Source: an alpha proteobacterium BAL199 (lineage in GTDB: Bacteria > Pseudomonadota > Alphaproteobacteria > Thalassobaculales > Thalassobaculaceae). Taken from it: 64,000 nt of DNA. The stretch is taken from the NCBI GenBank assembly GCA_000171835.1, contig ABHC01000002.1, forward strand, positions 310,001 through 374,000, given 5' to 3'. The position numbers and the translations under genes are program-made. Positions 1-64,000 of the stretch are shown here, piece after piece. Below the pieces are notes generated by a model, which was not told where the DNA came from, did no database searches, and was given only the letters and a program-made list of their open reading frames with translations. Position 1 is the stretch's first letter. Every line of letters begins with the position of its first letter.

Positions 1-495
1 AGCCTGGAGGAGATGGCGCGCGAGTCCGAACTGGACGATGTGCGCCGAGAAATCCAGAAGGTGTCGAGCGGTGGGATCGGGGCGTCGATCGAGAAGCACA
101 TCGATCCCGACGGCGACATCCGCAAGAGCGTCGAAAGCGCGAAAGCATCCAGCGGCGTTGACGAGATCAAGGGCACTCTGGATGAGGCTCACCAGGATGT
201 CCGCTCGCTGGCCCAGGCGGGCGATGCCACTGCCAAAAGTGGCAAGGATCCGGTCCAGGACTACGCATCGCTGGCGGCCAGTTCGATGGCTCCGGGCAAT
301 TCAGTGACGCCCCCGGCCCCGGCCGCGCCGAAGAGCGCGGATCCGGCTCCAACGGCTGCCAAAGCACCCGCCAAGAAGGCGGCGTCGAAGCGTCCGGCGA
401 AGGCGGTTGCCGCAACCGATGCGTCGAGCAAGCCGCCTGCCAAGCCGAGGCGCGCGACCAAAAAGCCGACCGCCACCGACACAAAGAAGGCCTGA
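1..495 (+). CDS. tatB: Sec-independent translocase TatB, 5'-truncated by window edge
   Basis: The frame is open from base 1 (Ser-Leu-Glu-Glu before the first Met at 13), so the membrane-anchored N-terminus lies outside the window. What remains is the amphipathic helix region (ARESELDDVRREIQK) and a long low-complexity Ala/Pro/Lys tail of about 80 residues, typical of alphaproteobacterial TatB. TatB binds twin-arginine signal peptides together with TatC in the inner membrane. The stop lies 3 nt before tatC, so the two are certainly co-transcribed. The call rests on the tail and on the tatC neighbour; the diagnostic transmembrane part is not visible. Confidence 0.85.
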   Translation, partial: SLEEMARESELDDVRREIQKVSSGGIGASIEKHIDPDGDIRKSVESAKASSGVDEIKGTLDEAHQDVRSLAQAGDATAKSGKDPVQDYASLAASSMAPGNSVTPPAPAAPKSADPAPTAAKAPAKKAASKRPAKAVAATDASSKPPAKPRRATKKPTATDTKKA

Positions 496-498
496 TCG

Positions 499-1302
499 AT
501 GGCGGACGGCACTCAAGATCCCGATCAGGATCTCGAAGGCGGCAAGATGCCGCTGCTCGATCATCTGGTCGAACTGCGGCGGCGGCTGGTCATCTCGGCG
601 ATAGCGTTCTTCGCCTGCTTCTTTGTCGGCTATGCGCTGGCCGAGCCGATCTTCACGTTCCTGGTGCAGCCGCTGGCCGACATCACGGCGGGCCAGGCCG
701 GCCGCAGGATGATCTACACCGCGCTGCACGAGGCGTTCTTCACCTACATCAAGGTCGGCTTCTTCTTCGCCGCCTGCGTGTCGTTTCCGATCGTGTCGAT
801 GCAGCTGTGGCTGTTCGTGGCGCCGGGTCTGTACAAGCACGAACGCCGCGCGCTGATGCCGTTCCTGGCGGCGACGCCGGTGCTGTTCACGCTCGGCGCG
901 GCGATGGTCTATTACATCGTGGTGCCGCTGGCCTGGAAGTTCTTCCTTGGTTTTGAACATCCCGGCGGCAACGGCGATCTGCCGCTCGTTCTCGAACCCA
1001 AGGTCGATCAGTACCTGTCGCTGGTCATGCGGCTGATCTTCGCGTTCGGCGTGGCGTTCGAGCTGCCGGTGCTGATCATCCTGATGGCCAAGGTCGGAAT
1101 CGTCAGTGTCGAAGGCCTGCGCGCCAAACGGAAATACGCTATCGTTGTCGCGTTCGTCGCCGCGGCGATCCTCACTCCGCCGGATGTGATCAGCCAGGTG
1201 CTGCTCGCGGTGCCGATCATCGTGCTGTACGAGATCTCGATCCTGTTCGCGGTGATGATCGAGAAGAAGCGCGCCGAAGCCGAGGCTGCCGCCGAAGATT
1301 GA
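499..1302 (+). CDS. tatC: Sec-independent protein translocase TatC
   Basis: A 267-residue multi-pass inner-membrane protein, the receptor core of the twin-arginine export system for folded proteins. The N-terminal signature LLDHLVELRRRL (about residues 18-29) precedes the first membrane helix, and the central FGVAFELPV stretch followed by a conserved Lys-x-Gly is typical of the family. Six hydrophobic segments can be followed through the sequence and length is normal. The C-terminus is a short charged tail (EKKRAEAEAAAED). It starts 3 nt after tatB. The next gene, serS, has its own candidate promoter. Confidence 0.96.
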   Translation: MADGTQDPDQDLEGGKMPLLDHLVELRRRLVISAIAFFACFFVGYALAEPIFTFLVQPLADITAGQAGRRMIYTALHEAFFTYIKVGFFFAACVSFPIVSMQLWLFVAPGLYKHERRALMPFLAATPVLFTLGAAMVYYIVVPLAWKFFLGFEHPGGNGDLPLVLEPKVDQYLSLVMRLIFAFGVAFELPVLIILMAKVGIVSVEGLRAKRKYAIVVAFVAAAILTPPDVISQVLLAVPIIVLYEISILFAVMIEKKRAEAEAAAED

Positions 1303-1331
1303 TTGCCGAAAGTTGGTCGCCGGGGCGTTGC

Positions 1332-1360
1332 TGGACCCGGGCCGGGCGGCTCCGTATAAG
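1332..1360 (+). promoter_or_regulatory. candidate sigma70 promoter upstream of serS
   Basis: TGGACC (1332-1337) and TATAAG (1355-1360) are separated by 17 nt in the 93-nt tatC-serS gap, 35 nt before the serS ATG. The -10 element matches well; the -35 element has one mismatch in TTG. Prediction from spacing and consensus only. Confidence 0.4.
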
Positions 1361-1395
1361 GGCGTTCAGCGACAACGGGACCAGACGATCCGGCC

Positions 1396-2685
1396 ATGCA
1401 TGATATCCGACGCCTTCGAGAGGACGGTGCCGCCTTCGATGCCGCGCTAGCCAAGCGCGGCCTCGCCCCGGTGGCCGAAACGATCCTTACCCGTGACGCC
1501 GACTGGCGGCGGGTGACGACCGAATTGCAGCTTGCCCAGCAGCGCCGCAACGAAGCCTCCAAGCTCATTGGCACGGCGAAGCGGAACGGCGAGTCGGCCG
1601 ATGCCCTGATGGCCGAAGTTGCCGAGCTCAAGGAGCGCATGGCCCAGCTCGAAGAGGACGAGCGCCGCCTCGCCGGCGAGGTCGAAGAATTGCTGGCCGG
1701 TATTCCGAACCTTCCGGCCGACGATGCGCCGGTCGGTGCCGACGAAGACGCCAACGTTGAGCTGCGCCGGATCGGCAAGCCGCGCGAGCGCAACTTCCGG
1801 GCACAGGACCACGTCGCGATCGGTGAGGGCCTGGGTCTCATGGATTTCGAGGCGGCAGCCCGGCTGACCGGTGCGCGCTTCGTGGTGTTGAAGGCCGAAC
1901 TGGCGCGCATGGAACGGGCGTTGGCGGCCTTCATGCTGGACATCCATACTGGAGAGTTTGGCTATACCGAGATCGCCCCGCCGGTCCTGGTGCGCGACCA
2001 GGCGCTGTATGGCACGGGACAATTGCCGAAGTTCGCCGAGGACCAGTTCCGAACCACCGACGGCTATTGGCTGATACCGACCGCCGAGGTTCCACTGACC
2101 AATCTGGTCGCCGACCAGATCCTCGAAGAGGCCGAACTGCCGCTGCGGTATACCGCCTACACGCCGTGCTTCCGCTCGGAGGCGGGTTCGGCCGGGCGGG
2201 ACACCCGCGGCATGATCCGCCAGCACCAGTTCGGCAAGGTGGAACTGGTGTCGATCGCACATCCCGACCGCTCCGACGGGGAGCACGAGCGCATGACCGG
2301 CTGCGCCGAGACTGTGCTGAAGCGGCTCGACCTTCCGTATCGTGTGATGGCCTTGTCGACCGGCGACATGGGTTTCTCGGCACGCCGGACCTACGACATC
2401 GAAGTCTGGTTGCCGGGCCAGGATGACGGTGCCGGACGGTACCGCGAGATCTCGTCGTGTTCGGTCTGCGGCGACTTCCAGGCTCGCCGCATGAAGGCGC
2501 GGTTCCGGCGCAAGGGCGAAAAGGCGACCGAGTTTGTCCACACCCTCAACGGTTCCGGTTTGGCGATTGGCCGGACCCTGATCGCGATCCTGGAAAACTA
2601 TCAGGAGGCGGATGGCTCGGTGACGATCCCGGATGCGCTCAAACCGTATCTCAAAGGCCTGGAACGGATCGAGGCGCGGACATGA
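1396..2685 (+). CDS. serS: seryl-tRNA synthetase
   Basis: 429 residues, normal length for a class II aminoacyl-tRNA synthetase that charges tRNA-Ser. The N-terminal 110 residues form the coiled-coil tRNA-binding arm (heptad-rich, [15 protein letters not shown]). The catalytic domain shows class II motif 2 ([18 protein letters not shown]) and motif 3 near the C-terminus ([17 protein letters not shown]). Its TGA stop overlaps the downstream surE ATG (ATGA), so serS-surE-pcm form a transcription unit, a common alphaproteobacterial arrangement. Confidence 0.97.
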
Positions 2686-3464
2686 CGACCTGGCCAATGG
2701 AACTCGCGACCAGCCGTATTCTGGTTTCGAACGACGACGGGATCGAGGCTCCGGGGATCAAGGTGCTCGCTCGGATCGCGGCATCGCTGTCCGACGACGT
2801 ATGGATCGTCGCACCCGAGATCGAGCAGAGCGGGGCAGGGCACTCGCTGACGCTGCGCCGGCCGCTGCGCATCCGCAAGGTCGAGGAACGGCGCTACGGG
2901 GTCGACGGCACGCCGACTGACTGCGTGCTGCTGGCGATCAACGAGATCCTGAAGGACCACAAGCCGACCCTGGTGCTGTCCGGCGTCAATCGCGGCGGCA
3001 ATCTCGGCGAGGACGTCACCTACTCCGGCACCGTGGCCGCCGCGATGGAAGGCACGGTGCTTGGCGTTCCGTCGATCGCGCTCAGCCAGGAGTACCCGGA
3101 AGGCGGGCCGGTGCCGTGGGAGACGGTCGAGACGCTGGCTCCGGACTTGATTCGCCGGCTGTGCGCCATCGGCTGGCCGCGCAACTCGCTGATCAACATC
3201 AACTTCCCGGCGGTCGGCCCGGATTCGGTGACCGGCGTGCTGGCTGCTGCTCAGGGACGGCGCAAGATCGGTGACCAGATCACCACGGCGCGCGACCCGC
3301 GTGGTGCACCGTACTACTGGATCGGCAGCATGCGCACTGAAGACCCAACGGTCGCCGGCACCGACATCAACGCGGTCTACAGGAACGCGGTCGCGGTGAC
3401 GCCGATCAGCATGAACATGACCGACCATCCGACTCTGACGAAGCTGGCCGAGACCTTCCATTGA
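2682..3464 (+). CDS. surE: 5'/3'-nucleotidase SurE
   Basis: Metal-dependent nucleoside monophosphate phosphatase, about 260 residues. The N-terminal metal site [14 protein letters not shown] and the later [20 protein letters not shown] motif are diagnostic. The frame is open upstream inside serS, but the ATG at 2682 overlaps the serS stop and places the SNDDG motif near the N-terminus as in the family; an ATG at 2697 is an alternative. The stop overlaps the pcm start. SurE and Pcm are classic partners in stationary-phase survival and damage repair. Confidence 0.95.
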
Positions 3465-4114
3465 GCCACGACGAGGCCCGCAAGATCCGCCTGATCATGA
3501 GCCTGCGCGGTCGGGGCATCACCGATCGGGCGGTTCTCGGTGCACTGGAGCGGGTTCCGCGTGAGATGTTCGTCGATCCGGCCTTCCTCGATCAGGCCTG
3601 GGAGGACCGGGCTTTGCCGATCGCCGCTGGCCAGACTGTCAGCCAGCCCTTCATCGTCGCCTTCATGACTCAGGCGCTGGAACTGACCGATCGTACCAAG
3701 GTCTTGGAGATCGGCACTGGCTCCGGCTATCAGGCGGCTGTGCTCGCCCGGATTGCCCGACGGGTCTATACGGTCGAGCGGCATCCCGAATTGCTGCAGG
3801 TTGCCGAGAAGCGATTCGCCACTTTGAAACTGCACAATCTCCACAGCCGCCACGGCGACGGCTGGAAGGGCTGGGCGGAGCAGGCGCCGTTCGAGGCGAT
3901 CATCGTCACTGCTGCCGCGTCCGAGCCACCCGCCGCACTGCTCGATCAATTGGCTGAAGGCGGTCGCATGGTGGCACCGATCGGCGGATCCAGCGACGTT
4001 CAGCGGCTTGTTCGCTACCGCCGCCGCGATGGCGCGATCGAGGAGGAGAGGTTGCTGGACGTCCGGTTCGTGCCGCTGGTGCGCGGCGCCGCCCGCGCCA
4101 GCGAGTCGCACTGA
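3461..4114 (+). CDS. pcm: protein-L-isoaspartate O-methyltransferase
   Basis: Repairs isoaspartyl residues in damaged proteins using S-adenosylmethionine. 217 residues, with the family N-terminus (ALERVPREMFV), the substrate loop AAGQTVSQPFIVAFMTQAL and the SAM-binding motif VLEIGTGSGYQAAVLARI. The start chosen is a TTG at 3461 that overlaps the surE TGA; an ATG at 3497 (MSLRGRGI) would still keep the whole domain. Translation is probably coupled to surE. Confidence 0.94.
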   Translation: MSHDEARKIRLIMSLRGRGITDRAVLGALERVPREMFVDPAFLDQAWEDRALPIAAGQTVSQPFIVAFMTQALELTDRTKVLEIGTGSGYQAAVLARIARRVYTVERHPELLQVAEKRFATLKLHNLHSRHGDGWKGWAEQAPFEAIIVTAAASEPPAALLDQLAEGGRMVAPIGGSSDVQRLVRYRRRDGAIEEERLLDVRFVPLVRGAARASESH

Positions 4115-4156
4115 CCAGACCGCGTTGAGCCCGAGTCCGCTGCCTCGTACACTGTG

Positions 4157-5347
4157 ATGATGATTAGATCGTTCTTCGCTCCGGTCGCGCTCGGGTTGGT
4201 GCTGTCAGTCATGCTGGCGGCTTGCAGCATGAGTCCGTCGTCGCCGCGACTGGCGAACCCGGACCCGAACGCCAACCCGCCCTCCACCTCGCGCGGATCG
4301 GCCTTGCCGTCGGACGGGGTTGTCTCAGTCCGACCGGGTGACACGATCTACGCTTTGGCGCGGCGCTATGGGATCAGCCCACGCACCATCATCGAGACCA
4401 ATCGACTGGCGCCGCCCTACCTTCTTCATGTCGGTGACCGTTTGATGCTGCCGGTTCCGCGGGTGCATGTGGTCAAGGCCGGTGACACGGTGTCGGAGAT
4501 CGCGCGGGATCGTAGGATCAGCATGGAGCAACTGGTTGCGCTCAACGGCCTGCGCCCGCCTTATGCGATCCGTGTTGGCCAGCGTCTCAATCTCCCGGCG
4601 GTGAGCGACGGTTCCAACGGCACAGTCGTAGCGTCGCGCGAGCCTCAGAACGCACCGATCGTCACCGAGCCGGTGCCGGCGCCGCGGGACCCGACCCAGC
4701 CATGGTCGTCGAATGGCACGCTCAATTTTCCGGTCTCAGGTTCACCGCCCGACCCAGTTGCCGGAGGCGAGCCACCGCTACCGACGGTGCGCCCGTCGGG
4801 CAGCACGTCGTCGAACCAGGTGACATTCGTTCAAGCGCCCACTCCGCCACCTCCTCCGGTCAGCACCCCAGCCGAGACTGCCGCACGCACGGCGATTTTG
4901 ACGCCAGCACCGCGGTCTGCCAGGCGTTTCCAGTGGCCGGTGAAAGGCCGGGTGATAGCCGCCTTTGGTCCTCGCGAGGGCGGCCTGCACAACGACGGGA
5001 TCAACATCGCCGCCAACAAGGGTGAGCAGATCAGAGCCGCCGAAAACGGCGTGGTAGTTTACGCCGGTAACGAGTTGCGCGGGTTCGGCAATCTGTTGCT
5101 GATCAAGCACGCCGACGGCTGGACGACGGCTTATGCCCATGCCGACGCCTTGCTGGTCCGTCGTGGCGATCGGGTGGCCCGCGGGCAACCAATCGCCACG
5201 GTCGGTGAAACCGGCAACGTGGACCGTCCGCAGCTGCACTTTGAGATCCGCAAGGGCCAACGCGCGGTCGATCCGCGCGACGAACTCGCCGAGTCACAGG
5301 CGTCGTTGCCAGCGACCTGGATCCCGCGGACGCGGCTGGCCGGATGA
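4157..5347 (+). CDS. nlpD: NlpD-like lipoprotein, two LysM domains and a degenerate M23/LytM domain
   Basis: About 396 residues. The N-terminus is a lipoprotein signal (hydrophobic core, lipobox LAAC). Two LysM peptidoglycan-binding repeats follow (RPGDTIYALARRYGIS and KAGDTVSEIARDRRIS), then a Pro/Ser/Thr-rich linker and a C-terminal LytM-type domain. In that domain the usual H-x-G-x-D metal site reads N-D-G-I-N, so two zinc ligands are missing, while the later LHFEI is kept. This matches non-catalytic NlpD/EnvC proteins that activate cell-division amidases, so that role is inferred. Candidate starts GTG 4154, ATG 4157 and ATG 4160 are consecutive. The stop overlaps the next gene (ATGA). Confidence 0.85.
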   Translation: MMIRSFFAPVALGLVLSVMLAACSMSPSSPRLANPDPNANPPSTSRGSALPSDGVVSVRPGDTIYALARRYGISPRTIIETNRLAPPYLLHVGDRLMLPVPRVHVVKAGDTVSEIARDRRISMEQLVALNGLRPPYAIRVGQRLNLPAVSDGSNGTVVASREPQNAPIVTEPVPAPRDPTQPWSSNGTLNFPVSGSPPDPVAGGEPPLPTVRPSGSTSSNQVTFVQAPTPPPPPVSTPAETAARTAILTPAPRSARRFQWPVKGRVIAAFGPREGGLHNDGINIAANKGEQIRAAENGVVVYAGNELRGFGNLLLIKHADGWTTAYAHADALLVRRGDRVARGQPIATVGETGNVDRPQLHFEIRKGQRAVDPRDELAESQASLPATWIPRTRLAG

Positions 5348-6198
5348 TCGGCTCGGTCGAGTTGGACTGGCGGTTTGGCACCATCGAGGTGCCGGCGCCC
5401 GATCGCTACATCCGGCAGGCGATCCAGATTACCGGAGAGTACAGCGGCGCCGAGATCGACTTATACCAGGCGCTGTTGCGGCCGAGCGACGTCGCGATTG
5501 ATGTCGGCGCAAATGTCGGCGTGTTCTCGATCGCCATCGGGCAATCCGTCGGTCCGAGTGGCCGAGTGCTGGCCTTTGAGCCGCAACCTCCGATCTACGA
5601 GTTTCTGAAGCGGAACATTTCGAGATCCGAACTGGAGCACGTCCAGATGATTCGGGCCATCGTTGCTCGACGGGACGGCGTCGCGGAGTTCATCGACGTG
5701 CAGACCCTTCCCGAGGGCGAGGAGGTGAACTTTGGCGGGCTCGGCGTGCATTCGTCGATCCGACGCCGGTTCGGCCGGTTCGTGCCGACGGATGTTCGCT
5801 GCATCGACGGCATGGCTCTTGATCGCTGCGACTTCATCAAGATCGATGCGGAAGGCACCGAAGGAGCCGTTGTTGTGGGAGCGACGGCAACAATTGCGCG
5901 ATGCAGGCCGGTCGTGAGCTTTGAATGCGACCGACCGGACGTCGCGGGACCGCTGGTGGATACCTTCCTAGCGGCCGGATATCGGTTGTGGCGGTTTCGC
6001 GGATCGAACATGCGGGTGCCGAACCCCAAGGGCGCGATCCTGAGGGGCTTTCCGAATATCTCGATACTTATGCTGCTGGCGGTTCCGGACGAGCGGCTTG
6101 ACCGATTGGCGGCGGCCGACATGTCTACGCTTCGAACGGTAGATAGCCGGCAGACCTTTGATCGGCTTTCACAAGGGATCGTCAAAGACGCCCTTTGA
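5344..6198 (+). CDS. FkbM family SAM-dependent methyltransferase
   Basis: 284 residues. The SAM-binding region AIDVGANVGVFSIAIGQ (about residues 51-67) and the following VLAFEPQP are typical of FkbM-type O-methyltransferases, as are the acidic FIKIDAEGTEGAV motif and VVSFECDR near the C-terminus. These enzymes usually methylate hydroxyls on sugars, polysaccharides or polyketides; the substrate here is unknown. The ATG overlaps the stop of the NlpD-like gene, so it is translationally coupled to an envelope protein, which suggests an envelope glycan substrate (inference). It converges with the lrgB-like gene with only 1 nt between stop codons. Confidence 0.82.
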   Translation: MIGSVELDWRFGTIEVPAPDRYIRQAIQITGEYSGAEIDLYQALLRPSDVAIDVGANVGVFSIAIGQSVGPSGRVLAFEPQPPIYEFLKRNISRSELEHVQMIRAIVARRDGVAEFIDVQTLPEGEEVNFGGLGVHSSIRRRFGRFVPTDVRCIDGMALDRCDFIKIDAEGTEGAVVVGATATIARCRPVVSFECDRPDVAGPLVDTFLAAGYRLWRFRGSNMRVPNPKGAILRGFPNISILMLLAVPDERLDRLAAADMSTLRTVDSRQTFDRLSQGIVKDAL

Positions 6199-6199
6199 G

Positions 6200-6916
6200 T
6201 CAAAAAATCCAGGACCACAGGAGCGGGAGCAGGATCGCCGTCGCGAGCGCGTTCAACCCCATGGCAAGTCCGGAGAACGCGCCGGCAACCTCGTTCACCT
6301 GCATGGCGCGTGCCGTCCCGATGCCGTGGGCGGCGACGCCGATTGCCAGCCCGCGGGCGCGCCAGTCGCGGATGCGCAGCAGGGTGAGCAAGGGTGGCCC
6401 GAGCATCGCCCCGACCACACCGGTGAGAATAACCAGGACGGCAGTCAGCGAAGGCAGGCCTCCGAGCTGTTCTGCGATGCCCATGGCGATCGGTGTCGTC
6501 ACCGACTTCGGCGCGATCGACGCCACGATTTCAGGCGCTGCACCAAGCAGGACAGCGATTCCGACGGCGCTCAGCGATGCCGACAACGAACCCATGATGA
6601 TTGCCGCCAATAGCGGCCCGACGGACCGGCGAACCCGGGCAAACTGATTGTACAGCGGCACCGCCAGCGCAACTGTCGCCGGTCCGAGCAGGAAGTGCAC
6701 GAACTGGGCACCCTCGAAATACTGACCGTAGGAGGTTCCGGTGGCGACCAGCAGTCCAACCAGGATGACGATGGCGATCATCACCGGGTTCAACAGAGGG
6801 TTCATGCCGAACCGACGGTAGAGCCGGTTGCCGATCAGGTACGCGACCAAGGTCAGCGTCAGGTGCAGCAGAGGGTTGGTCGCCAGATAGACCCAGAGCT
6901 CGTCGATCGGCTTCAT
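6200..6916 (-). CDS. LrgB/CidB family membrane protein
   Basis: 238 residues, almost entirely hydrophobic with several transmembrane helices and the family features KSVTTPIAMGIAEQLGG and AAHGIGTARAMQVNE. LrgB/CidB proteins work with a small CidA/LrgA partner; the pair was described as holin/antiholin-like and later implicated in export of overflow metabolites such as pyruvate or glycolate. The upstream minus-strand gene at 6913-7281 encodes that partner and overlaps this start by 4 nt, so the two form one operon. Confidence 0.9.
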   Translation of the reverse strand: MKPIDELWVYLATNPLLHLTLTLVAYLIGNRLYRRFGMNPLLNPVMIAIVILVGLLVATGTSYGQYFEGAQFVHFLLGPATVALAVPLYNQFARVRRSVGPLLAAIIMGSLSASLSAVGIAVLLGAAPEIVASIAPKSVTTPIAMGIAEQLGGLPSLTAVLVILTGVVGAMLGPPLLTLLRIRDWRARGLAIGVAAHGIGTARAMQVNEVAGAFSGLAMGLNALATAILLPLLWSWIF

Positions 6917-7281
6917 GGTTGCTGGTCCATGTCCGGTTGCCGGCCGGCCAACCGCTCCAAGCCGAGCATTGTCAGCGCGGTCACGGCGATGGCGATCGCC
7001 GTGCTGGTGATCAGCGCCACGCCGATGGCCAGCCAGGCGTCCTCAAGCAACCCGATGTGCAGCATGATGCCGACGCCGGCCGGCACGAACAGCAGCGAGA
7101 AGTGTGACAGCAGTGTCGTGGCCGTCGTCTGCATCACCGGCGGGACGCCGCGCCGGATCAACAAGCCGATGAACAACAGCAACATGCCGAGCACTGGGCC
7201 GGGAACAGGCAGGCCGAACAAACCGACCAGAACTTCACCGACCAGTTGGCAGATCAGCAGGAGGGTCAGGCTCTCGATCAT
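6913..7281 (-). CDS. CidA/LrgA family holin-like protein
   Basis: 122 residues with four hydrophobic segments and the family motif PGPVLGMLLLF at about residues 27-37. It is the small partner of the LrgB-like protein encoded immediately downstream (4-nt overlap). The family modulates murein hydrolase activity or metabolite efflux at the inner membrane; the direction of the effect cannot be read from sequence. No LytS/LytR or LysR regulator lies beside it. Confidence 0.88.
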   Translation of the reverse strand: MIESLTLLLICQLVGEVLVGLFGLPVPGPVLGMLLLFIGLLIRRGVPPVMQTTATTLLSHFSLLFVPAGVGIMLHIGLLEDAWLAIGVALITSTAIAIAVTALTMLGLERLAGRQPDMDQQP

Positions 7282-7308
7282 CCCGACACTCCCTTGGCGG
7301 CGTTTCGA

Positions 7309-8187
7309 TCAGCTTACGATCTTGCCATGCCGTCCGGCCAGATCTTGGATGTACTGCCAGGCGACCCGACCGGAGCGCGAACCGCGGGTCACCGACCACT
7401 CTCGGGCCTCGGCGTGCAGTTGTTCGCGCGGGACGTTGATCCCGAACGCCTGGGCGTAGCCTTCGATCATCGCGAAGAAGGTATCCTGGTCGCAGCTGTG
7501 GAAGCCGAGCCAGAGGCCGAAACGGTCGGACAATGAGACCTTCTCCTCGACCGCCTCGGACGGATTGATTGCGGTCGAACGCTCGTTCTCGATCATGTCG
7601 CGGGCCATCAGATGGCGTCGATTGGAGGTTGCGTAGAACAGCACGCTCTCCGGTCGTCCTTCGATGCCGCCTTCCAACACCGCCTTCAGCGATTTGTAGC
7701 TGTTGTCGGAATGGTCGAACGACAGGTCGTCGCAATACACCACCGAGCGGCGGTCGGCGTCGCGCAGGATGTGCAGCAGTTTCGGCAGCGTCTCGAGGTC
7801 CTCGCGGTGGATCTCGATCAGGGCCAACGAGCCTGGATGCTTGACGTTGATCTCGGCGTGGACCGCCTTGACCAGCGACGACTTGCCCATGCCGCGCGCG
7901 CCCCACAGCAGGGCGTTGTTGGCGGGCAGGCCGAGGGCGAACCGCTCGGTGTTTTCGAACAGGGTGCGGCGCTGCAACTCGATCCCCTGCAGCAGTTTGA
8001 TTGGGATCCGGTTGATCTTGGCGATCGGCTCCAATCGTCCGTGAGCTGCGTCCCAGATGAAGCCGTCGGCGGCGTGCACATCGGACGCGGCAGTCGGCGG
8101 CGGCGCCAGCCGCTCCAGGGCGTCGGCTATCCGGGTGAGAACAGCAAGGTTCAGGGCATTGTTCGGCGTGGATGGATCGGTGGTCAT
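7309..8187 (-). CDS. DUF815 family AAA-type ATPase
   Basis: 292 residues. After a short N-terminal helix there is a Walker A loop (LLWGARGMGKSSLVKA) and a Walker B-like strand (RRSVVYCDDLSFD), followed by the arginine-bearing segment LFYATSNRRHLM. This layout is that of the DUF815 ATP-binding proteins, which are widespread in proteobacteria and lack a defined function. It ends 27 nt upstream of the CidA-like start on the same strand and is divergent from yajC. The start ATG at 8187 is followed at once by the family N-terminus. Confidence 0.82.
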   Translation of the reverse strand: MTTDPSTPNNALNLAVLTRIADALERLAPPPTAASDVHAADGFIWDAAHGRLEPIAKINRIPIKLLQGIELQRRTLFENTERFALGLPANNALLWGARGMGKSSLVKAVHAEINVKHPGSLALIEIHREDLETLPKLLHILRDADRRSVVYCDDLSFDHSDNSYKSLKAVLEGGIEGRPESVLFYATSNRRHLMARDMIENERSTAINPSEAVEEKVSLSDRFGLWLGFHSCDQDTFFAMIEGYAQAFGINVPREQLHAEAREWSVTRGSRSGRVAWQYIQDLAGRHGKIVS

Positions 8188-8296
8188 GACGTGGATCTCG
8201 GAGCGGCGGAGAGGGGTGTCGTCGAATGAGGCCGCGGACGTTACCGGCGCTCCTGCAGAGGGTCAACGCCGTGGCGCAGCGCAAGGCGGGCTGTCG

Positions 8297-8324
8297 TTGC
8301 ATTTCGTGGGTGCGCCGCTATAGT
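8297..8324 (+). promoter_or_regulatory. candidate sigma70 promoter for the yajC-secDF operon
   Basis: TTGCAT (8297-8302) and TATAGT (8319-8324) are separated by 16 nt in the divergent region between the DUF815 gene and yajC, about 73 nt before the yajC ATG. A GGGAG ribosome-binding sequence lies just before that ATG. Confidence 0.5.
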
Positions 8325-8397
8325 CCCGCCACTTCGCGCCGGCCACAGTCGGCACGCATTAAAGCGTAGGGCGGAACCCCTCGGGAGACGGAACGGC

Positions 8398-8820
8398 ATG
8401 TTGATTTCACCAGCCTATGCACAGGCAGCGGGCGGACTGGGCGGCGGCAGCGACATGATCATGTCGTTGGCTCCGCTTGTCCTGATCTTTGCGGTTTTCT
8501 ACTTCCTGCTGATTCGACCGCAGCAGAAGAAGGCCAAGGAGCATCGTGAGATGCTGGGCAACGTGCGTCGCAACGACAAGATCGTCACCAATGGCGGCTT
8601 GGTCGGCACCGTGATCAAGGTCAGCGAAGGCGATGATCTGCTGACCGTGGAGATTGCCAGCGGTGTGAAGGTTCAGGTCGTGCGAAGCATGATCGCCGAC
8701 GTGCGCACCAAAGGTCAGCCGGTCAGCAGCAAGGCGCCGGCCAAGGGCAAGGCTGCGAAGACCGTCGAAGCCGACAACGACGACGAAGACGACGCGGAAA
8801 CACCGAAGTCGGCCACCTAA
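8398..8820 (+). CDS. yajC: preprotein translocase subunit YajC
   Basis: 140 residues. A single transmembrane segment (LAPLVLIFAVFYFLLI) is followed directly by the signature RPQQKKAKEH and the cytoplasmic domain with IVTNGGLVGTV. YajC is the small accessory subunit of the SecDF-YajC complex. The C-terminus is an acidic low-complexity tail (DNDDEDDAET) longer than in enterobacteria. secD follows 33 nt downstream. Confidence 0.95.
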   Translation: MLISPAYAQAAGGLGGGSDMIMSLAPLVLIFAVFYFLLIRPQQKKAKEHREMLGNVRRNDKIVTNGGLVGTVIKVSEGDDLLTVEIASGVKVQVVRSMIADVRTKGQPVSSKAPAKGKAAKTVEADNDDEDDAETPKSAT

Positions 8821-8853
8821 GCCGCCGGACCACCCGACGCAAGGCAGAGCACT

Positions 8854-10416
8854 ATGCTTCAGTTTCCGACGTGGAAGATTGCGCTGGTGGCATTGGTGTG
8901 CCTGCTCGGCATCGTCTACGCAGCACCCAACATGTTCCCGCGTAACACCTTTGGCGATGTGCCCAGCGGTGTTCCCGGGCGGCAGATCAACCTGGGCCTC
9001 GATCTGCAGGGCGGCTCCTACCTATTGCTGCAGGTCGATACCGCCGTGGTGGTCCAGGAGCGCCTGGAAGCGATCGTGGAGAGCGCGCGGCGCGAGTTGC
9101 GCGATGCCAAGATCGGTTATCTCGGCCTTGGCGTGCACGGCAAGGCCGCGGCATTCGACGTTCGCGACGCCGCTGATCTGGAGAAGGCGCGCCAGTTGGC
9201 TCGTGGACTCGATACCGGGATCACCACCAAGACCGAGGGTGACCGGGTCATTGTCGAACTGACCGAGCAGGCGGTCCTGGATCTCAGCCGCAACGCCGTT
9301 CAGCAGTCGATCGAGATCGTGCGCCGACGGGTCGATGAGACCGGCACCCGTGAACCGCTGATCCAGCGGCAGGGCAACAACCGCATCCTGATCCAGTTGC
9401 CTGGGATCGATAATCCAGAGCGGATCAAGGCGTTGATCGGCCAGACCGCCAAGCTGACGTTCCACCTCGTCGACACCACCGCATCGGTGGCTGACGCGAT
9501 GAACGGACGGGTTCCACCGGGTTCCAAGGTGCTGCCATCGGTCGATAATCAGGGCCCCAGCCACTACGTGGTGAAGCGCCGCGTGATGATCAGCGGCGAG
9601 AACCTCGTGGATTCCCAGCCGTCGTTTCAGGACAACCGGCCGGTCGTGAGCTTCCGGTTCGACTCGATCGGAGGGCGGCGCTTCGGACAGGCAACGACCG
9701 AGAATGTCGGTCGGCCGTTCGCGATCGTTCTCGACGACAAGGTGATTTCGGCGCCGGTGATCCGTGAACCAATCCTGGGCGGTACCGGCATCATCTCGGG
9801 CAGCTTCTCGGTGCAGGAAGCCCAGGATCTGGCGCTTCTGCTGCGCGCCGGCGCGCTGCCGGCCCCGCTGACGGTTCTGGAGGAGCGTTCGGTCGGACCG
9901 GGACTGGGGGCGGATTCGATCGCAGCCGGCAAGGTCGCGTCGATCGTCGGCCTCGTGCTGGTCATTGCCTTCATGGTGGTGGCGTACGGCCTGTTCGGGA
10001 TCTTCGCCAACATGGCGCTGCTGCTGAACATCGGCCTGATCCTCGGCGCCCTGTCGGTGCTGCAGGCGACCCTGACCCTGCCGGGCATTGCCGGCATCGT
10101 GCTGACCATCGGCATGGCGGTTGATGCCAACGTGCTGATCTTCGAGCGGGTACGCGAAGAGATCGACAACGGCCGTTCGCCGGTCAACGCTCTGGATGCC
10201 GGCTACCGCCGCGCCTTCACGACGATCGTCGACTCCAACCTGACGACCCTGTTTGCCGCGGTATTCCTGTTCGCCCTCGGCGCGGGCCCGGTGAAGGGCT
10301 TTGCGGTCACGCTGGGCATCGGGATCATGACATCCATGTTCACCGCCGTGATGGTCACCCGTCTGTTCGTGGCGATGTGGGTGCGCTACCGCCGCCCAGC
10401 CACTCTGCCGATCTGA
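8854..10416 (+). CDS. secD: protein translocase subunit SecD
   Basis: 520 residues. One N-terminal membrane helix, a large periplasmic region containing GLDLQGGSYLLLQVD and the RRVDETGTREPLIQRQG stretch, then five C-terminal helices carrying GMAVDANVLIFERVREEI. SecD uses the proton gradient to pull exported proteins across the inner membrane, together with SecF encoded next. Length is normal for the short alphaproteobacterial form. Gene order yajC-secD-secF is canonical. Confidence 0.97.
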   Translation: MLQFPTWKIALVALVCLLGIVYAAPNMFPRNTFGDVPSGVPGRQINLGLDLQGGSYLLLQVDTAVVVQERLEAIVESARRELRDAKIGYLGLGVHGKAAAFDVRDAADLEKARQLARGLDTGITTKTEGDRVIVELTEQAVLDLSRNAVQQSIEIVRRRVDETGTREPLIQRQGNNRILIQLPGIDNPERIKALIGQTAKLTFHLVDTTASVADAMNGRVPPGSKVLPSVDNQGPSHYVVKRRVMISGENLVDSQPSFQDNRPVVSFRFDSIGGRRFGQATTENVGRPFAIVLDDKVISAPVIREPILGGTGIISGSFSVQEAQDLALLLRAGALPAPLTVLEERSVGPGLGADSIAAGKVASIVGLVLVIAFMVVAYGLFGIFANMALLLNIGLILGALSVLQATLTLPGIAGIVLTIGMAVDANVLIFERVREEIDNGRSPVNALDAGYRRAFTTIVDSNLTTLFAAVFLFALGAGPVKGFAVTLGIGIMTSMFTAVMVTRLFVAMWVRYRRPATLPI

Positions 10417-10431
10417 ACCAAGGAACCCGTG

Positions 10432-11385
10432 ATGCTGAAACCGATCCGGTTCGTTCCTCGGAACCCCAAACTGCCGATCATCAAGAGCCGGCTGGCCGCG
10501 TTCGTGTTTTCGGCCTTGTTGATCCTCGGGTCCCTGACGGCGGTCGCCACCATTGGCTTGAATTTCGGGATCGACTTCAAGGGTGGCATCCTGATGGAGG
10601 TGCGCACCCCCGGTGTTGCCGATATCTCTGCCATGCGGTCCACCCTGAACGGCCTGGACCTTGGGGATGTCAGCCTGCAGGAGTTCGGTGACGAACGCGA
10701 AGTGCTGATCCGTATTCAGCGACAAAGCGGCGACGAGGCTGCCCAGATCAAGGCCACCGAGGCCGTCCGGGTGGCGCTGGGCGAGGGCGTCGAGTTCCGG
10801 CGGACCGAGTTCGTCGGACCGACCGTCGGCCAGGAACTGATCGAGGCGGGAGTGCTGGCGGTGGGGCTCGCCCTGCTGTCGATCCTGTTCTACGTCTGGT
10901 TCCGGTTCGAGTGGCAGTTCGGCGTCGGCGCGCTGGTGGCGCTGGCCCATGACATCATCTCGACGATGGGCCTGTTCGCGATCATCCAACACGAGTTCAA
11001 CTTGGCAACCGTGGCGGCGGTGCTGACCATTGCCGGGTACTCGATCAACGACACTGTCGTGATCTATGACCGGGTTCGCGAGAATCTGCGGAAATACAAG
11101 AAGATGCCGCTTGCCGACCTGTTCGAGCTGTCGGTGAACGAAACTCTGTCGCGTACCACGCTGACATCCGGCACCACGCTGTTGGCGTTGTTCGCGATCT
11201 ATCTGTTCGGTGGCGCTGTCCTGGCCGATTTCGCGCTGGCGATGATCTGGGGCATCGTGATCGGCACCTACTCGTCGATCCTGATCGCGGTTCCGCTGCT
11301 GCTGTACACCGGCGTGCGCCGCGGCGACGACCATCTTGACCCGTCTCAGGTCCCCGAGTACGAGCGGGCGGAGCGCGAAAGCTGA
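10432..11385 (+). CDS. secF: protein translocase subunit SecF
   Basis: 317 residues with the family features FGIDFKGGILMEV near the N-terminus and SINDTVVIYDRVREN in the membrane domain, plus NETLSRTTLTSGTTLLA. It partners SecD. AGGAA at 10421-10425 lies about 6 nt before the ATG at 10432; a GTG directly before that ATG (10429) is also in frame. The NDUFAF3-like gene follows only 4 nt after the stop. Confidence 0.96.
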   Translation: MLKPIRFVPRNPKLPIIKSRLAAFVFSALLILGSLTAVATIGLNFGIDFKGGILMEVRTPGVADISAMRSTLNGLDLGDVSLQEFGDEREVLIRIQRQSGDEAAQIKATEAVRVALGEGVEFRRTEFVGPTVGQELIEAGVLAVGLALLSILFYVWFRFEWQFGVGALVALAHDIISTMGLFAIIQHEFNLATVAAVLTIAGYSINDTVVIYDRVRENLRKYKKMPLADLFELSVNETLSRTTLTSGTTLLALFAIYLFGGAVLADFALAMIWGIVIGTYSSILIAVPLLLYTGVRRGDDHLDPSQVPEYERAERES

Positions 11386-11389
11386 GCCG

Positions 11390-11776
11390 ATGGACGTCAC
11401 GCCGCTCGTTCCGGAAGGCGTCCAGATCATCCACGGATACGGCGATGGTGCCTTCCGGATCGCCCAGATCGTGCACCACGGACCGGTCCTGGTGATGCCG
11501 GAAATGACTATTCCGTGGGCGGTCGAAGCCGGCAACGCGCTTGATCCTGTCGATCTGGCAACGCTTGAGCCGATCCTGTCCGCCGGCAGCCGGTTCGATA
11601 TCCTGCTGATCGGTACGGGATCCAAACAGGTGTTCGTGCCACCGGCCGTGCGCCAGGCCATTCGGGATCGGGGTCCGGTCGCGGAAATGATGGACACCGG
11701 TGCCGCCTGCCGTACCTTCAACGTGCTGCTGGCCGAAGGCCGCCGCGTCGCTGCGGCACTGCTGCCGGTCGGTTGA
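11390..11776 (+). CDS. Mth938-like domain protein (NDUFAF3 homologue, DUF498)
   Basis: 128 residues with the Mth938 fold pattern: VLVMPEMTIPWAVE, then DILLIGTGSKQVFVPP and TGAACRTFNVLLAEGRRVAAALLP. The mitochondrial homologue NDUFAF3 is a complex I assembly factor, and in alphaproteobacteria the gene commonly sits beside secDF, as here. A function in assembling membrane complexes is therefore inferred, not seen. The open frame extends upstream into secF, but the ATG at 11390 (4 nt after the secF stop) gives the normal N-terminus. Confidence 0.85.
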   Translation: MDVTPLVPEGVQIIHGYGDGAFRIAQIVHHGPVLVMPEMTIPWAVEAGNALDPVDLATLEPILSAGSRFDILLIGTGSKQVFVPPAVRQAIRDRGPVAEMMDTGAACRTFNVLLAEGRRVAAALLPVG

Positions 11777-11817
11777 TCGCTTCCGGGTTTCGTTTACGGA
11801 GAGGTTTGCGTCCGCCG

Positions 11818-12966
11818 ATGTCCGCCGACATGACCACCTACGATCATGGCATCCTGCCGATCCAGAGCCTGCGGGCCGGGATTCGCGATGGCTGGATAGC
11901 GGCTGATCCCGGAATCATCGACGCACAGCTGCAGCCCGCCAGCCTGGACCTGCGTCTCGGACCCAAGGCGTATCGCGTCGTATCGAGCTTCCTGCCCGGT
12001 CCGGACCGCACGGTGGAACAGAAGCTCGCCGAGTTCGACCGATATCAGGAGATGTACGAACTCGACCTGTCCAAGCCGACCGTGCTGGAGCGTGGCTGCG
12101 TCTATATTGTCCCCTTGGCGGAGCGTCTGTCTTTGCCTTCGGGCATCTCTGCCGTAGCGTCGCCGAAGAGCAGCACCGGTCGACTCGATGTGTTCACCCG
12201 GTTGATCGTTGACCGGGCCTCCGGCTTCGAGAAAGTGTCGGCCGGCTATATCGGGCCGATGTACCTGGAGATTGCGCCGCGGACGTTCTCGATCGTGGTG
12301 CGGGCCGGTGACCGGCTGAACCAGATCCGCTTTCGGGTAGGAGCCACGGACACCAGCGATGTCCAGTTGCAGGCCGCGCACGATCTGGATCCGGTGATCT
12401 TCGCCGGCGGTGCTTCGGCCGAGGCGGTGATTGCCGACGGCCTGTGGGTGTCCGTCGATCTGGCGGACCGAGGCGGCGAGCCGATCGCCTACCGGGCCCG
12501 ACGGCACGCGCCGCTGCTCGATCTGTCCAAGGTGGCCCATTACGATCCTCTCGACTTCTGGGAGCCGATCGCGGGTGATGGCAACGGCCGGCTGATCCTG
12601 AATCCAGACGATTTCTACCTTCTGGCCTCGCGCGAGGGTGTGCGGGTACCTCCGGGTTCCAGCGCCGAGATGGTGCCGTACGACACGGCCGCCGGCGAGT
12701 TCCGGGTGCATTATGCCGGCTTCTTTGACCCGGGCTTCGGCCACCGCGCCGACGGATCGGGTGGTACTCCCGCGGTGCTGGAGGTGCGCTCTCACGAGGT
12801 GCCGTTCGCACTGGAACACGGCCAGCGGGTCGCACGGCTGAAGTATGAACAACTTCTGGCTGTGCCTGACGTGCTGTACGGCAGCGGACTTGGATCCAAT
12901 TATGCCGAACAGCGGCTGACCCTAGCGAAGTTCTTCAAGCCGTTCGTCCGGCGCGGAGCGGCGTGA
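11818..12966 (+). CDS. dcd: 2'-deoxycytidine 5'-triphosphate deaminase, long two-domain form
   Basis: About 382 residues, roughly twice the length of E. coli Dcd. The N-terminal half has the dCTP deaminase/dUTPase-like pattern QLQPASLDLRLG and ASPKSSTGRLDVFTRLI, followed by SAGYIGPMYLEIAPRTF. The second half repeats a related beta-rich layout, ending with GQRVARLKYEQL. This is the long form seen in many alphaproteobacteria. It supplies dUMP precursors by deaminating dCTP (family knowledge). A TTG at 11773 overlapping the previous stop is possible, but the ATG at 11818 has GGAGAGG upstream and gives the expected N-terminus. Confidence 0.8.
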   Translation: MSADMTTYDHGILPIQSLRAGIRDGWIAADPGIIDAQLQPASLDLRLGPKAYRVVSSFLPGPDRTVEQKLAEFDRYQEMYELDLSKPTVLERGCVYIVPLAERLSLPSGISAVASPKSSTGRLDVFTRLIVDRASGFEKVSAGYIGPMYLEIAPRTFSIVVRAGDRLNQIRFRVGATDTSDVQLQAAHDLDPVIFAGGASAEAVIADGLWVSVDLADRGGEPIAYRARRHAPLLDLSKVAHYDPLDFWEPIAGDGNGRLILNPDDFYLLASREGVRVPPGSSAEMVPYDTAAGEFRVHYAGFFDPGFGHRADGSGGTPAVLEVRSHEVPFALEHGQRVARLKYEQLLAVPDVLYGSGLGSNYAEQRLTLAKFFKPFVRRGAA

Positions 12967-13898
12967 CCGATCGGGATCCCGCGGTCCGGGCCGCGCTCGC
13001 CGATTGCGCCGCCATCGCCGAGCGTAACGATTCAACTCTGTTCCACGCCACCCGACTGCTGCCGCGGTTCCGCCAGGACCTGTTCGCCGGCGCCTATGCC
13101 GCGATGCGGGTGATCGACGACGCGGTCGACGAGGATTTTCTGACTCGGCCGGAACCGGATCGGCACGCCGGTCGTGCGGCCATGACGGCGACCGTGGAGG
13201 CATGGCGACGGCAGACCGCTGAGGGCACGACCGACGGCCCGCTGTCGCCGTCGGTAGCCTTGGGGTTTCGTGCCACGGTCGGATGCAGCGATCTGGGCTC
13301 CGAGCCCTGGAACGGGTTGGCCGCCGCGATGACCGAGGATGTGGCCGAGGCCGATATGCCGGATTGGGCCGCCTTCGATCGATACGCCGATGGCGCCACC
13401 GTGGCCCCGGCAACCGTGTTCATCTACCTGCTGGCCTGCCGCCATTCTGACGGGCACTACCGCTGTGATCTGCCAGAGCGCCCGCGCTATTATGCAAGCG
13501 ATCTCGCGGTGTTTTGCTATTTAGTTCACATACTGCGTGATCTTGCCAAGGATGCCGGTTCGCGTGGGCGACTGGTGACGATTCCCCGTACCGTTCTAGC
13601 CGATTTCGGCTTTGAGCGGGACACATTGGCAGACGCACTGACGACTGGTGCCCACGCAAAGGTCGACCGGTTGGCCGATGTGCTGTTGAACCGCGCCAGC
13701 GTCCATCGGTCCCGGGGACGTCAGCGCTTGGCAGAACTGATGCCGCACCTGGATCTTCGGGAGAAACTGGCTCTGGAGGGGCTGGTGCGGGTGTATGAGG
13801 GGCTGCACAACGACTTTCGCCAACGCTATGCCGCTCGCTTGGCGGGCCTACCGGACCTGGAAGCTGGTCATCGGGCGGCAGCGTTCGATCAATCATAA
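12963..13898 (+). CDS. squalene/phytoene synthase family protein with intact Asp-rich motifs
   Basis: 311 residues of the all-helical trans-isoprenoid synthase fold. The first aspartate-rich motif IDDAVDE (D52, D53, D56) is present, and the second reads HILRDLAKD (R192, D193, D197), with His where Asn is common. Both sites that bind the Mg-diphosphate are thus kept, so a prenyl head-to-head condensation activity is plausible; the product (squalene, phytoene or a hopanoid precursor) is not evident. The GTG start overlaps the dcd stop (GTGA), and the next gene encodes a second member of the same fold 4 nt downstream. Confidence 0.78.
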   Translation: MTDRDPAVRAALADCAAIAERNDSTLFHATRLLPRFRQDLFAGAYAAMRVIDDAVDEDFLTRPEPDRHAGRAAMTATVEAWRRQTAEGTTDGPLSPSVALGFRATVGCSDLGSEPWNGLAAAMTEDVAEADMPDWAAFDRYADGATVAPATVFIYLLACRHSDGHYRCDLPERPRYYASDLAVFCYLVHILRDLAKDAGSRGRLVTIPRTVLADFGFERDTLADALTTGAHAKVDRLADVLLNRASVHRSRGRQRLAELMPHLDLREKLALEGLVRVYEGLHNDFRQRYAARLAGLPDLEAGHRAAAFDQS

Positions 13899-13902
13899 CG
13901 TT

Positions 13903-14757
13903 GTGACGGCGACGGACACATCGGTGTTTCTCACCGCCTGCGCCGCAATCGCCCGGGAGCACGACCGGGAGCGCTATCTGGCGTGCCTGTACGCTCCAGA
14001 CAGTCGACGCGATGCCCTGTTCGCGCTGTTGGCGGCCAATCATGAGATCGCCAAGACCGCCGAGGTGGTCAGCGAACCCGCCATCGGACAGATCCGGCTG
14101 CAGTGGTGGCGCGAAGCCCTGGAAGGCGTTGAGGCCGGTCGGCCGCGAGCGCACGAAGTGGCGATACCGCTGGCCGAAGCGGTTGAACGCGGCGGACTGC
14201 GGCCACAGCGGCTGTACGCAATCATCGAGGTCCGCGAGGCCGATCTGGATGAGGATCCGCCGGCGGATCTTGACGCCCTGGACCGCTACGCAGCCGGCAC
14301 CGCCGGCGAACTGCACGCCGCAATGGCCGAAATCCTGTCTGCAGACCCGGTAGCCGCTTCACTGACCGGCACCGCCTGGGGGTTGCTCGGCCTGATGCGG
14401 GCGGCACCGGCGCTCATTGCAATCGGTCGCCGCCCGCTACCAGATACACTACTTCAAGAGTGTGGTTTATCTCACCAGAAGATAAGAGATTTTGGTGGTT
14501 CCATCCGGCTCGGCGATGCGGTCCGGCCAGTGGTGGAGCGGGCACGGCTGCATCTCGTTCAGGCACACGACTCGGTAAATTTCCACGCTCCGGCATTTCG
14601 GCCGCTCCGCCTGTTGGCGGATCGCGCCTCGGATCACGCAAGCCTGCTGGAACGAGCCGACTTCGAGCCGTTTGACCTGCCTCCGGCGGCCCGCCCGACG
14701 GGCGGGCTGATCTGGCGGCACGCTGTGCGGATGATGCGGTACCGTCTCGGTTTCTAA
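13903..14757 (+). CDS. squalene/phytoene synthase-fold protein, NDUFAF6-like, lacking the Asp-rich motif
   Basis: About 284 residues. The N-terminal half matches the non-catalytic branch of the fold: REHDRERYLACLYAP, then ALFALLAANHEIAK where active enzymes have DDxxD, and IRLQWWREALEG. The mitochondrial homologue NDUFAF6 is a complex I assembly factor. The frame is open upstream inside the previous gene, but GTG 13903, 4 nt after that stop, gives the family N-terminus. Together with the Mth938-like gene it forms a cluster of complex I assembly homologues next to secDF. It converges with trmFO. Confidence 0.8.
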   Translation: MTATDTSVFLTACAAIAREHDRERYLACLYAPDSRRDALFALLAANHEIAKTAEVVSEPAIGQIRLQWWREALEGVEAGRPRAHEVAIPLAEAVERGGLRPQRLYAIIEVREADLDEDPPADLDALDRYAAGTAGELHAAMAEILSADPVAASLTGTAWGLLGLMRAAPALIAIGRRPLPDTLLQECGLSHQKIRDFGGSIRLGDAVRPVVERARLHLVQAHDSVNFHAPAFRPLRLLADRASDHASLLERADFEPFDLPPAARPTGGLIWRHAVRMMRYRLGF

Positions 14758-14760
14758 CAC

Positions 14761-16152
14761 CTATTCGACGGCGACGCGGGGTCGGCCGAGCCACAGATCA
14801 AGGTCGGCCAGTGCGCGTCGGGCCTGGACCTTCTTGCGGTCGAGGCCCTTCAGCTTGCGGCGCTTGCCGTTGACCGTGATCGTCTCAGCCTCGTCAGGCG
14901 GCGGCAGCAGGCCGAAGTTGACGTTCATCGGCTGGAACGTCTCTGGGTTGGCCTCGCCGGTGATGTGGGCCAGCAGCCCGCCCAGCGCGGTGGTCCGCGG
15001 CGGTTGCTCCGGTTGCCGTCCAAGCCGCTCGGCCGCGGCGAAGCGTCCGGCCAGCAGGCCGATCGCCGAACTCTCCACATAGCCCTCGACCCCGGTGATC
15101 TGCCCGGCGAAGCGCAACCGCGGCTCGACCTTGAGGCGCAGCGATCCATCGAGGAGCCGGGGCGAGTTGATGAACGTGTTGCGGTGCAGACCACCCAGGC
15201 GCGCGAACTCGGCGTTTTCCAGGCCGGGAATCGTGCGGAACACCCGGACCTGTTCACCATGGCGCATCTTGGTCTGGAAGCCGACGATGTTGAACAAGGT
15301 TGCGAGCGCGTTGTCCTGGCGCAGCTGGACGACGGCGTGCGCCCGGCGTCCGGTGCGCGGATCGGTCAGGCCGATTGGCTTCATCGGGCCGTAGCGCAGA
15401 GTGTCGAGGCCGCGGCTAGCCATCACTTCGATTGGCATGCAGCCCTCGAAGTAAGGAGTGGTGGCCTCCCACTCATGGAAATTCATCTTCTCGCTGTCCA
15501 GCAGGGCCTGCACGAATGTCTCGTATTGGTCCTGGTCGAGCGGGCAGTTGATGTAGTCCTTGCCGGTCCCGCCCGGGCCGGGCTTATCGTAGCGGGACTG
15601 GTACCAGGCCACATCGAAGTTGACGGAGTCGGTGTGCACGATCGGAGCAATCGCATCGAAGAACGCCAGGGAGTCCGACCCCGTTCGGCTCTGGATTGCT
15701 TCAGCCAGGGCCGGCGAGGTCAACGGGCCAGTCGCGATGATCACGCTGTCCCAGTCGGCCGGCGGCAGGCCGTCGATTTCGCCGCGCTCGATGGCGACCA
15801 GGGGATGGGCTTCGAGTCGCGACTGAACCATCGCCGAGAAACCGTCCCGGTCCACCGCCAGTGCCGAACCCGCTGGCACCTTGTGAGCGTCCCCGGCTTC
15901 CAGGATCAGCGACCCGCAACGGCGCAATTCCTCGTGCAGGACGCCGACGGCGTTCGCCTCGTGATCGTCGGAGCGGAACGAGTTCGAGCACACCAGTTCG
16001 GCAAGCCCGCCGGTCTTGTGGGCGTCGGTGCCGCGGACCGGCCGCATCTCGTGCAGGATCACCGGAACGCCTGAGTTTGCCAGAGTCCATGCGGCTTCCG
16101 ACCCGGCAAGGCCACCGCCGATCACATGGACGGGCGCAATGGAAGACGGCAT
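14761..16152 (-). CDS. trmFO: methylenetetrahydrofolate-tRNA-(uracil-5-)-methyltransferase TrmFO
   Basis: 463 residues. The FAD-binding motif [15 protein letters not shown] starts at about residue 8. The cysteines proposed to take part in catalysis are visible in [12 protein letters not shown] and [15 protein letters not shown]. TrmFO methylates U54 of tRNA (ribothymidine) using methylenetetrahydrofolate and FADH2. Length and motif order are normal. The gene is divergent from the next plus-strand gene and converges with the NDUFAF6-like gene, with 3 nt between stops. Confidence 0.96.
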
Positions 16153-16387
16153 TGCAAGTCTCCGACGTCGGTTAACGGAAGTTTCATTATGTGGCGTTCA
16201 GATAGCGGTGGCGAACCCCCGGCGCAACCGCGTGACCGTGGCATCCTGGGACGCCGGTTTGGCGCGATGGCGTTGGTCGGTTCGCTGGCGCAGGCGCACA
16301 TGTTTCGGTTTTGCCTAAAAGTTCAGGGTATTGAGAGCTATCATGATGGGCGCGGGCAGGCGGAGTGCCGCCACCACCGGAGCAGGC

Positions 16388-17653
16388 ATGGACGAGCGTT
16401 ACCAGGACGGAATACCCCGGGAGACCCGCAAGACCGGCTTTCTGCAGTCGTTTGACCGTCAGAAGCTTGATACCGCCGATCCCGCCGATTTCTCATCCAA
16501 ATTGCTGTCGTTCGTGCGCACCAACAAGGTCGCCGCCGACGCCCTGATCGCGGGCAACGTCCAGATGCTCGGGTTCGAGGCCCTGAAGGAACGGTTCGGC
16601 GATCATTGGCACGGCATCAAGGACAAGGTGCACCTGCTGACCGAAGGGGTGATCAAGAAGCACATCTCGGCTGACGATGTGTTCTGTCTGATGAACGACG
16701 AGAAGTTCATCGTGCTATTCGGCAAGGCCAGCAAGGCCGACGCCAGCAAGACCGCGGTCGCGATAGGCAAGGAGGTGAACGCCAAACTGTCGGGAGCAGG
16801 GGCCGGCGGCGACGCGATCTCGGTGCGGCCAATGGTGTTCGAGGTGCCGCGCGAGGATCCGGCAGCGCTGCGATCACCGGCGGCGATGGAGGAGACTGTC
16901 GAGGAAGCGCAGAAGCGGGCGCAGGCGGCCGAGGCGGCTGCGGTCGAAGCCGCCAAGGACCAGATGAAGATGCGATTCTGGCCGGTGGCCAACGTCCGCA
17001 AGCGGCTGATCTCCTGCTACCACGCCGATCTGCATGTTCCTGCCGGAGTCGAACTTGGATTTGATCCCGAAGAGCCGTCAGACACCGGCTCCGTCGAGGC
17101 GACGATCGATCGCATGGTGCTGCAGAAGGCCGGTGCCGGATTGGTAGAAGCCGGGTCACACCGCTGGCGCGCCCTGCTGATCGTGCCGGTGCACTACGAG
17201 ACGCTGGCCGCCAAGGGCTATCGCACGCAATATATTGAGGTCTGCAAACTGTTGCCGCGAATTGCCGAGAAGCGGCTGTTTCTCCTGGTTAAAGGAATGG
17301 ACGACGACGTTCCGCAGGGACGGTTGCACACGCTGTTCTCCTATCTGGCGCCGTTCGTGGCCGGTTTCATCGGCGACTTCAGCCTAGCGTTCCATCGCGC
17401 CGAGAAACTCGGCGGTGTGCGGATGGTCGGAATCGGTGTGAACGGCCATGCCATCACCACGCCAAGCGCCAAGGATTTCGTCGCACTGAAGAATTTTGCC
17501 GCGGCCAACAAGGAGATCCGGATGCGCCGGTACTTCTATGGGGCGGCGACTGTCGAAGCAGCAACAGCCGCCCGCAAGGCGCGTTTCGACTATGTCCAAG
17601 GAACAGGCGTTGCGCCGGCGATGCCGATCCCCGGCAAAGTATTTCGCATCTGA
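16388..17653 (+). CDS. hypothetical protein, probable degenerate GGDEF/EAL-like fusion
   Basis: About 421 residues, not recognised as a named family. Residues about 70-140 (DDVFCLMNDEKFIVLFGKA) resemble a GGDEF fold without the GGDEF loop. An Ala/Glu-rich helix follows. The C-terminal 220 residues have the strand and helix pattern of an EAL domain, with RLFLLVKGM and the terminal RFDYVQGTGVAP, which mimics the 'DYxQG' end of EAL domains, but no EAL catalytic motif. A non-catalytic c-di-GMP-type sensor or scaffold is inferred. The ATG at 16388 has GGAG 5 nt upstream; an upstream ATG at 16331 is less likely. The gene stands alone between trmFO and uvrA. Confidence 0.45.
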   Translation: MDERYQDGIPRETRKTGFLQSFDRQKLDTADPADFSSKLLSFVRTNKVAADALIAGNVQMLGFEALKERFGDHWHGIKDKVHLLTEGVIKKHISADDVFCLMNDEKFIVLFGKASKADASKTAVAIGKEVNAKLSGAGAGGDAISVRPMVFEVPREDPAALRSPAAMEETVEEAQKRAQAAEAAAVEAAKDQMKMRFWPVANVRKRLISCYHADLHVPAGVELGFDPEEPSDTGSVEATIDRMVLQKAGAGLVEAGSHRWRALLIVPVHYETLAAKGYRTQYIEVCKLLPRIAEKRLFLLVKGMDDDVPQGRLHTLFSYLAPFVAGFIGDFSLAFHRAEKLGGVRMVGIGVNGHAITTPSAKDFVALKNFAAANKEIRMRRYFYGAATVEAATAARKARFDYVQGTGVAPAMPIPGKVFRI

Positions 17654-17676
17654 CCCGAAGCGTGCAGGGCGATGCC

Positions 17677-20559
17677 CTACGCCGACTTGCGGGCGGGGGC
17701 GGCCGCCTGCTTCAGATAGCGGGCGAGGTATTGGCCGGTGTAGCTGCCCTGGGTCGATGCGACCTCCTCAGGTGTACCGCTGGCGACGATATAGCCGCCG
17801 CCGTCGCCGCCTTCCGGCCCCAGATCGATGATGTGATCGGCGGTCTTGATGACCTCCAAATTGTGCTCGATCACGATTACCGTGTTGCCCTGCTCGACCA
17901 GGGCCTGCAGCACTTCCAGAAGCTTGCGGACGTCCTCGAAATGCAGGCCGGTGGTCGGCTCGTCCAGGATATAGACGGTCCGCCCGGTGGCCCGGCGTGA
18001 CAGTTCCTTGGCCAGCTTCACGCGCTGGGCCTCGCCGCCGGACAGGGTGGTGGCCGGCTGGCCCACCTTGACGTAGCCGAGGCCGACCCGCTCCAAGGTC
18101 TCCAGCTTGTCGCGGATCGACGGGACCGCCTTGAAGAACTTGGCCCCTTCTTCGACGGTCATGTCCAGAACATCGGCGATCGACTTGTCGCGGAACCGGA
18201 TCTCCAGGGTTTCCCGGTTGTAGCGGTGGCCCTTGCAGACATCGCACTGCACGTAGACGTCCGGCAGGAAGTGCATCTCGATCTTGATGACGCCGTCGCC
18301 CTGGCACGCCTCGCAGCGCCCGCCCTTGACGTTGAACGAGAACCGGCCGGGCGCGTAGCCGCGGGCCTGGGCTTCGGGCAGTCCGGCGAACCAGTCGCGA
18401 ATCGGCGTGAACGCACCGGTGTAGGTCGCCGGGTTCGATCGGGGGGTTCGCCCGATCGGCGACTGGTCGATGTCGACCACCTTGTCGACCTTGTCCAGGC
18501 CGTCCAGCGACTCGAACGGGGCTGCGTGCTCGCGCGCGTTGTGCAGGCGACGAGCCAGCGCTTTCCACAGGGTCTCGATCACCAGGGTCGACTTGCCGCC
18601 GCCGGACACCCCGGTGACGCAGGTGAAGGTGCCGAGCGGAATCGTGACGCTGACATCCTTCAGATTGTTGCCGGTCGCGCCCTTCAGGGTCAGGACGCGA
18701 CCCTTCTTGGCCTTGCGGCGCTGCTTGGGCACGGCGATCTGCCGGAAGCCCGAGAGATATTGGCCGGTCAGGCTTTCCGGCGCCCGCATCACGTCCTCGG
18801 GTGTGCCGCTGGCCACCACGGCGCCGCCATGAACACCTGCGCCCGGACCCATGTCGATCACGTAGTCGGCCTCGCGGATCGCGTCCTCGTCGTGCTCGAC
18901 AACGATCACCGTGTTGCCGAGGTCGCGCAGACGCTTGAGCATGGTCAGCAAGCGGTCATTGTCGCGCTGGTGGAGCCCGATCGACGGCTCGTCGAGCACG
19001 TACAGCACGCCGGTCAGTCCGGAGCCGATCTGCGAAGCGAGCCGGATGCGCTGGCTCTCGCCGCCGGATAGCGAGCCGGAGCCGCGCGACAGGGTCAGGT
19101 ACTCCAGCCCGACATTGTTCAGGAATCCCAGCCGCTCGTTGATTTCCTTGAGAATCCGCTGGGCGATCTCGTGATCCTTCGGGCGCAGCGAACCGTCGAG
19201 CTCCTGGAACCAAGCGACCGCGTTGCCGATCGAGAAATCGGCGACCTGGGAGATCGTCAGTCCGGCGATCTTGACCGCCAGGGCCTCCGGTCGCAGCCGC
19301 TGGCCGTTGCAGACCTCGCACGGTGCCACCGACTGGTACCGGCCCAGTTCCTCGCGCACCCAGGCGCTGTCGGTTTCCCTCCAACGGCGCTGCATGTTCG
19401 GAATGACGCCCTCGAACGGCTTGGTGGTCTTGTACGACCGCAGCCCGTCCTCGAAGGTCATCGTGACCGGATTGTCGCCGGTGCCCTGCAGTACGCCTTG
19501 GCGCGCTTCCTCCGGCAAATCCTGCCAGGGTGTGTCCATCGACACCCCGAAGTGCTTGGCCAGGCTGACCAGGGTCTGGGTGTAGTATTTGGACGAGCTG
19601 GCGGCCCACGGACCGACGGCCCCGCCTTTCAGCGACAGGGTCGGGTTCGGGATTACCAGTTCGGCGTCGAAATACATCCGGGTGCCAAGGCCATCGCAGG
19701 TCGGGCATGCGCCGAACGGGTTGTTGAAGGAGAACAGCCGCGGCTCGATCTCGTCGATGGTGAAGCCGGACACCGGGCAGGCGAACTTGGCCGAGAAGGT
19801 TCGCCGTTCGCCGGAATCGGCCTCGTCGGCGAACAGCAGGCCGTCGGACAGGCCGAGCGCGGTCTCGATCGAATCGGCCAAACGGGTCTGGATGCCGTCG
19901 CGCACCACCAGCCGGTCGACCACCACCTCAATGTCGTGCTTGCGCTTCTTGTCGAGCGCCGGCGCTTCCTCGATCTCCAGCAATTCGCCGTCGATCTTGA
20001 CCCGCTGGAAGCCGCGCTTGCGCAGATCGGCCAGTTCTTTGCGGAACTCGCCTTTCTTGCCGCGGGCGATCGGCGCCAGCAGGTACAGCCGGGTGCCCTC
20101 CGGCAGATCCAGGATGCGGTCGACCATCTGGCTGACCGTCTGGCTTTCGATCGGCAGCCCGGTGGCCGGCGAGTAGGGGATGCCGATCCGCGCGAACAGC
20201 AGGCGCAGATAATCATAGACCTCGGTGACCGTGCCGACCGTTGAGCGTGGGTTACGCGACGTGGTCTTCTGCTCGATCGAGATTGCCGGAGACAGCCCCT
20301 CGATCAGGTCGACGTCCGGCTTCTGCATCAGTTCCAGGAACTGCCGGGCGTAGGCCGACAGGCTCTCCACGTATCGGCGCTGACCCTCGGCGTAGATGGT
20401 GTCGAACGCCAGCGAGGATTTCCCGGATCCGCTAAGCCCAGTCAGCACCGACAGTGCGTTGCGGGGCAGGTCGACGTCGACGTTCTTCAGGTTGTGTTCC
20501 CGGGCTCCCCGGACGCGGATAAAGCGGAGTTCTTTGTCGGACGCTGGGGTTGGCGCCAT
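17677..20559 (-). CDS. uvrA: excinuclease ABC subunit A
   Basis: 960 residues, DNA damage-recognition ATPase of nucleotide excision repair. Two ABC ATPase modules are visible: Walker [16 protein letters not shown] and signature [15 protein letters not shown] in the first, [16 protein letters not shown] and [17 protein letters not shown] in the second. Zinc-binding cysteines occur at CEVCNG and [14 protein letters not shown]. An earlier site reads ACPVSG, with Ser in place of the second Cys, a variant I recall from other alphaproteobacteria. The frame continues upstream to 20667, but the ATG at 20559 gives the family N-terminus ([17 protein letters not shown]). It is divergent from ssb. Confidence 0.97.
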
Positions 20560-20921
20560 GGCCGGCCTCGGTTCGGAATCGGGGAGTGGGTACGACCATC
20601 GAATATAGGGTGCGCAGCGGCGGTATTGCCACCGCGCATGTCCGGCGTGGGTATCGGCTGCTGACAAAGGATGGCGCGGTCTGTGGATAACTCAGGATGT
20701 TTGTGCAGTCGATCCGATTCGATAATCGTTTCGAAGTAGCACCGAGGCATCGATTTCGGTATGCCGGATAACTGCAAAGTCGGTTTCGTCTAATCGGGCT
20801 TGGAAGCGGCCGGTCGATGTGGGATGGTCCGGCAAATCAGAAACGAGCCCGAATGCGCGGGCGATCCGGCGCCGTGGCGCCGCCAGACAACACCCAGTCG
20901 ACGAAAAACGAGAGCGAGACG
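20560..20921. other. uvrA-ssb divergent intergenic region
   Basis: 362 nt without a convincing gene. It must hold the promoters for both uvrA and ssb. A search by eye for the alphaproteobacterial LexA box (GTTC, 7 nt, GTTC) found none. A weak hairpin (GCGGT, 6-nt loop, ACCGC) lies at 20620-20635. Confidence 0.5.
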
Positions 20922-21473
20922 ATGGCCGGCAGCGTCAACAAAGTCATCCTGGTGGGGAACCTCGGCCGCGATCCGGAGGTGCGGACCACCCAGGACGGCA
21001 CCAAGATCGTGAACTTCACCCTGGCGACCTCCGAGAACTGGCGCGACAAGTCGAGCGGCGAGCGGCGCGAGCGCACCGAATGGCACCGGGTGGTGATTTT
21101 CAACGAGAACCTAGCGCGGATCGCCGAGCAGTATCTGCGCAAGGGCAGTTCGGTCTATGTCGAGGGCGCGTTGCAGACCCGCAAATGGACCGACAAGGAT
21201 GGCCAGGAACGCTACACCACCGAAGTGGTGCTGCAGCGCTTCCGCGGCGAGATGACCCTACTCGGCGGTCGTGGTGACGCCGGCGGTGGAGGTGGAGGAG
21301 GCGGTCAAGGTGGTGGCGACTACGACCGCGGCGACGATTACGGTGGCTCGAGCGGCGGTAGTTCGTCCGGCGGCGGCTATGGCGGTGGTTCCTCAAGCGG
21401 CGGCCGTTCCGGTGGCGGCGGTCCGGCCCCGATGGGTGGCCCGTCCGACCTGGACGACGAAATCCCGTTCTGA
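20922..21473 (+). CDS. ssb: single-stranded DNA-binding protein
   Basis: 183 residues. The N-terminal OB-fold begins [17 protein letters not shown] and includes [14 protein letters not shown]; a Gly/Ser-rich linker of about 55 residues leads to the acidic C-terminal tip DDEIPF that recruits repair and replication proteins. The open frame extends upstream to 20817, but ATG 20922 gives the canonical start. It is divergent from uvrA, a common pairing that allows co-regulation in DNA damage. Confidence 0.97.
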
Positions 21474-21591
21474 GGAGAGTTGTCCGATTGCAGGGTACCG
21501 GGCCACGAAGAGTGCATACCGGTTCAATCGGTGCTTGCGCCGGTAGTGTAATCTGGCATCAAGATCGATCTACCAGTGGATTTTTGGCGTG

Positions 21592-21601
21592 TCGCTAGCG
21601 A
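21592..21601. repeat. perfect 10-bp palindrome upstream of the glycosyltransferase gene
   Basis: TCGCTAGCGA at 21592-21601 is a perfect palindrome 27 nt before the ATG at 21629, followed by CCCCTCGGGG, a second short symmetric element. It could be an operator for the following three-gene unit; no binding protein is suggested by neighbours. Confidence 0.3.
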
Positions 21602-21628
21602 GGCCCCTCGGGGTGAGCGTCCGGCAGA

Positions 21629-22903
21629 ATGAATGTGAGACCTTTTCCTGCGCCATCTCCGTTCCCGCGGCAAGATGCCAAGCGGATCGCGATCCTGTGC
21701 CCGCGGGGGATCGACAATGTCCTGAACGCAGAGACGCAAGCGATTGTCGAGGGGCTCGCATACTACAATGTATGGTCGGAGGTTTTTGATCTCTGGGAGT
21801 CAAGAGAGGTCGGGGTTCGGCAGCTTCTGACCGCCCAATATGACGCAGTGTATGCGGTGGTCGGCTCGCAACTGGTGCAGGGGCCGGACCGCTGGAACAC
21901 GGATGTGCTGGAACTTCTCGACTCGCCGCTGCTGTTGCGCCTGGCGGATCCGCCGTTTACCCGTCGGTACCTCAGTGCGATTGAGCCGTTTCGATACGAC
22001 ACGAATGTGAGTTGTCGCGACCTCCATTCTGCCGGGTTCCTGCAGAAGGTCGGGATCGCCCAATCCAACATTCACTACCTCCCGGGGCGGTTCAACGGCG
22101 ACCGGATTGATCAAGCCGCTGCCCGCGTCACGCTGGCGGATCGGGATGTGCCGTTTATCTACGTGGCTACGGTCGAGAGTATCAATGCGATCGAGGCCTA
22201 CGCCCGACAGATCCTCCCGGACCGCCTCGATGTCGTCGTTGCGCTGTCCGACGCACTGCTGACCGAGGCATCGCTTCCTGCCTGGCAGGTTGCCGAGGAG
22301 GTCTACAGCAGTCTCGGGAATGATCTGGTTCCGTATCGCGGACTGGGACGCGGGCTGCTTGATCTCGCCAATCGTCACGCAAACGCGCGGTTTCGGAACA
22401 CATTGATCGAACGGCTTGCTCGGTTCGATGGCGTCCTGGTGCTCGACAGGAACTACGAACCGCCAAGGTCACGTTCCGGCTGGCGTGCCAGGGTTCTTGG
22501 TCCGGCACGGCAGGACGATGCCGTGAAGCTAATGCAGCGCAGCCGCATTGTGGTGGCGACTCCACCGAACTTCTGCGTCGGCGCGGTGAGCGAGCGCGTC
22601 TACTGGGCAATGGCCGCTGGAGCCGTGTCCCTGGCGTTGCGCACTCCGGCAATGGACCGCCACTTCGATGTGGGTCGGGACTATCGTTCCTACGACCGAG
22701 CCTTCACCGGCTTGGAGGAAGCCCTCACGACCGCTTCAGAGAGGCCCGGTGACCTGCAGGCCGTAGCAGACAGCGGTCGACTGCAGGTCCACGCGGCGTT
22801 CGCGCACGTTCCCAATGTCCGGGAACTGTTCCGCCCATTGCTCGACATCGGTCAGCCCAACGCGAACGTCGCATCGACCCGGTCAATGGGAGGTGCGGCA
22901 TGA
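21629..22903 (+). CDS. putative CgeB-like glycosyltransferase (GT-B type)
   Basis: 424 residues. The N-terminal half starts with a Rossmann-like strand (KRIAILCPRGID) and has no clear motif. The C-terminal part resembles the nucleotide-sugar-binding half of CgeB/GT1-type enzymes: LMQRSRIVVATPPN, then RVYWAMAAGAVSLALRTPAMDRHF, where an Arg-x-x-x-Ala-x-x-x-Gly pattern precedes an acidic or His position. Sugar and acceptor are unknown. The stop overlaps the ATP-grasp gene (ATGA). Codon use is less biased than in housekeeping neighbours, consistent with accessory status. Alternative: an unrelated Rossmann-fold protein; the glycosyltransferase call is moderate. Confidence 0.55.
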   Translation: MNVRPFPAPSPFPRQDAKRIAILCPRGIDNVLNAETQAIVEGLAYYNVWSEVFDLWESREVGVRQLLTAQYDAVYAVVGSQLVQGPDRWNTDVLELLDSPLLLRLADPPFTRRYLSAIEPFRYDTNVSCRDLHSAGFLQKVGIAQSNIHYLPGRFNGDRIDQAAARVTLADRDVPFIYVATVESINAIEAYARQILPDRLDVVVALSDALLTEASLPAWQVAEEVYSSLGNDLVPYRGLGRGLLDLANRHANARFRNTLIERLARFDGVLVLDRNYEPPRSRSGWRARVLGPARQDDAVKLMQRSRIVVATPPNFCVGAVSERVYWAMAAGAVSLALRTPAMDRHFDVGRDYRSYDRAFTGLEEALTTASERPGDLQAVADSGRLQVHAAFAHVPNVRELFRPLLDIGQPNANVASTRSMGGAA

Positions 22904-23985
22904 GCGATGCTCCCTCAACACGCTCAGTGGCTGACGGCAAGCCGGTGGTACTCATGATTTCAACCGGCGGGGGGGTGTCAGAAGCAATTCTCGACTGCTT
23001 GGCGGCATATCGTGACCGTTTGACAATCGTTGGGACCACCACCGATCCGACGGCAATCGGCGCTTCTGACTGTGATGTCTGCGTCCCAGTGGCGCCGGTC
23101 ACCGTTGAGGATGAGTTCATTCGCGACATCGGCGAGGTGCTTCAGGTATTCCGGCCGCAGATCGCATTTCCATGCCGGGACGCCGATCTGGTTGGATTGG
23201 CACGACTCAAGACATCCCGATCGGAAGGCGCCGAGGCGCTATTGGTCGGCTCGATGGCCTTGGCGACAGCCATGAACGACAAGTTGCCGATGGTGGCCTT
23301 CGCGCGGCGCTGCGGTCTGCCATTCGCATCGACTGCGCACACCGAGGTCGAGGCGCTGGATCTCGTTCGCCGCCACGGGTTCCCACTGATCGCAAAGCCG
23401 CGGCAGGGATCGGGTAGTAAGGGTGTGTACGTGCTGCTGAGCGACAGCCACCTTGAGAGTTGCCTCAACCGAGGCGGGTTTGTCTTTCAGCCGTATATTG
23501 ACCCTCCGGCCGACCTGATTGAACGATTGCCCGACACCCGGCTGGGCCTGCCCTTCGAGCAATCCGGAGGGCTCGACAGGTTCGTTGCGATACGCGGCCT
23601 TTCTGGCCGATCCGGCGAACTGCTCAACGCAATCAAGGTTGACGTCGTCAATCAGTTCGGCCGGCCATTCCGATTGACGCGCCGTCCGTTGGATGCGGTG
23701 GACAGCCAGATCGCAGAGGCGGTGGCCGGTACACTGTTTGAGGAAGATTACGTGGGAGCGTTCGCCTTGCAGGGCCGAGTGGACCGGACAGGAACACTGA
23801 CGTATTTTGAAATGCTGACTCGTATTGGTGGCGGGACGGCCGGCTTTGTCCCTCTTGGCTGCAATCAGCCACGATTGCTCGTGGAGATGTTTGCCGGCAT
23901 CGAATTGCCGGAGACGACCGCTCAGGCCTCCGTGGTCGAGTGGCGGAGCGTGCCGCGACCAAGGGCGGAGCGGAGCACGACATGA
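22900..23985 (+). CDS. ATP-grasp domain protein, putative carboxylate-amine ligase
   Basis: 361 residues. An N-terminal preATP-grasp domain (VVLMISTGGGVSEAILD) is followed by the ATP-binding subdomain HGFPLIAKPRQGSGSKGVYVL, the usual Lys and Gly-rich loop, and a C-terminal metal-site strand YFEMLTRIGGG where an Asn or Glu coordinating Mg is expected. Such enzymes join a carboxylate to an amine via an acyl phosphate. It is coupled by 4-nt overlaps to the glycosyltransferase upstream and the DegT-type enzyme downstream, suggesting a joint product, for example an amino sugar carrying an amino-acid group (inference). Confidence 0.75.
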   Translation: MSDAPSTRSVADGKPVVLMISTGGGVSEAILDCLAAYRDRLTIVGTTTDPTAIGASDCDVCVPVAPVTVEDEFIRDIGEVLQVFRPQIAFPCRDADLVGLARLKTSRSEGAEALLVGSMALATAMNDKLPMVAFARRCGLPFASTAHTEVEALDLVRRHGFPLIAKPRQGSGSKGVYVLLSDSHLESCLNRGGFVFQPYIDPPADLIERLPDTRLGLPFEQSGGLDRFVAIRGLSGRSGELLNAIKVDVVNQFGRPFRLTRRPLDAVDSQIAEAVAGTLFEEDYVGAFALQGRVDRTGTLTYFEMLTRIGGGTAGFVPLGCNQPRLLVEMFAGIELPETTAQASVVEWRSVPRPRAERSTT

Positions 23986-25151
23986 GTATCCTGCCCATGC
24001 CCGCGCTGGAGGTGGCGGCCGGTGCTGTATCGGGTGTTCCATCGGCGTGGACGGTGCCGTTGTTCATTCCGTCGCTACCAGCGTTCGACGTCTATCAGCA
24101 GAGACTCCAACAGGTTTCCGCATCCGGGACCTTCACCAATTTCGGACCGATGCTCCGGGCGTTCGAGATGGCATTGGCGGAAGGGTTAGGGGTTTCGCCG
24201 ACGCGGGTCGTAGGGGTGTCGAGTGCGACGGCGGGACTGACCTGCGCCCTGCTGGCCGTGGCCGAGCGGGGTGGACATTGCATCATGCCAGCGTGGACGC
24301 ACAGCGCCACACCATCCGCTGCGCGGCGCGCCGGCCTTGAACCATGGTTTCTCGATGTTGACCTAGAGACATGGCAGCTCGATCCGACAGACGTTGAAGA
24401 GCGCATCTCGCTCTCCGAGGCGGCCAGGGTTGCTGCCGTCGTCTTAGTCTCGCCGTTCGGTGCACGGATCGATGTGCCGGAATGGGAGGCGTTTGCCGAT
24501 CGCACCGGTGTTCCGGTCCTGGTCGATGCCGCTGCCGGATTTGATACCTGGCAGGACTCTCGGTTGACTAGCGTCGTCAGCTTTCACGCCACCAAAGGGT
24601 TCGGCATTGGCGAAGGGGGGGCGGTTCTTGCTCCAGACGATTCGACCGGACTGCGGATCAGAATGGCTACCAGTTTAGGCATGGATAGTAACCGCGTCGC
24701 CGTTGTCGACGGCATGAACGCCAAGCTCGATGAATTCCGGTCCGCGATCGGCTTGGCGGCGTTGGACACCTGGCAAGACGTGCGTGCGGCAATTCTGGAG
24801 CGCAGCCGCGCGTATTTCGTTGCGCTGCATCGCTCGGGCCTTTCGTTCCGTCGACCATACGGCCTTGAGGACGTCGCCAACTCCACATACCCGATCGCTC
24901 TGTCAGGTCCGCATGCCGTGGATATGATAGAGGCGCTGGCTCAGCGTGGTGTGCACGCCCGCCGCTGGTGGGGCGACGGCTGCCATCGTGTGCCTGTCTT
25001 CGTATCGTGTCCGTGCGAGGGGGTGCCGGTAACCGACGCCTTAGCGGCTCGAGTGATCGGATTGCCGCTCTATGCGACCGTGCCGCTGGCCGCAATCGAG
25101 TACGTCGTTTCGTGCCTAGAAGAAATCGGCCGAGAGTATGAGCATCGGTGA
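23982..25151 (+). CDS. DegT/DnrJ/EryC1/StrS-type PLP-dependent enzyme
   Basis: 389 residues. The fold type I pattern is visible: GVSSATAGLTCALLAV binds the phosphate, PVLVDAAAGFDTW carries the Asp that pairs with the pyridine nitrogen, and SFHATKGFGIGEGGAV contains the Schiff-base Lys. The family mostly aminates keto sugars; a minority dehydrate. The ATG overlaps the ATP-grasp stop (ATGA); an upstream ATG at 23940 is in frame but inside that gene. As last gene of the overlapping unit, it probably makes the amino sugar or amine used by the ATP-grasp enzyme (inference). Confidence 0.82.
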   Translation: MSILPMPALEVAAGAVSGVPSAWTVPLFIPSLPAFDVYQQRLQQVSASGTFTNFGPMLRAFEMALAEGLGVSPTRVVGVSSATAGLTCALLAVAERGGHCIMPAWTHSATPSAARRAGLEPWFLDVDLETWQLDPTDVEERISLSEAARVAAVVLVSPFGARIDVPEWEAFADRTGVPVLVDAAAGFDTWQDSRLTSVVSFHATKGFGIGEGGAVLAPDDSTGLRIRMATSLGMDSNRVAVVDGMNAKLDEFRSAIGLAALDTWQDVRAAILERSRAYFVALHRSGLSFRRPYGLEDVANSTYPIALSGPHAVDMIEALAQRGVHARRWWGDGCHRVPVFVSCPCEGVPVTDALAARVIGLPLYATVPLAAIEYVVSCLEEIGREYEHR

Positions 25152-25224
25152 CTGTTGCACTGGGCCGGATCGCCGGACCTGCGTCACTCTCTGCAATCTC
25201 TGAGATCAAATTCAAGGTCCGTTG

Positions 25225-26070
25225 ATGCCTGACAACACGCCTTATTTCGATGCCAACCGGATGCATTGGGACGAGTTGGTGGGGATCCATCTCGGTACGA
25301 CGGGGTCCGATGGCTACAACGTCGCGGCGCTGAAGCGCGGCACGCGGACCCTGCACGCTGTCGAGGAGGCCGAGATCGGGTCGGTCGACGGGTTGGATGT
25401 GTTGCACCTGCAGTGCCATTTCGGGGTCGACAGCCTGATCCTCGCGCAGCGGGGCGCTCGGGTTATCGGACTGGATTACTCGCCGGCGGCGATTGCGGCG
25501 GCGCGCGGGCTGGCGGCCGAGACCGGGCTGGACGCCCGGTTCGTCGAGGGCAATGTCTACGACGCACCGAGGCTGATCGACGGACGGTTCGATCTGGTGT
25601 TCGTCACCTGGGGCACGATCTGTTGGCTGCCCGATCTGCCGGCCTGGGCCGGGGTGGTGGCGCATTTCCTGAAGCCGGGCGGCCGGTTCTATTTCTGCGA
25701 CGCCCACCCGGCAGCCCGTGTATTTGATGACTCTGCGACAGCCGCGGCATTGCCGCTCGGCACCCTGCGCGTCCACTATCCATACTTCCACCGCGCCGAA
25801 CCGACAGCGAACACCGCGAGCGTCGACTACGCCGATCCGACAGCAGAAATCCGCAACCAGCGGACCTATGAGTGGGAGCACAGCGTGTCGGACATCGTGA
25901 ACGCGGTGATCGGTGCCGGCTTGCAACTCGACTGGCTGCACGAGCACGATGAGATTGCCTGGAATCTCCTGCCGATTCTGGTGCCGGGAGGGCAGGGTCA
26001 GTACCGATGGCCTGACGGGTTCATGCCTAAGTTGCCGCTCAGCCTGTCGTTGTCGGCCCGCAAACCGTAA
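25225..26070 (+). CDS. class I SAM-dependent methyltransferase
   Basis: 281 residues. Motif I is VLHLQCHFGVDSLILAQRGA, followed by VIGLDYSPAAIAAAR and, at motif IV, FDLVFVTWGTICWL. FLKPGGRFYFCDAHP is the post-motif typical of UbiE/COQ5-like methyltransferases. The substrate is unknown. An in-frame TTG directly precedes the ATG at 25225. It starts 73 nt after the DegT-type gene; its base composition is closer to the chromosomal average, so membership in that unit is uncertain. It converges with the PKHD hydroxylase gene. Confidence 0.82.
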   Translation: MPDNTPYFDANRMHWDELVGIHLGTTGSDGYNVAALKRGTRTLHAVEEAEIGSVDGLDVLHLQCHFGVDSLILAQRGARVIGLDYSPAAIAAARGLAAETGLDARFVEGNVYDAPRLIDGRFDLVFVTWGTICWLPDLPAWAGVVAHFLKPGGRFYFCDAHPAARVFDDSATAAALPLGTLRVHYPYFHRAEPTANTASVDYADPTAEIRNQRTYEWEHSVSDIVNAVIGAGLQLDWLHEHDEIAWNLLPILVPGGQGQYRWPDGFMPKLPLSLSLSARKP

Positions 26071-26079
26071 GAGTCGTCG

Positions 26080-26796
26080 TCAAGCGGTATGGCGCTTGAC
26101 GACATTGCTGCGCACCTTCTCAAGCTTTGTAACAACCGACTCGCGGATCTCCGGGTCGCAGGCGCCGTCGCGGGTCAATACGCTCATCACCTGGAGCAGG
26201 TCAGCGTTGATCTGGCGGGTGCCGACGTCAGCGATCCGGCTCTCGATCCAGATGACAGCGACCAGCCGTTCGCCGGCTGTTACTTCAGCAACCCGATGAA
26301 TGGCGTTGGTGGCGTAGAGAACGGCACCTCCGGCGGCCATCTTGAAGGTTGGCGCGTAGGGCATATCGCTGTCGACCACCAACTCGCCGCCTTGGTAGCT
26401 GTCCGGCTCGGTCAGGAAAATCGTCATCGACAGGTCGGAGCGCATCTCCTCCGGCGAACCGCGGAACATTACCGCACTGTCCATGTGGTCACGGTAGCCG
26501 CCGCCCGGTCCGGTGCGTGAGAACAGGAACGGGCTCCACCGCCGCGGGTCGCACACATGCCGGAACGCCAGGGTCTCGTTGGTCAGCGGGCCGCGAAGAT
26601 ACGCCGAGACCTTGTCCGACAACTCCTGACGCAATGGCGAGTCGGCGGCGATCTCGTGGTTACGTTTCTTGGTGCCGTCACGCCCCACGGTTTGCTGGCC
26701 GTCGACCCAGGGCGCACCCTCGGCCTGCAGCGCGGCACGAAGCTCGGCGACCAGTCCGGGCGCCAGCAGGTTTCGGATTGGGTAGACCTGGGCCAT
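26080..26796 (-). CDS. PKHD-type 2-oxoglutarate/Fe(II)-dependent hydroxylase (PiuC/YbiX family)
   Basis: 238 residues. The iron facial triad is visible as H104 and D106 in GYRDHMDSAVM and H167 in NAIHRVAEV, with R177 placed to bind 2-oxoglutarate. The N-terminal WVDGQQTVG motif is typical of the PiuC/YbiX family, which often sits near TonB-dependent siderophore receptors; none is seen here. The substrate is unknown. A decayed copy of the 5' end of a related gene lies upstream at 26956-27081 on the same strand. Confidence 0.9.
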   Translation of the reverse strand: MAQVYPIRNLLAPGLVAELRAALQAEGAPWVDGQQTVGRDGTKKRNHEIAADSPLRQELSDKVSAYLRGPLTNETLAFRHVCDPRRWSPFLFSRTGPGGGYRDHMDSAVMFRGSPEEMRSDLSMTIFLTEPDSYQGGELVVDSDMPYAPTFKMAAGGAVLYATNAIHRVAEVTAGERLVAVIWIESRIADVGTRQINADLLQVMSVLTRDGACDPEIRESVVTKLEKVRSNVVKRHTA

Positions 26797-27333
26797 CGCC
26801 AGCCTTGCCTCCGGTGAAAGGCCATCGACGGCCGGTTCGCGATGGTATCGGCCGACGTTGCGTTCGACCAGCGTTCAAGGGTCGTCAGTTGGTCAGCCGC
26901 TTGGTCAAAAATTGCTGCGGATCCTTCCCAGCTTGATCATCAGCTACGGCTTGGAACGCATCTCGCCTACATCTCCGCCAACCGTGCCTCGGCCATCAGC
27001 CCGGTCCGTGGAAGCGCCCTACAAGGCGTCTCGAACCTCGACGATGAGCGGCTCCGGAAGCAAATTGGGAATCGGATAGACGTAGGGCACGAGCACCTCC
27101 ACAGATGGTGTTCGACCCTCGTCAGCCTGACTGACTTCTATTGTATTTGACAGCTCCCCGCCAGACTCACGGGCCAATCGAAGACGACCTGCTCAGACGT
27201 CAAGCCTTCGGCACTGCAACATTGCCGCATGGGTGCCGTTCTGCTAAGTTTTCATGAAGCATAGCCGCGCCCGATTCGGCGCCGCAAAGGCCATTCCCGG
27301 CCCCTTGCAGCCACCTGCTCCGGAACCCCTCGG
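26797..27333. other. 537-nt region between hydroxylase and gyrA
   Basis: No intact gene is seen. It contains the hydroxylase relic and, on the right, the upstream region of gyrA, which must hold its promoter; no convincing -35/-10 pair was found. A 102-codon plus-strand open frame at 26842-27150 runs antisense to the relic and is probably not coding. Confidence 0.5.
26956..27081 (-). pseudogene. decayed N-terminal fragment of a second PKHD-type hydroxylase gene
   Basis: Translating the minus strand from 27081 to 26956 gives 42 codons that align without gaps to residues 4-45 of the intact hydroxylase at 26080-26796. Shared residues include VYPI-NLL, the L..E.R.AL pattern, then DG..TVG.D and a final Arg. 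A TAG stop (27019-27021) interrupts the frame, and further stops follow downstream. No start codon of good quality or iron-binding part remains. The nucleotide sequences differ clearly, so this is an old paralogue rather than a recent tandem duplication. Confidence 0.6.
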
Positions 27334-30117
27334 TTGTCCGACATCTCATCTACTCATCACGACATCGCCCCGGTCTCCATCGAAGACGAGATGCGGCGTT
27401 CGTACCTCGATTACGCCATGAGCGTGATCGTGTCGCGTGCGCTGCCCGACGTCCGAGACGGCCTCAAACCGGTACACCGCCGCATCCTCTACGCCATGAA
27501 GGTCGGCGGTTACGACTGGACGCGGCCATACCGTAAATCGGCGCGCATCGTCGGCGACGTGATGGGTCAGTACCACCCGCATGGCGACAGCGCGATCTAC
27601 GACGCCATGGTCCGGATGGCGCAGGACTTCTCGATGCGTCTGCCGCTGGTCGACGGCCAGGGCAATTTCGGCTCGATGGACGGCGATCCGCCGGCGGCCA
27701 TGCGCTACACCGAGGCGCGACTGGCCAAGGCGGCTGAAGGCCTGTTGCGCGACATCGACAAGGAAACCGTCGACTACATCCCGAACTACGACGAGACGAC
27801 GGAAGAACCGTCGGTTCTTCCGGCCGAGTACCCGAACCTGCTGGTCAACGGCGCCGGCGGCATCGCGGTCGGCATGGCGACCAACATTCCGCCGCACAAT
27901 CTCGGCGAAGTGGTCGATGCCTGCCTGGCGATGCTGGACAATCCTGGCATCACCATTGACGAGCTGATCGCCCTGGTTCCGGGCCCTGACTTCCCGACCG
28001 GCGGGCTGATTCTTGGCCGATCCGGGATCCGCGAGGCCTATCACACCGGCCGCGGTTCGGTAGTCATGCGCGGTCGGGCCGAGATCGAGGAGATCCGCAA
28101 GGACCGCTTCGCGATCGTCGTTACCGAGATCCCGTATCAGGTCAACAAATCGAAGCTGATGGAGCGGATCGGCGAGGTCGTCCGCGACAAGACGGTCGAA
28201 GGCATCTCCGATCTGCGCGACGAAAGCGACCGCGACGGCGTGCGCGTGGTGGTCGAACTGAAGCGCGACGCGATCGGCGAAGTCGTGCTGAACCAGCTCT
28301 ACCGCTACACCCAGCTGCAGACCAGTTTCGGCGTCAACATGCTGGCGCTGAACCGCGGGCGCCCCGTGCAGATGAACCTGCGCGACGTGATCTTCGCGTT
28401 CGTCGAGTTCCGCGAGGAGGTGATCACCCGTCGGACCCGGTTCCTGCTGCACAAGGCACGGGAACGCGCTCACGTGCTGGCCGGGTTGATGGTCGCAATC
28501 AACAATCTCGACGCGGTGATCGCGATGATCCGCTCGGCGCCGGATGCCGGCGAGGCCCGACGCAAGCTGTGCGCGGCAGCCTGGCCGGCGACCGACGTCA
28601 TCGATTTCATCGCGATTATCGACGATCCGGGGCACCGGGTGACCGACGAGGGCACCTACCAGCTGTCTGACGCACAGGCTCGCGCGATCCTGGACCTGCG
28701 GCTGCAACGCCTGACCGGCATGGAGCGATCCAAGCTGGTCGATGAGGCGACGGACATTGCCGCCCGGATCAAGGACTACCTGGACATCCTGACGTCACGA
28801 CCGCGCCTGATGGGCGTGTTGCGCGACGAGTTGCTGCAGACCCGTGAAGCCTGGGCGAACGACCGCCGCACCGAGATCATGGAAAGCGAGTTCGAGCACG
28901 ACATCGAGGACCTGATCGCGCGCGAGGACATGGTCGTCACGGTCAGTTACTCCGGCTACATCAAGCGGGTGCCGCTAGCGACCTACCGGGCCCAGAAGCG
29001 TGGCGGCAAGGGCCGCGCCGGCATGGCGACCCGCGACGAGGATTGGGTGCACCGTCTGTACGTGGCGAACAGCCACTCGCCGATCCTATTCTTCACCTCG
29101 CGCGGCCAAGTCTACCAGTTGAAAACCTACCGGTTGCCGGAAGGCACGCCGCAGTCGCGCGGGCGGCCGATGGTCAATTTGCTGCCGCTGGAAGAAGGCG
29201 AATGGATCCAGACCGTCATGCCGATGCCGGCCGACGAGTCGAGCTGGGATGGTCTGCACGTGATGTTCGCGACCGCAGCCGGCACGATCCGACGCAACGC
29301 GCTCAGCGACTTCACCAACATCAACCGCGCCGGCAAGCGCGCTATGAAGCTCGACGAGGGCGACCGCCTGATCGCGGTGATGCCGTGCAACGAGGGCGAC
29401 GACGTTCTGCTGGCGGCCCGCTCGGGCAAGGCGATCCGCTTCCAGGTTGCCGATGTCCGGCTGTTCCGTGGCCGTGATTCCCTGGGCGTCCGCGGCATCC
29501 GGCTGGCCAAGGGGGACGAGGTCGTCTCGATGTCGATCCTGCATCACGTCGACTATGAGAGCGTCGACGGCGAGCAGAATGAACGCGATGTATACTTACG
29601 CCAGGCCGCCTGGATCCGGCGCGGCAGCGGCGAGGGGGACGAGGACGCCTCGGCTCCGGACGTCATGCTGCGCGAAGACCGCTTCATCGCTCTCGGCGCG
29701 GCCGAAGAGTTCGTGCTGTCGGTCACCGAGAAGGGCTACGGTAAGCGGACGTCGGCGCACGAGTACCGTGTCACCGGTCGTGGCGGCCAAGGCATTGCCT
29801 CGATGGACGTGACGGCCAAGAACGGCCCGGTGGTCACCGCTTTCCCGGTAACGCCGACCGACCAGATCATGCTGGTTACCGACGGCGGTCAGATCATCCG
29901 TTGCCCGGTCGACGATATTCGGGTGGCCGCCCGCAAGACGCAGGGCGTGGTGCTGTTCCGGGTCGGCGAGGATGAGAAGGTGGTGTCGGTTTCCCTGGTG
30001 GGCGAAAACGGCGACGACGACAATGTCGAAGTTGCTGACGAGGCCACTGATGCGGCAACCGGCGACGGGCCGACGGAAGCCGGACCCGACGAGGAGCAGG
30101 GGGACGCGACAGAATGA
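27334..30117 (+). CDS. gyrA: DNA gyrase subunit A
   Basis: 927 residues. The breakage-reunion domain begins [20 protein letters not shown]; the catalytic Tyr is Y125 in [10 protein letters not shown]. The quinolone-resistance region [12 protein letters not shown] has Ser86 and Asp90, the residues usual in sensitive strains. The GyrA box appears as QKRGGKG at the start of the C-terminal beta-pinwheel, which carries a moderate insertion around residues 745-785. The acidic tail ends in DEEQGDATE. The only in-frame start giving the family N-terminus is TTG 27334. The stop overlaps coaD (ATGA). Confidence 0.97.
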
Positions 30118-30698
30118 CCGAGGCTGTGCAGGCGGGCGGTGAGCGGATCGGGGTCTACCCCGGCACTTTCGACCCGATCACCAAGGGCCATATCGATATC
30201 ATCCGGCGGGCCAGCAAGACCGTCGATCGGTTGATCGTCGCGGTCGCGCGGAACGCCGGCAAGGGACCGCTGTTCAGCCTCGACGAGCGGGTCGAAATGG
30301 TCAAAGACGAGATCGACGAGATTCTTGTCCAGAATCGCAAGGATGGATTCGTCGGGACCATCGAGGTGAAGCCGTTCGGCTCACTGCTCATGCATTTTGC
30401 CAAGAACCAGGGTGCGTCTGTCATCATTCGCGGCCTGCGTGCGGTGTCCGACTTCGAGTACGAGTTCCAGATGGCGGGGATGAACGCCCGGCTGAATCCG
30501 AAGATCGAAACGCTGTTCCTGATGGCGTCGGACCGCCATCAGTTCATCTCTTCGCGTTTCGTGAAGGAGATCGGACGCCTCGGCGGGCCGATCATCGAGT
30601 TTGTTACCGCCCGGGTCGCCGAGCGGGTGATGAACCGGTTCGACCGCGATCCGTCCCAGGCCGGCCAAGCCAAACAGACCGGACCGTTCGAGGATTGA
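30114..30698 (+). CDS. coaD: phosphopantetheine adenylyltransferase
   Basis: 194 residues, fourth step of coenzyme A synthesis. The nucleotidyltransferase motif [16 protein letters not shown] is near the N-terminus, and [17 protein letters not shown] and [18 protein letters not shown] are conserved. About 25 residues longer than E. coli CoaD, through a short N-terminal extension and a C-terminal tail. The ATG overlaps the gyrA stop; gyrA-coaD is a frequent alphaproteobacterial pair. Confidence 0.96.
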
Positions 30699-30717
30699 TT
30701 AAACGGCCGATAATGAG

Positions 30718-30746
30718 TTGACCTGATGCGGCGGCCTGCCTAGGTT
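30718..30746 (+). promoter_or_regulatory. candidate sigma70 promoter for tRNA-Lys
   Basis: TTGACC (30718-30723), 17-nt spacer, TAGGTT (30741-30746), ending 25 nt before the tRNA. The strong -35 element and a weaker -10 fit a stable-RNA promoter. Confidence 0.5.
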
Positions 30747-30771
30747 CCGCCCGTCGTAAAGACCCCCTCGG

Positions 30772-30847
30772 GGGCGCGTAGCTCAGTTGGTAGAGCAGCT
30801 GACTTTTAATCAGCGGGTCATGGGTTCGAGTCCCGTCGCGCTCACCA
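30772..30847 (+). tRNA. tRNA-Lys (anticodon TTT)
   Basis: A full cloverleaf can be drawn: acceptor GGGCGCG pairs with CGCGCTC (one G-T), D-arm GCTC/GAGC, anticodon stem GCTGA/TCAGC with loop CTTTTAA (anticodon TTT at 30805-30807), T-arm with TTCGAGT. CCA is encoded (30845-30847). It lies 73 nt after coaD. Confidence 0.97.
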
Positions 30848-31017
30848 TTCCTTCGATGCCATACAGCCGCCACAGCAGGCGTTCTGCCGGGAGTGGCTCC
30901 TTGTAGGAGAGCAGGACCTTATGCGTGTTAACGCGATTTACGGTCTATGCTGTCACGGAAAAATAGATAGTTTTAGATAAAATTAAGCACAACATCTTTC
31001 CGTTTATTTCGCGCGGA

Positions 31018-31046
31018 TTGAAATATTTCCGTCCGCGATCTATAAT
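31018..31046 (+). promoter_or_regulatory. near-consensus sigma70 promoter with overlapping palindrome
   Basis: TTGAAA (31018-31023), exactly 17 nt, then TATAAT (31041-31046). It lies at the end of an AT-rich stretch of about 140 nt, unusual in this GC-rich window. GAAATATTTC (31020-31029) is a perfect palindrome overlapping the -35 box, and CGCGGA (31012-31017) with TCCGCG (31032-31037) forms an inverted repeat around it; either could be an operator. The downstream gene is the small protein at 31087. Confidence 0.65.
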
Positions 31047-31086
31047 TCTTCTTAGGAGAGTGCATTCAGGTGGGGACATCGGGGCG

Positions 31087-31395
31087 ATGTTCGACTTTCT
31101 CAAGACGGCCAACCGAAAGCCGGCGGTTCGGGCCGTGCCGCGTGGACGCCCGGCGGAGCCGCAGTCCAAGGGTACGGTCAAGATTGACCGGCACGTGTTC
31201 AACGTGCGTGAGTTGAACCGCAAGGGCTTCATTCTGCAACCCTATGACCGTGACGTGATCATCACCGGTCAACGATTCCGGTTCGAGATTGACGCTAAGG
31301 ACGGGGATGACATCTACAAGGGACGGGCAGAGGCCGTGGTGACCAAAGTCGTCGATGGTGCCCTGGCGGCGGCGTTCCTGACCAAGTTCTTCTGA
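31087..31395 (+). CDS. small protein with a possible PilZ-like fold
   Basis: 102 residues. After a basic N-terminus (MFDFLKTANRKPAVR) the remainder is beta-rich: HVFNVRELNRKGFIL, VIITGQRFRFEID, then AEAVVTKVVDGALAAAFL. Strand order and length recall PilZ domains, but the c-di-GMP-binding RxxxR and D/NxSxxG motifs are not clear, so any binding would be atypical. It starts about 34 nt after the expected transcript start of a strong promoter. The frame continues upstream to 31018, but that stretch overlaps the promoter. Function not recognised. Confidence 0.55.
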   Translation: MFDFLKTANRKPAVRAVPRGRPAEPQSKGTVKIDRHVFNVRELNRKGFILQPYDRDVIITGQRFRFEIDAKDGDDIYKGRAEAVVTKVVDGALAAAFLTKFF

Positions 31396-31438
31396 CGGTC
31401 GAGTTGTTCGAGAATCGATTTTCCGACATACTCCTGGC

Positions 31439-31675
31439 ATGTCCGAACGTGAGAAAGCCCTGCGATTGTTGCGTGCGGTCCGCAAGCGGATCGACCCGGA
31501 GGTTCTGGCGCGGGCCCAGAAAGCGGCGCTGATCCAGATCGGCCAAGCGCCGGCGGTTAGCGAGTCCGACAACGAGGCATCCCGGCTGTTCAAGCAGGCA
31601 CTTGCCAACGGCGGGGCTCGGCGGGTCGAGATTCTGCGGCACCTTGAACGGAAATTCCGTCACAAGCTGAACTGA
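31439..31675 (+). CDS. small hypothetical protein, 78 aa
   Basis: Not recognised. A basic, wholly helical-looking protein beginning SEREKALRLLRAVRKRID and ending RHLERKFRHKLN, with no membrane segment or cysteine. It starts 43 nt after the PilZ-like gene, in the same direction, so the two may be co-transcribed. Codon use and composition resemble real genes, and no better frame competes, but coding status is not certain. Confidence 0.5.
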   Translation: MSEREKALRLLRAVRKRIDPEVLARAQKAALIQIGQAPAVSESDNEASRLFKQALANGGARRVEILRHLERKFRHKLN

Positions 31676-31699
31676 GCCAAGTCGAGCGTCCTGCTTGGA

Positions 31700-32869
31700 C
31701 TATAGCGCGTTGCGCCGTTCCACCAGAACGGCTTCAGCCAAGGCGTCAATCTCGCTGGTTTGGTTATAGACTTGGCCGGACACGCGCGCCCACAAACGGC
31801 CGGCCAGCGCGTTGATCGGTACCTGAATCCGGTATTCGTCGAGCAGTCGACGTCGCAGTTCCAGGCCGTCGGCCTGGGTGGTGCCGAGACCTTCCGGTAG
31901 GCGCACAGTGACCATGGATCCAGTGAGCGCCGGCGGAGACCCAACTTCGGTATCCCAGGCGTCGGCCAGCCTCTGCCCAGCCTCGATTGCGAAACGGTGA
32001 TTGTGCTCGCGAACGCGTTTGGCGCCGAAGCCGGCGAGAAATGCCAGGGCATCCGGCAGGGCGAGTTGCGAGGAGGCGTCGCGGGTTCCGACCCAGTCGA
32101 ACTCGGCGACGAAACCCTGACCGAAGCCGTGGCTGATCACCGTTGGATGCAAACGGCCGCGAACCGCGTCGGCCGCCCACAGGAACGCACAACCCTTCGG
32201 GGCGAACAGCCATTTGTGGCAGTTTCCGGTGTACCAATCGGCGCCGAGCGTCGACAGGTCGAGCGGAAGCATCCCAGGGGCATGGGCGCCGTCGACCAGC
32301 GCTAGAGCACCGGCGTCCTTCACCGCCGCGATCATACGCGCGACCGGAAGCACGACGGCAGTGGGCGAGGTGACATGGTCGATCACCGCCATCCGCGTCC
32401 GCTTGCTTATGCCGGACGCGAACGCCTCGACGATGCTGTCGTCGGAGTACACCGGAAACGGCAGGTCGACCTGAACGACGACGGCACCGCTGCGCGCCGC
32501 GACCCAGCGCACCGCGTTCTTGACGGCGTTGTAGGTCTGGTCGGTGATCAGGATCTCGTCGCCGGGCTTGAACGTCTCCGACAGCAGGACAGCGTTCACC
32601 GCCTGGGTTGCGTTCTCCACCATCGCGACTGCCCGACCGTCGACTCCGATGAGAGCGGACAACCGCTCCGCCGCAACCCGCAGGCCAGGCCGGAATTCCC
32701 GCTCCATGAACCGGCTCGGTTCGGCCTCCAAGCGCTCCTGCCAACGGCGCTGCGCCAGCATCACCTGTTTCGGCGTGGCACCGTAGGAACCATGATTCAG
32801 ATAGATGGCACCGTCTTCGAGCTGGAACAGCCGGCGGACAGGCGAGCCGAAGGCGGGAAGGTCTGACAT
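31700..32869 (-). CDS. class V aminotransferase family, isopenicillin-N epimerase-like PLP enzyme
   Basis: 389 residues, fold type I. Family signs are the N-terminal IYLNHGSYGATPKQVM, the VENATQAVNAVLLS helix, VDGAHAPGMLPLDL with the cofactor Asp, and the Schiff-base Lys in YTGNCHKWLFAPKGCAFLW. Such proteins include isopenicillin-N epimerases, cysteine desulfurase-like enzymes and others, so substrate prediction is not safe. It is the last of two minus-strand genes; the upstream one is the interrupted carbamoyltransferase, 37 nt away. Confidence 0.85.
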   Translation of the reverse strand: MSDLPAFGSPVRRLFQLEDGAIYLNHGSYGATPKQVMLAQRRWQERLEAEPSRFMEREFRPGLRVAAERLSALIGVDGRAVAMVENATQAVNAVLLSETFKPGDEILITDQTYNAVKNAVRWVAARSGAVVVQVDLPFPVYSDDSIVEAFASGISKRTRMAVIDHVTSPTAVVLPVARMIAAVKDAGALALVDGAHAPGMLPLDLSTLGADWYTGNCHKWLFAPKGCAFLWAADAVRGRLHPTVISHGFGQGFVAEFDWVGTRDASSQLALPDALAFLAGFGAKRVREHNHRFAIEAGQRLADAWDTEVGSPPALTGSMVTVRLPEGLGTTQADGLELRRRLLDEYRIQVPINALAGRLWARVSGQVYNQTSEIDALAEAVLVERRNAL

Positions 32870-32906
32870 GGCCGGATGGTGACGCGATTTAAGACGGCGC
32901 GCCAGA

Positions 32907-34907
32907 TCACTCTTGGTGTTCGGCTCGCGTCACCCGAACGCCGTCCAGATATACCGCGTCGATCGTTGAGGACCGCAGAAACCGGAGGGCATCGGCCGGC
33001 GATTCAACGATCGGCTCTGCCGGTCCATTGAACGAGGTGTTCAGGACCATCGGCGTGCCAGTTTCCCGATGGAAAGCGTCCACCACCTGATGAAAGACTC
33101 CGCAACTCGCATCCACGGTCTGGATCCGGGAAGAGCCGTCGACATGCGTGATCGCCGGTACCGTGGAGGAGCGCACCCGTGCCGTGAACAGCATGAATGG
33201 TGATGGATCTGGCGCTCCGTCGAACCAGTCGGAGGCGTGCTCGCGAAGCACCGCCGGGGCGAATGGCCGCCAGTACTCCCGAGACTTCAACTCGTTGACC
33301 CGTCGCCACTGGGTGTCGGGCCTCGGGTCGGCCAGAATGGAGCGATGCCCTAGGGCACGCGGCCCTATCTCGCTGCGTCCTTCGAACCAGCCGATGATTT
33401 TGCCGGAGGCCAGATCCGCTGCCGCCGCCGCTGCGGGACAGGCCGGGCGAAGTTGGCTCACGGTGCCACCGCAATCAAGCACCGCCGTGTCGACGTCCTG
33501 GGCCGAATAGGCGACCCCCTGATAGGCGAGTTCAGTCGAGGTTGATGAGAAGGACGCGCGCGGCCGGCCAAGCACGTCGTGCAGCAGAGCCAGTGCAGCG
33601 CCGGCACCCAGTCCGGAGTCGTCACAGGCTGGCGGAACGAACACCTTCTCATATCCGCAGGTGGCCAAGACGCGTGTGTTGGTGGGGCAGTTCAAAGCGC
33701 CGCCGCCACCAAGCGACAAGTGAAGACTCTCGAGCCCATTGTCCCGGAGAGCGTCCGCAAGCGTGGTGACGTCGTTGATGGCACACGCTTCGAACACAGC
33801 TTGTGCAGTCGATGCCACGTCCACCTCGACACGTCGCAGGTGCTCGGCGCCATAGGCATCCGGCAGATGGTGTTGTGTTGGGGCCTTCGGATCCGAATAC
33901 AGGCTCGAAGCAAGTTGTTGGCTGCGTGCCGTTAGCTTGGCGAGCACCGCAAACCGGTCGGACTTGTTTCCGTGAGCATAGGCTTCACCGAAGACCTCGT
34001 AGGCATTCCCGACGAACTCGGGGCTGTCGAAGACCGGTTGCCCAAAGGGTGCCAAGCCCATCAGTTTACCCGCGCCGCCGCCGTGCCCGAGGTTGAACGC
34101 TTCGGCAACACGTTGATAGAGATGCCCATGGTAGGCGTAGTTGGGTCCCAGAGGGATGATCCGGGTTCCCTCTCCGTAGGCAAAGAGGCCGCCGAGATAG
34201 CCGAGTTCTGGATTCCGGACGTCTCCATTATCCAATGTGTAAACTGCTCCGCTCTCCTGATCAGACTGGTAGAATGACAAGGCGGCATGAGCCAGGTGGT
34301 GTGGAACTATGAGGCCGGGTTTCGCCTGGCCAAACAACGTGACTTGGACCGGTTGATAGCCAAATCGGACGGTCCGGAACTGATCGACTTCGGTCGCCCA
34401 TCCCGCAATATCAGAGCGTTGGAATGGATGCGACTATCGCTTGGGCGCGTAGGACCACTCCATGTTGGCAAGCACGCCCCGATCAAGATCCAGCGCCGTC
34501 AGATCATCGACCAGATATTCGCTCCAGCGAGCAGTGGGAATCTGGTCAAGCCGGCGTACCGCGCTGGCTTGACGACGTCGAATCTGGGCTTGCCCGTTCG
34601 CTTGGCCCTTTTGCTCGTCAGTCGAGAAGCCGAAGGCATTCACCTCGGGATCATCCAGTTTGAACGAGAATGCGTCTGGATCTACGAAGATGAAGGGCCA
34701 GGATTGAGCCGAGGCGATTGCTACCGAATCAACATCAGTCCAAGACAGGCCATGTCTGCGAAGCGATTCGTCGATAAACTCGGCGGTCAACAGAGCGCAT
34801 CGTTTCTTTCGGGCGAACCGTTCGCGAAGCTGAATGCCGCGAATCTTGCCGTCCTCGACGATTGCGACACCGGCGTCGTGAGCCATTGAGAGCCCGAGGA
34901 CGATCAT
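32907..34907 (-). pseudogene. NodU/CmcH-type carbamoyltransferase interrupted by one in-frame TAG
   Basis: From ATG 34907 the frame runs 157 codons (MIVLGLSMAHDAGVAIVEDG) to TAG at 34434-34436, then continues in the same frame for 508 codons to 32907. The bridge codons after the TAG (TEVDQFRTVRFGYQP) read like normal protein and lead into the conserved HHLAHA motif at about 203-208; GPRALGHRSILADPR and the NTSFNG end are also intact. Without the TAG the product would be 666 residues, a full N-(YrdC-like plus Kae1-like) carbamoyltransferase that uses carbamoyl phosphate. The downstream part could only be restarted at TTG 34337. A real nonsense mutation or a sequencing error would explain it; readthrough is possible but unsupported. 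Confidence 0.85.
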
Positions 34908-35062
34908 TTTTTGGTCGACCTCGTTCAGATCACAAGGTGTTTCAGGATCACATTCGCTGCATACGTGACCGAGCTGCCGAAAGTCAATGCGACCAGACAG
35001 GACGGATGCGATGGACAGAGCCTGTCTGCTAGCCTCTAAATTTACTACGCTGGGAGTACGCA

Positions 35063-35941
35063 GTGATCTGGTTCGACGGTTTCGCAGTACGCGACATCAC
35101 CACCTCCGGATCGGTTGTCCGTGTCCGTGTGGGCGGGGTCGGGCCACCTGTCCTGCTGTTGCACGGACATCCCGAAACCCACCTGATGTGGCGCCATCTG
35201 GCGCCAGAGTTGGCCCAGCGCTTTACCGTTGTGGCCGCCGACCTGCGGGGCTACGGAGAATCCGGCAAGCCGCCGACGACCGCCGACCACGCGCCGTATT
35301 CCAAGCGGTCAATGGCGCTGGACATGGCCGAGGTCATGACGGCGCTCGGGCAGGACCGGTTTGCGGTTGTTGGACATGATCGCGGTGGACGGGTGGCGCA
35401 CCGACTGGCCCGTGATCATCGCAACCGGGTGGCCAAGCTTGCGGTTCTCGACATTTGCCCGACGCTCGATATGTACGAGTGCACCGATATGGCGTTTGCC
35501 AGGGCCTACTATCACTGGTTCTTTCTGATACAGCCTTACGATCTGCCGGAGCGCATGATCGGCGCGGATCCGGCGTACTACTTGCGATCAAAGCTGGCAT
35601 CGTCCGCCGGCTCGGATGTGTTTCCCGTGGAGGTCGTGGCGGAGTATCTTCGCCACTACGCCCGACCGGAGACGATCCATGCAATCTGCGAAGATTATCG
35701 CGCGAGCGCCGGGATCGATCTGGAACACGACCGGGCGGATCGGGGTCGTCTTCTGGACGTGCCGATCCTAGCGCTGTGGGGGGCGAAAGGTGTGGTTGGT
35801 CGAACCTTTGACGTTCTTGACGTTTGGAGGCGCTACACCACAGAGGAAGTGTCGGGAGCACCGCTGCCGTGCGGGCATTTTCTTCCCGAAGAAGCGCCGG
35901 AGGCCACCTTGGCCGCACTCATGCCGTTTTTGGAGACCTAA
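35063..35941 (+). CDS. alpha/beta hydrolase, haloacetate (fluoroacetate) dehalogenase-like
   Basis: 292 residues. Every active-site residue described for fluoroacetate dehalogenase can be placed with matching spacing: nucleophile D106 in VGHDRGGR, carboxylate-binding R107 and R110, D130, the halide pocket H151-W152 in YHWFFLIQPYDLPERM and Y212, and H272 in CGHFLPEEAP. The oxyanion side is LLLHGHPETHLMWR. It should hydrolyse 2-haloacids, with fluoroacetate possible (inference). GTG 35063 is preceded by GGGAG at 7 nt. It is followed 9 nt later by the DUF502 gene. Confidence 0.8.
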   Translation: MIWFDGFAVRDITTSGSVVRVRVGGVGPPVLLLHGHPETHLMWRHLAPELAQRFTVVAADLRGYGESGKPPTTADHAPYSKRSMALDMAEVMTALGQDRFAVVGHDRGGRVAHRLARDHRNRVAKLAVLDICPTLDMYECTDMAFARAYYHWFFLIQPYDLPERMIGADPAYYLRSKLASSAGSDVFPVEVVAEYLRHYARPETIHAICEDYRASAGIDLEHDRADRGRLLDVPILALWGAKGVVGRTFDVLDVWRRYTTEEVSGAPLPCGHFLPEEAPEATLAALMPFLET

Positions 35942-35950
35942 AGGAGGACC

Positions 35951-36646
35951 ATGACACTCTTCGCACGCCTGCGCGCCTACTTCTTCGCTGGGATTCTGGT
36001 CACCGCGCCGATTGGAATCACACTGTATCTGACGTGGCTGATCATCGACTTTGTCGACGGTCAGGTGACTCCGCTGATTCCCTCCCGATACAATCCCGAG
36101 ACCTACCTGCCGTTCGGCGTGCCGGGGCTTGGCGTCGTCGTAGCGGTTGTGTTTCTGACGCTGGTCGGATCTTTGACGGCAGGTTTGGTTGGCCGCTGGG
36201 TGGTTCGGCTCACTGACCGCGTGATGCAGCGCATGCCGGTGGTGCGAAATGTTCACAGCGCGCTAAAGCAGATCCTGGAGACGGTCCTCGCTCAGCAGTC
36301 CAATGCGTTTCGCAAGGTCGTGCTCGTCGAGTATCCGAGACGAGGCATGTGGGCGCTTGGGTTTCTGACGGGCGAGACGGTCGGTGAAGTACAGCATTTG
36401 ACCGAAGACGACGTCTTGAACGTCTTTCTGCCGACCACTCCGAATCCGACATCTGGCTTTCTGCTGTTCGTGCCGCGTGACGAAGTGTTCGTGCTGAGCA
36501 TGACCGTCGAGGAAGGGATCAAGATGGTGGTGTCAGGCGGAATCGTGACGCCGCCGGATCGCCGACCGGCTGCCGAGCAGAATCAACCGGCTATTCCCTC
36601 CACCGCCCCGGTCGTTTCGAAACGCCGCCGCCCACCCGCCGCCTGA
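35951..36646 (+). CDS. DUF502 family membrane protein
   Basis: 231 residues. Two hydrophobic segments in the first 85 residues (YFFAGILVTAPIGITLYLTW and LGVVVAVVFLTLVGSLTAGL) precede the family motif MPVVRNVHSALKQILETVL and a soluble part with FRKVVLVEYPRRGMWALGF and PNPTSGFLLFVP. Function is unknown in bacteria. It carries a Pro-rich basic tail. AAGGAGG lies just before the ATG, and the gene probably shares a transcript with the dehalogenase. Confidence 0.9.
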   Translation: MTLFARLRAYFFAGILVTAPIGITLYLTWLIIDFVDGQVTPLIPSRYNPETYLPFGVPGLGVVVAVVFLTLVGSLTAGLVGRWVVRLTDRVMQRMPVVRNVHSALKQILETVLAQQSNAFRKVVLVEYPRRGMWALGFLTGETVGEVQHLTEDDVLNVFLPTTPNPTSGFLLFVPRDEVFVLSMTVEEGIKMVVSGGIVTPPDRRPAAEQNQPAIPSTAPVVSKRRRPPAA

Positions 36647-36739
36647 GAAATCCGTCGGACGTCAACGGACCGTTAACCAACCTGCGTTATTCAGGGACAC
36701 CGTCGAGCGTGGGGCGAGGCGGCTGGGCATCCGTGTTAC

Positions 36740-38185
36740 GTGGACTTGATGAACACCAGCTCGACGCACAACGATCCGCACGGGATATCTGGGCCATCTG
36801 CTGTTGCATCGCGCGATCGACGGACAACCGTCAGCGAAGCTCAAGTCTACGCCGAGCGTGTACGACTGTTGTACCAATCCCCAATTCCAGCGTTGGCGAA
36901 CCTCGCAGTTGGCTCGCTGCTTGTTGTCATCGCCTGGGGCAATGTTTCGGAAGTCTTGCTGGTGGGTTGGCTGCTCGCCATGGCCGGGGTGACGGCAAAT
37001 CGAATCGTCCTGTGGAAGGCGTTCTCGGCGCGCCCGTTGGCGACAGGCGACGCCGCGGTGTGGGAACGCCGAATAGTGATCAGCGTGATCGTCTCCGGTG
37101 TCCTTTGGGCGATCAGCGGCCTGCCCATCGCATTTGGAAACCTGCCGGTCCACATCGAGGGTGTCGTACCCGTTTCAGTTGCAGGCATGCTTGCCGGCGC
37201 TATCTTTGCCCTCACCCCGAGTACCAAGGCCTTCCGCCTTTACGCCATTATAGCGGCGCTGGGCCCAATACTGGGATTCCTGGCGGTCGGAGACCGTCTG
37301 CATCTCGCGGTTTCCGGAATGGGGCTGGTGTATCTCCTGGTCGTCCTGCTGTGGGGACGCGATGCAGGGCGAACGACGGAAGGGGCCATACGCCTTCGCC
37401 TCGAGAATCAGGCTCTGGTTGCGGATCTGTCAGCAGTCCGTGAAGGGGCGGAGATGGCAGAGCGCCTCAAGCGCGAAAGCTTTGCCAACCTGGGGCATGA
37501 GCTGCGGACTCCGTTGAATGCGATTATTGGCTTTGCTCAGTCCCTTGACGCTGAGCTGTGGGGCCCGTTGGGTAATCCGCGATACCGGGACTATGCGAAG
37601 GCGATCGCTGACAGCGGACAGCACCTCTATGTGCTGATCCAGGACATTCTGGACCTGTCGCGCCACGACGCGGGCATTCTCGAACTCGACGAAACCACGG
37701 TCGATGTTGCCGCTGCGGTGCGGACCTGTCGGAAGATGCTTGGTGGATCTGCGGCGTCCAATGGGGTCTCGTTGGCAACGACAGTCCCTGACGAGGGGCT
37801 CTGGGTGACCGGCGACTCCACAAAGCTCAGGCAGATCGTGATCAATCTTGCGGCGAACGCTATTCGCTTCACGCCGGCCGGTGGACGGGTGACGATTGCC
37901 GCGTGTCGGCTCGAGTCCGGCGAGACCGAATTGCGGGTCGAAGACACCGGTATTGGCCTGGATCCGGAGGATATCCCGAGAGCGCTGGAGCCCTTCGTGC
38001 AGGTGTCGCGCGACCGGGCTCGCGAGTCGGGTGGAGCCGGATTGGGACTGCCGTTATCCAAGCGGCTGACCGAGTTGCACGGCGGGGTCCTGGAGATTCA
38101 CAGCCGACGCGGCACCGGCACCGTCGTTCGTATCGTACTGCCGGCATGGCGTGCTGCCGGACAACCCGGACGTCCGACGACGTAA
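36740..38185 (+). CDS. membrane-bound sensor histidine kinase
   Basis: About 481 residues. Five or six membrane helices occupy residues 50-205 and there is no large periplasmic loop, so the sensor is in or near the membrane. The HisKA phosphoacceptor is H253 in FANLGHELRTPLNAIIGF. The HATPase domain shows the N box (IVINLAANAIRFTPAGG), G1 (VEDTGIGLD) and G2 (GGAGLGLPLSKRL). No response regulator is adjacent, so it is an orphan within the window. Start is uncertain (GTG 36740 or ATG 36749). It converges with recG, 3 nt apart. Confidence 0.92.
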   Translation: MDLMNTSSTHNDPHGISGPSAVASRDRRTTVSEAQVYAERVRLLYQSPIPALANLAVGSLLVVIAWGNVSEVLLVGWLLAMAGVTANRIVLWKAFSARPLATGDAAVWERRIVISVIVSGVLWAISGLPIAFGNLPVHIEGVVPVSVAGMLAGAIFALTPSTKAFRLYAIIAALGPILGFLAVGDRLHLAVSGMGLVYLLVVLLWGRDAGRTTEGAIRLRLENQALVADLSAVREGAEMAERLKRESFANLGHELRTPLNAIIGFAQSLDAELWGPLGNPRYRDYAKAIADSGQHLYVLIQDILDLSRHDAGILELDETTVDVAAAVRTCRKMLGGSAASNGVSLATTVPDEGLWVTGDSTKLRQIVINLAANAIRFTPAGGRVTIAACRLESGETELRVEDTGIGLDPEDIPRALEPFVQVSRDRARESGGAGLGLPLSKRLTELHGGVLEIHSRRGTGTVVRIVLPAWRAAGQPGRPTT

Positions 38186-38188
38186 CGG

Positions 38189-40270
38189 TTAGGCCCCTCT
38201 CAGATAGCGCACCGCCGCGTCGCGCTCGAACAGATACAGTAGAGTCCGTGCCGCCTTGCCGCGCGGGCCTTCCAACTCCGGATCCTGGTTCAGCAACAGG
38301 CGTGCGTCGTCGCGGGCGACCGGAAACAGCGATGCGTGCGCGGCCGGATCGGCCATCCGAAAGGTCGGAAGGCCGCTCTGGCGCGTTCCCAGGACCTCGC
38401 CGGCTCCGCGGAGCCTGAGATCCTCTTCGGCGATCAGGAAGCCGTCTTCGGTGTCGCGCATCACGGCCAGTCGCGCATGGCCTGTCTCGGTCAGCGGGCT
38501 GCTGTACAACAACAGGCAGGTAGATGCCTTGTCGCCACGCCCGATCCGGCCGCGCAACTGATGAAGCTGTGCCAGTCCGAAACGCTCGGCGTGCTCGATG
38601 ACCATGACTGTCGCTTCGGGTACGTCCACGCCGACTTCGATGACGGTCGTCGCAACCAGCAGATCGACGGTGCCGTTCTTGAACGCGTCCATCACCGCGT
38701 CCTTCTCCGGTCCCTTCAGGCGGCCGTGCAGGACCCCAACACGGTCGCCGAAGCGTCGTCGCAGGGTGGACGCGCGTTCCTCGGCCGCCGCGACATCCAG
38801 CTTCTCGGACTCTTCGACCAGCGGACAGACCCAGTAGACCTTGGCGCCCTGGTCCAACTTCCGGGCGACGCCGTCGACCACCTCGCCCAGCCGGTCCAAC
38901 GCGACGGTCCGGGTATCGATTGGCTGACGGCCCGGAGGCTTTTCGGTCAACCGCGAGACATCCAGATCTCCGTAGGCCGTCATCAGCAGGGTCCGCGGAA
39001 TCGGTGTCGCAGTCATGACCAGGGTGTCGACCGCCTGACCCTTGCCGCCGAGGCTCATGCGCTGGTGCACGCCGAACCGGTGCTGCTCGTCGATGATCGC
39101 GACCGCGAGGTCCCGGAACTCGACGCCCTCCTGGAACAGCGCGTGGGTGCCGACGACGATCTTGGCGCTGCCCTCCGCAATGCGTCCGACAATAGCGGCG
39201 CGGGTCTTGCCCCTGTCGCGACCGGTCAAGATCTCGATCCGCACACCAGCTTGCCTGGCCAGCGGCTCGATGGTCGCAAAGTGTTGGCGGGCCAGGATCT
39301 CGGTCGGTGCCATCAACGCTGCCTGGGCGCCGCACTCCACCGCGTTCAGCATGGCCATCAGCGCGACCAGCGTCTTGCCGCTGCCGACGTCGCCCTGCAG
39401 CAGGCGGAGCATCCGGGTATCGGCGGCCATGTCGGCCTCGATCTCCGCCAATGCCATGCGCTGTGCGCCGGTCAGGCTGAAGGGCAGGGCCTTGGCCACG
39501 GCTTCGCGTAAGCTGCCATCGCCGTGCACCGACCGACCCTTCTGTCGCTTCATGCGGGCCCGGACCAGTGCCAGCGCCAACTGGTTCGACAGGATCTCGT
39601 CATAGGCCAGCCGTATACGGGTCGGGGCATCAGGTTCCAGGTCCCGAGCGTCTTCAGGGGCGTGTGCCCGACGCACCGCTTCGTCCCATCTCGGCCAGGC
39701 CCGTTGCGCCAGCAGCGACGGGCTCATCCATTCATCAAGCGTCGGAATCCGCTCCAACGCGCCCTCGACGGCGCGTCGCAGGGTTCGCATCGGCAGGCCT
39801 TCGGTGGAGGGATAGGTGGGCTCGACGATCCGGATCTCCTCCGCCTCTTCCTCAGGCACGACATGCTCCGGATGGGCCATCTGAGCGCGGCCCTGAAACC
39901 GCTCGAGTCGACCGCTGACTACACGTACTTCGCCGACCGGCAGCAGTTTCTCCAGCCAATCGCCCTTGGCGTGGAAATAGACCAGATCGATGTCGGCGTG
40001 GCCGTCGCTGCATACCACCCGATACGGTCCACGCCGTCCCGGCGGCGGTTGATGGCGCAGAACCGTCAATGTCAGGGTAGCGACACGGCCATCCGGCGCT
40101 TCCGGGATTGGCGGGGAGGGACGGCGGTCGACGACTCCGGACGGCAGATGCCACAACAGATCAACGATCTGCGGCCCGGCCGCCTTCTCAATCAATTTTG
40201 CATAGCGTGGCCCGACGCCCTTGATGCGGCCGACTTCGGCAAACAGCGGGAACAGGAGTTCGGGGCGCAC
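38189..40270 (-). CDS. recG: ATP-dependent DNA helicase RecG
   Basis: About 693 residues. An N-terminal wedge/OB domain is followed by helicase motifs: Walker A LLQGDVGSGKTLVAL, IIDEQHRFGVHQR (DEQH box), VMTATPIPRTLLM, and motif VI region LHQLRGRIGRGDKAS. RecG remodels stalled replication forks and Holliday junctions. Starts at TTG 40276 or GTG 40270 are both in frame; the GTG gives the family N-terminus (RPELLFPLFA). It is divergent from sdhE. Confidence 0.96.
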   Translation of the reverse strand: MRPELLFPLFAEVGRIKGVGPRYAKLIEKAAGPQIVDLLWHLPSGVVDRRPSPPIPEAPDGRVATLTLTVLRHQPPPGRRGPYRVVCSDGHADIDLVYFHAKGDWLEKLLPVGEVRVVSGRLERFQGRAQMAHPEHVVPEEEAEEIRIVEPTYPSTEGLPMRTLRRAVEGALERIPTLDEWMSPSLLAQRAWPRWDEAVRRAHAPEDARDLEPDAPTRIRLAYDEILSNQLALALVRARMKRQKGRSVHGDGSLREAVAKALPFSLTGAQRMALAEIEADMAADTRMLRLLQGDVGSGKTLVALMAMLNAVECGAQAALMAPTEILARQHFATIEPLARQAGVRIEILTGRDRGKTRAAIVGRIAEGSAKIVVGTHALFQEGVEFRDLAVAIIDEQHRFGVHQRMSLGGKGQAVDTLVMTATPIPRTLLMTAYGDLDVSRLTEKPPGRQPIDTRTVALDRLGEVVDGVARKLDQGAKVYWVCPLVEESEKLDVAAAEERASTLRRRFGDRVGVLHGRLKGPEKDAVMDAFKNGTVDLLVATTVIEVGVDVPEATVMVIEHAERFGLAQLHQLRGRIGRGDKASTCLLLYSSPLTETGHARLAVMRDTEDGFLIAEEDLRLRGAGEVLGTRQSGLPTFRMADPAAHASLFPVARDDARLLLNQDPELEGPRGKAARTLLYLFERDAAVRYLRGA

Positions 40271-40376
40271 GGTCAATCGGATCCGGATGTGGCTGCAGCG
40301 ATGCGTCGGGCTCTGGCGGTGGCCCGGTCCACGCTTTATATCCTATGGCCTACCCGGTCGAGAAAGAGGAGATGGC

Positions 40377-40643
40377 ATGACCGACGTGCGAGACGCGCGG
40401 CGCAAGCGCCTCTACTACCGCAGCACCTACACCGGGACTAAGGAAACTGACGTGCTGCTGGGCGGGTTCGCGGCGCGGCATCTGACGGATCTCGATGATC
40501 AACAGCTTGCCGACTACGAAAAGCTGCTCGAAATCGACGACCCGCGGCTCTACAAGTGGGCCACCTCTCAGGAGACGCCGCCGCCGGAGTACGACACCTC
40601 GGTACTGCGCCTGATCCAAGCCTTCGAACTCGTAACCGATTGA
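40377..40643 (+). CDS. sdhE: FAD assembly factor SdhE (succinate dehydrogenase assembly), variant motif
   Basis: 88 residues. The family promotes covalent flavinylation of SdhA. The core RRKRLYYRSTYTGTKETDVLLGG aligns with the conserved RGxxE region, but the Arg of that motif is Thr here (T-G-T-K-E). The C-terminal pattern LLEIDDPRLYKWATSQ and VLRLIQAFE is normal. The frame continues upstream to 40221, but AGGAG before ATG 40377 decides the start. mfd follows 10 nt later; recG-sdhE-mfd is a common neighbourhood in this group. Confidence 0.9.
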   Translation: MTDVRDARRKRLYYRSTYTGTKETDVLLGGFAARHLTDLDDQQLADYEKLLEIDDPRLYKWATSQETPPPEYDTSVLRLIQAFELVTD

Positions 40644-40653
40644 AGCAATCTCC

Positions 40654-43600
40654 GTGACCGGCACGACCATGGATCTGACGTCGTTTCCCGTGGCCGTCGG
40701 CCGCGTAACTCTTGCGTCCGCGCCGGAAGGCCTCGATGCATTCGTCGTGGCACGGCTTGCCGGCGAGCGCGGACGGGTGCTGCACGTCGCACGCGACGAC
40801 GCCCGCCTTGCGGCCCTGGTCCGGGCTATCGCCTTCGTGGATCCGTCGCTGCGGGTTCTGACGCTGCCGGCCTGGGATTGTCTGCCTTACGATCGAGTGT
40901 CGCCGAACGGCGAGATTGTCAGTCGGCGGGTCGAAACCTTGGCGGAACTGGCGTCGACCGCCTCCGAGACGACACCGCTAGTGGTCCTGACAACCGTCAA
41001 CGCGGTCCTGCAACGTCTTCCGCCTCGGCAGTTCTTCGACGGTGCGTCGCTGACGCTGAAGGTCGGCGACGACATGCCGCTCGAGTCCCTGCTCGCGATG
41101 TTCACCCGCAGCGGCTATGGCCGGACCGATACGGTACGCGAACCGGGCGAGTTTGCCGTACGCGGCGGTATCATCGATGTTTTTCCAACCGGAATGGACG
41201 AGCCGGCCCGCCTGGATTTCTTCGGCGATGAACTCGAAGCGGTGCGCACCTTCGACGCGATGTCGCAGCGCACATCCGGCACGCTGGATCGAGTGGTGTT
41301 CCGCCCGGTCGGCGAAACCTTGCTGGACGAGGCGGCAATCCAGCGGTTTCGCTCCGGCTATCGCGCCCAGTTCGGTGCCGAGATAGCTGCCGACCCAGTG
41401 TACGAGGCGGTTTCGGCCGGCCGGCGCCATGGCGGGATGGAACACTGGCTGCCACTGTTCCACGAGCGGATGGAAACGGTGCTCGACTATCTGGGCGACA
41501 CTTGCGTCATCCTGGATCATCAGGTCGACGAGGTCGCCAACGCGCGATTCGAGCAGATCGCGGAGTACTACGACGCGCGCCGGCAGATGGTGCGGACCGG
41601 TGGTTCGGAGTCCGGTGGCATCTACCGCCCCCTGCCGTCGGACTCCCTGTATCTGACCGGGGACGAATGGCGGGCCATCCTGGCCGACCGTCCGGTTGGC
41701 GCTCTGACGCCGTTTGCCGCACCGCCGGGTGATGCGGTTCTAGACTTCGATGCGTCCGGCGGCATCGACCTGGTCGAGGCGCGCACCCAAGGCGGCTCGG
41801 CGGTGTACGACGCGGCACTCGACGCCATCGCCCACGAGGTGACGGCCGGACGCCGCGTGGTGGTGGCCGGTTACACGGAGGGGTCGCGCGACCGGTTGAC
41901 CAGTCTACTGCGCGATCACGGCCTGGACCGGATCGAACCGGTGGACAGTCTTGCCGAGGTTCACGCGCTGCCCGCTGGCACGGTGGCCGCAACCGTCCTG
42001 CCATTGGAACGCGGTTGGCGCCATGGTGGCCTGACGCTGATCGCTGAGCCTGACATCGTCGGCGAACGGATGGTCCGACCATCGCGTCGGCGGCGGCGTC
42101 GCGGCGAGGAGTTCCTTCAGGAAGTGGCGGCGCTCGAGGCCGGCGACTTCGTAGTTCACGCCGAACACGGCATCGGCCAGTACATCGGGCTCGATACGCT
42201 GGAGATCGGTGGCGCCCCGCACGATTGCCTGCGGCTGGTTTATGCCGGCGGCGACAAGCTGTTCGTCCCGGTCGAAAACATCGACGTGCTGTCGCGCTAC
42301 GGCTCGGAAGAGAGCAATGCCCAGCTCGACCGCCTGGGTGGCGCCGCCTGGCAGGCCCGCAAGGCGCGGGTCAAGAAGCGGCTGCGCGATATGGCCGAAG
42401 GGCTGATCGCCATCGCCGCCGAGCGCGAAGTGCGTCGCACCCAACCGCTGAACCCGCCTTCCGGGGTCTACGACGAGTTTTGCGCCCGGTTCCCGTACAC
42501 CGAGACCGAGGATCAGCTCCGGGCGATTGACGATGTGCTGAGCGACCTCGGCTCCGGCAAACCGATGGACCGGCTGGTGTGCGGCGATGTCGGATTCGGC
42601 AAAACAGAGGTGGCATTGCGCGCCGCGCTGGTCGCGGTGATGCAGGGCTATCAGGTTGCCGTCGTGGTGCCGACGACCCTGCTGTGCCGCCAGCACTTCC
42701 GCGGCTTCCGCGATCGCTTCCAGGGGCTGCCGATCCGGGTCGAGCAATTGTCTCGGCTGGTAACGCCAAAAGATGCCAGCGAGGTCCGCAAGGGGATAGC
42801 GTCGGGCGACGTAAACTTGGTGGTCGGAACCCACGCCGTTCTGTCGAAGCAGGTTTCCTTCAGTAACCTGGGCTTGGTTGTGGTCGACGAGGAGCAGCAC
42901 TTCGGTGTCGCGCAGAAGGAGCGGCTCAAGGATCTGCGCAAGGAGGTCCACGTCCTGACCATGACCGCGACGCCGATCCCGCGCACCCTGCAGATGGCGC
43001 TGTCCGGGGTCCGCGAACTCAGCCTGATCGCGACACCGCCGGTTGACCGACTGGCGGTGCGGACCTTCGTCATGCCGTATGACGGCGTGATCATCCGGGA
43101 AGCAATCCTGCGCGAGCGGTATCGCGGCGGGAAGACATTCTATGTCTGTCCGCGGGTCGAGGATCTGGTTCGGGTGCACGACCGCCTTACGAAGCTGGTG
43201 CCGGAAGTCCAGGTCGGCGTTGCGCACGGACGCATGACGCCGACTGAGCTGGAAGACGTCATGACGGCGTTTACCGATGGTGGATTCGACGTGCTGCTGT
43301 CGACCAACATCGTGGAGTCCGGCCTCGACATCGCCTCGGCCAACACCATCGTGATCCATCGCGCCGACATGTTCGGACTGGCCCAGCTCTATCAGCTGCG
43401 CGGCCGGGTCGGGCGGTCGAAGACCCGGGCCTATGGCTATCTGACCACCCATCCCAGCAAGGTGCTGACCCCGGTTGCCAAGCGACGGCTGGAGGTGATG
43501 CAGACCCTGGACAACCTCGGCGCCGGCTTCTCGCTGGCCAGCCATGACATGGACATCCGCGGCGCCGGCAATCTGCTCGGCGAGGAGCAGTCCGGCCACG

Positions 43601-44142
43601 TCAAGGAAGTCGGTATCGAGCTGTATCAGGAACTGCTGCGCGAGGCGGTTGAGGCTGCGAAGTCGGGTGAGGGAATCGACGTCGAGGCTGCCGACTGGGT
43701 GCCGCAGATCGCGATCGGAATGCCGGTGATGATTCCGGACACTTATGTATCGGATCTGTCGGTCCGGATGAGCTTGTACCGCCGCATCGTGACCTTGTCG
43801 GACGAGGGCGAGATCGACGCGTTTGCCGCCGAACTGGTCGATCGGTTCGGCACACTGCCCAACGAGGTCGAGAACCTGCTGAAGATCGTGGCGATCAAGC
43901 GGCTGTGCCGGGCTGCCGGGGTCGAGAAGGTCGATGCCGGACCGAAGGGCGCAATCCTGGCGTTCCGCAACAACGATTTCCGAAATCCGGCAGGCCTGGT
44001 GTCCTTCATGCAGAAGCAGGCCGGCACGGTGCAGCTGCGCCCCGACCACAAGCTGGTCTACCGACGCCCCTGGACCAAACCGGAACAGCGGGTGGTCGGC
44101 TTGACCCGGTTGATTCAGGAATTGGCGGTGATTGCCGCCTGA
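40654..44142 (+). CDS. mfd: transcription-repair coupling factor Mfd
   Basis: 1162 residues, normal for alphaproteobacteria. The N-terminal UvrB-like region includes LPAWDCLPYDRVSPN and the RNA polymerase-interacting domain starts at FVVHAEHGIGQYIGLD. RecG-like helicase motifs follow: VCGDVGFGKTEVALRA, VVVDEEQHFGVAQKE, TMTATPIPRTLQMALSG and YQLRGRVGRSKTRAY. Mfd removes RNA polymerase stalled at lesions and recruits UvrA, also encoded in this window. GTG 40654 is the chosen start; ATG 40669 is an alternative. Confidence 0.96.
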   Translation: MTGTTMDLTSFPVAVGRVTLASAPEGLDAFVVARLAGERGRVLHVARDDARLAALVRAIAFVDPSLRVLTLPAWDCLPYDRVSPNGEIVSRRVETLAELASTASETTPLVVLTTVNAVLQRLPPRQFFDGASLTLKVGDDMPLESLLAMFTRSGYGRTDTVREPGEFAVRGGIIDVFPTGMDEPARLDFFGDELEAVRTFDAMSQRTSGTLDRVVFRPVGETLLDEAAIQRFRSGYRAQFGAEIAADPVYEAVSAGRRHGGMEHWLPLFHERMETVLDYLGDTCVILDHQVDEVANARFEQIAEYYDARRQMVRTGGSESGGIYRPLPSDSLYLTGDEWRAILADRPVGALTPFAAPPGDAVLDFDASGGIDLVEARTQGGSAVYDAALDAIAHEVTAGRRVVVAGYTEGSRDRLTSLLRDHGLDRIEPVDSLAEVHALPAGTVAATVLPLERGWRHGGLTLIAEPDIVGERMVRPSRRRRRRGEEFLQEVAALEAGDFVVHAEHGIGQYIGLDTLEIGGAPHDCLRLVYAGGDKLFVPVENIDVLSRYGSEESNAQLDRLGGAAWQARKARVKKRLRDMAEGLIAIAAEREVRRTQPLNPPSGVYDEFCARFPYTETEDQLRAIDDVLSDLGSGKPMDRLVCGDVGFGKTEVALRAALVAVMQGYQVAVVVPTTLLCRQHFRGFRDRFQGLPIRVEQLSRLVTPKDASEVRKGIASGDVNLVVGTHAVLSKQVSFSNLGLVVVDEEQHFGVAQKERLKDLRKEVHVLTMTATPIPRTLQMALSGVRELSLIATPPVDRLAVRTFVMPYDGVIIREAILRERYRGGKTFYVCPRVEDLVRVHDRLTKLVPEVQVGVAHGRMTPTELEDVMTAFTDGGFDVLLSTNIVESGLDIASANTIVIHRADMFGLAQLYQLRGRVGRSKTRAYGYLTTHPSKVLTPVAKRRLEVMQTLDNLGAGFSLASHDMDIRGAGNLLGEEQSGHVKEVGIELYQELLREAVEAAKSGEGIDVEAADWVPQIAIGMPVMIPDTYVSDLSVRMSLYRRIVTLSDEGEIDAFAAELVDRFGTLPNEVENLLKIVAIKRLCRAAGVEKVDAGPKGAILAFRNNDFRNPAGLVSFMQKQAGTVQLRPDHKLVYRRPWTKPEQRVVGLTRLIQELAVIAA

Positions 44143-44157
44143 CGGCAGCGCCGTGCT

Positions 44158-44817
44158 TCAGGCGTGGTTGGCCGCTGCCGGTCGGTTGGCGGCTTCGCTG
44201 CGCGCCAGTTCGAACAACGGATAGAACGCTTCCGGTTCCTGGGCGCCGGCAAGCGCGTAATGCCGGTCGAAGATGAAGCACGGAACACCGTTGATCCCGC
44301 TTTCGTAGGCGAAGCGGGTTTCGGCCAGGACGTCGGTCAGGCCGTCACTGGTTTCCAGGAATGCCGCGACCTCGCCGCGTGACAGGCCGATCGCCTCTGC
44401 GATATCGGCCAGATGATCGATATCGCCTAGGTCGACGCCTTCGGTGAAATAGGCCGTGAACATACGCTCAACCAGCGGATCACCGTGCCCGCGTTCGCTG
44501 GCCCAGCGGATCAGGCGGTGGGCACGGACGGTGTTCGGCGTCTGCTTGATCAGGTCGAAGCGGAAGTCGATGCCTTCGCGCTCGCCGTTCTGCCGGATCG
44601 TTTCATAGATCTGGCCGGCCCGCTCCGAGCCACCGAACTTGGCTTCCAGATACAGGTGCCGGGCCATGCCCTGGATCGGCATGTCGGGATTGAGCTGGAA
44701 CGCTCGCCAGCAGATCTCAAGGTCGTCCTGCGGCCGCTCGCGCAGCGCGCGCTCCAGCCGGCGCTTGCCGATGAAGCACCACGGACAGATGACGTCGGAG
44801 AAAATATCAATACGCAT
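44158..44817 (-). CDS. DsbA family oxidoreductase, FrnE-like
   Basis: 219 residues without signal peptide, so cytoplasmic. The thioredoxin-fold active site is C11-P-W-C14 in SDVICPWCFIGKRRLE; the cis-Pro loop is NGVPCFIFDRHYALAGAQ. These features define the FrnE/2-hydroxychromene-carboxylate isomerase-like DsbA branch, linked to disulfide chemistry in oxidative stress or to polyketide modification; the role here is open. It converges with mfd (15 nt) and is divergent from the acyl-CoA synthetase gene. Confidence 0.88.
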   Translation of the reverse strand: MRIDIFSDVICPWCFIGKRRLERALRERPQDDLEICWRAFQLNPDMPIQGMARHLYLEAKFGGSERAGQIYETIRQNGEREGIDFRFDLIKQTPNTVRAHRLIRWASERGHGDPLVERMFTAYFTEGVDLGDIDHLADIAEAIGLSRGEVAAFLETSDGLTDVLAETRFAYESGINGVPCFIFDRHYALAGAQEPEAFYPLFELARSEAANRPAAANHA

Positions 44818-44935
44818 CGCACAGACCGTAGCGCGGACACGCCCCCTAGCTCAACCCAGTCGCGCTTGACGATCGCGCGACGGCGAGAAACCCTAGGGTC
44901 CGTCGCTCTGCGTCGCCTCATTGGAAGCGTTGTCC

Positions 44936-46561
44936 ATGACCACTTCGATCTTCGACCGGGACCTGCCGCGCGGGCGGGCCAATCATGCTTCCCTGACCCC
45001 GCTCGATTTCCTGGACCGGGCGGCGACCACCTATCCGGATAGGGTCGCGATCGTCCACGGCGAGCACCGATGGACCTACGCGCAGAAGTATCAACGGGCC
45101 CGTCGGTTGGCCTCGGCGTTAGTCGCCCGCGGAATTGGAGTCGGCGACACGGTGTCGGTTCTGCTGCCCAACACACCGGCGATGCTGGAGGCGCATTACG
45201 GCGTCCCGATGTCCGGCGCTGTGCTGAACGCCATCAACACCCGGCTGGATGCACCTACGATTGCTTTCATCCTGGATCATGCCGAATCCAAACTGGTCAT
45301 CGTCGATCGTGAGTTCACGGCGGTGATGGCAGAGGCGGTCGCCGCGAGTCGCAGCAAGCCACCGGTCATTTGGGTGAACGATCCGCTGGCCGAGCACGGT
45401 GAGCCGCTGGGCGAGGCCGAGTACGAGGAACTGCTGGCCGCCGGCGACCCGGAGTTTGCCTGGGTCGGGCCGACCGATGAGTGGCAGGCCATTGCGCTGA
45501 ACTACACCAGCGGCACCACCGGCAACCCGAAGGGCGTGGTGTTCCATCACCGCGGCGCGTTCCTGAACGCCTCGGGCAACGCCATAGCCTTCGGCCTGAA
45601 TCGGGAAACCCGGTACCTGTGGACCCTGCCGATGTTCCACTGCAACGGCTGGACCTTCACCTGGGCGGTGACGGCGGTTTGCGGGACCCATGTGTGCCTG
45701 CGCAAGGTTGACCCGACGCTGATCTTTCCGTCGATCGCCGACAATCTGGTCAGCCATATGTGCGGGGCACCGATCGTCCTGACCATGCTGATCCACGCCC
45801 CCGAGACGGTGCGGCGGCGTTTCGATCACACGGTGTCGATCGCCACCGGCGGTGCAGCACCGCCGAGCGCGGTGATCGCCGGCATGGAGCGGATGGGCTT
45901 CAAGGTCACGCACCTGTACGGGCTGACCGAGACCTATGGGCCATCGACGATCTGCGCTTGGCCGCCGGAGTGGGATGCCCTGGAGCCGGATGCCAAGGCC
46001 CGCAAGATGGCGCGCCAGGGCGTTCAGTACCCGACGATCGAAGGCATGCGGGTGGTTGACACCGAGACCGGCCGGGACGTGCCGCTGGACGGCCAGACCA
46101 TCGGCGAGCTGTGGCTGCGCGGCAACACCGTGATGAAAGGCTATCTGAAGAACCCAAAGGCCACCGGCGAAGCCCTGGCCGAAGGCTGGTTCCACACTGG
46201 CGATCTGGCCGTGCTGCATCCTGACGGCTATGCCGAGGTCAAGGACCGCTCCAAGGACATCATCATCTCCGGCGGCGAGAACATCTCGTCGCTGGAGGTC
46301 GAGGACGTGCTGTTCCGGCACCCCGGCGTCATGGAGGCGGCGGTGGTGGCGCGCTCCGACGAGCGCTGGGGTGAGACGCCCTGCGCGTTCGTCACCGTCA
46401 AGCCGGGGGCGTCGCTGACCGCCGAAGAGGTGATCGCCTATTGCCGAGAGAACATGGCGCGCTTCAAGGCGCCGAAGACCGTAGTATTCGGCGAGTTGCC
46501 GAAGACCTCAACCGGCAAGATCCAGAAATTCGTGCTGCGGGAGCGGGCCGAGGCCCTGTGA
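44936..46561 (+). CDS. AMP-dependent acyl-CoA synthetase
   Basis: 541 residues. The ATP-binding motif YTSGTTGNPKGVVFHHRG, the adenylation motif YGLTETYG, the hinge GWFHTGDLAVLHPDGY and KDRSKDIIISGGENIS, and the catalytic Lys in TSTGKIQKFVLR are all present. The branch resembles medium-chain or methylmercaptopropionate-type CoA ligases; the substrate is not decided by sequence. ATG 44936 gives the family N-terminus. It converges with the amidohydrolase operon, 15 nt apart. Confidence 0.92.
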   Translation: MTTSIFDRDLPRGRANHASLTPLDFLDRAATTYPDRVAIVHGEHRWTYAQKYQRARRLASALVARGIGVGDTVSVLLPNTPAMLEAHYGVPMSGAVLNAINTRLDAPTIAFILDHAESKLVIVDREFTAVMAEAVAASRSKPPVIWVNDPLAEHGEPLGEAEYEELLAAGDPEFAWVGPTDEWQAIALNYTSGTTGNPKGVVFHHRGAFLNASGNAIAFGLNRETRYLWTLPMFHCNGWTFTWAVTAVCGTHVCLRKVDPTLIFPSIADNLVSHMCGAPIVLTMLIHAPETVRRRFDHTVSIATGGAAPPSAVIAGMERMGFKVTHLYGLTETYGPSTICAWPPEWDALEPDAKARKMARQGVQYPTIEGMRVVDTETGRDVPLDGQTIGELWLRGNTVMKGYLKNPKATGEALAEGWFHTGDLAVLHPDGYAEVKDRSKDIIISGGENISSLEVEDVLFRHPGVMEAAVVARSDERWGETPCAFVTVKPGASLTAEEVIAYCRENMARFKAPKTVVFGELPKTSTGKIQKFVLRERAEAL

Positions 46562-46576
46562 TCGAGTGTCCGTCGG

Positions 46577-47902
46577 TCAGGGTCGGCCGGCGAGATCGTC
46601 CAACTCCGCGAAGTCCGGCAGGGCCGTGTCGATCGCTCGGCCGCGGCGGACCACCACGCGGTCGCTCTGCGGCCGTGCGATCAACTCGTCGAACCGCCGG
46701 GCCGAGAACAGGATCAGGTCTGCCGGTGCACCGACGGCGATGCGGCCAGCATCAATACCCATGGCGGTAGCAGGGGTCCGGGCGACGGCCGCCGGCCACG
46801 GCGCGATTGGCCGGTCGAGATGGCCGACCCGCACCGCCGTCCGGAAAACCTCGATCAGGTCAAGGTCGCCATAGGCGTAGAACGGGTCGCGAGTGTTGTC
46901 GCTGGCAATAGTTACCGCGACGCCGTGGTCTGCCAGTTCTAGCAACGGTGCCACGCCGCGCTGGCGAGGGCTGCGTCCGGGCACGCGATCCTGCAGAAAC
47001 AAATTGCACAGCGGCAACGACACCACCGCCACGCCGAGATCGGCGATCCGCGCCATGCTGCGGTCTGCGTCGGCGTCTGCTCGGGTCGACAGGCTGCACA
47101 GATGGCCAAGGGTCACCGGCCCGGTGAAGCCCGTGCGTTCGATGGCGTCGAGGATCCGGTCGATCTCGGCGACCGACGGATCGATGGTCTCGTCGACATG
47201 CATGTCGACAGCCAGACCACGCACTGCCGCCAGGGTGAGTGCCCGGTCGAGCAGGGCATCGGCGTTCGGATCCTCATACGCGACCACCCCGAGAACACCA
47301 TCATACGCGGCCACCATATCGGCGATCCGGCGGGCGTAATCGGCATCCGAATAGTGCGATATCGGAACCAGTGCTGAGGGCTGGATCGCGATTCGAGCAG
47401 ACCAAGCCTCGCGGACGGGAGCCAGTGCCCGCCACGACCGTTCTGGATCGTCCTGGACCGTGTCGAGATGGGTGCGCAGCGCAACGGTGCCGTGGGCGTA
47501 GGCACACCGCAGGGCGAAATCCATCCGTCGCTGAACATCGGTCTGGGTCCACCGACTCGTTCGATCCGGCGGCACCGCCGCGAGGGCGCCGGCGAAGTCA
47601 GCCATCGGATTCGGGGCCCTCGGCAGGATGTGCCCTTTGTCGAGATGGGTGTGCAGGTCGACCAGGCCCGGCCAGACCTGCCGGCTGGCCCGGTCGATCA
47701 CTGCGAAGTCGCCGCCGACCGTACCGGGCGGCTCGATTGCTCCGACCCGGTTGTCGTTGATGACCAGATCGCAGCGTGTCAGTCCGTCCGGACCAACCGC
47801 TAGGTCGACCGAGCTGGGCGCATCGAGCAGCACCGATGGGACTGCCGCATTAGCCAACACCCAACGCCCGGTCTCCGGGATCTCCGCGCGTCCATCAATC
47901 AT
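46577..47902 (-). CDS. cytosine deaminase-like amidohydrolase
   Basis: 441 residues of the metal-dependent amidohydrolase superfamily. The first metal motif is LVDLHTHLDKGH, the second VDMHVDE with a third at VTLGHLCSLS, and the Asp of VTIASDNTRDPFYAYGDLDLIEVF corresponds to the CodA-type active-site strand. Substrate class is therefore probably a cyclic amidine, such as a pyrimidine, pterin or creatinine-like ring (inference). The ATG overlaps the permease gene by 8 nt, making it the last gene of an ABC importer operon; the transported compound is the likely substrate. Confidence 0.85.
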   Translation of the reverse strand: MIDGRAEIPETGRWVLANAAVPSVLLDAPSSVDLAVGPDGLTRCDLVINDNRVGAIEPPGTVGGDFAVIDRASRQVWPGLVDLHTHLDKGHILPRAPNPMADFAGALAAVPPDRTSRWTQTDVQRRMDFALRCAYAHGTVALRTHLDTVQDDPERSWRALAPVREAWSARIAIQPSALVPISHYSDADYARRIADMVAAYDGVLGVVAYEDPNADALLDRALTLAAVRGLAVDMHVDETIDPSVAEIDRILDAIERTGFTGPVTLGHLCSLSTRADADADRSMARIADLGVAVVSLPLCNLFLQDRVPGRSPRQRGVAPLLELADHGVAVTIASDNTRDPFYAYGDLDLIEVFRTAVRVGHLDRPIAPWPAAVARTPATAMGIDAGRIAVGAPADLILFSARRFDELIARPQSDRVVVRRGRAIDTALPDFAELDDLAGRP

Positions 47903-48752
47903 CGGTCGGTGCCGCGCTTTCGTGCCAGCGTCGCAGGATCAGGTGCTGCAACAGGGTGAACATCAGGAAGATCACGATTCCGGTGAGCGAGATCAGGAAC
48001 AAGGCGGCGAACATCCTGGGGATCTCCAGGCGGTAGCCGGATTCCAGAATCCGGTAGGCCAGCCCCGATGAAGTGCCGGCCGACCCGGCGGCGAACTCCG
48101 CGACAATTGCCCCGATCAGGGCGAGGCCGCCGGCGATCCGAAGCCCCGCCAGGAAGTACGGCATGGCCGACGGCAGCCTCAGGTACCGCAGCGTCTGCCA
48201 GCGGGTCGCGCCATACAGCCTGTAGAGCGCCAGAAGGTTCCGGTCGGCGGAGTTCAGCCCGAGCGTGGTGTTCGACAGGATCGGGAAGAACGCGACGATC
48301 CAGGCGCAGATCAGCAGGGCAGCGTGTACATTGTCGACATAGATCAGGATCAGCGGGGCGATCGCGATCACCGGCGTTACCTGCAGGACCACGGCGTAAG
48401 GGAAGAAGCTCAGTTCCACCCACTTCGACTGGGTGAACAGCACGGCCAGCAGCAGTCCGCCAAACGTCGCCACCACCAGGGCGAGCACCGTGATCTCCAG
48501 CGTCACCAGCAGCGATGGCCACAGCGTTTCCCAGTCGTTCACCAGGCTGTCCAGGACCAGCGCTGGACCGGGCAGGATGTAGGGCGGAATGCCGTTGACA
48601 CGCACGATCAGGTCCCAGGCCGCCAGGGCGATCAGACCGACCACCAGCGGCGCCAGGATCCGGGCTGCCCGTTCCCGGCGTCGCGCGTCACGGGCCGCCG
48701 CCAGACGCTGTCCGGCATCCTGAGCCTCGGCGACGATGTCGGCGCGGGTCAC
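47895..48752 (-). CDS. ABC transporter permease (SsuC/TauC/ThiX type)
   Basis: About 285 residues with six membrane helices. The ATPase-contacting EAA loop is LYGATRWQTLRYLRLPSAMPYF and the following GLRIAGGLALIGAIVAEF. The frame continues to 48800, but GTG 48752 overlaps the ATPase stop (GTGA) and gives a normal N-terminus. It is the membrane channel of the importer encoded with the genes at 48749 and 49537. Confidence 0.92.
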   Translation of the reverse strand: MTRADIVAEAQDAGQRLAAARDARRRERAARILAPLVVGLIALAAWDLIVRVNGIPPYILPGPALVLDSLVNDWETLWPSLLVTLEITVLALVVATFGGLLLAVLFTQSKWVELSFFPYAVVLQVTPVIAIAPLILIYVDNVHAALLICAWIVAFFPILSNTTLGLNSADRNLLALYRLYGATRWQTLRYLRLPSAMPYFLAGLRIAGGLALIGAIVAEFAAGSAGTSSGLAYRILESGYRLEIPRMFAALFLISLTGIVIFLMFTLLQHLILRRWHESAAPTDD

Positions 48753-49540
48753 GCCGCCGCTCCCATGGCGCGGTGCAGAATGGCGCTGGTTGCTTGGCAA
48801 GTGGCGGCGTAGCGCGGATCGGTTCGGAAGGCTTCGGTTCGCGGGTAGGGGACGTCGACGGCGATCTCCTCGGCGATGCGGCCAGGGCGTGGCGTCATCA
48901 CTGCGATCCGCGAAGCTAGGTAGACACTCTCGAACACGCTGTGGGTCACGAACACCACCGTCCAGCCATGTTCCTGCTGGAGGCGCAACAGATCGTCGTT
49001 CAGCTTGAATCGGGTAATCTCGTCGAGAGCGGCGAACGGTTCGTCCATCAGCAGCAAACGGGGTCGGGTGACCAGGGCACGGGCAATGGAAACCCGCATT
49101 TTCATGCCACCCGACAACTGGCGCGGATAGGCCGCTTCGAATCCGTCGAGGCCCACTCCGGACAGCGCTTCACACACCTGTTGGCGGGCATCGGCGCGCG
49201 AAATTCCGGCGAGCCGCAACGGCAGCCAGACATTGTCGAAGGCAGACGCCCAGGGCATCAGCGTCGGCTCCTGGAACACGTACGCGACATCGTGGTGCCA
49301 TGCCTCGGCAGGAGGGCCAGCGGACGGCGTTACCAGCAGGCGCCCGGAATCGGCCTGCATCAGCCCGGCGATCAGCCGCAGAGCCGTGCTCTTCCCGCAG
49401 CCAGATGGACCAAGCAGGCTGAGGAACTCACCCTCCCGCACATTCAGGTCGAGACCGTCCAGGGCCACGACGCCGTTGGCAAAAGCCTTACGGATGCCGG
49501 CAAGGCTAATGACGGATCGGGCAGCAGCCGGCTCGGTCAT
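48749..49540 (-). CDS. ABC transporter ATP-binding protein
   Basis: 263 residues. Walker A LLGPSGCGKSTALRLIAGL, signature LSGGMKMRVSIARAL, Walker B LLLMDEPFAALDEITR and the His switch VVFVTHSVFES are all in place. It energises the adjacent permease and overlaps both neighbours by 4 nt. The family is the nitrate/taurine/thiamine-precursor type. Confidence 0.95.
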   Translation of the reverse strand: MTEPAAARSVISLAGIRKAFANGVVALDGLDLNVREGEFLSLLGPSGCGKSTALRLIAGLMQADSGRLLVTPSAGPPAEAWHHDVAYVFQEPTLMPWASAFDNVWLPLRLAGISRADARQQVCEALSGVGLDGFEAAYPRQLSGGMKMRVSIARALVTRPRLLLMDEPFAALDEITRFKLNDDLLRLQQEHGWTVVFVTHSVFESVYLASRIAVMTPRPGRIAEEIAVDVPYPRTEAFRTDPRYAATCQATSAILHRAMGAAA

Positions 49541-50571
49541 TGTTTGGCGAGCAACTCCTGTTTGCGCTCCAGCCCGACGCCCTTGTTGACGAACTGCAGC
49601 GTGTAGCCGCGATCCAGCGGCAGATCCTGACTGTACGGGCCGACGTCAACGGCGAAGGTGAAGAACGAAAGCCAGCGATCATCGGTCATGGCGTTGATGC
49701 CGAGAGTCAGTGCGTCCCCGGAATCGGCGATCCCGTACTCGTTCATCTTGGACCTGGAGTACGCTAGTTGCGCGTCGGAGATGTCAGGGTTGTCGATCTT
49801 GATTAGGGCGTTCGCGGCGCTCGGGTCGCCATACAGGTAGTTGACCCAGCCGATCGCCGTGGCGTCGACGAAGCGCTGAACCAGATCGGGATTCTCTTCG
49901 ACCAGCTTCCATGATGTGTCGATGGTGGTCGAGTAGCTGCGATAGCCGTTGTCGGCCAGCAAGAACACACCCGGGCTGAAGCTTGCCACCTGCTCGATGG
50001 CGAACGGCTCGGAGGTCACGTAACCTTGCTGTGCCCAGTCTTTGTTGGCGATGAACGGGCCTGGATTGAAAGTGTACGGTCTGATCTGATCGTCCGTGAA
50101 TCCATAAACCTTCTTGAGCCACTCCCAGAAGGTGATCTGCCCGGCCTTGCTGATCAGGATGGTTGCACCCTTCAGGTCGGCGAGTTTCTGGTATGGCGAG
50201 TCCGGGTGGACCATCAGGATCTGCGGGTCTTTTTGGAAGTTCGCCGCGACCGTAACCATCGGCACTTTGTTGGCCAGATAGTTGAAGGTGCCGAACATGT
50301 TGCCGCCCATGTTGAAGTCAAGCTTCCCGGCGGCCAGCAGCTGCGGATGGTTGATGTTCGGCCCGCCCTGCCGGATGGTCACGCTGAGCCCGTAGCGTTC
50401 GTAGGTGCCATCGGCAACCGCTTGATAGTAGCCGCCGTGCTCGGCCTGGGCCTTCCAATTGGTGCCGAAGGTGACGGTATCGAGCGCTGTGGCCGGCGAG
50501 ACGGCCAACATCGTCACGGCGGCCGCAGCCGCCAGCCGCGTTGCCCAGTGTCCCAGGATCAACATGGTCAT
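49537..50571 (-). CDS. ABC transporter substrate-binding protein, NMT1/SsuA-like
   Basis: 344 residues. An N-terminal signal peptide (LAAAAAVTMLAVSPATA, cleavage near residue 30) is followed by a periplasmic binding protein of the NMT1/ThiY type: TFGTNWKAQAEHGGYYQA and QGGPNINHPQLLAAGKLDF, then GYVTSEPFAIEQ. This fold binds pyrimidine thiamine or riboflavin precursors, alkanesulfonates or similar; the pairing with a cytosine-deaminase-like enzyme favours a nitrogen heterocycle (inference). First gene of the operon, divergent from prfC. Confidence 0.88.
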   Translation of the reverse strand: MTMLILGHWATRLAAAAAVTMLAVSPATALDTVTFGTNWKAQAEHGGYYQAVADGTYERYGLSVTIRQGGPNINHPQLLAAGKLDFNMGGNMFGTFNYLANKVPMVTVAANFQKDPQILMVHPDSPYQKLADLKGATILISKAGQITFWEWLKKVYGFTDDQIRPYTFNPGPFIANKDWAQQGYVTSEPFAIEQVASFSPGVFLLADNGYRSYSTTIDTSWKLVEENPDLVQRFVDATAIGWVNYLYGDPSAANALIKIDNPDISDAQLAYSRSKMNEYGIADSGDALTLGINAMTDDRWLSFFTFAVDVGPYSQDLPLDRGYTLQFVNKGVGLERKQELLAKQ

Positions 50572-50724
50572 CGGTATCCTCCGTGTCCTCGGTCAATCGG
50601 AGACGTGAAAGCCAGCGTATCGGTAGCTGCTGCGGTGCACAATAGATACGAGCGGTGCGCGGCCCTTGATGTCCGGTTCGCCGGTCGTTATCTAGCGGGC
50701 CTTCACGTCAGGGATATCACCGCT

Positions 50725-52317
50725 ATGGGCTCGCTCGCCGAGGAGGTGGCCCGGCGCCGGACTTTCGCGATCATCTCGCACCCGGATGCCGGAAAGACCA
50801 CGCTGACCGAGAAGCTGCTTCTGTTCGGGGGAGCGATCCAGCTCGCCGGTGCCGTGAAGGCGCGCGGACAGGCCCGGCGTGCCCGTTCCGACTGGATGAA
50901 GGTCGAGCAGGAGCGCGGCATCTCGGTCGCGTCGTCGGTGATGACCTACGAGTTCCAGGGCAAGACCTTCAACCTGCTGGACACTCCGGGCCACGAGGAC
51001 TTCTCCGAGGACACCTACCGCACTCTGACAGCCGTCGACTCGGCCGTGATGGTGATCGACGCCGCGAAAGGCATCGAGGAGCAGACCCGCAAGCTGTTCG
51101 AGGTGTGCCGCCTGCGTGACGTGCCGATCGTCACGTTCATCAACAAGCTGGACCGCGAGACCCGAGATCCGTTCGAACTTCTGGATGAGATTGAACAGAC
51201 CCTGGCGCTCGACGTTTCGCCGGCCAGCTGGCCGATCGGCACGGGACAGCGCTTCAAAGGTTGCTACGACTTGCTGCGCGACCAGCTGATCCTGGTGGCG
51301 CGTGGCAACCACGATCGCCCAGCGGAGGGTATCCAGTGCCGCGGTCTTGACGACCCCAAGCTGGACGAGCTGCTACCGGCCGATCAGGTTCGTGAGTTGC
51401 GCGAGCAGGTCGAGATGGTGCGCGGCCTGTGCCCGGAGTTCGACCTGGAGGCGTTCCGCTACGGCACCATGACGCCGGTGTTCTTCGGCAGCGCTCTGAA
51501 CAATTTCGGCGTTCGCGAGTTGCTGCAGGGCGTGGCCGAGTACGCACCGTCGCCGCGGCCACAGCCGGCCGTCGAGCGGTCGATTCTGCCGGATGAAACC
51601 AAGGTGTCGGCGTTCGTGTTCAAAATCCAGGCGAACATGGATCCCAAGCACCGAGACCGTATTGCGTTCGTGCGCCTCAGTTCGGGTCACTTCAAGCGTG
51701 GCATGAAGTTGAAGCACATCCGCAGCGGCAAGCAGATGACCATGCACAATCCGGTGCTGTTCCTGGCCCGGGACCGGGAAGTGGCGGACGAGGCCTGGCC
51801 GGGCGACATCATCGGGATTCCAAACCACGGCAACCTGCGAATCGGCGATACGCTTACTGAAGGCGAGGAACTGCACGTCACCGGCATTCCAAGCTTTGCA
51901 CCTGAACTGCTGCAGCGGGTTCGTCCCGCTGATCCTATGAAAATGAAGCACTTATCTCGAGCGGTTGAGCAATTGGCTGAAGAAGGGGCTGCCAAGGCCT
52001 TCAAGACCCGCCTGGGCAGTCAGTGGATCGTGGGGGTGGTGGGGCCACTACAGTTCGAAGTGCTGGCCGACCGGATCCGCACGGAATACGACGTGCCTGT
52101 GACGTTCGAGACCGCCGGTCTGTACACGGCCCGGTGGGTCGCCGGCGACGATGACGGGGCGGAGTTGAAGCGGTTTATCGATGCCCACCAGGGTGATCTG
52201 GCGGAAGATCACGACGGTGATTGGGTGTTCCTGGCCCGCAACGCCTGGCATTTGAAGCACACCGCCGAGACGTGGCCGAAGCTGCGGTTCATGGCAACCA
52301 AGCAGCAGCAGATCTGA
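50725..52317 (+). CDS. prfC: peptide chain release factor 3
   Basis: 530 residues, a translational GTPase that removes RF1/RF2 after termination. G1 is HPDAGKTTLTEKLL, G2/G3 region DWMKVEQERGISV and NLLDTPGHEDFSEDT, G4 TFINKLDRE. Length equals E. coli RF3. The frame is open far upstream to 50026 across the divergent gene, but ATG 50725 gives the family start. Confidence 0.97.
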   Translation: MGSLAEEVARRRTFAIISHPDAGKTTLTEKLLLFGGAIQLAGAVKARGQARRARSDWMKVEQERGISVASSVMTYEFQGKTFNLLDTPGHEDFSEDTYRTLTAVDSAVMVIDAAKGIEEQTRKLFEVCRLRDVPIVTFINKLDRETRDPFELLDEIEQTLALDVSPASWPIGTGQRFKGCYDLLRDQLILVARGNHDRPAEGIQCRGLDDPKLDELLPADQVRELREQVEMVRGLCPEFDLEAFRYGTMTPVFFGSALNNFGVRELLQGVAEYAPSPRPQPAVERSILPDETKVSAFVFKIQANMDPKHRDRIAFVRLSSGHFKRGMKLKHIRSGKQMTMHNPVLFLARDREVADEAWPGDIIGIPNHGNLRIGDTLTEGEELHVTGIPSFAPELLQRVRPADPMKMKHLSRAVEQLAEEGAAKAFKTRLGSQWIVGVVGPLQFEVLADRIRTEYDVPVTFETAGLYTARWVAGDDDGAELKRFIDAHQGDLAEDHDGDWVFLARNAWHLKHTAETWPKLRFMATKQQQI

Positions 52318-52393
52318 GGCGGCCGCCGGACAGGGCGAATCTGTCACAGAATCGTCGATTGCCGGATCGATTGCGGCGCGGCAAAGTCCGGCC

Positions 52394-52536
52394 ATGACTG
52401 ATACAGCCGCGCCCGCAAGCCTGATCGACCGCACCTCCGCAATCTCCGGTCTGCCTGGACCGGTCTGTCGGATTCCACCCGGTACTATCTGTCGGGCGCG
52501 CCGCGCCCGGATCTGCCGGGTGATGATCTCGCCAAG
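52394..52536 (+). other. frameshifted N-terminal coding part of malonyl-CoA decarboxylase
   Basis: ATG 52394 opens a frame reading ...SLIDRT, ending the match at codon 52433-52435. The other frame, which is that of the decarboxylase gene, continues the family pattern without a gap from 52435: LRNLRSAWTGLSDSTRYYL, then PRPDLPGDDLAK, and joins the ATG at 52537. Adding one C at 52435 would restore a single frame. This is a 1-nt deletion or a sequencing error in the homopolymer-like ACC(C)T context. Confidence 0.65.
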
Positions 52537-53829
52537 ATGCGTCTGCAGATGACGGACTGCCTTGAGGCAAAGGGCGGCGAGGTGTCGGCACGCGCCCGCG
52601 CCGCCGAACTCGGGCGATCTTATCTTGCGCTGAACGCCACCGGCCGGCGTCGTTTCCTGACGTTGCTGGCCGAGGAGTTCGGCCCGGATCGTACGCAGGT
52701 ATCCCTGGCTGTCGAAGCGTTGCAGGCGGCGCACTCGGAAGAAGAAAGTCGGCGCAGCGAGCGGCGGTTGCGCGATTCGCTGGTTCCGCACTGGCGACGG
52801 CTTCTGATGCGGTTTAACGCGTTGCCCGAAGGGGTGAAGTTCCTGGTCGACCTGCGGGCCGAACTGGTGCCGATGGCGAAAGATTCGCCGGAACTGACCG
52901 ACTTGGACGCCGACCTGCGCGAGTTGTTGGCGGCTTGGTTTGACGTCGGTTTGCTGGAGCTGCGTCAGATCACGTGGGAAGCCCCGGCAGCCCTGCTCGA
53001 AAAGCTGATCGCCTATGAGGCAGTCCACAAGATTCGGTCGTGGGAAGATCTGAAGAATCGGCTGGATTCGGACCGGCGATGCTTTGCCTATTTCCATCCG
53101 AACATGCCGCAGGAACCACTGATTTTCGTGGAGGTCGCACTGGTCGACGGCATGTCTGCTGGGGTTGAGGCGCTGCTCGACGAGGACGCGCCGCGAACCG
53201 ATCCCCATGCGGCGAACACGGCAATTTTCTACTCAATCTCCAACGCGCAGCGCGGCCTGGCCGGAATCAGCTTCGGCAACTTCCTCATCAAGCGTGTGGT
53301 TGATGTGCTGGAGCACGAATTCCCGAGCCTGAAAACCTTCGCCACTCTGTCGCCTATTCCAGGCTTTGCTTCCTGGTACGCCAGCGCGGTTGAAGACGGG
53401 CAGGGGCCCTCCCTAACCGCGCCGGAGCGCCGGGCACTGCTCGCAGCCCTTGGGTTAGAGGACGACGACAGTGGCGATTCGGACCTGGTCGGCAGAGCTC
53501 TGGCGGTCGAGGGCTGGTGGCGGACCACCGCGCTGTCCGAGGCTCTGAAAGCCCCGATGATGAGAATGGCGGCCCGTTATCTGCTGACAGCCAAGCGATC
53601 GAACGGCACGGCCCGCGATCCGGTGGCGCATTTCCACCTGTCGAACGGAGCGCGAATGGAGCGCCTGAACTGGCTGGGTGACCCGTCGCCCAACGGTCTT
53701 CGGCAATCATCCGGAATGATGATCAACTATCTCTATAAGCTGAGTGCGATCGACGACAATCACGAAGCCTACTCGGACGGCGCTCAGATCGCGTCGTCCT
53801 CTGCGATGCGCGCGTTGGTACGCGGCTGA
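52537..53829 (+). CDS. malonyl-CoA decarboxylase, N-terminus separated by a frameshift
   Basis: 430 residues from ATG 52537. Converts malonyl-CoA to acetyl-CoA. The catalytic Ser-His pair can be placed in YSISNAQRGLAGISFGNFL (Ser) and DPVAHFHLSNGA (His); family stretches such as CLEAKGGEVSARARAAELG and ATLSPIPGFASWY are clear. Homologues start some 50 residues earlier, and this missing part is visible in another frame upstream (see 52394-52536). No ribosome-binding site precedes 52537, so expression from here is doubtful. tRNA-Leu follows. Confidence 0.82.
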   Translation: MRLQMTDCLEAKGGEVSARARAAELGRSYLALNATGRRRFLTLLAEEFGPDRTQVSLAVEALQAAHSEEESRRSERRLRDSLVPHWRRLLMRFNALPEGVKFLVDLRAELVPMAKDSPELTDLDADLRELLAAWFDVGLLELRQITWEAPAALLEKLIAYEAVHKIRSWEDLKNRLDSDRRCFAYFHPNMPQEPLIFVEVALVDGMSAGVEALLDEDAPRTDPHAANTAIFYSISNAQRGLAGISFGNFLIKRVVDVLEHEFPSLKTFATLSPIPGFASWYASAVEDGQGPSLTAPERRALLAALGLEDDDSGDSDLVGRALAVEGWWRTTALSEALKAPMMRMAARYLLTAKRSNGTARDPVAHFHLSNGARMERLNWLGDPSPNGLRQSSGMMINYLYKLSAIDDNHEAYSDGAQIASSSAMRALVRG

Positions 53830-53859
53830 GACCGGCACTGCGGTGCGGGTCCCGCCCGG

Positions 53860-53888
53860 TTGACGCGGGATGCGAGGTCATATAGCAG
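53860..53888 (+). promoter_or_regulatory. candidate sigma70 promoter for tRNA-Leu
   Basis: TTGACG (53860-53865), 17 nt, TAGCAG (53883-53888), 34 nt before the tRNA. A TATAGC reading with 15-nt spacing is also possible. Confidence 0.45.
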
Positions 53889-53922
53889 TGCGCCTCCTGA
53901 CGTAGGGCGCGCAACGCTCGGC

Positions 53923-54007
53923 GCGGGTGTGGTGGAATTGGTAGACACGCTGGATTTAGGTTCCAGTGGCGCAAGCCTTGGGGGTTCGAGTCCCTCCACC
54001 CGCACCA
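53923..54007 (+). tRNA. tRNA-Leu (anticodon TAG)
   Basis: Class II tRNA with a long variable arm. Acceptor GCGGGTG pairs with CACCCGC; anticodon stem CTGGA/TCCAG with loop TTTAGGT (anticodon TAG at 53957-53959); T loop TTCGAGT; CCA encoded at 54005-54007. Confidence 0.97.
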
Positions 54008-54058
54008 GGGCGTCGATCGGACCGCGACCGCGGGCCCTTGATCGACCGGATGTGTTCC

Positions 54059-55582
54059 ATGCAAGTCAATGAGACCCTCAACGAGGGACTGAAGCGCGAA
54101 TTTACCATCGTCGTTCCGGCATCGGAGATCGATGCCGAGTTGAACGGGCGGTTGGCCGAACTCGCTCCGCAGATGAGCCTACCGGGCTTCCGGCCCGGCA
54201 AGGTGCCGCCGGCGCTCCTGCGCGCCCGCTACGGCGACTCCTTGCTCGGCGAGATTCTCGAAAAGGCGGTCAACGCCAACACCGAGATGGCGATGACCGA
54301 GCGTGGCCTACGGCCCGCCGTCCAGCCGAAGGTCGAGATCACCGCCTACGACAAGGGCAAGGACCTCGAGTACACGGTCTCGATCGAGTTGATGCCGGAG
54401 ATCGATCCGATCGACTTCGCGTCGCTGTCGGTGGAACGCACCATCGCCAAGGTCGATGACAAGGCCGTGACCGAGGCGCTGGAGCGTATGGCCGCTCAGC
54501 AGAAGGACAGCGAGCCGGTTGCCGACAAGCGCGGCGCGGTCGACGGCGACGTGGTCGTCATCGACTTCGAGGGCAAGATCGACGGCACGCCGTTCGAGGG
54601 TGGAGCCGCTCAGGACCATCACCTGGAACTGGGATCGAACTCGTTCATTCCGGGTTTCGAGGGGCAGGTGGTTGGCGCCGAGGTTGGCGAAAGCCGCGAC
54701 GTGACAGTGTCCTTCCCCGACGACTATCAAGCCTCTCATCTGGCCGGCAAGGAAGCGGTGTTCTCGGTGACCGTCAAGGAACTGCGGGCGCCGAAGCCAG
54801 TGTCGATCGACGACGCGCTGGCGCAGCGTTTCGGCCTCGACAGCCTGGATGCCTTGCGAGACGCGGTCCGGGAGCAGATGCAGGGCGAGTTCGCGGAAGC
54901 TGCGCGGGCTAAGACCAAGCGTTCGTTGCTTGACGCGCTGGCCGACCGTCACAGCTTTGCGGTTCCTGCTGGGATGCTGGAGGAAGAGTACCGCGGCATC
55001 GTTCATCAGGTCGTCGCCCATGGTGAAGGCGCTGAGCACAAGCACGATGACGATGGCCACGAGGGTCATGACCACGAAGGTCACGACCACCACGATCACT
55101 CCGGCCACCCTTCGGAAGATGAGAAGATCTCCGAGGAAGAGCGCGCGGAGTATCGGCAGATCGCCGAGCGGCGGGTTCGTCTTGGCTTGCTGCTGTCCGA
55201 GGTCGGCCGGATGAACAACATCCAGGTGACCGACGACGAGGTGACCAACGCCATCCGCTCGCAGGCGGCACGCTTCCCGGGGCAGGAAAAGTTCGTCTTC
55301 GAGTACTACCAGAAGAACCCGCAGGCGCTGGCTCAGGTCCGCGCACCGTTGTTCGAGGACAAGGTCGTCGATTTCATCCTTGAGATGGCAACCGTCACCG
55401 ACAAGGAAGTGACGCCGGAACAGCTGTTCGCCGACGACGAGGCGGACGATGCCGAGACAGATGAGGCTGACGCGTCGACCAAGACCAAGAAGAAGGCGTC
55501 GGACACCAAAGCCAAGGCGGCCGCCAAGCCGAAGAAGGCCAAGGCCACGAAGAGCAAGAAGGAGGAGGACGCTCCGGAGTGA
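54059..55582 (+). CDS. tig: trigger factor, with histidine-rich insert
   Basis: 507 residues, ribosome-associated chaperone and prolyl isomerase. The N-terminal ribosome-binding domain contains the signature [12 protein letters not shown]; the FKBP-like domain includes [20 protein letters not shown]. At residues 327-350 there is an insert of 24 residues with 10 histidines (bases 55037-55108), which is not a feature of E. coli trigger factor and suggests metal binding. The tail is Lys/Ala-rich. The frame runs upstream through tRNA-Leu; ATG 54059 (or 54050) gives the usual [15 protein letters not shown] start. clpP and clpX follow, the normal order. Confidence 0.95.
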
Positions 55583-55602
55583 GCGTTCGCCGCTTTCAGG
55601 AT

Positions 55603-55640
55603 GGGCTGGCAGACCAGCCCGTCACGCCCCATATTGGGCG
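55603..55640 (+). repeat. two consecutive hairpins in the tig-clpP gap
   Basis: GGGCTGG (55603-55609), 4-nt loop, CCAGCCC (55614-55620), then CGCCC (55625-55629) and GGGCG (55636-55640). No T-run follows, so these may be attenuating or RNA-stability elements rather than terminators. Confidence 0.45.
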
Positions 55641-55701
55641 GGCTATTCCAGAGGGATTCGCTTTCTGCGGCCCCCGACACCAGGACGAAGGTACGGCATC
55701 G

Positions 55702-56343
55702 ATGGCCAACCCGGTCGACATCTACATGAACTCCCTGGTTCCGATGGTGGTCGAGCAGACCAACCGTGGCGAGCGGGCCTACGACATCTACTCGCGACTG
55801 CTGAAGGAACGGATCATCTTCGTGATGGGGCCGATCAACGATGCGGTCGCCAGCGTGGTGTGTGCGCAGTTGTTGTTCCTGGAGGCGGAGAACCCGACCA
55901 AGGACATCGCCATGTACATCAACTCTCCGGGCGGCATCGTGACCTCCGGGATGGCGATGTATGACACCATGGAGTACGTCCGCCCGGAGATCTCGACGGT
56001 CTGCATGGGTCACGCCGCGTCGATGGGCTCGCTGCTGCTGACGGCCGGTGCCCCTGGCAAGCGGTATTGCCTGCCGAACGCCAAGGTCATGATCCACCAG
56101 CCCTCCGGTGGGTTTCAGGGCCAGGCGTCCGATATCGAGATTCACGCCCGCGAGATCATCAAGACCCGCGAGCGGCTCAACCAGATTTATGTCAAGCATT
56201 CGGGCCGCTCGATTGACGAGATCGAGAAGGGCATGGACCGCGACAACTTCATGACGGCCGACGAAGCCAAGGCGTTTGGGCTGATCGATGAGGTCATCCA
56301 TAAGCGCCCGGCGCCGGTCGAAACCGACAAGTCCGGCGGATGA
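55702..56343 (+). CDS. clpP: ATP-dependent Clp protease proteolytic subunit
   Basis: 213 residues. The catalytic triad is S107 in [12 protein letters not shown]132 in [15 protein letters not shown] and D181 in [12 protein letters not shown]. ClpP forms the proteolytic chamber loaded by ClpX, encoded next. The frame is open to 55579, but ATG 55702 matches the family; GAAGG lies upstream. Confidence 0.96.
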
Positions 56344-56380
56344 GGGCGTCGCCTGACGCGCCAATTTCTGCCATTGTGCG

Positions 56381-56404
56381 CTCGGTTAACGAATTTTTAC
56401 CGAG
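56381..56404 (+). repeat. hairpin between clpP and clpX
   Basis: CTCGGT (56381-56386) and ACCGAG (56399-56404) form a 6-bp stem with a 12-nt AT-rich loop. A shorter CCCGG/CCGGG hairpin follows. Role unknown; could tune clpX expression. Confidence 0.35.
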
Positions 56405-56488
56405 TGTCATGGTCTTTTCGCATTGTCGCCCCGGAAACCGGGCGGCTAACATGCAACCGGTGGATCAGACGACCAGGACCGAGGAATC

Positions 56489-57763
56489 ATGAGCAAGTCC
56501 GGTAGCGGCAGCGGGGGCGATTCAAAGAACACCCTCTACTGCTCGTTCTGCGGGAAGAGCCAGCACGAGGTCCGCAAGCTCATCGCAGGGCCAACGGTTT
56601 TTATCTGCGACGAGTGTGTTGAACTCTGCATGGACATCATCCGTGAAGAGCACAAGACCACTCTGGTGAAGTCGCGCGACGGTGTGCCGACTCCCGGTGA
56701 TATCTGTCAGGTGCTGGACGATTACGTCATAGGTCAGCTCAAGGCGAAGCGCATCCTGTCGGTGGCGGTGCACAACCACTACAAGCGGCTCGCCCACGGT
56801 CAGAAGAACAACGATGTCGAACTGGCAAAGTCCAACATCCTGCTGATCGGCCCGACCGGCTGCGGCAAGACCCTGCTGGCCCAGACCCTGGCGCGCATCA
56901 TCGATGTTCCGTTCACGATGGCTGACGCTACGACGCTGACCGAAGCAGGCTATGTCGGTGAGGATGTCGAGAACATCATCCTGAAGCTGTTGCAGGCTGC
57001 CGATTACAACGTCGAACGGGCGCAGCGCGGCATCGTCTACATTGACGAAGTCGACAAGATCAGCCGCAAGTCGGACAACCCGTCGATTACCCGCGATGTG
57101 TCGGGCGAGGGTGTCCAGCAGGCGCTGCTGAAGATCATGGAAGGCACGGTCGCTAGCGTACCGCCCCAGGGTGGACGCAAGCATCCGCAGCAGGAGTTCC
57201 TGCAGGTAGACACCACCAACATCCTGTTTATCTGCGGTGGTGCGTTCTCCGGGCTGGAGAAGATCATCTCCAACCGGTCCCGGGGTTCGTCGATCGGCTT
57301 TGGCGCGGACGTGCGGGCGCCGGATGACCGTCGTACCGGTGAGGTCCTGCGGGAAGTCGAGCCGGAGGATCTGCTGAAGTTCGGTCTGATCCCGGAGTTT
57401 GTCGGTCGTCTGCCGGTTCTGGCGACGTTGGAGGATCTGGAAGAGGACGCTTTGGTTGACATCCTGACCAAGCCGAAGAACGCGCTCGTAAAGCAGTACC
57501 AGCGGTTGTTCGAGATGGAGGATGTGCGTCTGGAGTTCCGCGATGATGCGCTGCGTGCGATTGCTCGCAAGGCAATCGACCGGAAGACCGGCGCGCGCGG
57601 GTTGCGTTCGATCATGGAAAACATCCTGCTGGATCCGATGTACGATCTGCCGCAGTTGGACGGTGTGGACGAGATCATCATCAACGGCGACGTCGTGAAC
57701 CAGGGGGCGAAACCCATCATGGTTCATTCCGAGCGTCGCGAGGATGCCAGCACCGGAGCCTGA
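56489..57763 (+). CDS. clpX: ATP-dependent Clp protease ATP-binding subunit ClpX
   Basis: 424 residues. An N-terminal zinc domain (C18, C21, C40, C43) binds substrates and adaptors. AAA+ motifs are [15 protein letters not shown] (Walker A), [10 protein letters not shown] (Walker B) and the sensor region [11 protein letters not shown]-like [15 protein letters not shown]. The IGF-type loop for ClpP docking reads IGFGAD. Length normal; GAGGAATC precedes the ATG. Confidence 0.97.
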
Positions 57764-57877
57764 ACGTTTCGGCCTTGATTGGCGTAGGGCCGGGCGCCAC
57801 TTAACAGGCGTGCGCAGGGTCCCATCCCCCGCCCTGCGTGACACAATATCGATTTCGATGTTGGGGGAGGCGCTTAG

Positions 57878-60307
57878 TTGAGGCCAAAAGACGTGACCCT
57901 TGCTTCCCAGGTTTTCCCTGTTCTGCCGTTGCGGGACATCGTCGTCTTTCCGCACATGATCGTGCCGCTGTTCGTCGGGCGGGACAAATCGGTGCGGGCT
58001 CTGGAAGACGTCATGAAGGATGACAAGCAGATCCTGCTGGTCACCCAGAAGAATGCCGGTGACGATGATCCGGCCGCAGACGAGATTTTCACCGTCGGCA
58101 CGATCGGCACGGTCCTGCAATTGCTTAAGTTGCCGGACGGAACCGTCAAGGTGCTGGTCGAAGGTGGCCGTCGCGCCCGTATCACGCGCTACACCGCGAC
58201 CGATTCGTTCTTCGAGGCCGAGGCTGAGGAGATTGATGAGGACGCCGGCGACCGCCAGGAAGTCGAGGCGCTGTCGCGCGCGGTGATCGCGCAGTTTGAA
58301 CAGTACATCAAACTCAACAAGAAGATTCCGCCGGAGGTGCTGGTCTCGGTCAACCAGATCGAAGAACCCGCCAAGCTGGCCGATACCATCGCGTCGCATC
58401 TGGCATTGAAGATCGCAGACAAGCAGGATCTGCTGGAGACTGCGGGCGTGGTCGCTCGTCTGGAGCGGGTGTATGGCTTCATGGAGGGCGAGATTGGCGT
58501 CCTGCAGGTCGAGAAGCGCATCCGCAATCGTGTCAAGCGACAGATGGAGAAGACTCAGCGCGAGTACTATCTGAACGAGCAGATGAAGGCGATCCAGAAG
58601 GAACTCGGCGAGGGTGATGACGGTCGGGACGACCTTCAGGAACTCGAAGAGCAGATCGCCAAGACCAAGCTCTCCAAGGAAGCCCGCGAGAAAGCTCTGC
58701 AGGAGTTGAAGAAGCTCCGCAACATGAGCCCGATGTCGGCCGAATCCACAGTGGTGCGCAACTACCTCGACTGGCTGCTGCAGATCCCCTGGAAAAAGCG
58801 TTCGAAGATCAAGAAGGACCTGAAGCAGGCCGAACTGGTGTTGAACGCCGACCACTACGGGCTTGAGAAGGTCAAGGAGCGGATCGTCGAGTATCTCGCG
58901 GTCCAGACCCGGATCGGCAAGCTGAAAGGCCCGATTTTGTGCCTAGTCGGCCCTCCGGGCGTCGGCAAGACTTCGCTCGGCAAATCGGTGGCGCGGGCGA
59001 CCGGCCGGAACTTCGTTCGGATGTCACTCGGCGGCGTGCGCGATGAGGCCGAGATCCGGGGGCATCGCCGGACCTACATCGGCGCGTTGCCGGGTAAGAT
59101 CGTCCAGGGGATGAAGAAGGCGAAGACTTCGAATCCGCTGTTCCTGTTGGATGAGATCGACAAACTCGGCCAGGACTATCGCGGTGATCCGTCGTCGGCG
59201 CTTCTGGAGGTTCTGGATCCGGAGCAGAACAATTCATTCCAGGATCATTACCTGGAGGTGGACTACGACCTGTCCGACGTGATGTTCGTGACAACGGCTA
59301 ACACCCTGCGGATGCCGCAGCCGCTGTTGGACCGCATGGAGATCATCCGACTGTCGGGTTACACCGAGGACGAAAAGGTCGAGATTGCCCAGCGGCACCT
59401 GATCTTGAAGCAGATCAAAGAGCACGGCCTGAAGGATGGCGAGTGGTCGATTTCGGAAGAAGCTCTGCGTGACGTGATCCGCTACTACACCCGTGAAGCC
59501 GGGGTGCGGAATCTGGAGCGCGAATTGGCGAACCTGACCCGCAAGGCGGTTAAGGAGATTCTCAGCACAGGGCGCATCAAGGTCGCCGTGACCCGTCGCA
59601 ATCTTGAGAACTACGCTGGTGTACGGAAGTACCGTTACGGCGAGGTCGAAGAAGTCGATATGGTCGGCGTCACGACCGGACTTGCCTGGACCGAGGTTGG
59701 TGGGGAACTTCTGTCGATCGAAGCGGTCACCGTTCCCGGCAAGGGCAAGGTGATCACAACCGGCAAGCTCGGTGACGTGATGAAGGAATCGGTGCAGGCC
59801 GCCGAATCCTATGTGAAGTCGCGCTGCTACACCTTCGGGATCGAGCCGAAGCTGTTCGAGGAACGCGATATCCACGTGCACGTCCCGGAAGGCGCAACTC
59901 CCAAGGACGGTCCGTCGGCCGGCGTTGCCATGGTCACGTCGATTGTGTCCGTGTTGACTGGAATTCCGGTGCGTCGTGACGTTGCGATGACCGGTGAGGT
60001 CACGTTGAGAGGCCGGATTCTGCCGATCGGCGGCTTGAAGGAGAAGCTGCTGGCCGCCTTGCGCGGCGGGCTGAAACTTGTCCTGATCCCGAAGGACAAT
60101 GAGAAGGATCTGGCGGAGATTCCGGACAACGTGAAAAAGGGTCTCAAGATCATTCCCGTCTCCGTGGTCGACGAGGTAATCGTGCACGCCTTGACGAATC
60201 AACCGATTCCCATCGACCCTGCGTCGCTCGCCGACAAGGGCAAAGACATCGACTCGCTGAAACCGACCGCGAAAAGCGAAGCTGTCGAAGGCGTTATCAC
60301 TCACTGA
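57878..60307 (+). CDS. lon: endopeptidase La (Lon protease)
   Basis: 809 residues. The N-terminal LAN domain begins [19 protein letters not shown]; the AAA+ module has [15 protein letters not shown] and [10 protein letters not shown]; the protease Ser lies in [14 protein letters not shown] and the Lys in [13 protein letters not shown]. It degrades damaged and regulatory proteins. TTG 57878 is chosen because GGGGGAGG lies 7 nt upstream and no in-frame ATG precedes it. A strong terminator follows the gene. Confidence 0.97.
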
Positions 60308-60334
60308 CTAGGTTTTTAGAGGTTTGAAGGCATG

Positions 60335-60370
60335 CGGCCGCACCATTGAATTGGTGCGGCCGTTCTTATT
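60335..60370 (+). terminator. intrinsic terminator after lon
   Basis: An 11-bp GC-rich stem (60335-60345 with 60352-60362, arm CGGCCGCACCA) around a 6-nt loop is followed by TTCTTATT. It lies 27 nt after the lon stop. Confidence 0.85.
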
Positions 60371-60446
60371 GCGGTCGATATGCGGATTCGGAGTCAAGTT
60401 CGAGCCAAAAACCGCAGAAAACCTTGCGAATTGGTCGTCACGACGA

Positions 60447-60474
60447 TTGACGGCTGATGAACCGAGGATTTAAA
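60447..60474 (+). promoter_or_regulatory. candidate sigma70 promoter for hupB
   Basis: TTGACG (60447-60452), 16 nt, TTTAAA (60469-60474), between the lon terminator and hupB, giving a leader of about 60 nt. Confidence 0.4.
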
Positions 60475-60539
60475 GTCCCCCTCGTTGCGTCGTTCGAGCG
60501 ATGCGCGCAGATATTGTGTCGCCACATTGGGGGGCTAAA

Positions 60540-60812
60540 GTGAACAAGAACGAGCTCGTTGCTGCGGTCGCTGACTCGACCGGACTTTCCAAGGCCGATT
60601 CAGGCAAGGCTGTTGATGCGGTGTTCGATGAGATCACCGGACAGCTAAAGAAGGGCGGCGATGTCCGCCTCGTTGGTTTCGGAACATTCTCGGTGGCGTC
60701 TCGCGCCGCCAGCGAAGGCCGCAATCCGCGCACTGGGGAGAAGATCGCAATCCCCGCGTCCAAGCAGCCTAAATTCAAGCCAGGCAAGGGTCTCAAGGAC
60801 TCCGTTAACTGA
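60540..60812 (+). CDS. hupB: HU-family DNA-binding protein
   Basis: 90 residues, the nucleoid protein HU. NKNELVAAVADSTGLSK begins the helix pair and GFGTFSVASRAASEGRNPRTG is the family signature leading into the DNA-binding arm. The frame extends to 60501, but GTG 60540, preceded by a G-run (TTGGGGGGC), gives the exact family start. It has its own promoter and terminator. Confidence 0.95.
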   Translation: MNKNELVAAVADSTGLSKADSGKAVDAVFDEITGQLKKGGDVRLVGFGTFSVASRAASEGRNPRTGEKIAIPASKQPKFKPGKGLKDSVN

Positions 60813-60833
60813 CCTCGGCCGCCATATTCAGCG

Positions 60834-60870
60834 GACGCCGGCATCCTTGGATGCCGGCGTCTTGCTTTTT
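60834..60870 (+). terminator. intrinsic terminator after hupB
   Basis: An 11-bp stem (GACGCCGGCAT at 60834-60844 with ATGCCGGCGTC at 60851-60861) and a 6-nt loop are followed by TTGCTTTTT. It lies 21 nt after the hupB stop. Confidence 0.9.
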
Positions 60871-60936
60871 GCCCCCCGGGTGTGGAATGAGAGGGGCTTG
60901 TCGCGGCCTTGGTGCGTTAAACTGAGACCCTTCAGA

Positions 60937-61012
60937 GGGCGGTTAGCTCAGCTGGAAGAGCGAGCGGTTTACACCCGCTAGGTCGGCGGTTCGAACCCGT
61001 CACCGCCCACCA
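60937..61012 (+). tRNA. tRNA-Val (anticodon TAC)
   Basis: Acceptor GGGCGGT pairs with ACCGCCC; D-arm GCTC/GAGC; anticodon stem AGCGG/CCGCT with loop TTTACAC (anticodon TAC at 60970-60972); T-arm GGCGG/CCGTC with TTCGAAC; CCA encoded. Confidence 0.97.
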
Positions 61013-61027
61013 CCCCGACAATCGCCG

Positions 61028-61450
61028 TTAGATCACATGCCCGCGCAACACGGCGTAGGTGTACATCGTCTGCAGTTCTCCGCGAATCGCTGGGCTGATT
61101 CGGCCCTCGCGAATCGCATCGGCGTGCCGGCGAATGTCGCGCTTGGCGTCGGGCGATACGTTTGCGCTGGCCAGAATGTATCGAAACATGATCGCCGGGG
61201 TAGCCTTGTCGATCGGCGGGGGCGTTCCGTCCGTGCTGTCCGCGTCGTCTGCCGCGAGATCTTCGGCAGCGCTGGCTCGGACCGGCATCAGACGTCGCGG
61301 CAGTATTATGTCGGTCCAATCCAGCCCGTAGCTGTTCAGCACGCGGCTGGCGGCGGCGACGGCGTTCAGAACCTCACCGTCGCTGTCGCTGGCCATCAGC
61401 GCGACCAGCTTGACCAGCCGTTCGTAGTCGTGGGCTGTCATCTGATCCAA
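61028..61450 (-). CDS. small hypothetical protein (DUF2786-like N-terminal pattern)
   Basis: About 140 residues, not firmly recognised. The N-terminal half reads ERLVKLVALMASDSDGEVLNAV, then SYGLDWTDIILP, a helical pattern that I associate with phage- or plasmid-type DUF2786-like proteins. The C-terminal part is helical (SPDAKRDIRRHADAIRE) and polar. TTG 61450 is chosen because GGAGG lies 9 nt upstream; ATG 61486 and ATG 61441 are alternatives. It is encoded alone between tRNA-Val and tRNA-Asp, opposite to both. Confidence 0.6.
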   Translation of the reverse strand: MDQMTAHDYERLVKLVALMASDSDGEVLNAVAAASRVLNSYGLDWTDIILPRRLMPVRASAAEDLAADDADSTDGTPPPIDKATPAIMFRYILASANVSPDAKRDIRRHADAIREGRISPAIRGELQTMYTYAVLRGHVI

Positions 61451-61535
61451 TCGGCCATTCCTCCAGGTTTTCCACGCCGGGTTCATCGGCGCATCAAGTG
61501 TAGCGGACAGATCGTTCTCGGCGAAGATGGTGCGC

Positions 61536-61564
61536 TTGACACGCCTCCGGGGAGTGGCTACACA
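61536..61564 (+). promoter_or_regulatory. near-consensus sigma70 promoter for tRNA-Asp
   Basis: TTGACA (61536-61541), exactly 17 nt, TACACA (61559-61564), 44 nt before the tRNA. The -35 element is perfect. Confidence 0.65.
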
Positions 61565-61608
61565 ACGCGCCTCGACGCACCCGGCCGAGCCGCCGGGACC
61601 GCCTTCGA

Positions 61609-61685
61609 GGGGGTGTAGCTCAGTTGGTTAGAGCGCTGGCCTGTCACGCCAGAGGCCGCGGGTTCAAGTCCCGTCACTCCCGCCA
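61609..61685 (+). tRNA. tRNA-Asp (anticodon GTC)
   Basis: Acceptor GGGGGTG pairs with CACTCCC (one G-T), anticodon stem CTGGC/GCCAG with loop CTGTCAC (anticodon GTC at 61643-61645), T loop TTCAAGT, discriminator G, CCA encoded at 61683-61685. Confidence 0.97.
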
Positions 61686-61793
61686 CTTCTTCTTGAACGC
61701 AATGAGTCCAGAGCCTCGCGACCGACCGTCGCAGGTCGCTTGTCCGGGCGGTGTCGCTTGGGCTTCGGTAGTTTGACGTGCTGTGGCTTTGCC

Positions 61794-61823
61794 TTGTTCT
61801 CGTGGTGTGCAGCGCACTATAGT
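61794..61823 (+). promoter_or_regulatory. candidate promoter for the nuo operon
   Basis: TTGTTC (61794-61799), 18 nt, TATAGT (61818-61823), 71 nt before nuoA. The rest of the 209-nt tRNA-Asp to nuoA gap shows no gene. Confidence 0.4.
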
Positions 61824-61894
61824 GCCGCCTCAATTGCGGTGGTCCCGTGGGGGGATGCCTTGCCGCTGAAGCCTGAGTATCGGGGAGAGTACCG

Positions 61895-62260
61895 ATGAAC
61901 GAGTTGCTGTCGGAATACCTGCCGATCCTCGTGTTCTTGGCGGTGGCCGTCGGCCTTGCGATTGCGATGGTCGTGGCGTCCTTTGTAGTCGGCACTCAGC
62001 GACCGGACTCCGAAAAGCTGTCAGCGTACGAATGCGGTTTCGAGGCTTTCGATGATTCGCGCCGACAATTCGATGTGCGGTTCTACCTCGTGGCCATCCT
62101 GTTCATCATCTTTGATCTGGAAGTGGCGTTCCTATTTCCCTGGGCAATTTCGCTCGGTGACATCGGTTTGTTCGGGTTCTGGTCGATGGTGGTGTTCCTT
62201 GGGGTTCTGACCATCGGCTTCGTCTACGAGTGGAAGAAGGGAGCCCTGGAATGGGAGTGA
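61895..62260 (+). CDS. nuoA: NADH-quinone oxidoreductase subunit A
   Basis: 121 residues with three membrane helices; the conserved loop [20 protein letters not shown] lies between helix 1 and 2, and FLFPWAISL in the second helix. Part of the membrane arm of respiratory complex I. GGGGAGAG precedes the ATG. The end overlaps nuoB by 10 nt. Confidence 0.97.
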
Positions 62261-62790
62261 TCAACGCCGAGCGTCCGGTTCCCGCCGGAGCCAACCAGGA
62301 TGCGATCCTGTCGGCTGTCAGCGATGAGATCCGTGAAAAGGGCTTCGTGATCGCGCAGGCCGACAAGCTGTTCAACTGGGCGCGTTGCGGATCGCTGTGG
62401 CCAATGACCTTCGGCTTGGCGTGCTGCGCGGTTGAGATGATGCACACCGCGGCCAGCCGCTACGATCTCGACCGATTCGGCCTGGTGTTCCGGCCGAGCC
62501 CGCGGCAATCCGACGTGATGATCGTGGCGGGCACCTTGACCAACAAGATGGCGCCGGCGCTTCGCAAGGTGTACGACCAGATGGCCGAACCGCGCTGGGT
62601 GATCTCGATGGGATCCTGCGCGAACGGCGGGGGGTACTATCACTATTCGTACTCGGTGGTACGCGGCTGCGACCGGATCGTCCCGGTCGACATCTACGTG
62701 CCGGGCTGTCCGCCCACCGCCGAGGCGTTGCTGTACGGGGTGCTGCAGTTGCAGCGCAAGATCAAGCGAACCGCTACGATCGCGCGCTGA
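62251..62790 (+). CDS. nuoB: NADH-quinone oxidoreductase subunit B
   Basis: 179 residues. The four ligands of iron-sulfur cluster N2 are visible: C58-C59 in [10 protein letters not shown]123 in MGSCANGGG and C153 in [12 protein letters not shown]. This subunit sits at the quinone site. The frame opens at 62230, but ATG 62251 gives the family N-terminus and overlaps nuoA. Confidence 0.97.
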
Positions 62791-62832
62791 CGCGAAACCG
62801 GGTGTTTTTCTGACACGGAGGTCAGCGAGCTC

Positions 62833-63477
62833 ATGGCGACAGCCATGTCTTCCGAAGCCATCACTGCCCTGAGGGATCTGGCCGCTCACATCGAGAGCCA
62901 GCTCGACCAGGATGTGTCCGATGTGACGCTGATCCAGGGCGAGTTGTGCCTGCGGTGCCGCCCGTCCTCGGTGATCAAGGTGCTGACGTTTCTGCGCGAT
63001 GACAGTCAGTGCCAGTTCAAGGCCTTGATGGACCTTTGCGGGGTCGACCATCCGCAGCGCGAACAGCGCTTCGACGTGGTCTACAATCTGCTGTCGATCC
63101 GACAGAACACGCGGGTACGGCTGAAGGTCGCCACCGACGAGAACACGCCGGTTCCTTCGGCGACCGGGCTGTTCAGTTCGGCCGGTTGGATGGAGCGCGA
63201 AGCCTGGGACCTGTTCGGGATCTACTTCTCTGAGCATCCAGATCTGCGCCGACTGCTGACGGACTACGGTTTCGAAGGGCATCCTCTGCGCAAGGATTTC
63301 CCGCTGACCGGCTACGTCGAGGTCCGTTACGATGACGCCCAGAAACGCGTGGTCTACGAGCCGGTCAAGCTGACCCAGGACTTCCGGAACTTCGACTTCC
63401 TTAGCCCGTGGGAAGGTGCCCGTGCGGCGCTTCCGGGTGATGAGAAGGCCGATCAGACGGCAGAGGATCAGGGCTGA
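62833..63477 (+). CDS. nuoC: NADH-quinone oxidoreductase subunit C
   Basis: 214 residues; the 30-kDa subunit signature is [20 protein letters not shown] followed by [16 protein letters not shown]. It is a separate protein here, not fused with NuoD. ATG 62833 has GGAGGTCAG upstream at somewhat long spacing; ATG 62845 is possible. The stop overlaps nuoD. Confidence 0.96.
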
Positions 63478-64000
63478 TGGCCGAGATGCAGATCAAGCCG
63501 CTCACCATGAACTTCGGGCCGCAGCACCCTGCGGCCCACGGGGTGTTGCGCCTGGTGCTGGAGATGGACGGCGAGGTCGTTGAGCGGGCCGACCCGCACA
63601 TCGGGCTGCTGCACCGCGGCACCGAAAAGCTGATCGAGTACAAGACTTACCTGCAGGCGGTACCGTATTTCGACCGGCTGGACTACGTCGCCCCGATGAA
63701 TCAGGAGCACGCGTTCGCCCTGGCGGTGGAGAAGCTGCTGCGCCTGGAAGTGCCGAAGCGTGGCCAGTACATCCGGGTCCTGTACGCCGAGATCGGCCGG
63801 GTGCTGAATCACTTGCTGAACCTGACGACCTTCGCGCTCGACGTCGGCGCCATGACGCCGCTGCTGTGGGGGTTCGAGGAGCGCGAGAAGCTGATGGGCT
63901 TCTACGAGCGCGTCTCCGGCGCCCGTCTGCACGCGGCGTACTTCCGGCCAGGCGGGGTGCACCAGGATCTACCGGCTGGCTTGTTGGAAGACATCAAGGC
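63477..64000 (+). CDS. nuoD: NADH-quinone oxidoreductase subunit D, 3'-truncated by window edge
   Basis: 174 complete codons are visible. The 49-kDa subunit signature [19 protein letters not shown] starts at about residue 12, followed by [16 protein letters not shown], the region of the quinone-site His. The ATG overlaps the nuoC stop (ATGA-type). The reading frame is open at the window end. Confidence 0.97.

Follow-up and report, generated by a model that had tools for sequence, protein, structure and literature searches.

A strain-specific three-gene islet between ssb and a methyltransferase gene in the alpha proteobacterium BAL199, a candidate glycan-decoration cassette

Gene organization at the locus

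The window analysed here is a 64,000 nt stretch of DNA from the alpha proteobacterium BAL199 (contig ABHC01000002.1, positions 310,001 to 374,000). It contains three consecutive genes, which encode a CgeB-like glycosyltransferase (GT), an ATP-grasp protein and a DegT-family aminotransferase and are situated between ssb and a SAM methyltransferase gene (Table 1). The ATP-grasp reading frame begins at 22900 and the GT gene ends at 22903; the DegT gene begins with an ATG at 23982 and the ATP-grasp gene ends at 23985. Both joints are therefore ATGA overlaps, and re-reading of the open reading frames bears out the coordinates of the trio given in a preliminary description of this DNA. The ATG was taken as the DegT start; the longest open reading frame would run from a GTG at 23940. 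The islet is 3.75 kb in size and is filled by the trio, with no acceptor gene found within it.

Table 1. Features of the islet and its flanks (window coordinates)
Feature	Position	Strand	Basis
uvrA, conserved left flank, outside unit	17677..20667	-	synteny
ssb ORF, conserved left flank, outside unit	20817..21473	+	synteny
Whole inserted islet, ssb stop to methyltransferase start	21474..25221	.	trio absent here in 8/8 relatives fetched
CgeB-like glycosyltransferase (PF13524), proposed transferase of modified sugar	21629..22903	+	PF13524 match
ATP-grasp carboxylate-amine ligase, proposed N-acylating enzyme	22900..23985	+	NF009402 below cut-off, profile match to PDB 2pn1
DegT-family sugar aminotransferase, nearest curated model DesI	23982..25151	+	PF01041, TIGR04427, PDB matches
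SAM methyltransferase, conserved right flank, outside unit	25222..26070	+	same block in 8/8 trio-less relatives
gyrA, conserved right flank, outside unit	27334..30117	+	synteny

Insertion site and composition

The block uvrA-ssb-methyltransferase-gyrA is present without the trio in all eight relatives whose site was fetched. Synteny with these relatives confirms uvrA, ssb and gyrA as the housekeeping flanks. The gap between ssb and the methyltransferase gene is only 8 nt in the genus-mate G001 and 5 nt in G002; the two genes adjoin in the eight relatives, or lie up to 3 kb apart (one case). The suggestion that the methyltransferase (start placed at 25225) adds to the unit is contradicted by this finding. 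The gene belongs to the conserved core and is ruled out as a fourth member, because the block occurs in eight of eight relatives and none of them has the trio at the site.

Codon usage was compared among the 45 window reading frames of at least 150 aa that passed a coding filter. GC3 in the trio is 0.69–0.71, and its effective codon numbers of 51.3 (DegT, measured from 23940), 49.8 and 49.3 rank first, third and fourth. Neighbouring genes (uvrA, ssb, methyltransferase, PKHD and gyrA) show GC3 values of 0.79–0.87. Thus codon use in the trio is indeed less biased than in its neighbours, as first described, and the genes were therefore probably acquired. It should be added that composition alone is no proof of acquisition, since other window reading frames are equally unbiased (e.g. 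32907–34337, rank 2) or lower in GC3. The trio is probably a small foreign insert, acquired horizontally, between two conserved genes. Even if the functional details proposed below are wrong, it represents a clean case of a conserved locus with a strain-specific islet.

A repeat scan of positions 20900–26900 (repeats of at least 14 nt) revealed six short direct families and four inverted pairs, none of which links both edges of the islet, and none of the four tRNA genes in the window falls there. A phage or defence origin was considered and rejected: the PHROGs match is to DegT only (an aminotransferase family, 50.4 bits) and the PADLOC match to the methyltransferase only (mad2, 48 bits). Scans of viral contigs confirmed no ATP-grasp or GT relative; ten DegT relatives were found, at 21–33% identity.

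The DegT aminotransferase and its relatives

The DegT protein matches PF01041 with 196.2 bits (cut-off 19.8). In this family an active-site lysine binds PLP; Lys205, in an H-x-T-K motif, is invariant in all 13 aligned rows. The best NCBIfam matches are both below cut-off, the DesI equivalog TIGR04427 at 154.4 bits against 650, nearly full length, and PseC at 94 bits. Among PDB sequences, the closest is 3ju7 (5.9e-52), annotated no further than as a putative aminotransferase, followed by 2po3 (1.3e-36), which is listed as a ‘4-dehydrase’ and is DesI. A tree groups the window protein with those of Azospirillum sp. TSA2s, G264, G344 and G001 (SH-aLRT 87, under the starred level).

Some members of the DegT subfamily occur in a setting of glycan or flagellin genes. 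In L046, from a Kiloniellaceae genome, and in L033, from G367, the DegT gene is flanked by rmlA on one side and by a flagellin gene on the other, and in G344 (L031) it is accompanied by rmlA, rmlB and a sulfotransferase gene. Thus rmlA is beside or near three relatives, with rmlB also in one. The surroundings of the DegT gene include a hexapeptide acyltransferase gene in Azospirillum brasilense and acetyltransferase and GT61 genes in Acuticoccus. G001 and G030 have a GNAT-type reading frame near DegT (PF13480, cut-off 22; 23.9 and 36 bits, respectively). Polysaccharide pyruvyl transferase genes are also among the neighbours of some relatives. Other neighbours have no glycan link (an HhH-GPD protein, a histidine kinase, an acetyl-CoA hydrolase), and five of the 20 neighbouring reading frames scanned were without any match.

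These surroundings bear on the type of product. DesI belongs to an antibiotic sugar pathway, and as the nearest curated model it could point to a small soluble metabolite, i.e. a natural product, in place of a surface glycan. This appears improbable, however, as the three genes fill the islet and leave no space for carrier, transporter or regulator genes, and some DegT relatives are found with rml, flagellin, GT61 or polysaccharide pyruvyl transferase genes.

The glycosyltransferase and the ATP-grasp protein

The GT matches PF13524 with 42.6 bits (cut-off 25) over residues 284–396 only. It has no PDB sequence match, and a single-sequence model has a mean pLDDT of 37.7, too low for a reading of the fold. 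Distant homologues are present in G001 (L106, L107), Azospirillum (L009) and G251 (L039); a plasmid search with the window GT gave no match.

None of the Pfam or NCBIfam cut-offs is passed by the ATP-grasp protein. Its nearest family is PRK12767, by the best curated match (NF009402, carbamoyl phosphate synthase-like; 73.2 bits against a cut-off of 218) and by a profile of five family members, the window protein included, which matches PDB 2pn1 at 1.4e-29. It differs from PRK12767 proteins in its sub-cut-off score and in a replaced metal-motif Asn, and going by sequence it is assigned to the superfamily only, not to the PRK12767 family. In ATP-grasp enzymes, conserved Lys residues and a Gly-rich loop bind ATP, and an ExN motif binds metal. 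Here the DK and KPRxGxGS motifs are retained, with the Lys, Gly-loop and Arg positions kept. The metal motif reads EMLTR, i.e. the Glu is kept and the Asn is replaced by Leu; the L-amino-acid ligase 3vot likewise lacks the Asn (EVGAR). The middle region is divergent, and a structure model (mean pLDDT 36.9) is unusable. Because no curated cut-off is passed and the ExN Asn is missing, reduced or absent activity is possible.

One may then ask whether the trio is what remains of a larger, decaying polysaccharide cluster and whether its ATP-grasp enzyme is already inactive. The missing Asn, the divergent middle region and the lack of acceptor genes in the islet would fit such a history, but three intact overlapping frames, the retained Lys, Gly-loop and Arg positions and the presence of the whole trio on an Azospirillum plasmid make it very unlikely.

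Occurrence of the trio elsewhere

Among the surroundings inspected, the whole trio is found in one other record, plasmid p2 of Azospirillum sp. TSA2s (L009). As in the window, the GT, ATP-grasp and DegT genes are adjacent, and other glycosyltransferase genes are around them. Identities to the window proteins are 33% over 125 aa (GT), 31% (ATP-grasp) and 44% (DegT). The differences are that the Azospirillum DegT gene is on the opposite strand (convergent), the ATP-grasp protein bears a second ATP-grasp-like module and the GT is only distantly similar. This locus was recovered by both the ATP-grasp and the DegT searches. The genus-mate G001 has a GT-DegT pair, at a different site from that of the window.

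The scope of these searches is as follows. In a class sample of 385 genomes, the ATP-grasp profile matched 161; surroundings were taken for the stronger of these, to a lower limit of about 75 bits, and the weaker matches are presumably biotin carboxylases and similar proteins. Plasmid searches matched 61 records with the ATP-grasp protein and 68 with DegT, of which surroundings were inspected for two and four, respectively, one of the four being unannotated; the plasmid records may thus contain further trios.

Of 23 loci selected through their ATP-grasp match, 9 have a DegT-superfamily gene in the same fetched stretch as the ATP-grasp relative; of the 15 stretches of at least 12 kb, 9 do. The genome of BAL199 has six DegT matches above 150 bits in 6.1 Mb, or about 0.02 per 20 kb. 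Twelve DegT genes lie close to ATP-grasp genes other than that of the window; 11 of them were placed in the tree, and all 11 are outside the clade of the window DegT; because they belong to another clade, the association speaks for surface-sugar clusters generally. In the reverse direction, 26 loci chosen by DegT gave two matches to the ATP-grasp profile, both weak (L048, L052). Co-occurrence of the closest subfamilies at the genome level is unconvincing: in the 385-genome sample, the ATP-grasp subfamily is in three genomes, DegT (E <= 1e-30) in 20 and both in two, including that of the window. Control loci (L110–L117) had no DegT match, but all eight are one housekeeping locus in eight relatives and carry little weight. 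Co-occurrence in other genomes, the lack of which had been put forward as a refutation, is weak yet present, with the whole trio in one other record.

The same loci raise the question of whether the ATP-grasp enzyme acts on the amino sugar at all. With DegT and the GT working as proposed, it might instead form an amide at the carboxyl of a uronic or aldonic sugar, or add an amino acid elsewhere on the glycan. Some ATP-grasp relatives have no DegT gene in the stretch inspected, e.g. on pSymB of S. meliloti, where the neighbours are genes for a PHP protein and an oxidoreductase. Fourteen of the 23 ATP-grasp loci are without a DegT match (8 of these 14 stretches are shorter than 12 kb). The ATGA overlaps with both neighbours and the same trio in Azospirillum sp. 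TSA2s argue against a separate role, which we regard as unlikely.

Proposed pathway

The trio is probably a minimal glycan-decoration cassette, by which an aminated, N-acylated sugar would be put on a surface glycan or protein. An ‘aminated, acylated sugar’ was also the first of two products suggested in the preliminary description, and with some DegT relatives beside rmlA/rmlB, flagellin or acyltransferase genes it is the best-supported reading; for the second, a small glycosylated metabolite, no support was found.

Judged by family and context, DegT would aminate an NDP-4-keto-6-deoxyhexose to a 4-amino-4,6-dideoxyhexose. The most likely substrate is dTDP-4-keto-6-deoxyglucose supplied by host RmlA and RmlB, which would yield a dTDP-4-amino-4,6-dideoxyhexose. 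The viosamine enzyme VioA has this same substrate. Host rmlA, rmlD and rmlB are contiguous on contig C66 and score above cut-off (502, 304 and 483 bits against TIGR01207, TIGR01214 and TIGR01181, respectively). The ATP-grasp enzyme would then activate a carboxylic acid, which may be an amino acid, as its acyl phosphate and couple it to the amine. Finally, the CgeB-like GT would move the N-acylated sugar to a surface glycan, a lipid-linked sugar or flagellin, with the acceptor made by genes outside the islet. Context gives fairly good support to the amination and transfer steps; the ligase role and the identity of the acceptor are presumptive.

A more specific proposal is offered tentatively: the ATP-grasp enzyme may join a free acid, possibly an amino acid, directly to the amine of the NDP-4-amino-4,6-dideoxy sugar, so that flagellin or surface glycan would be capped with aminoacyl sugars. 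Neither CoA nor acyl-carrier protein would be needed, and the enzyme would be a self-contained, swappable substitute for a VioB-type acyltransferase. If the proposed pathway is right, decoration cassettes can exchange the enzyme of the acylation step, be it a hexapeptide acyltransferase, a GNAT or an ATP-grasp ligase, while aminotransferase and transferase stay constant, and such swapping would account for part of bacterial surface-sugar diversity. With its three genes, the trio would also offer a small system in which sugar acylation by a ligase could be tested.

Comparison with known systems

Literature searches of open-licence PMC papers listed no description of the trio. That the combination matches no described pathway, as initially stated, holds in part: the searches gave no instance of an ATP-grasp enzyme at the acylation position, but the logic of amination, N-acylation and transfer resembles that of the Pseudomonas viosamine island (PMC3927599). 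For P. syringae, the authors of that paper deduce from mutants that VioA, VioB and VioT carry out amination, N-acylation and transfer of the sugar and that VioT requires the N-acyl group. The island (vioA/vioB/vioT, with homologues in P. aeruginosa PAK) encodes the three steps together, between conserved genes, as seems to be the case here, where the acylating role is putative. As there described, it differs in having seven genes and not three, VioB with ACP, VioS and VioR in place of a single ATP-grasp ligase, and a VioT of 1,173 aa against a CgeB-like GT of 424 aa; the window trio also has no methyltransferase of its own, unlike the island (PMC3927599). The trio looks like a compact form of known sugar-decoration cassettes, with the unusual feature of an ATP-driven ligase where others have an acyltransferase.

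Two other systems offer partial likenesses. The surface-carbohydrate operon CA_C2186–CA_C2199 of Clostridium acetobutylicum, as tabulated in PMC4000134, lists an ATP-grasp ‘amino acyl ligase’, a DUF3880 glycosyltransferase and sugar enzymes; it is large, includes a neuraminic-acid synthase gene and has no DegT gene in that table. In the SAGA linker sugar of Porphyromonas gingivalis, a product of the Wbp/Vim pathway, to which WbpE belongs, an amide bond joins serine to an amino sugar (PMC13086638); the sugar is built by WbpA/B/E/D, VimE and VimA, and the paper's text has no mention of ATP-grasp.

Gene content and site of insertion

The CgeB-like glycosyltransferase (GT), ATP-grasp and DegT reading frames are joined to one another by ATGA overlaps, and an ORF check bears out the coordinates assigned to all three genes in the preliminary description. 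The best match of the ATP-grasp protein is the model for PRK12767 ATP-grasp proteins, and a profile built from five family members, the window protein among them, matches PDB 2pn1 at 1.4e-29.

Coordinates and family matches of the three genes
Gene	Position (nt)	Family match
CgeB-like glycosyltransferase	21629-22903	PF13524, 42.6 bits (Pfam)
ATP-grasp	22900-23985	Above no Pfam or NCBIfam cut-off; best match NF009402, 73.2 bits vs cut-off 218
DegT aminotransferase	23982-25151	PF01041, 196.2 bits (Pfam)

The site was compared in eight relatives, two of the same genus and six others of the same family (L110-L117); a gyrase probe matched in 32 of 36 family genomes, the window's own counted. All eight have uvrA, ssb, the methyltransferase gene and gyrA, and none of them carries the trio at this site. 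The interval between ssb and the methyltransferase gene is free of genes in seven, and measures 8 nt in the genus-mate G001 and 5 nt in G002. In the remaining relative, G022, the junction (L116:3434-6260) is occupied by genes for a HAD hydrolase, a family III CoA-transferase and a LysR regulator. Thus the junction carries different DNA in different lineages, and positions 21474-25221 represent an insertion at a spot that is filled differently elsewhere. The methyltransferase, once considered a possible contributor to the pathway, is present in all eight relatives that lack the trio there, and is therefore a core gene.

Codon bias of the trio ranks among the weakest of the 45 window ORFs. At 31700-34337 on the minus strand, a class-V aminotransferase gene adjoins that of a carbamoyltransferase (PF02543/PF16861). 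Codon bias in the latter gene is as weak as in the trio, and these two genes may therefore be a second acquired modification pair.

Distribution of the trio

Homologues of the trio proteins are rare among relatives, in partial genome samples where each count includes the window's own genome. GT homologues were found in 2 of 146 genomes (E <= 1e-8). Those of the ATP-grasp protein occur in 1 of 36 order-level genomes, which all belong to the same family (1e-10), in 3 of 385 of the class sample (1e-8) and in 2 of 398 of the phylum sample (1e-10). The DegT protein has homologues in 9 of 36 family genomes (1e-20), and 8 of the 10 named genome loci that it matches are alphaproteobacterial.

The whole trio is found on plasmid p2 of Azospirillum sp. 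TSA2s (L009), with DegT convergent; identities to the window proteins are 33% over 125 aa (GT), 31% (ATP-grasp) and 44% (DegT). A GT-DegT pair is seen in G001, at a locus other than the ssb-methyltransferase site, and in G251 (L039), where the glycosyltransferase is of PF13524. The G001 DegT gene is flanked, on the side away from GT, by a GNAT-type match of 23.9 bits, barely above the cut-off of 22. Plasmid neighbourhoods were inspected for 2 of 61 ATP-grasp and 4 of 68 DegT matches, and gene starts in relatives are those of a simple ORF caller. The Azospirillum ATP-grasp protein (L009:7998-9800) has a second, degenerate ATP-grasp-like module.

A quick phylogeny of 41 DegT sequences groups those of the window, Azospirillum TSA2s, G264, G344 and G001 with an SH-aLRT of 87, which is below the starred level; the terminal branch of the window protein is long (1.26).

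Predicted function of DegT

The top NCBIfam match of DegT is DesI, at 154 bits against a cut-off of 650, which places the protein outside the DesI equivalog; the top PDB matches are 3ju7 and 2po3. Three DegT relatives adjoin or lie near rmlA. In two of these, from a Kiloniellaceae genome (L046:6930-10407) and G367 (L033:3381-6794), a DegT of the window's subfamily lies between rmlA and a flagellin gene, which suggests flagellin glycosylation there. The third (L031) is near rmlA, rmlB and a sulfotransferase gene. Acyltransferases are found near the relatives in L118 and L108, and that in L120 lies amid GT61 and polysaccharide pyruvyl transferase genes. Among 20 ORFs scanned around DegT relatives, five have no match and some encode proteins unconnected with glycans (HhH-GPD, histidine kinase, acetyl-CoA hydrolase).

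In the window's genome rmlA, rmlD and rmlB are adjacent (L138), and thus dTDP-4-keto-6-deoxyglucose should be available in the host. Taken together, matches, neighbours and host rml genes point to 4-amination of this sugar as the predicted activity of DegT. Two contigs of this genome (L143:6346-9447 and L144:6332-8169) seem to share a different DegT gene together with its neighbour in near-identical form, as judged from the first 60 residues only.

The ATP-grasp protein and its link to DegT

The ATP-grasp protein keeps the ATP-binding lysines and the Gly-rich loop. Its metal motif, EMLTR, is missing the usual Asn; the counterparts are EIAAR in Azospirillum and DAAAR in L045. The L-amino-acid ligase 3vot reads EVGAR, and judging from these motifs the loss of Asn need not mean that activity is lost.

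A DegT-superfamily gene is present in the same fetched stretch at 9 of 23 loci picked by ATP-grasp match, some of which share one genome, or at 9 of 15 when eight stretches shorter than 12 kb are set aside; across the 6.1 Mb of the window's genome, six DegT matches score more than 150 bits. Of 12 DegT genes near other ATP-grasp genes, 11 were placed in the tree, all in a clade other than that of the window. An ATP-grasp match occurs in just 2 of 26 DegT-picked loci, both weak, and besides these in L009, which was found by both searches. These results speak against a specific link; ATP-grasp relatives thus associate with surface-sugar clusters at large, and specific pairing rests on two loci. 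G344 has five ATP-grasp-family matches, on contigs C201, C21, C96, C40 and C134 (L044, L099-L102), four of them truncated at contig ends; they are copies, or fragments, of a gene that is repeated.

Proposed pathway and described systems

In the proposed pathway DegT would aminate a sugar, the ATP-grasp ligase would then N-acylate it at the expense of ATP, and the CgeB-like glycosyltransferase would transfer the product. A description of the trio was not found in the literature searched, as far as titles and the opening lines of abstracts show. The apparent novelty lies in the three-gene arrangement, in which an ATP-grasp ligase would take the acylation position.

The closest described logic of amination, N-acylation and transfer is that of the P. 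syringae viosamine island, which has seven ORFs with a conserved gene on either side (PMC3927599). There, amination is attributed to VioA and N-acylation to VioB together with ACP, VioS and VioR; VioT is named as the transferase and, as the authors' mutants suggest, requires the N-acyl group (PMC3927599). A surface-carbohydrate operon of C. acetobutylicum is listed with an ATP-grasp amino acyl ligase (PMC4000134). In P. gingivalis an amino sugar that bears an amide-linked amino acid is reported, made by a pathway other than that proposed for the trio (PMC13086638).
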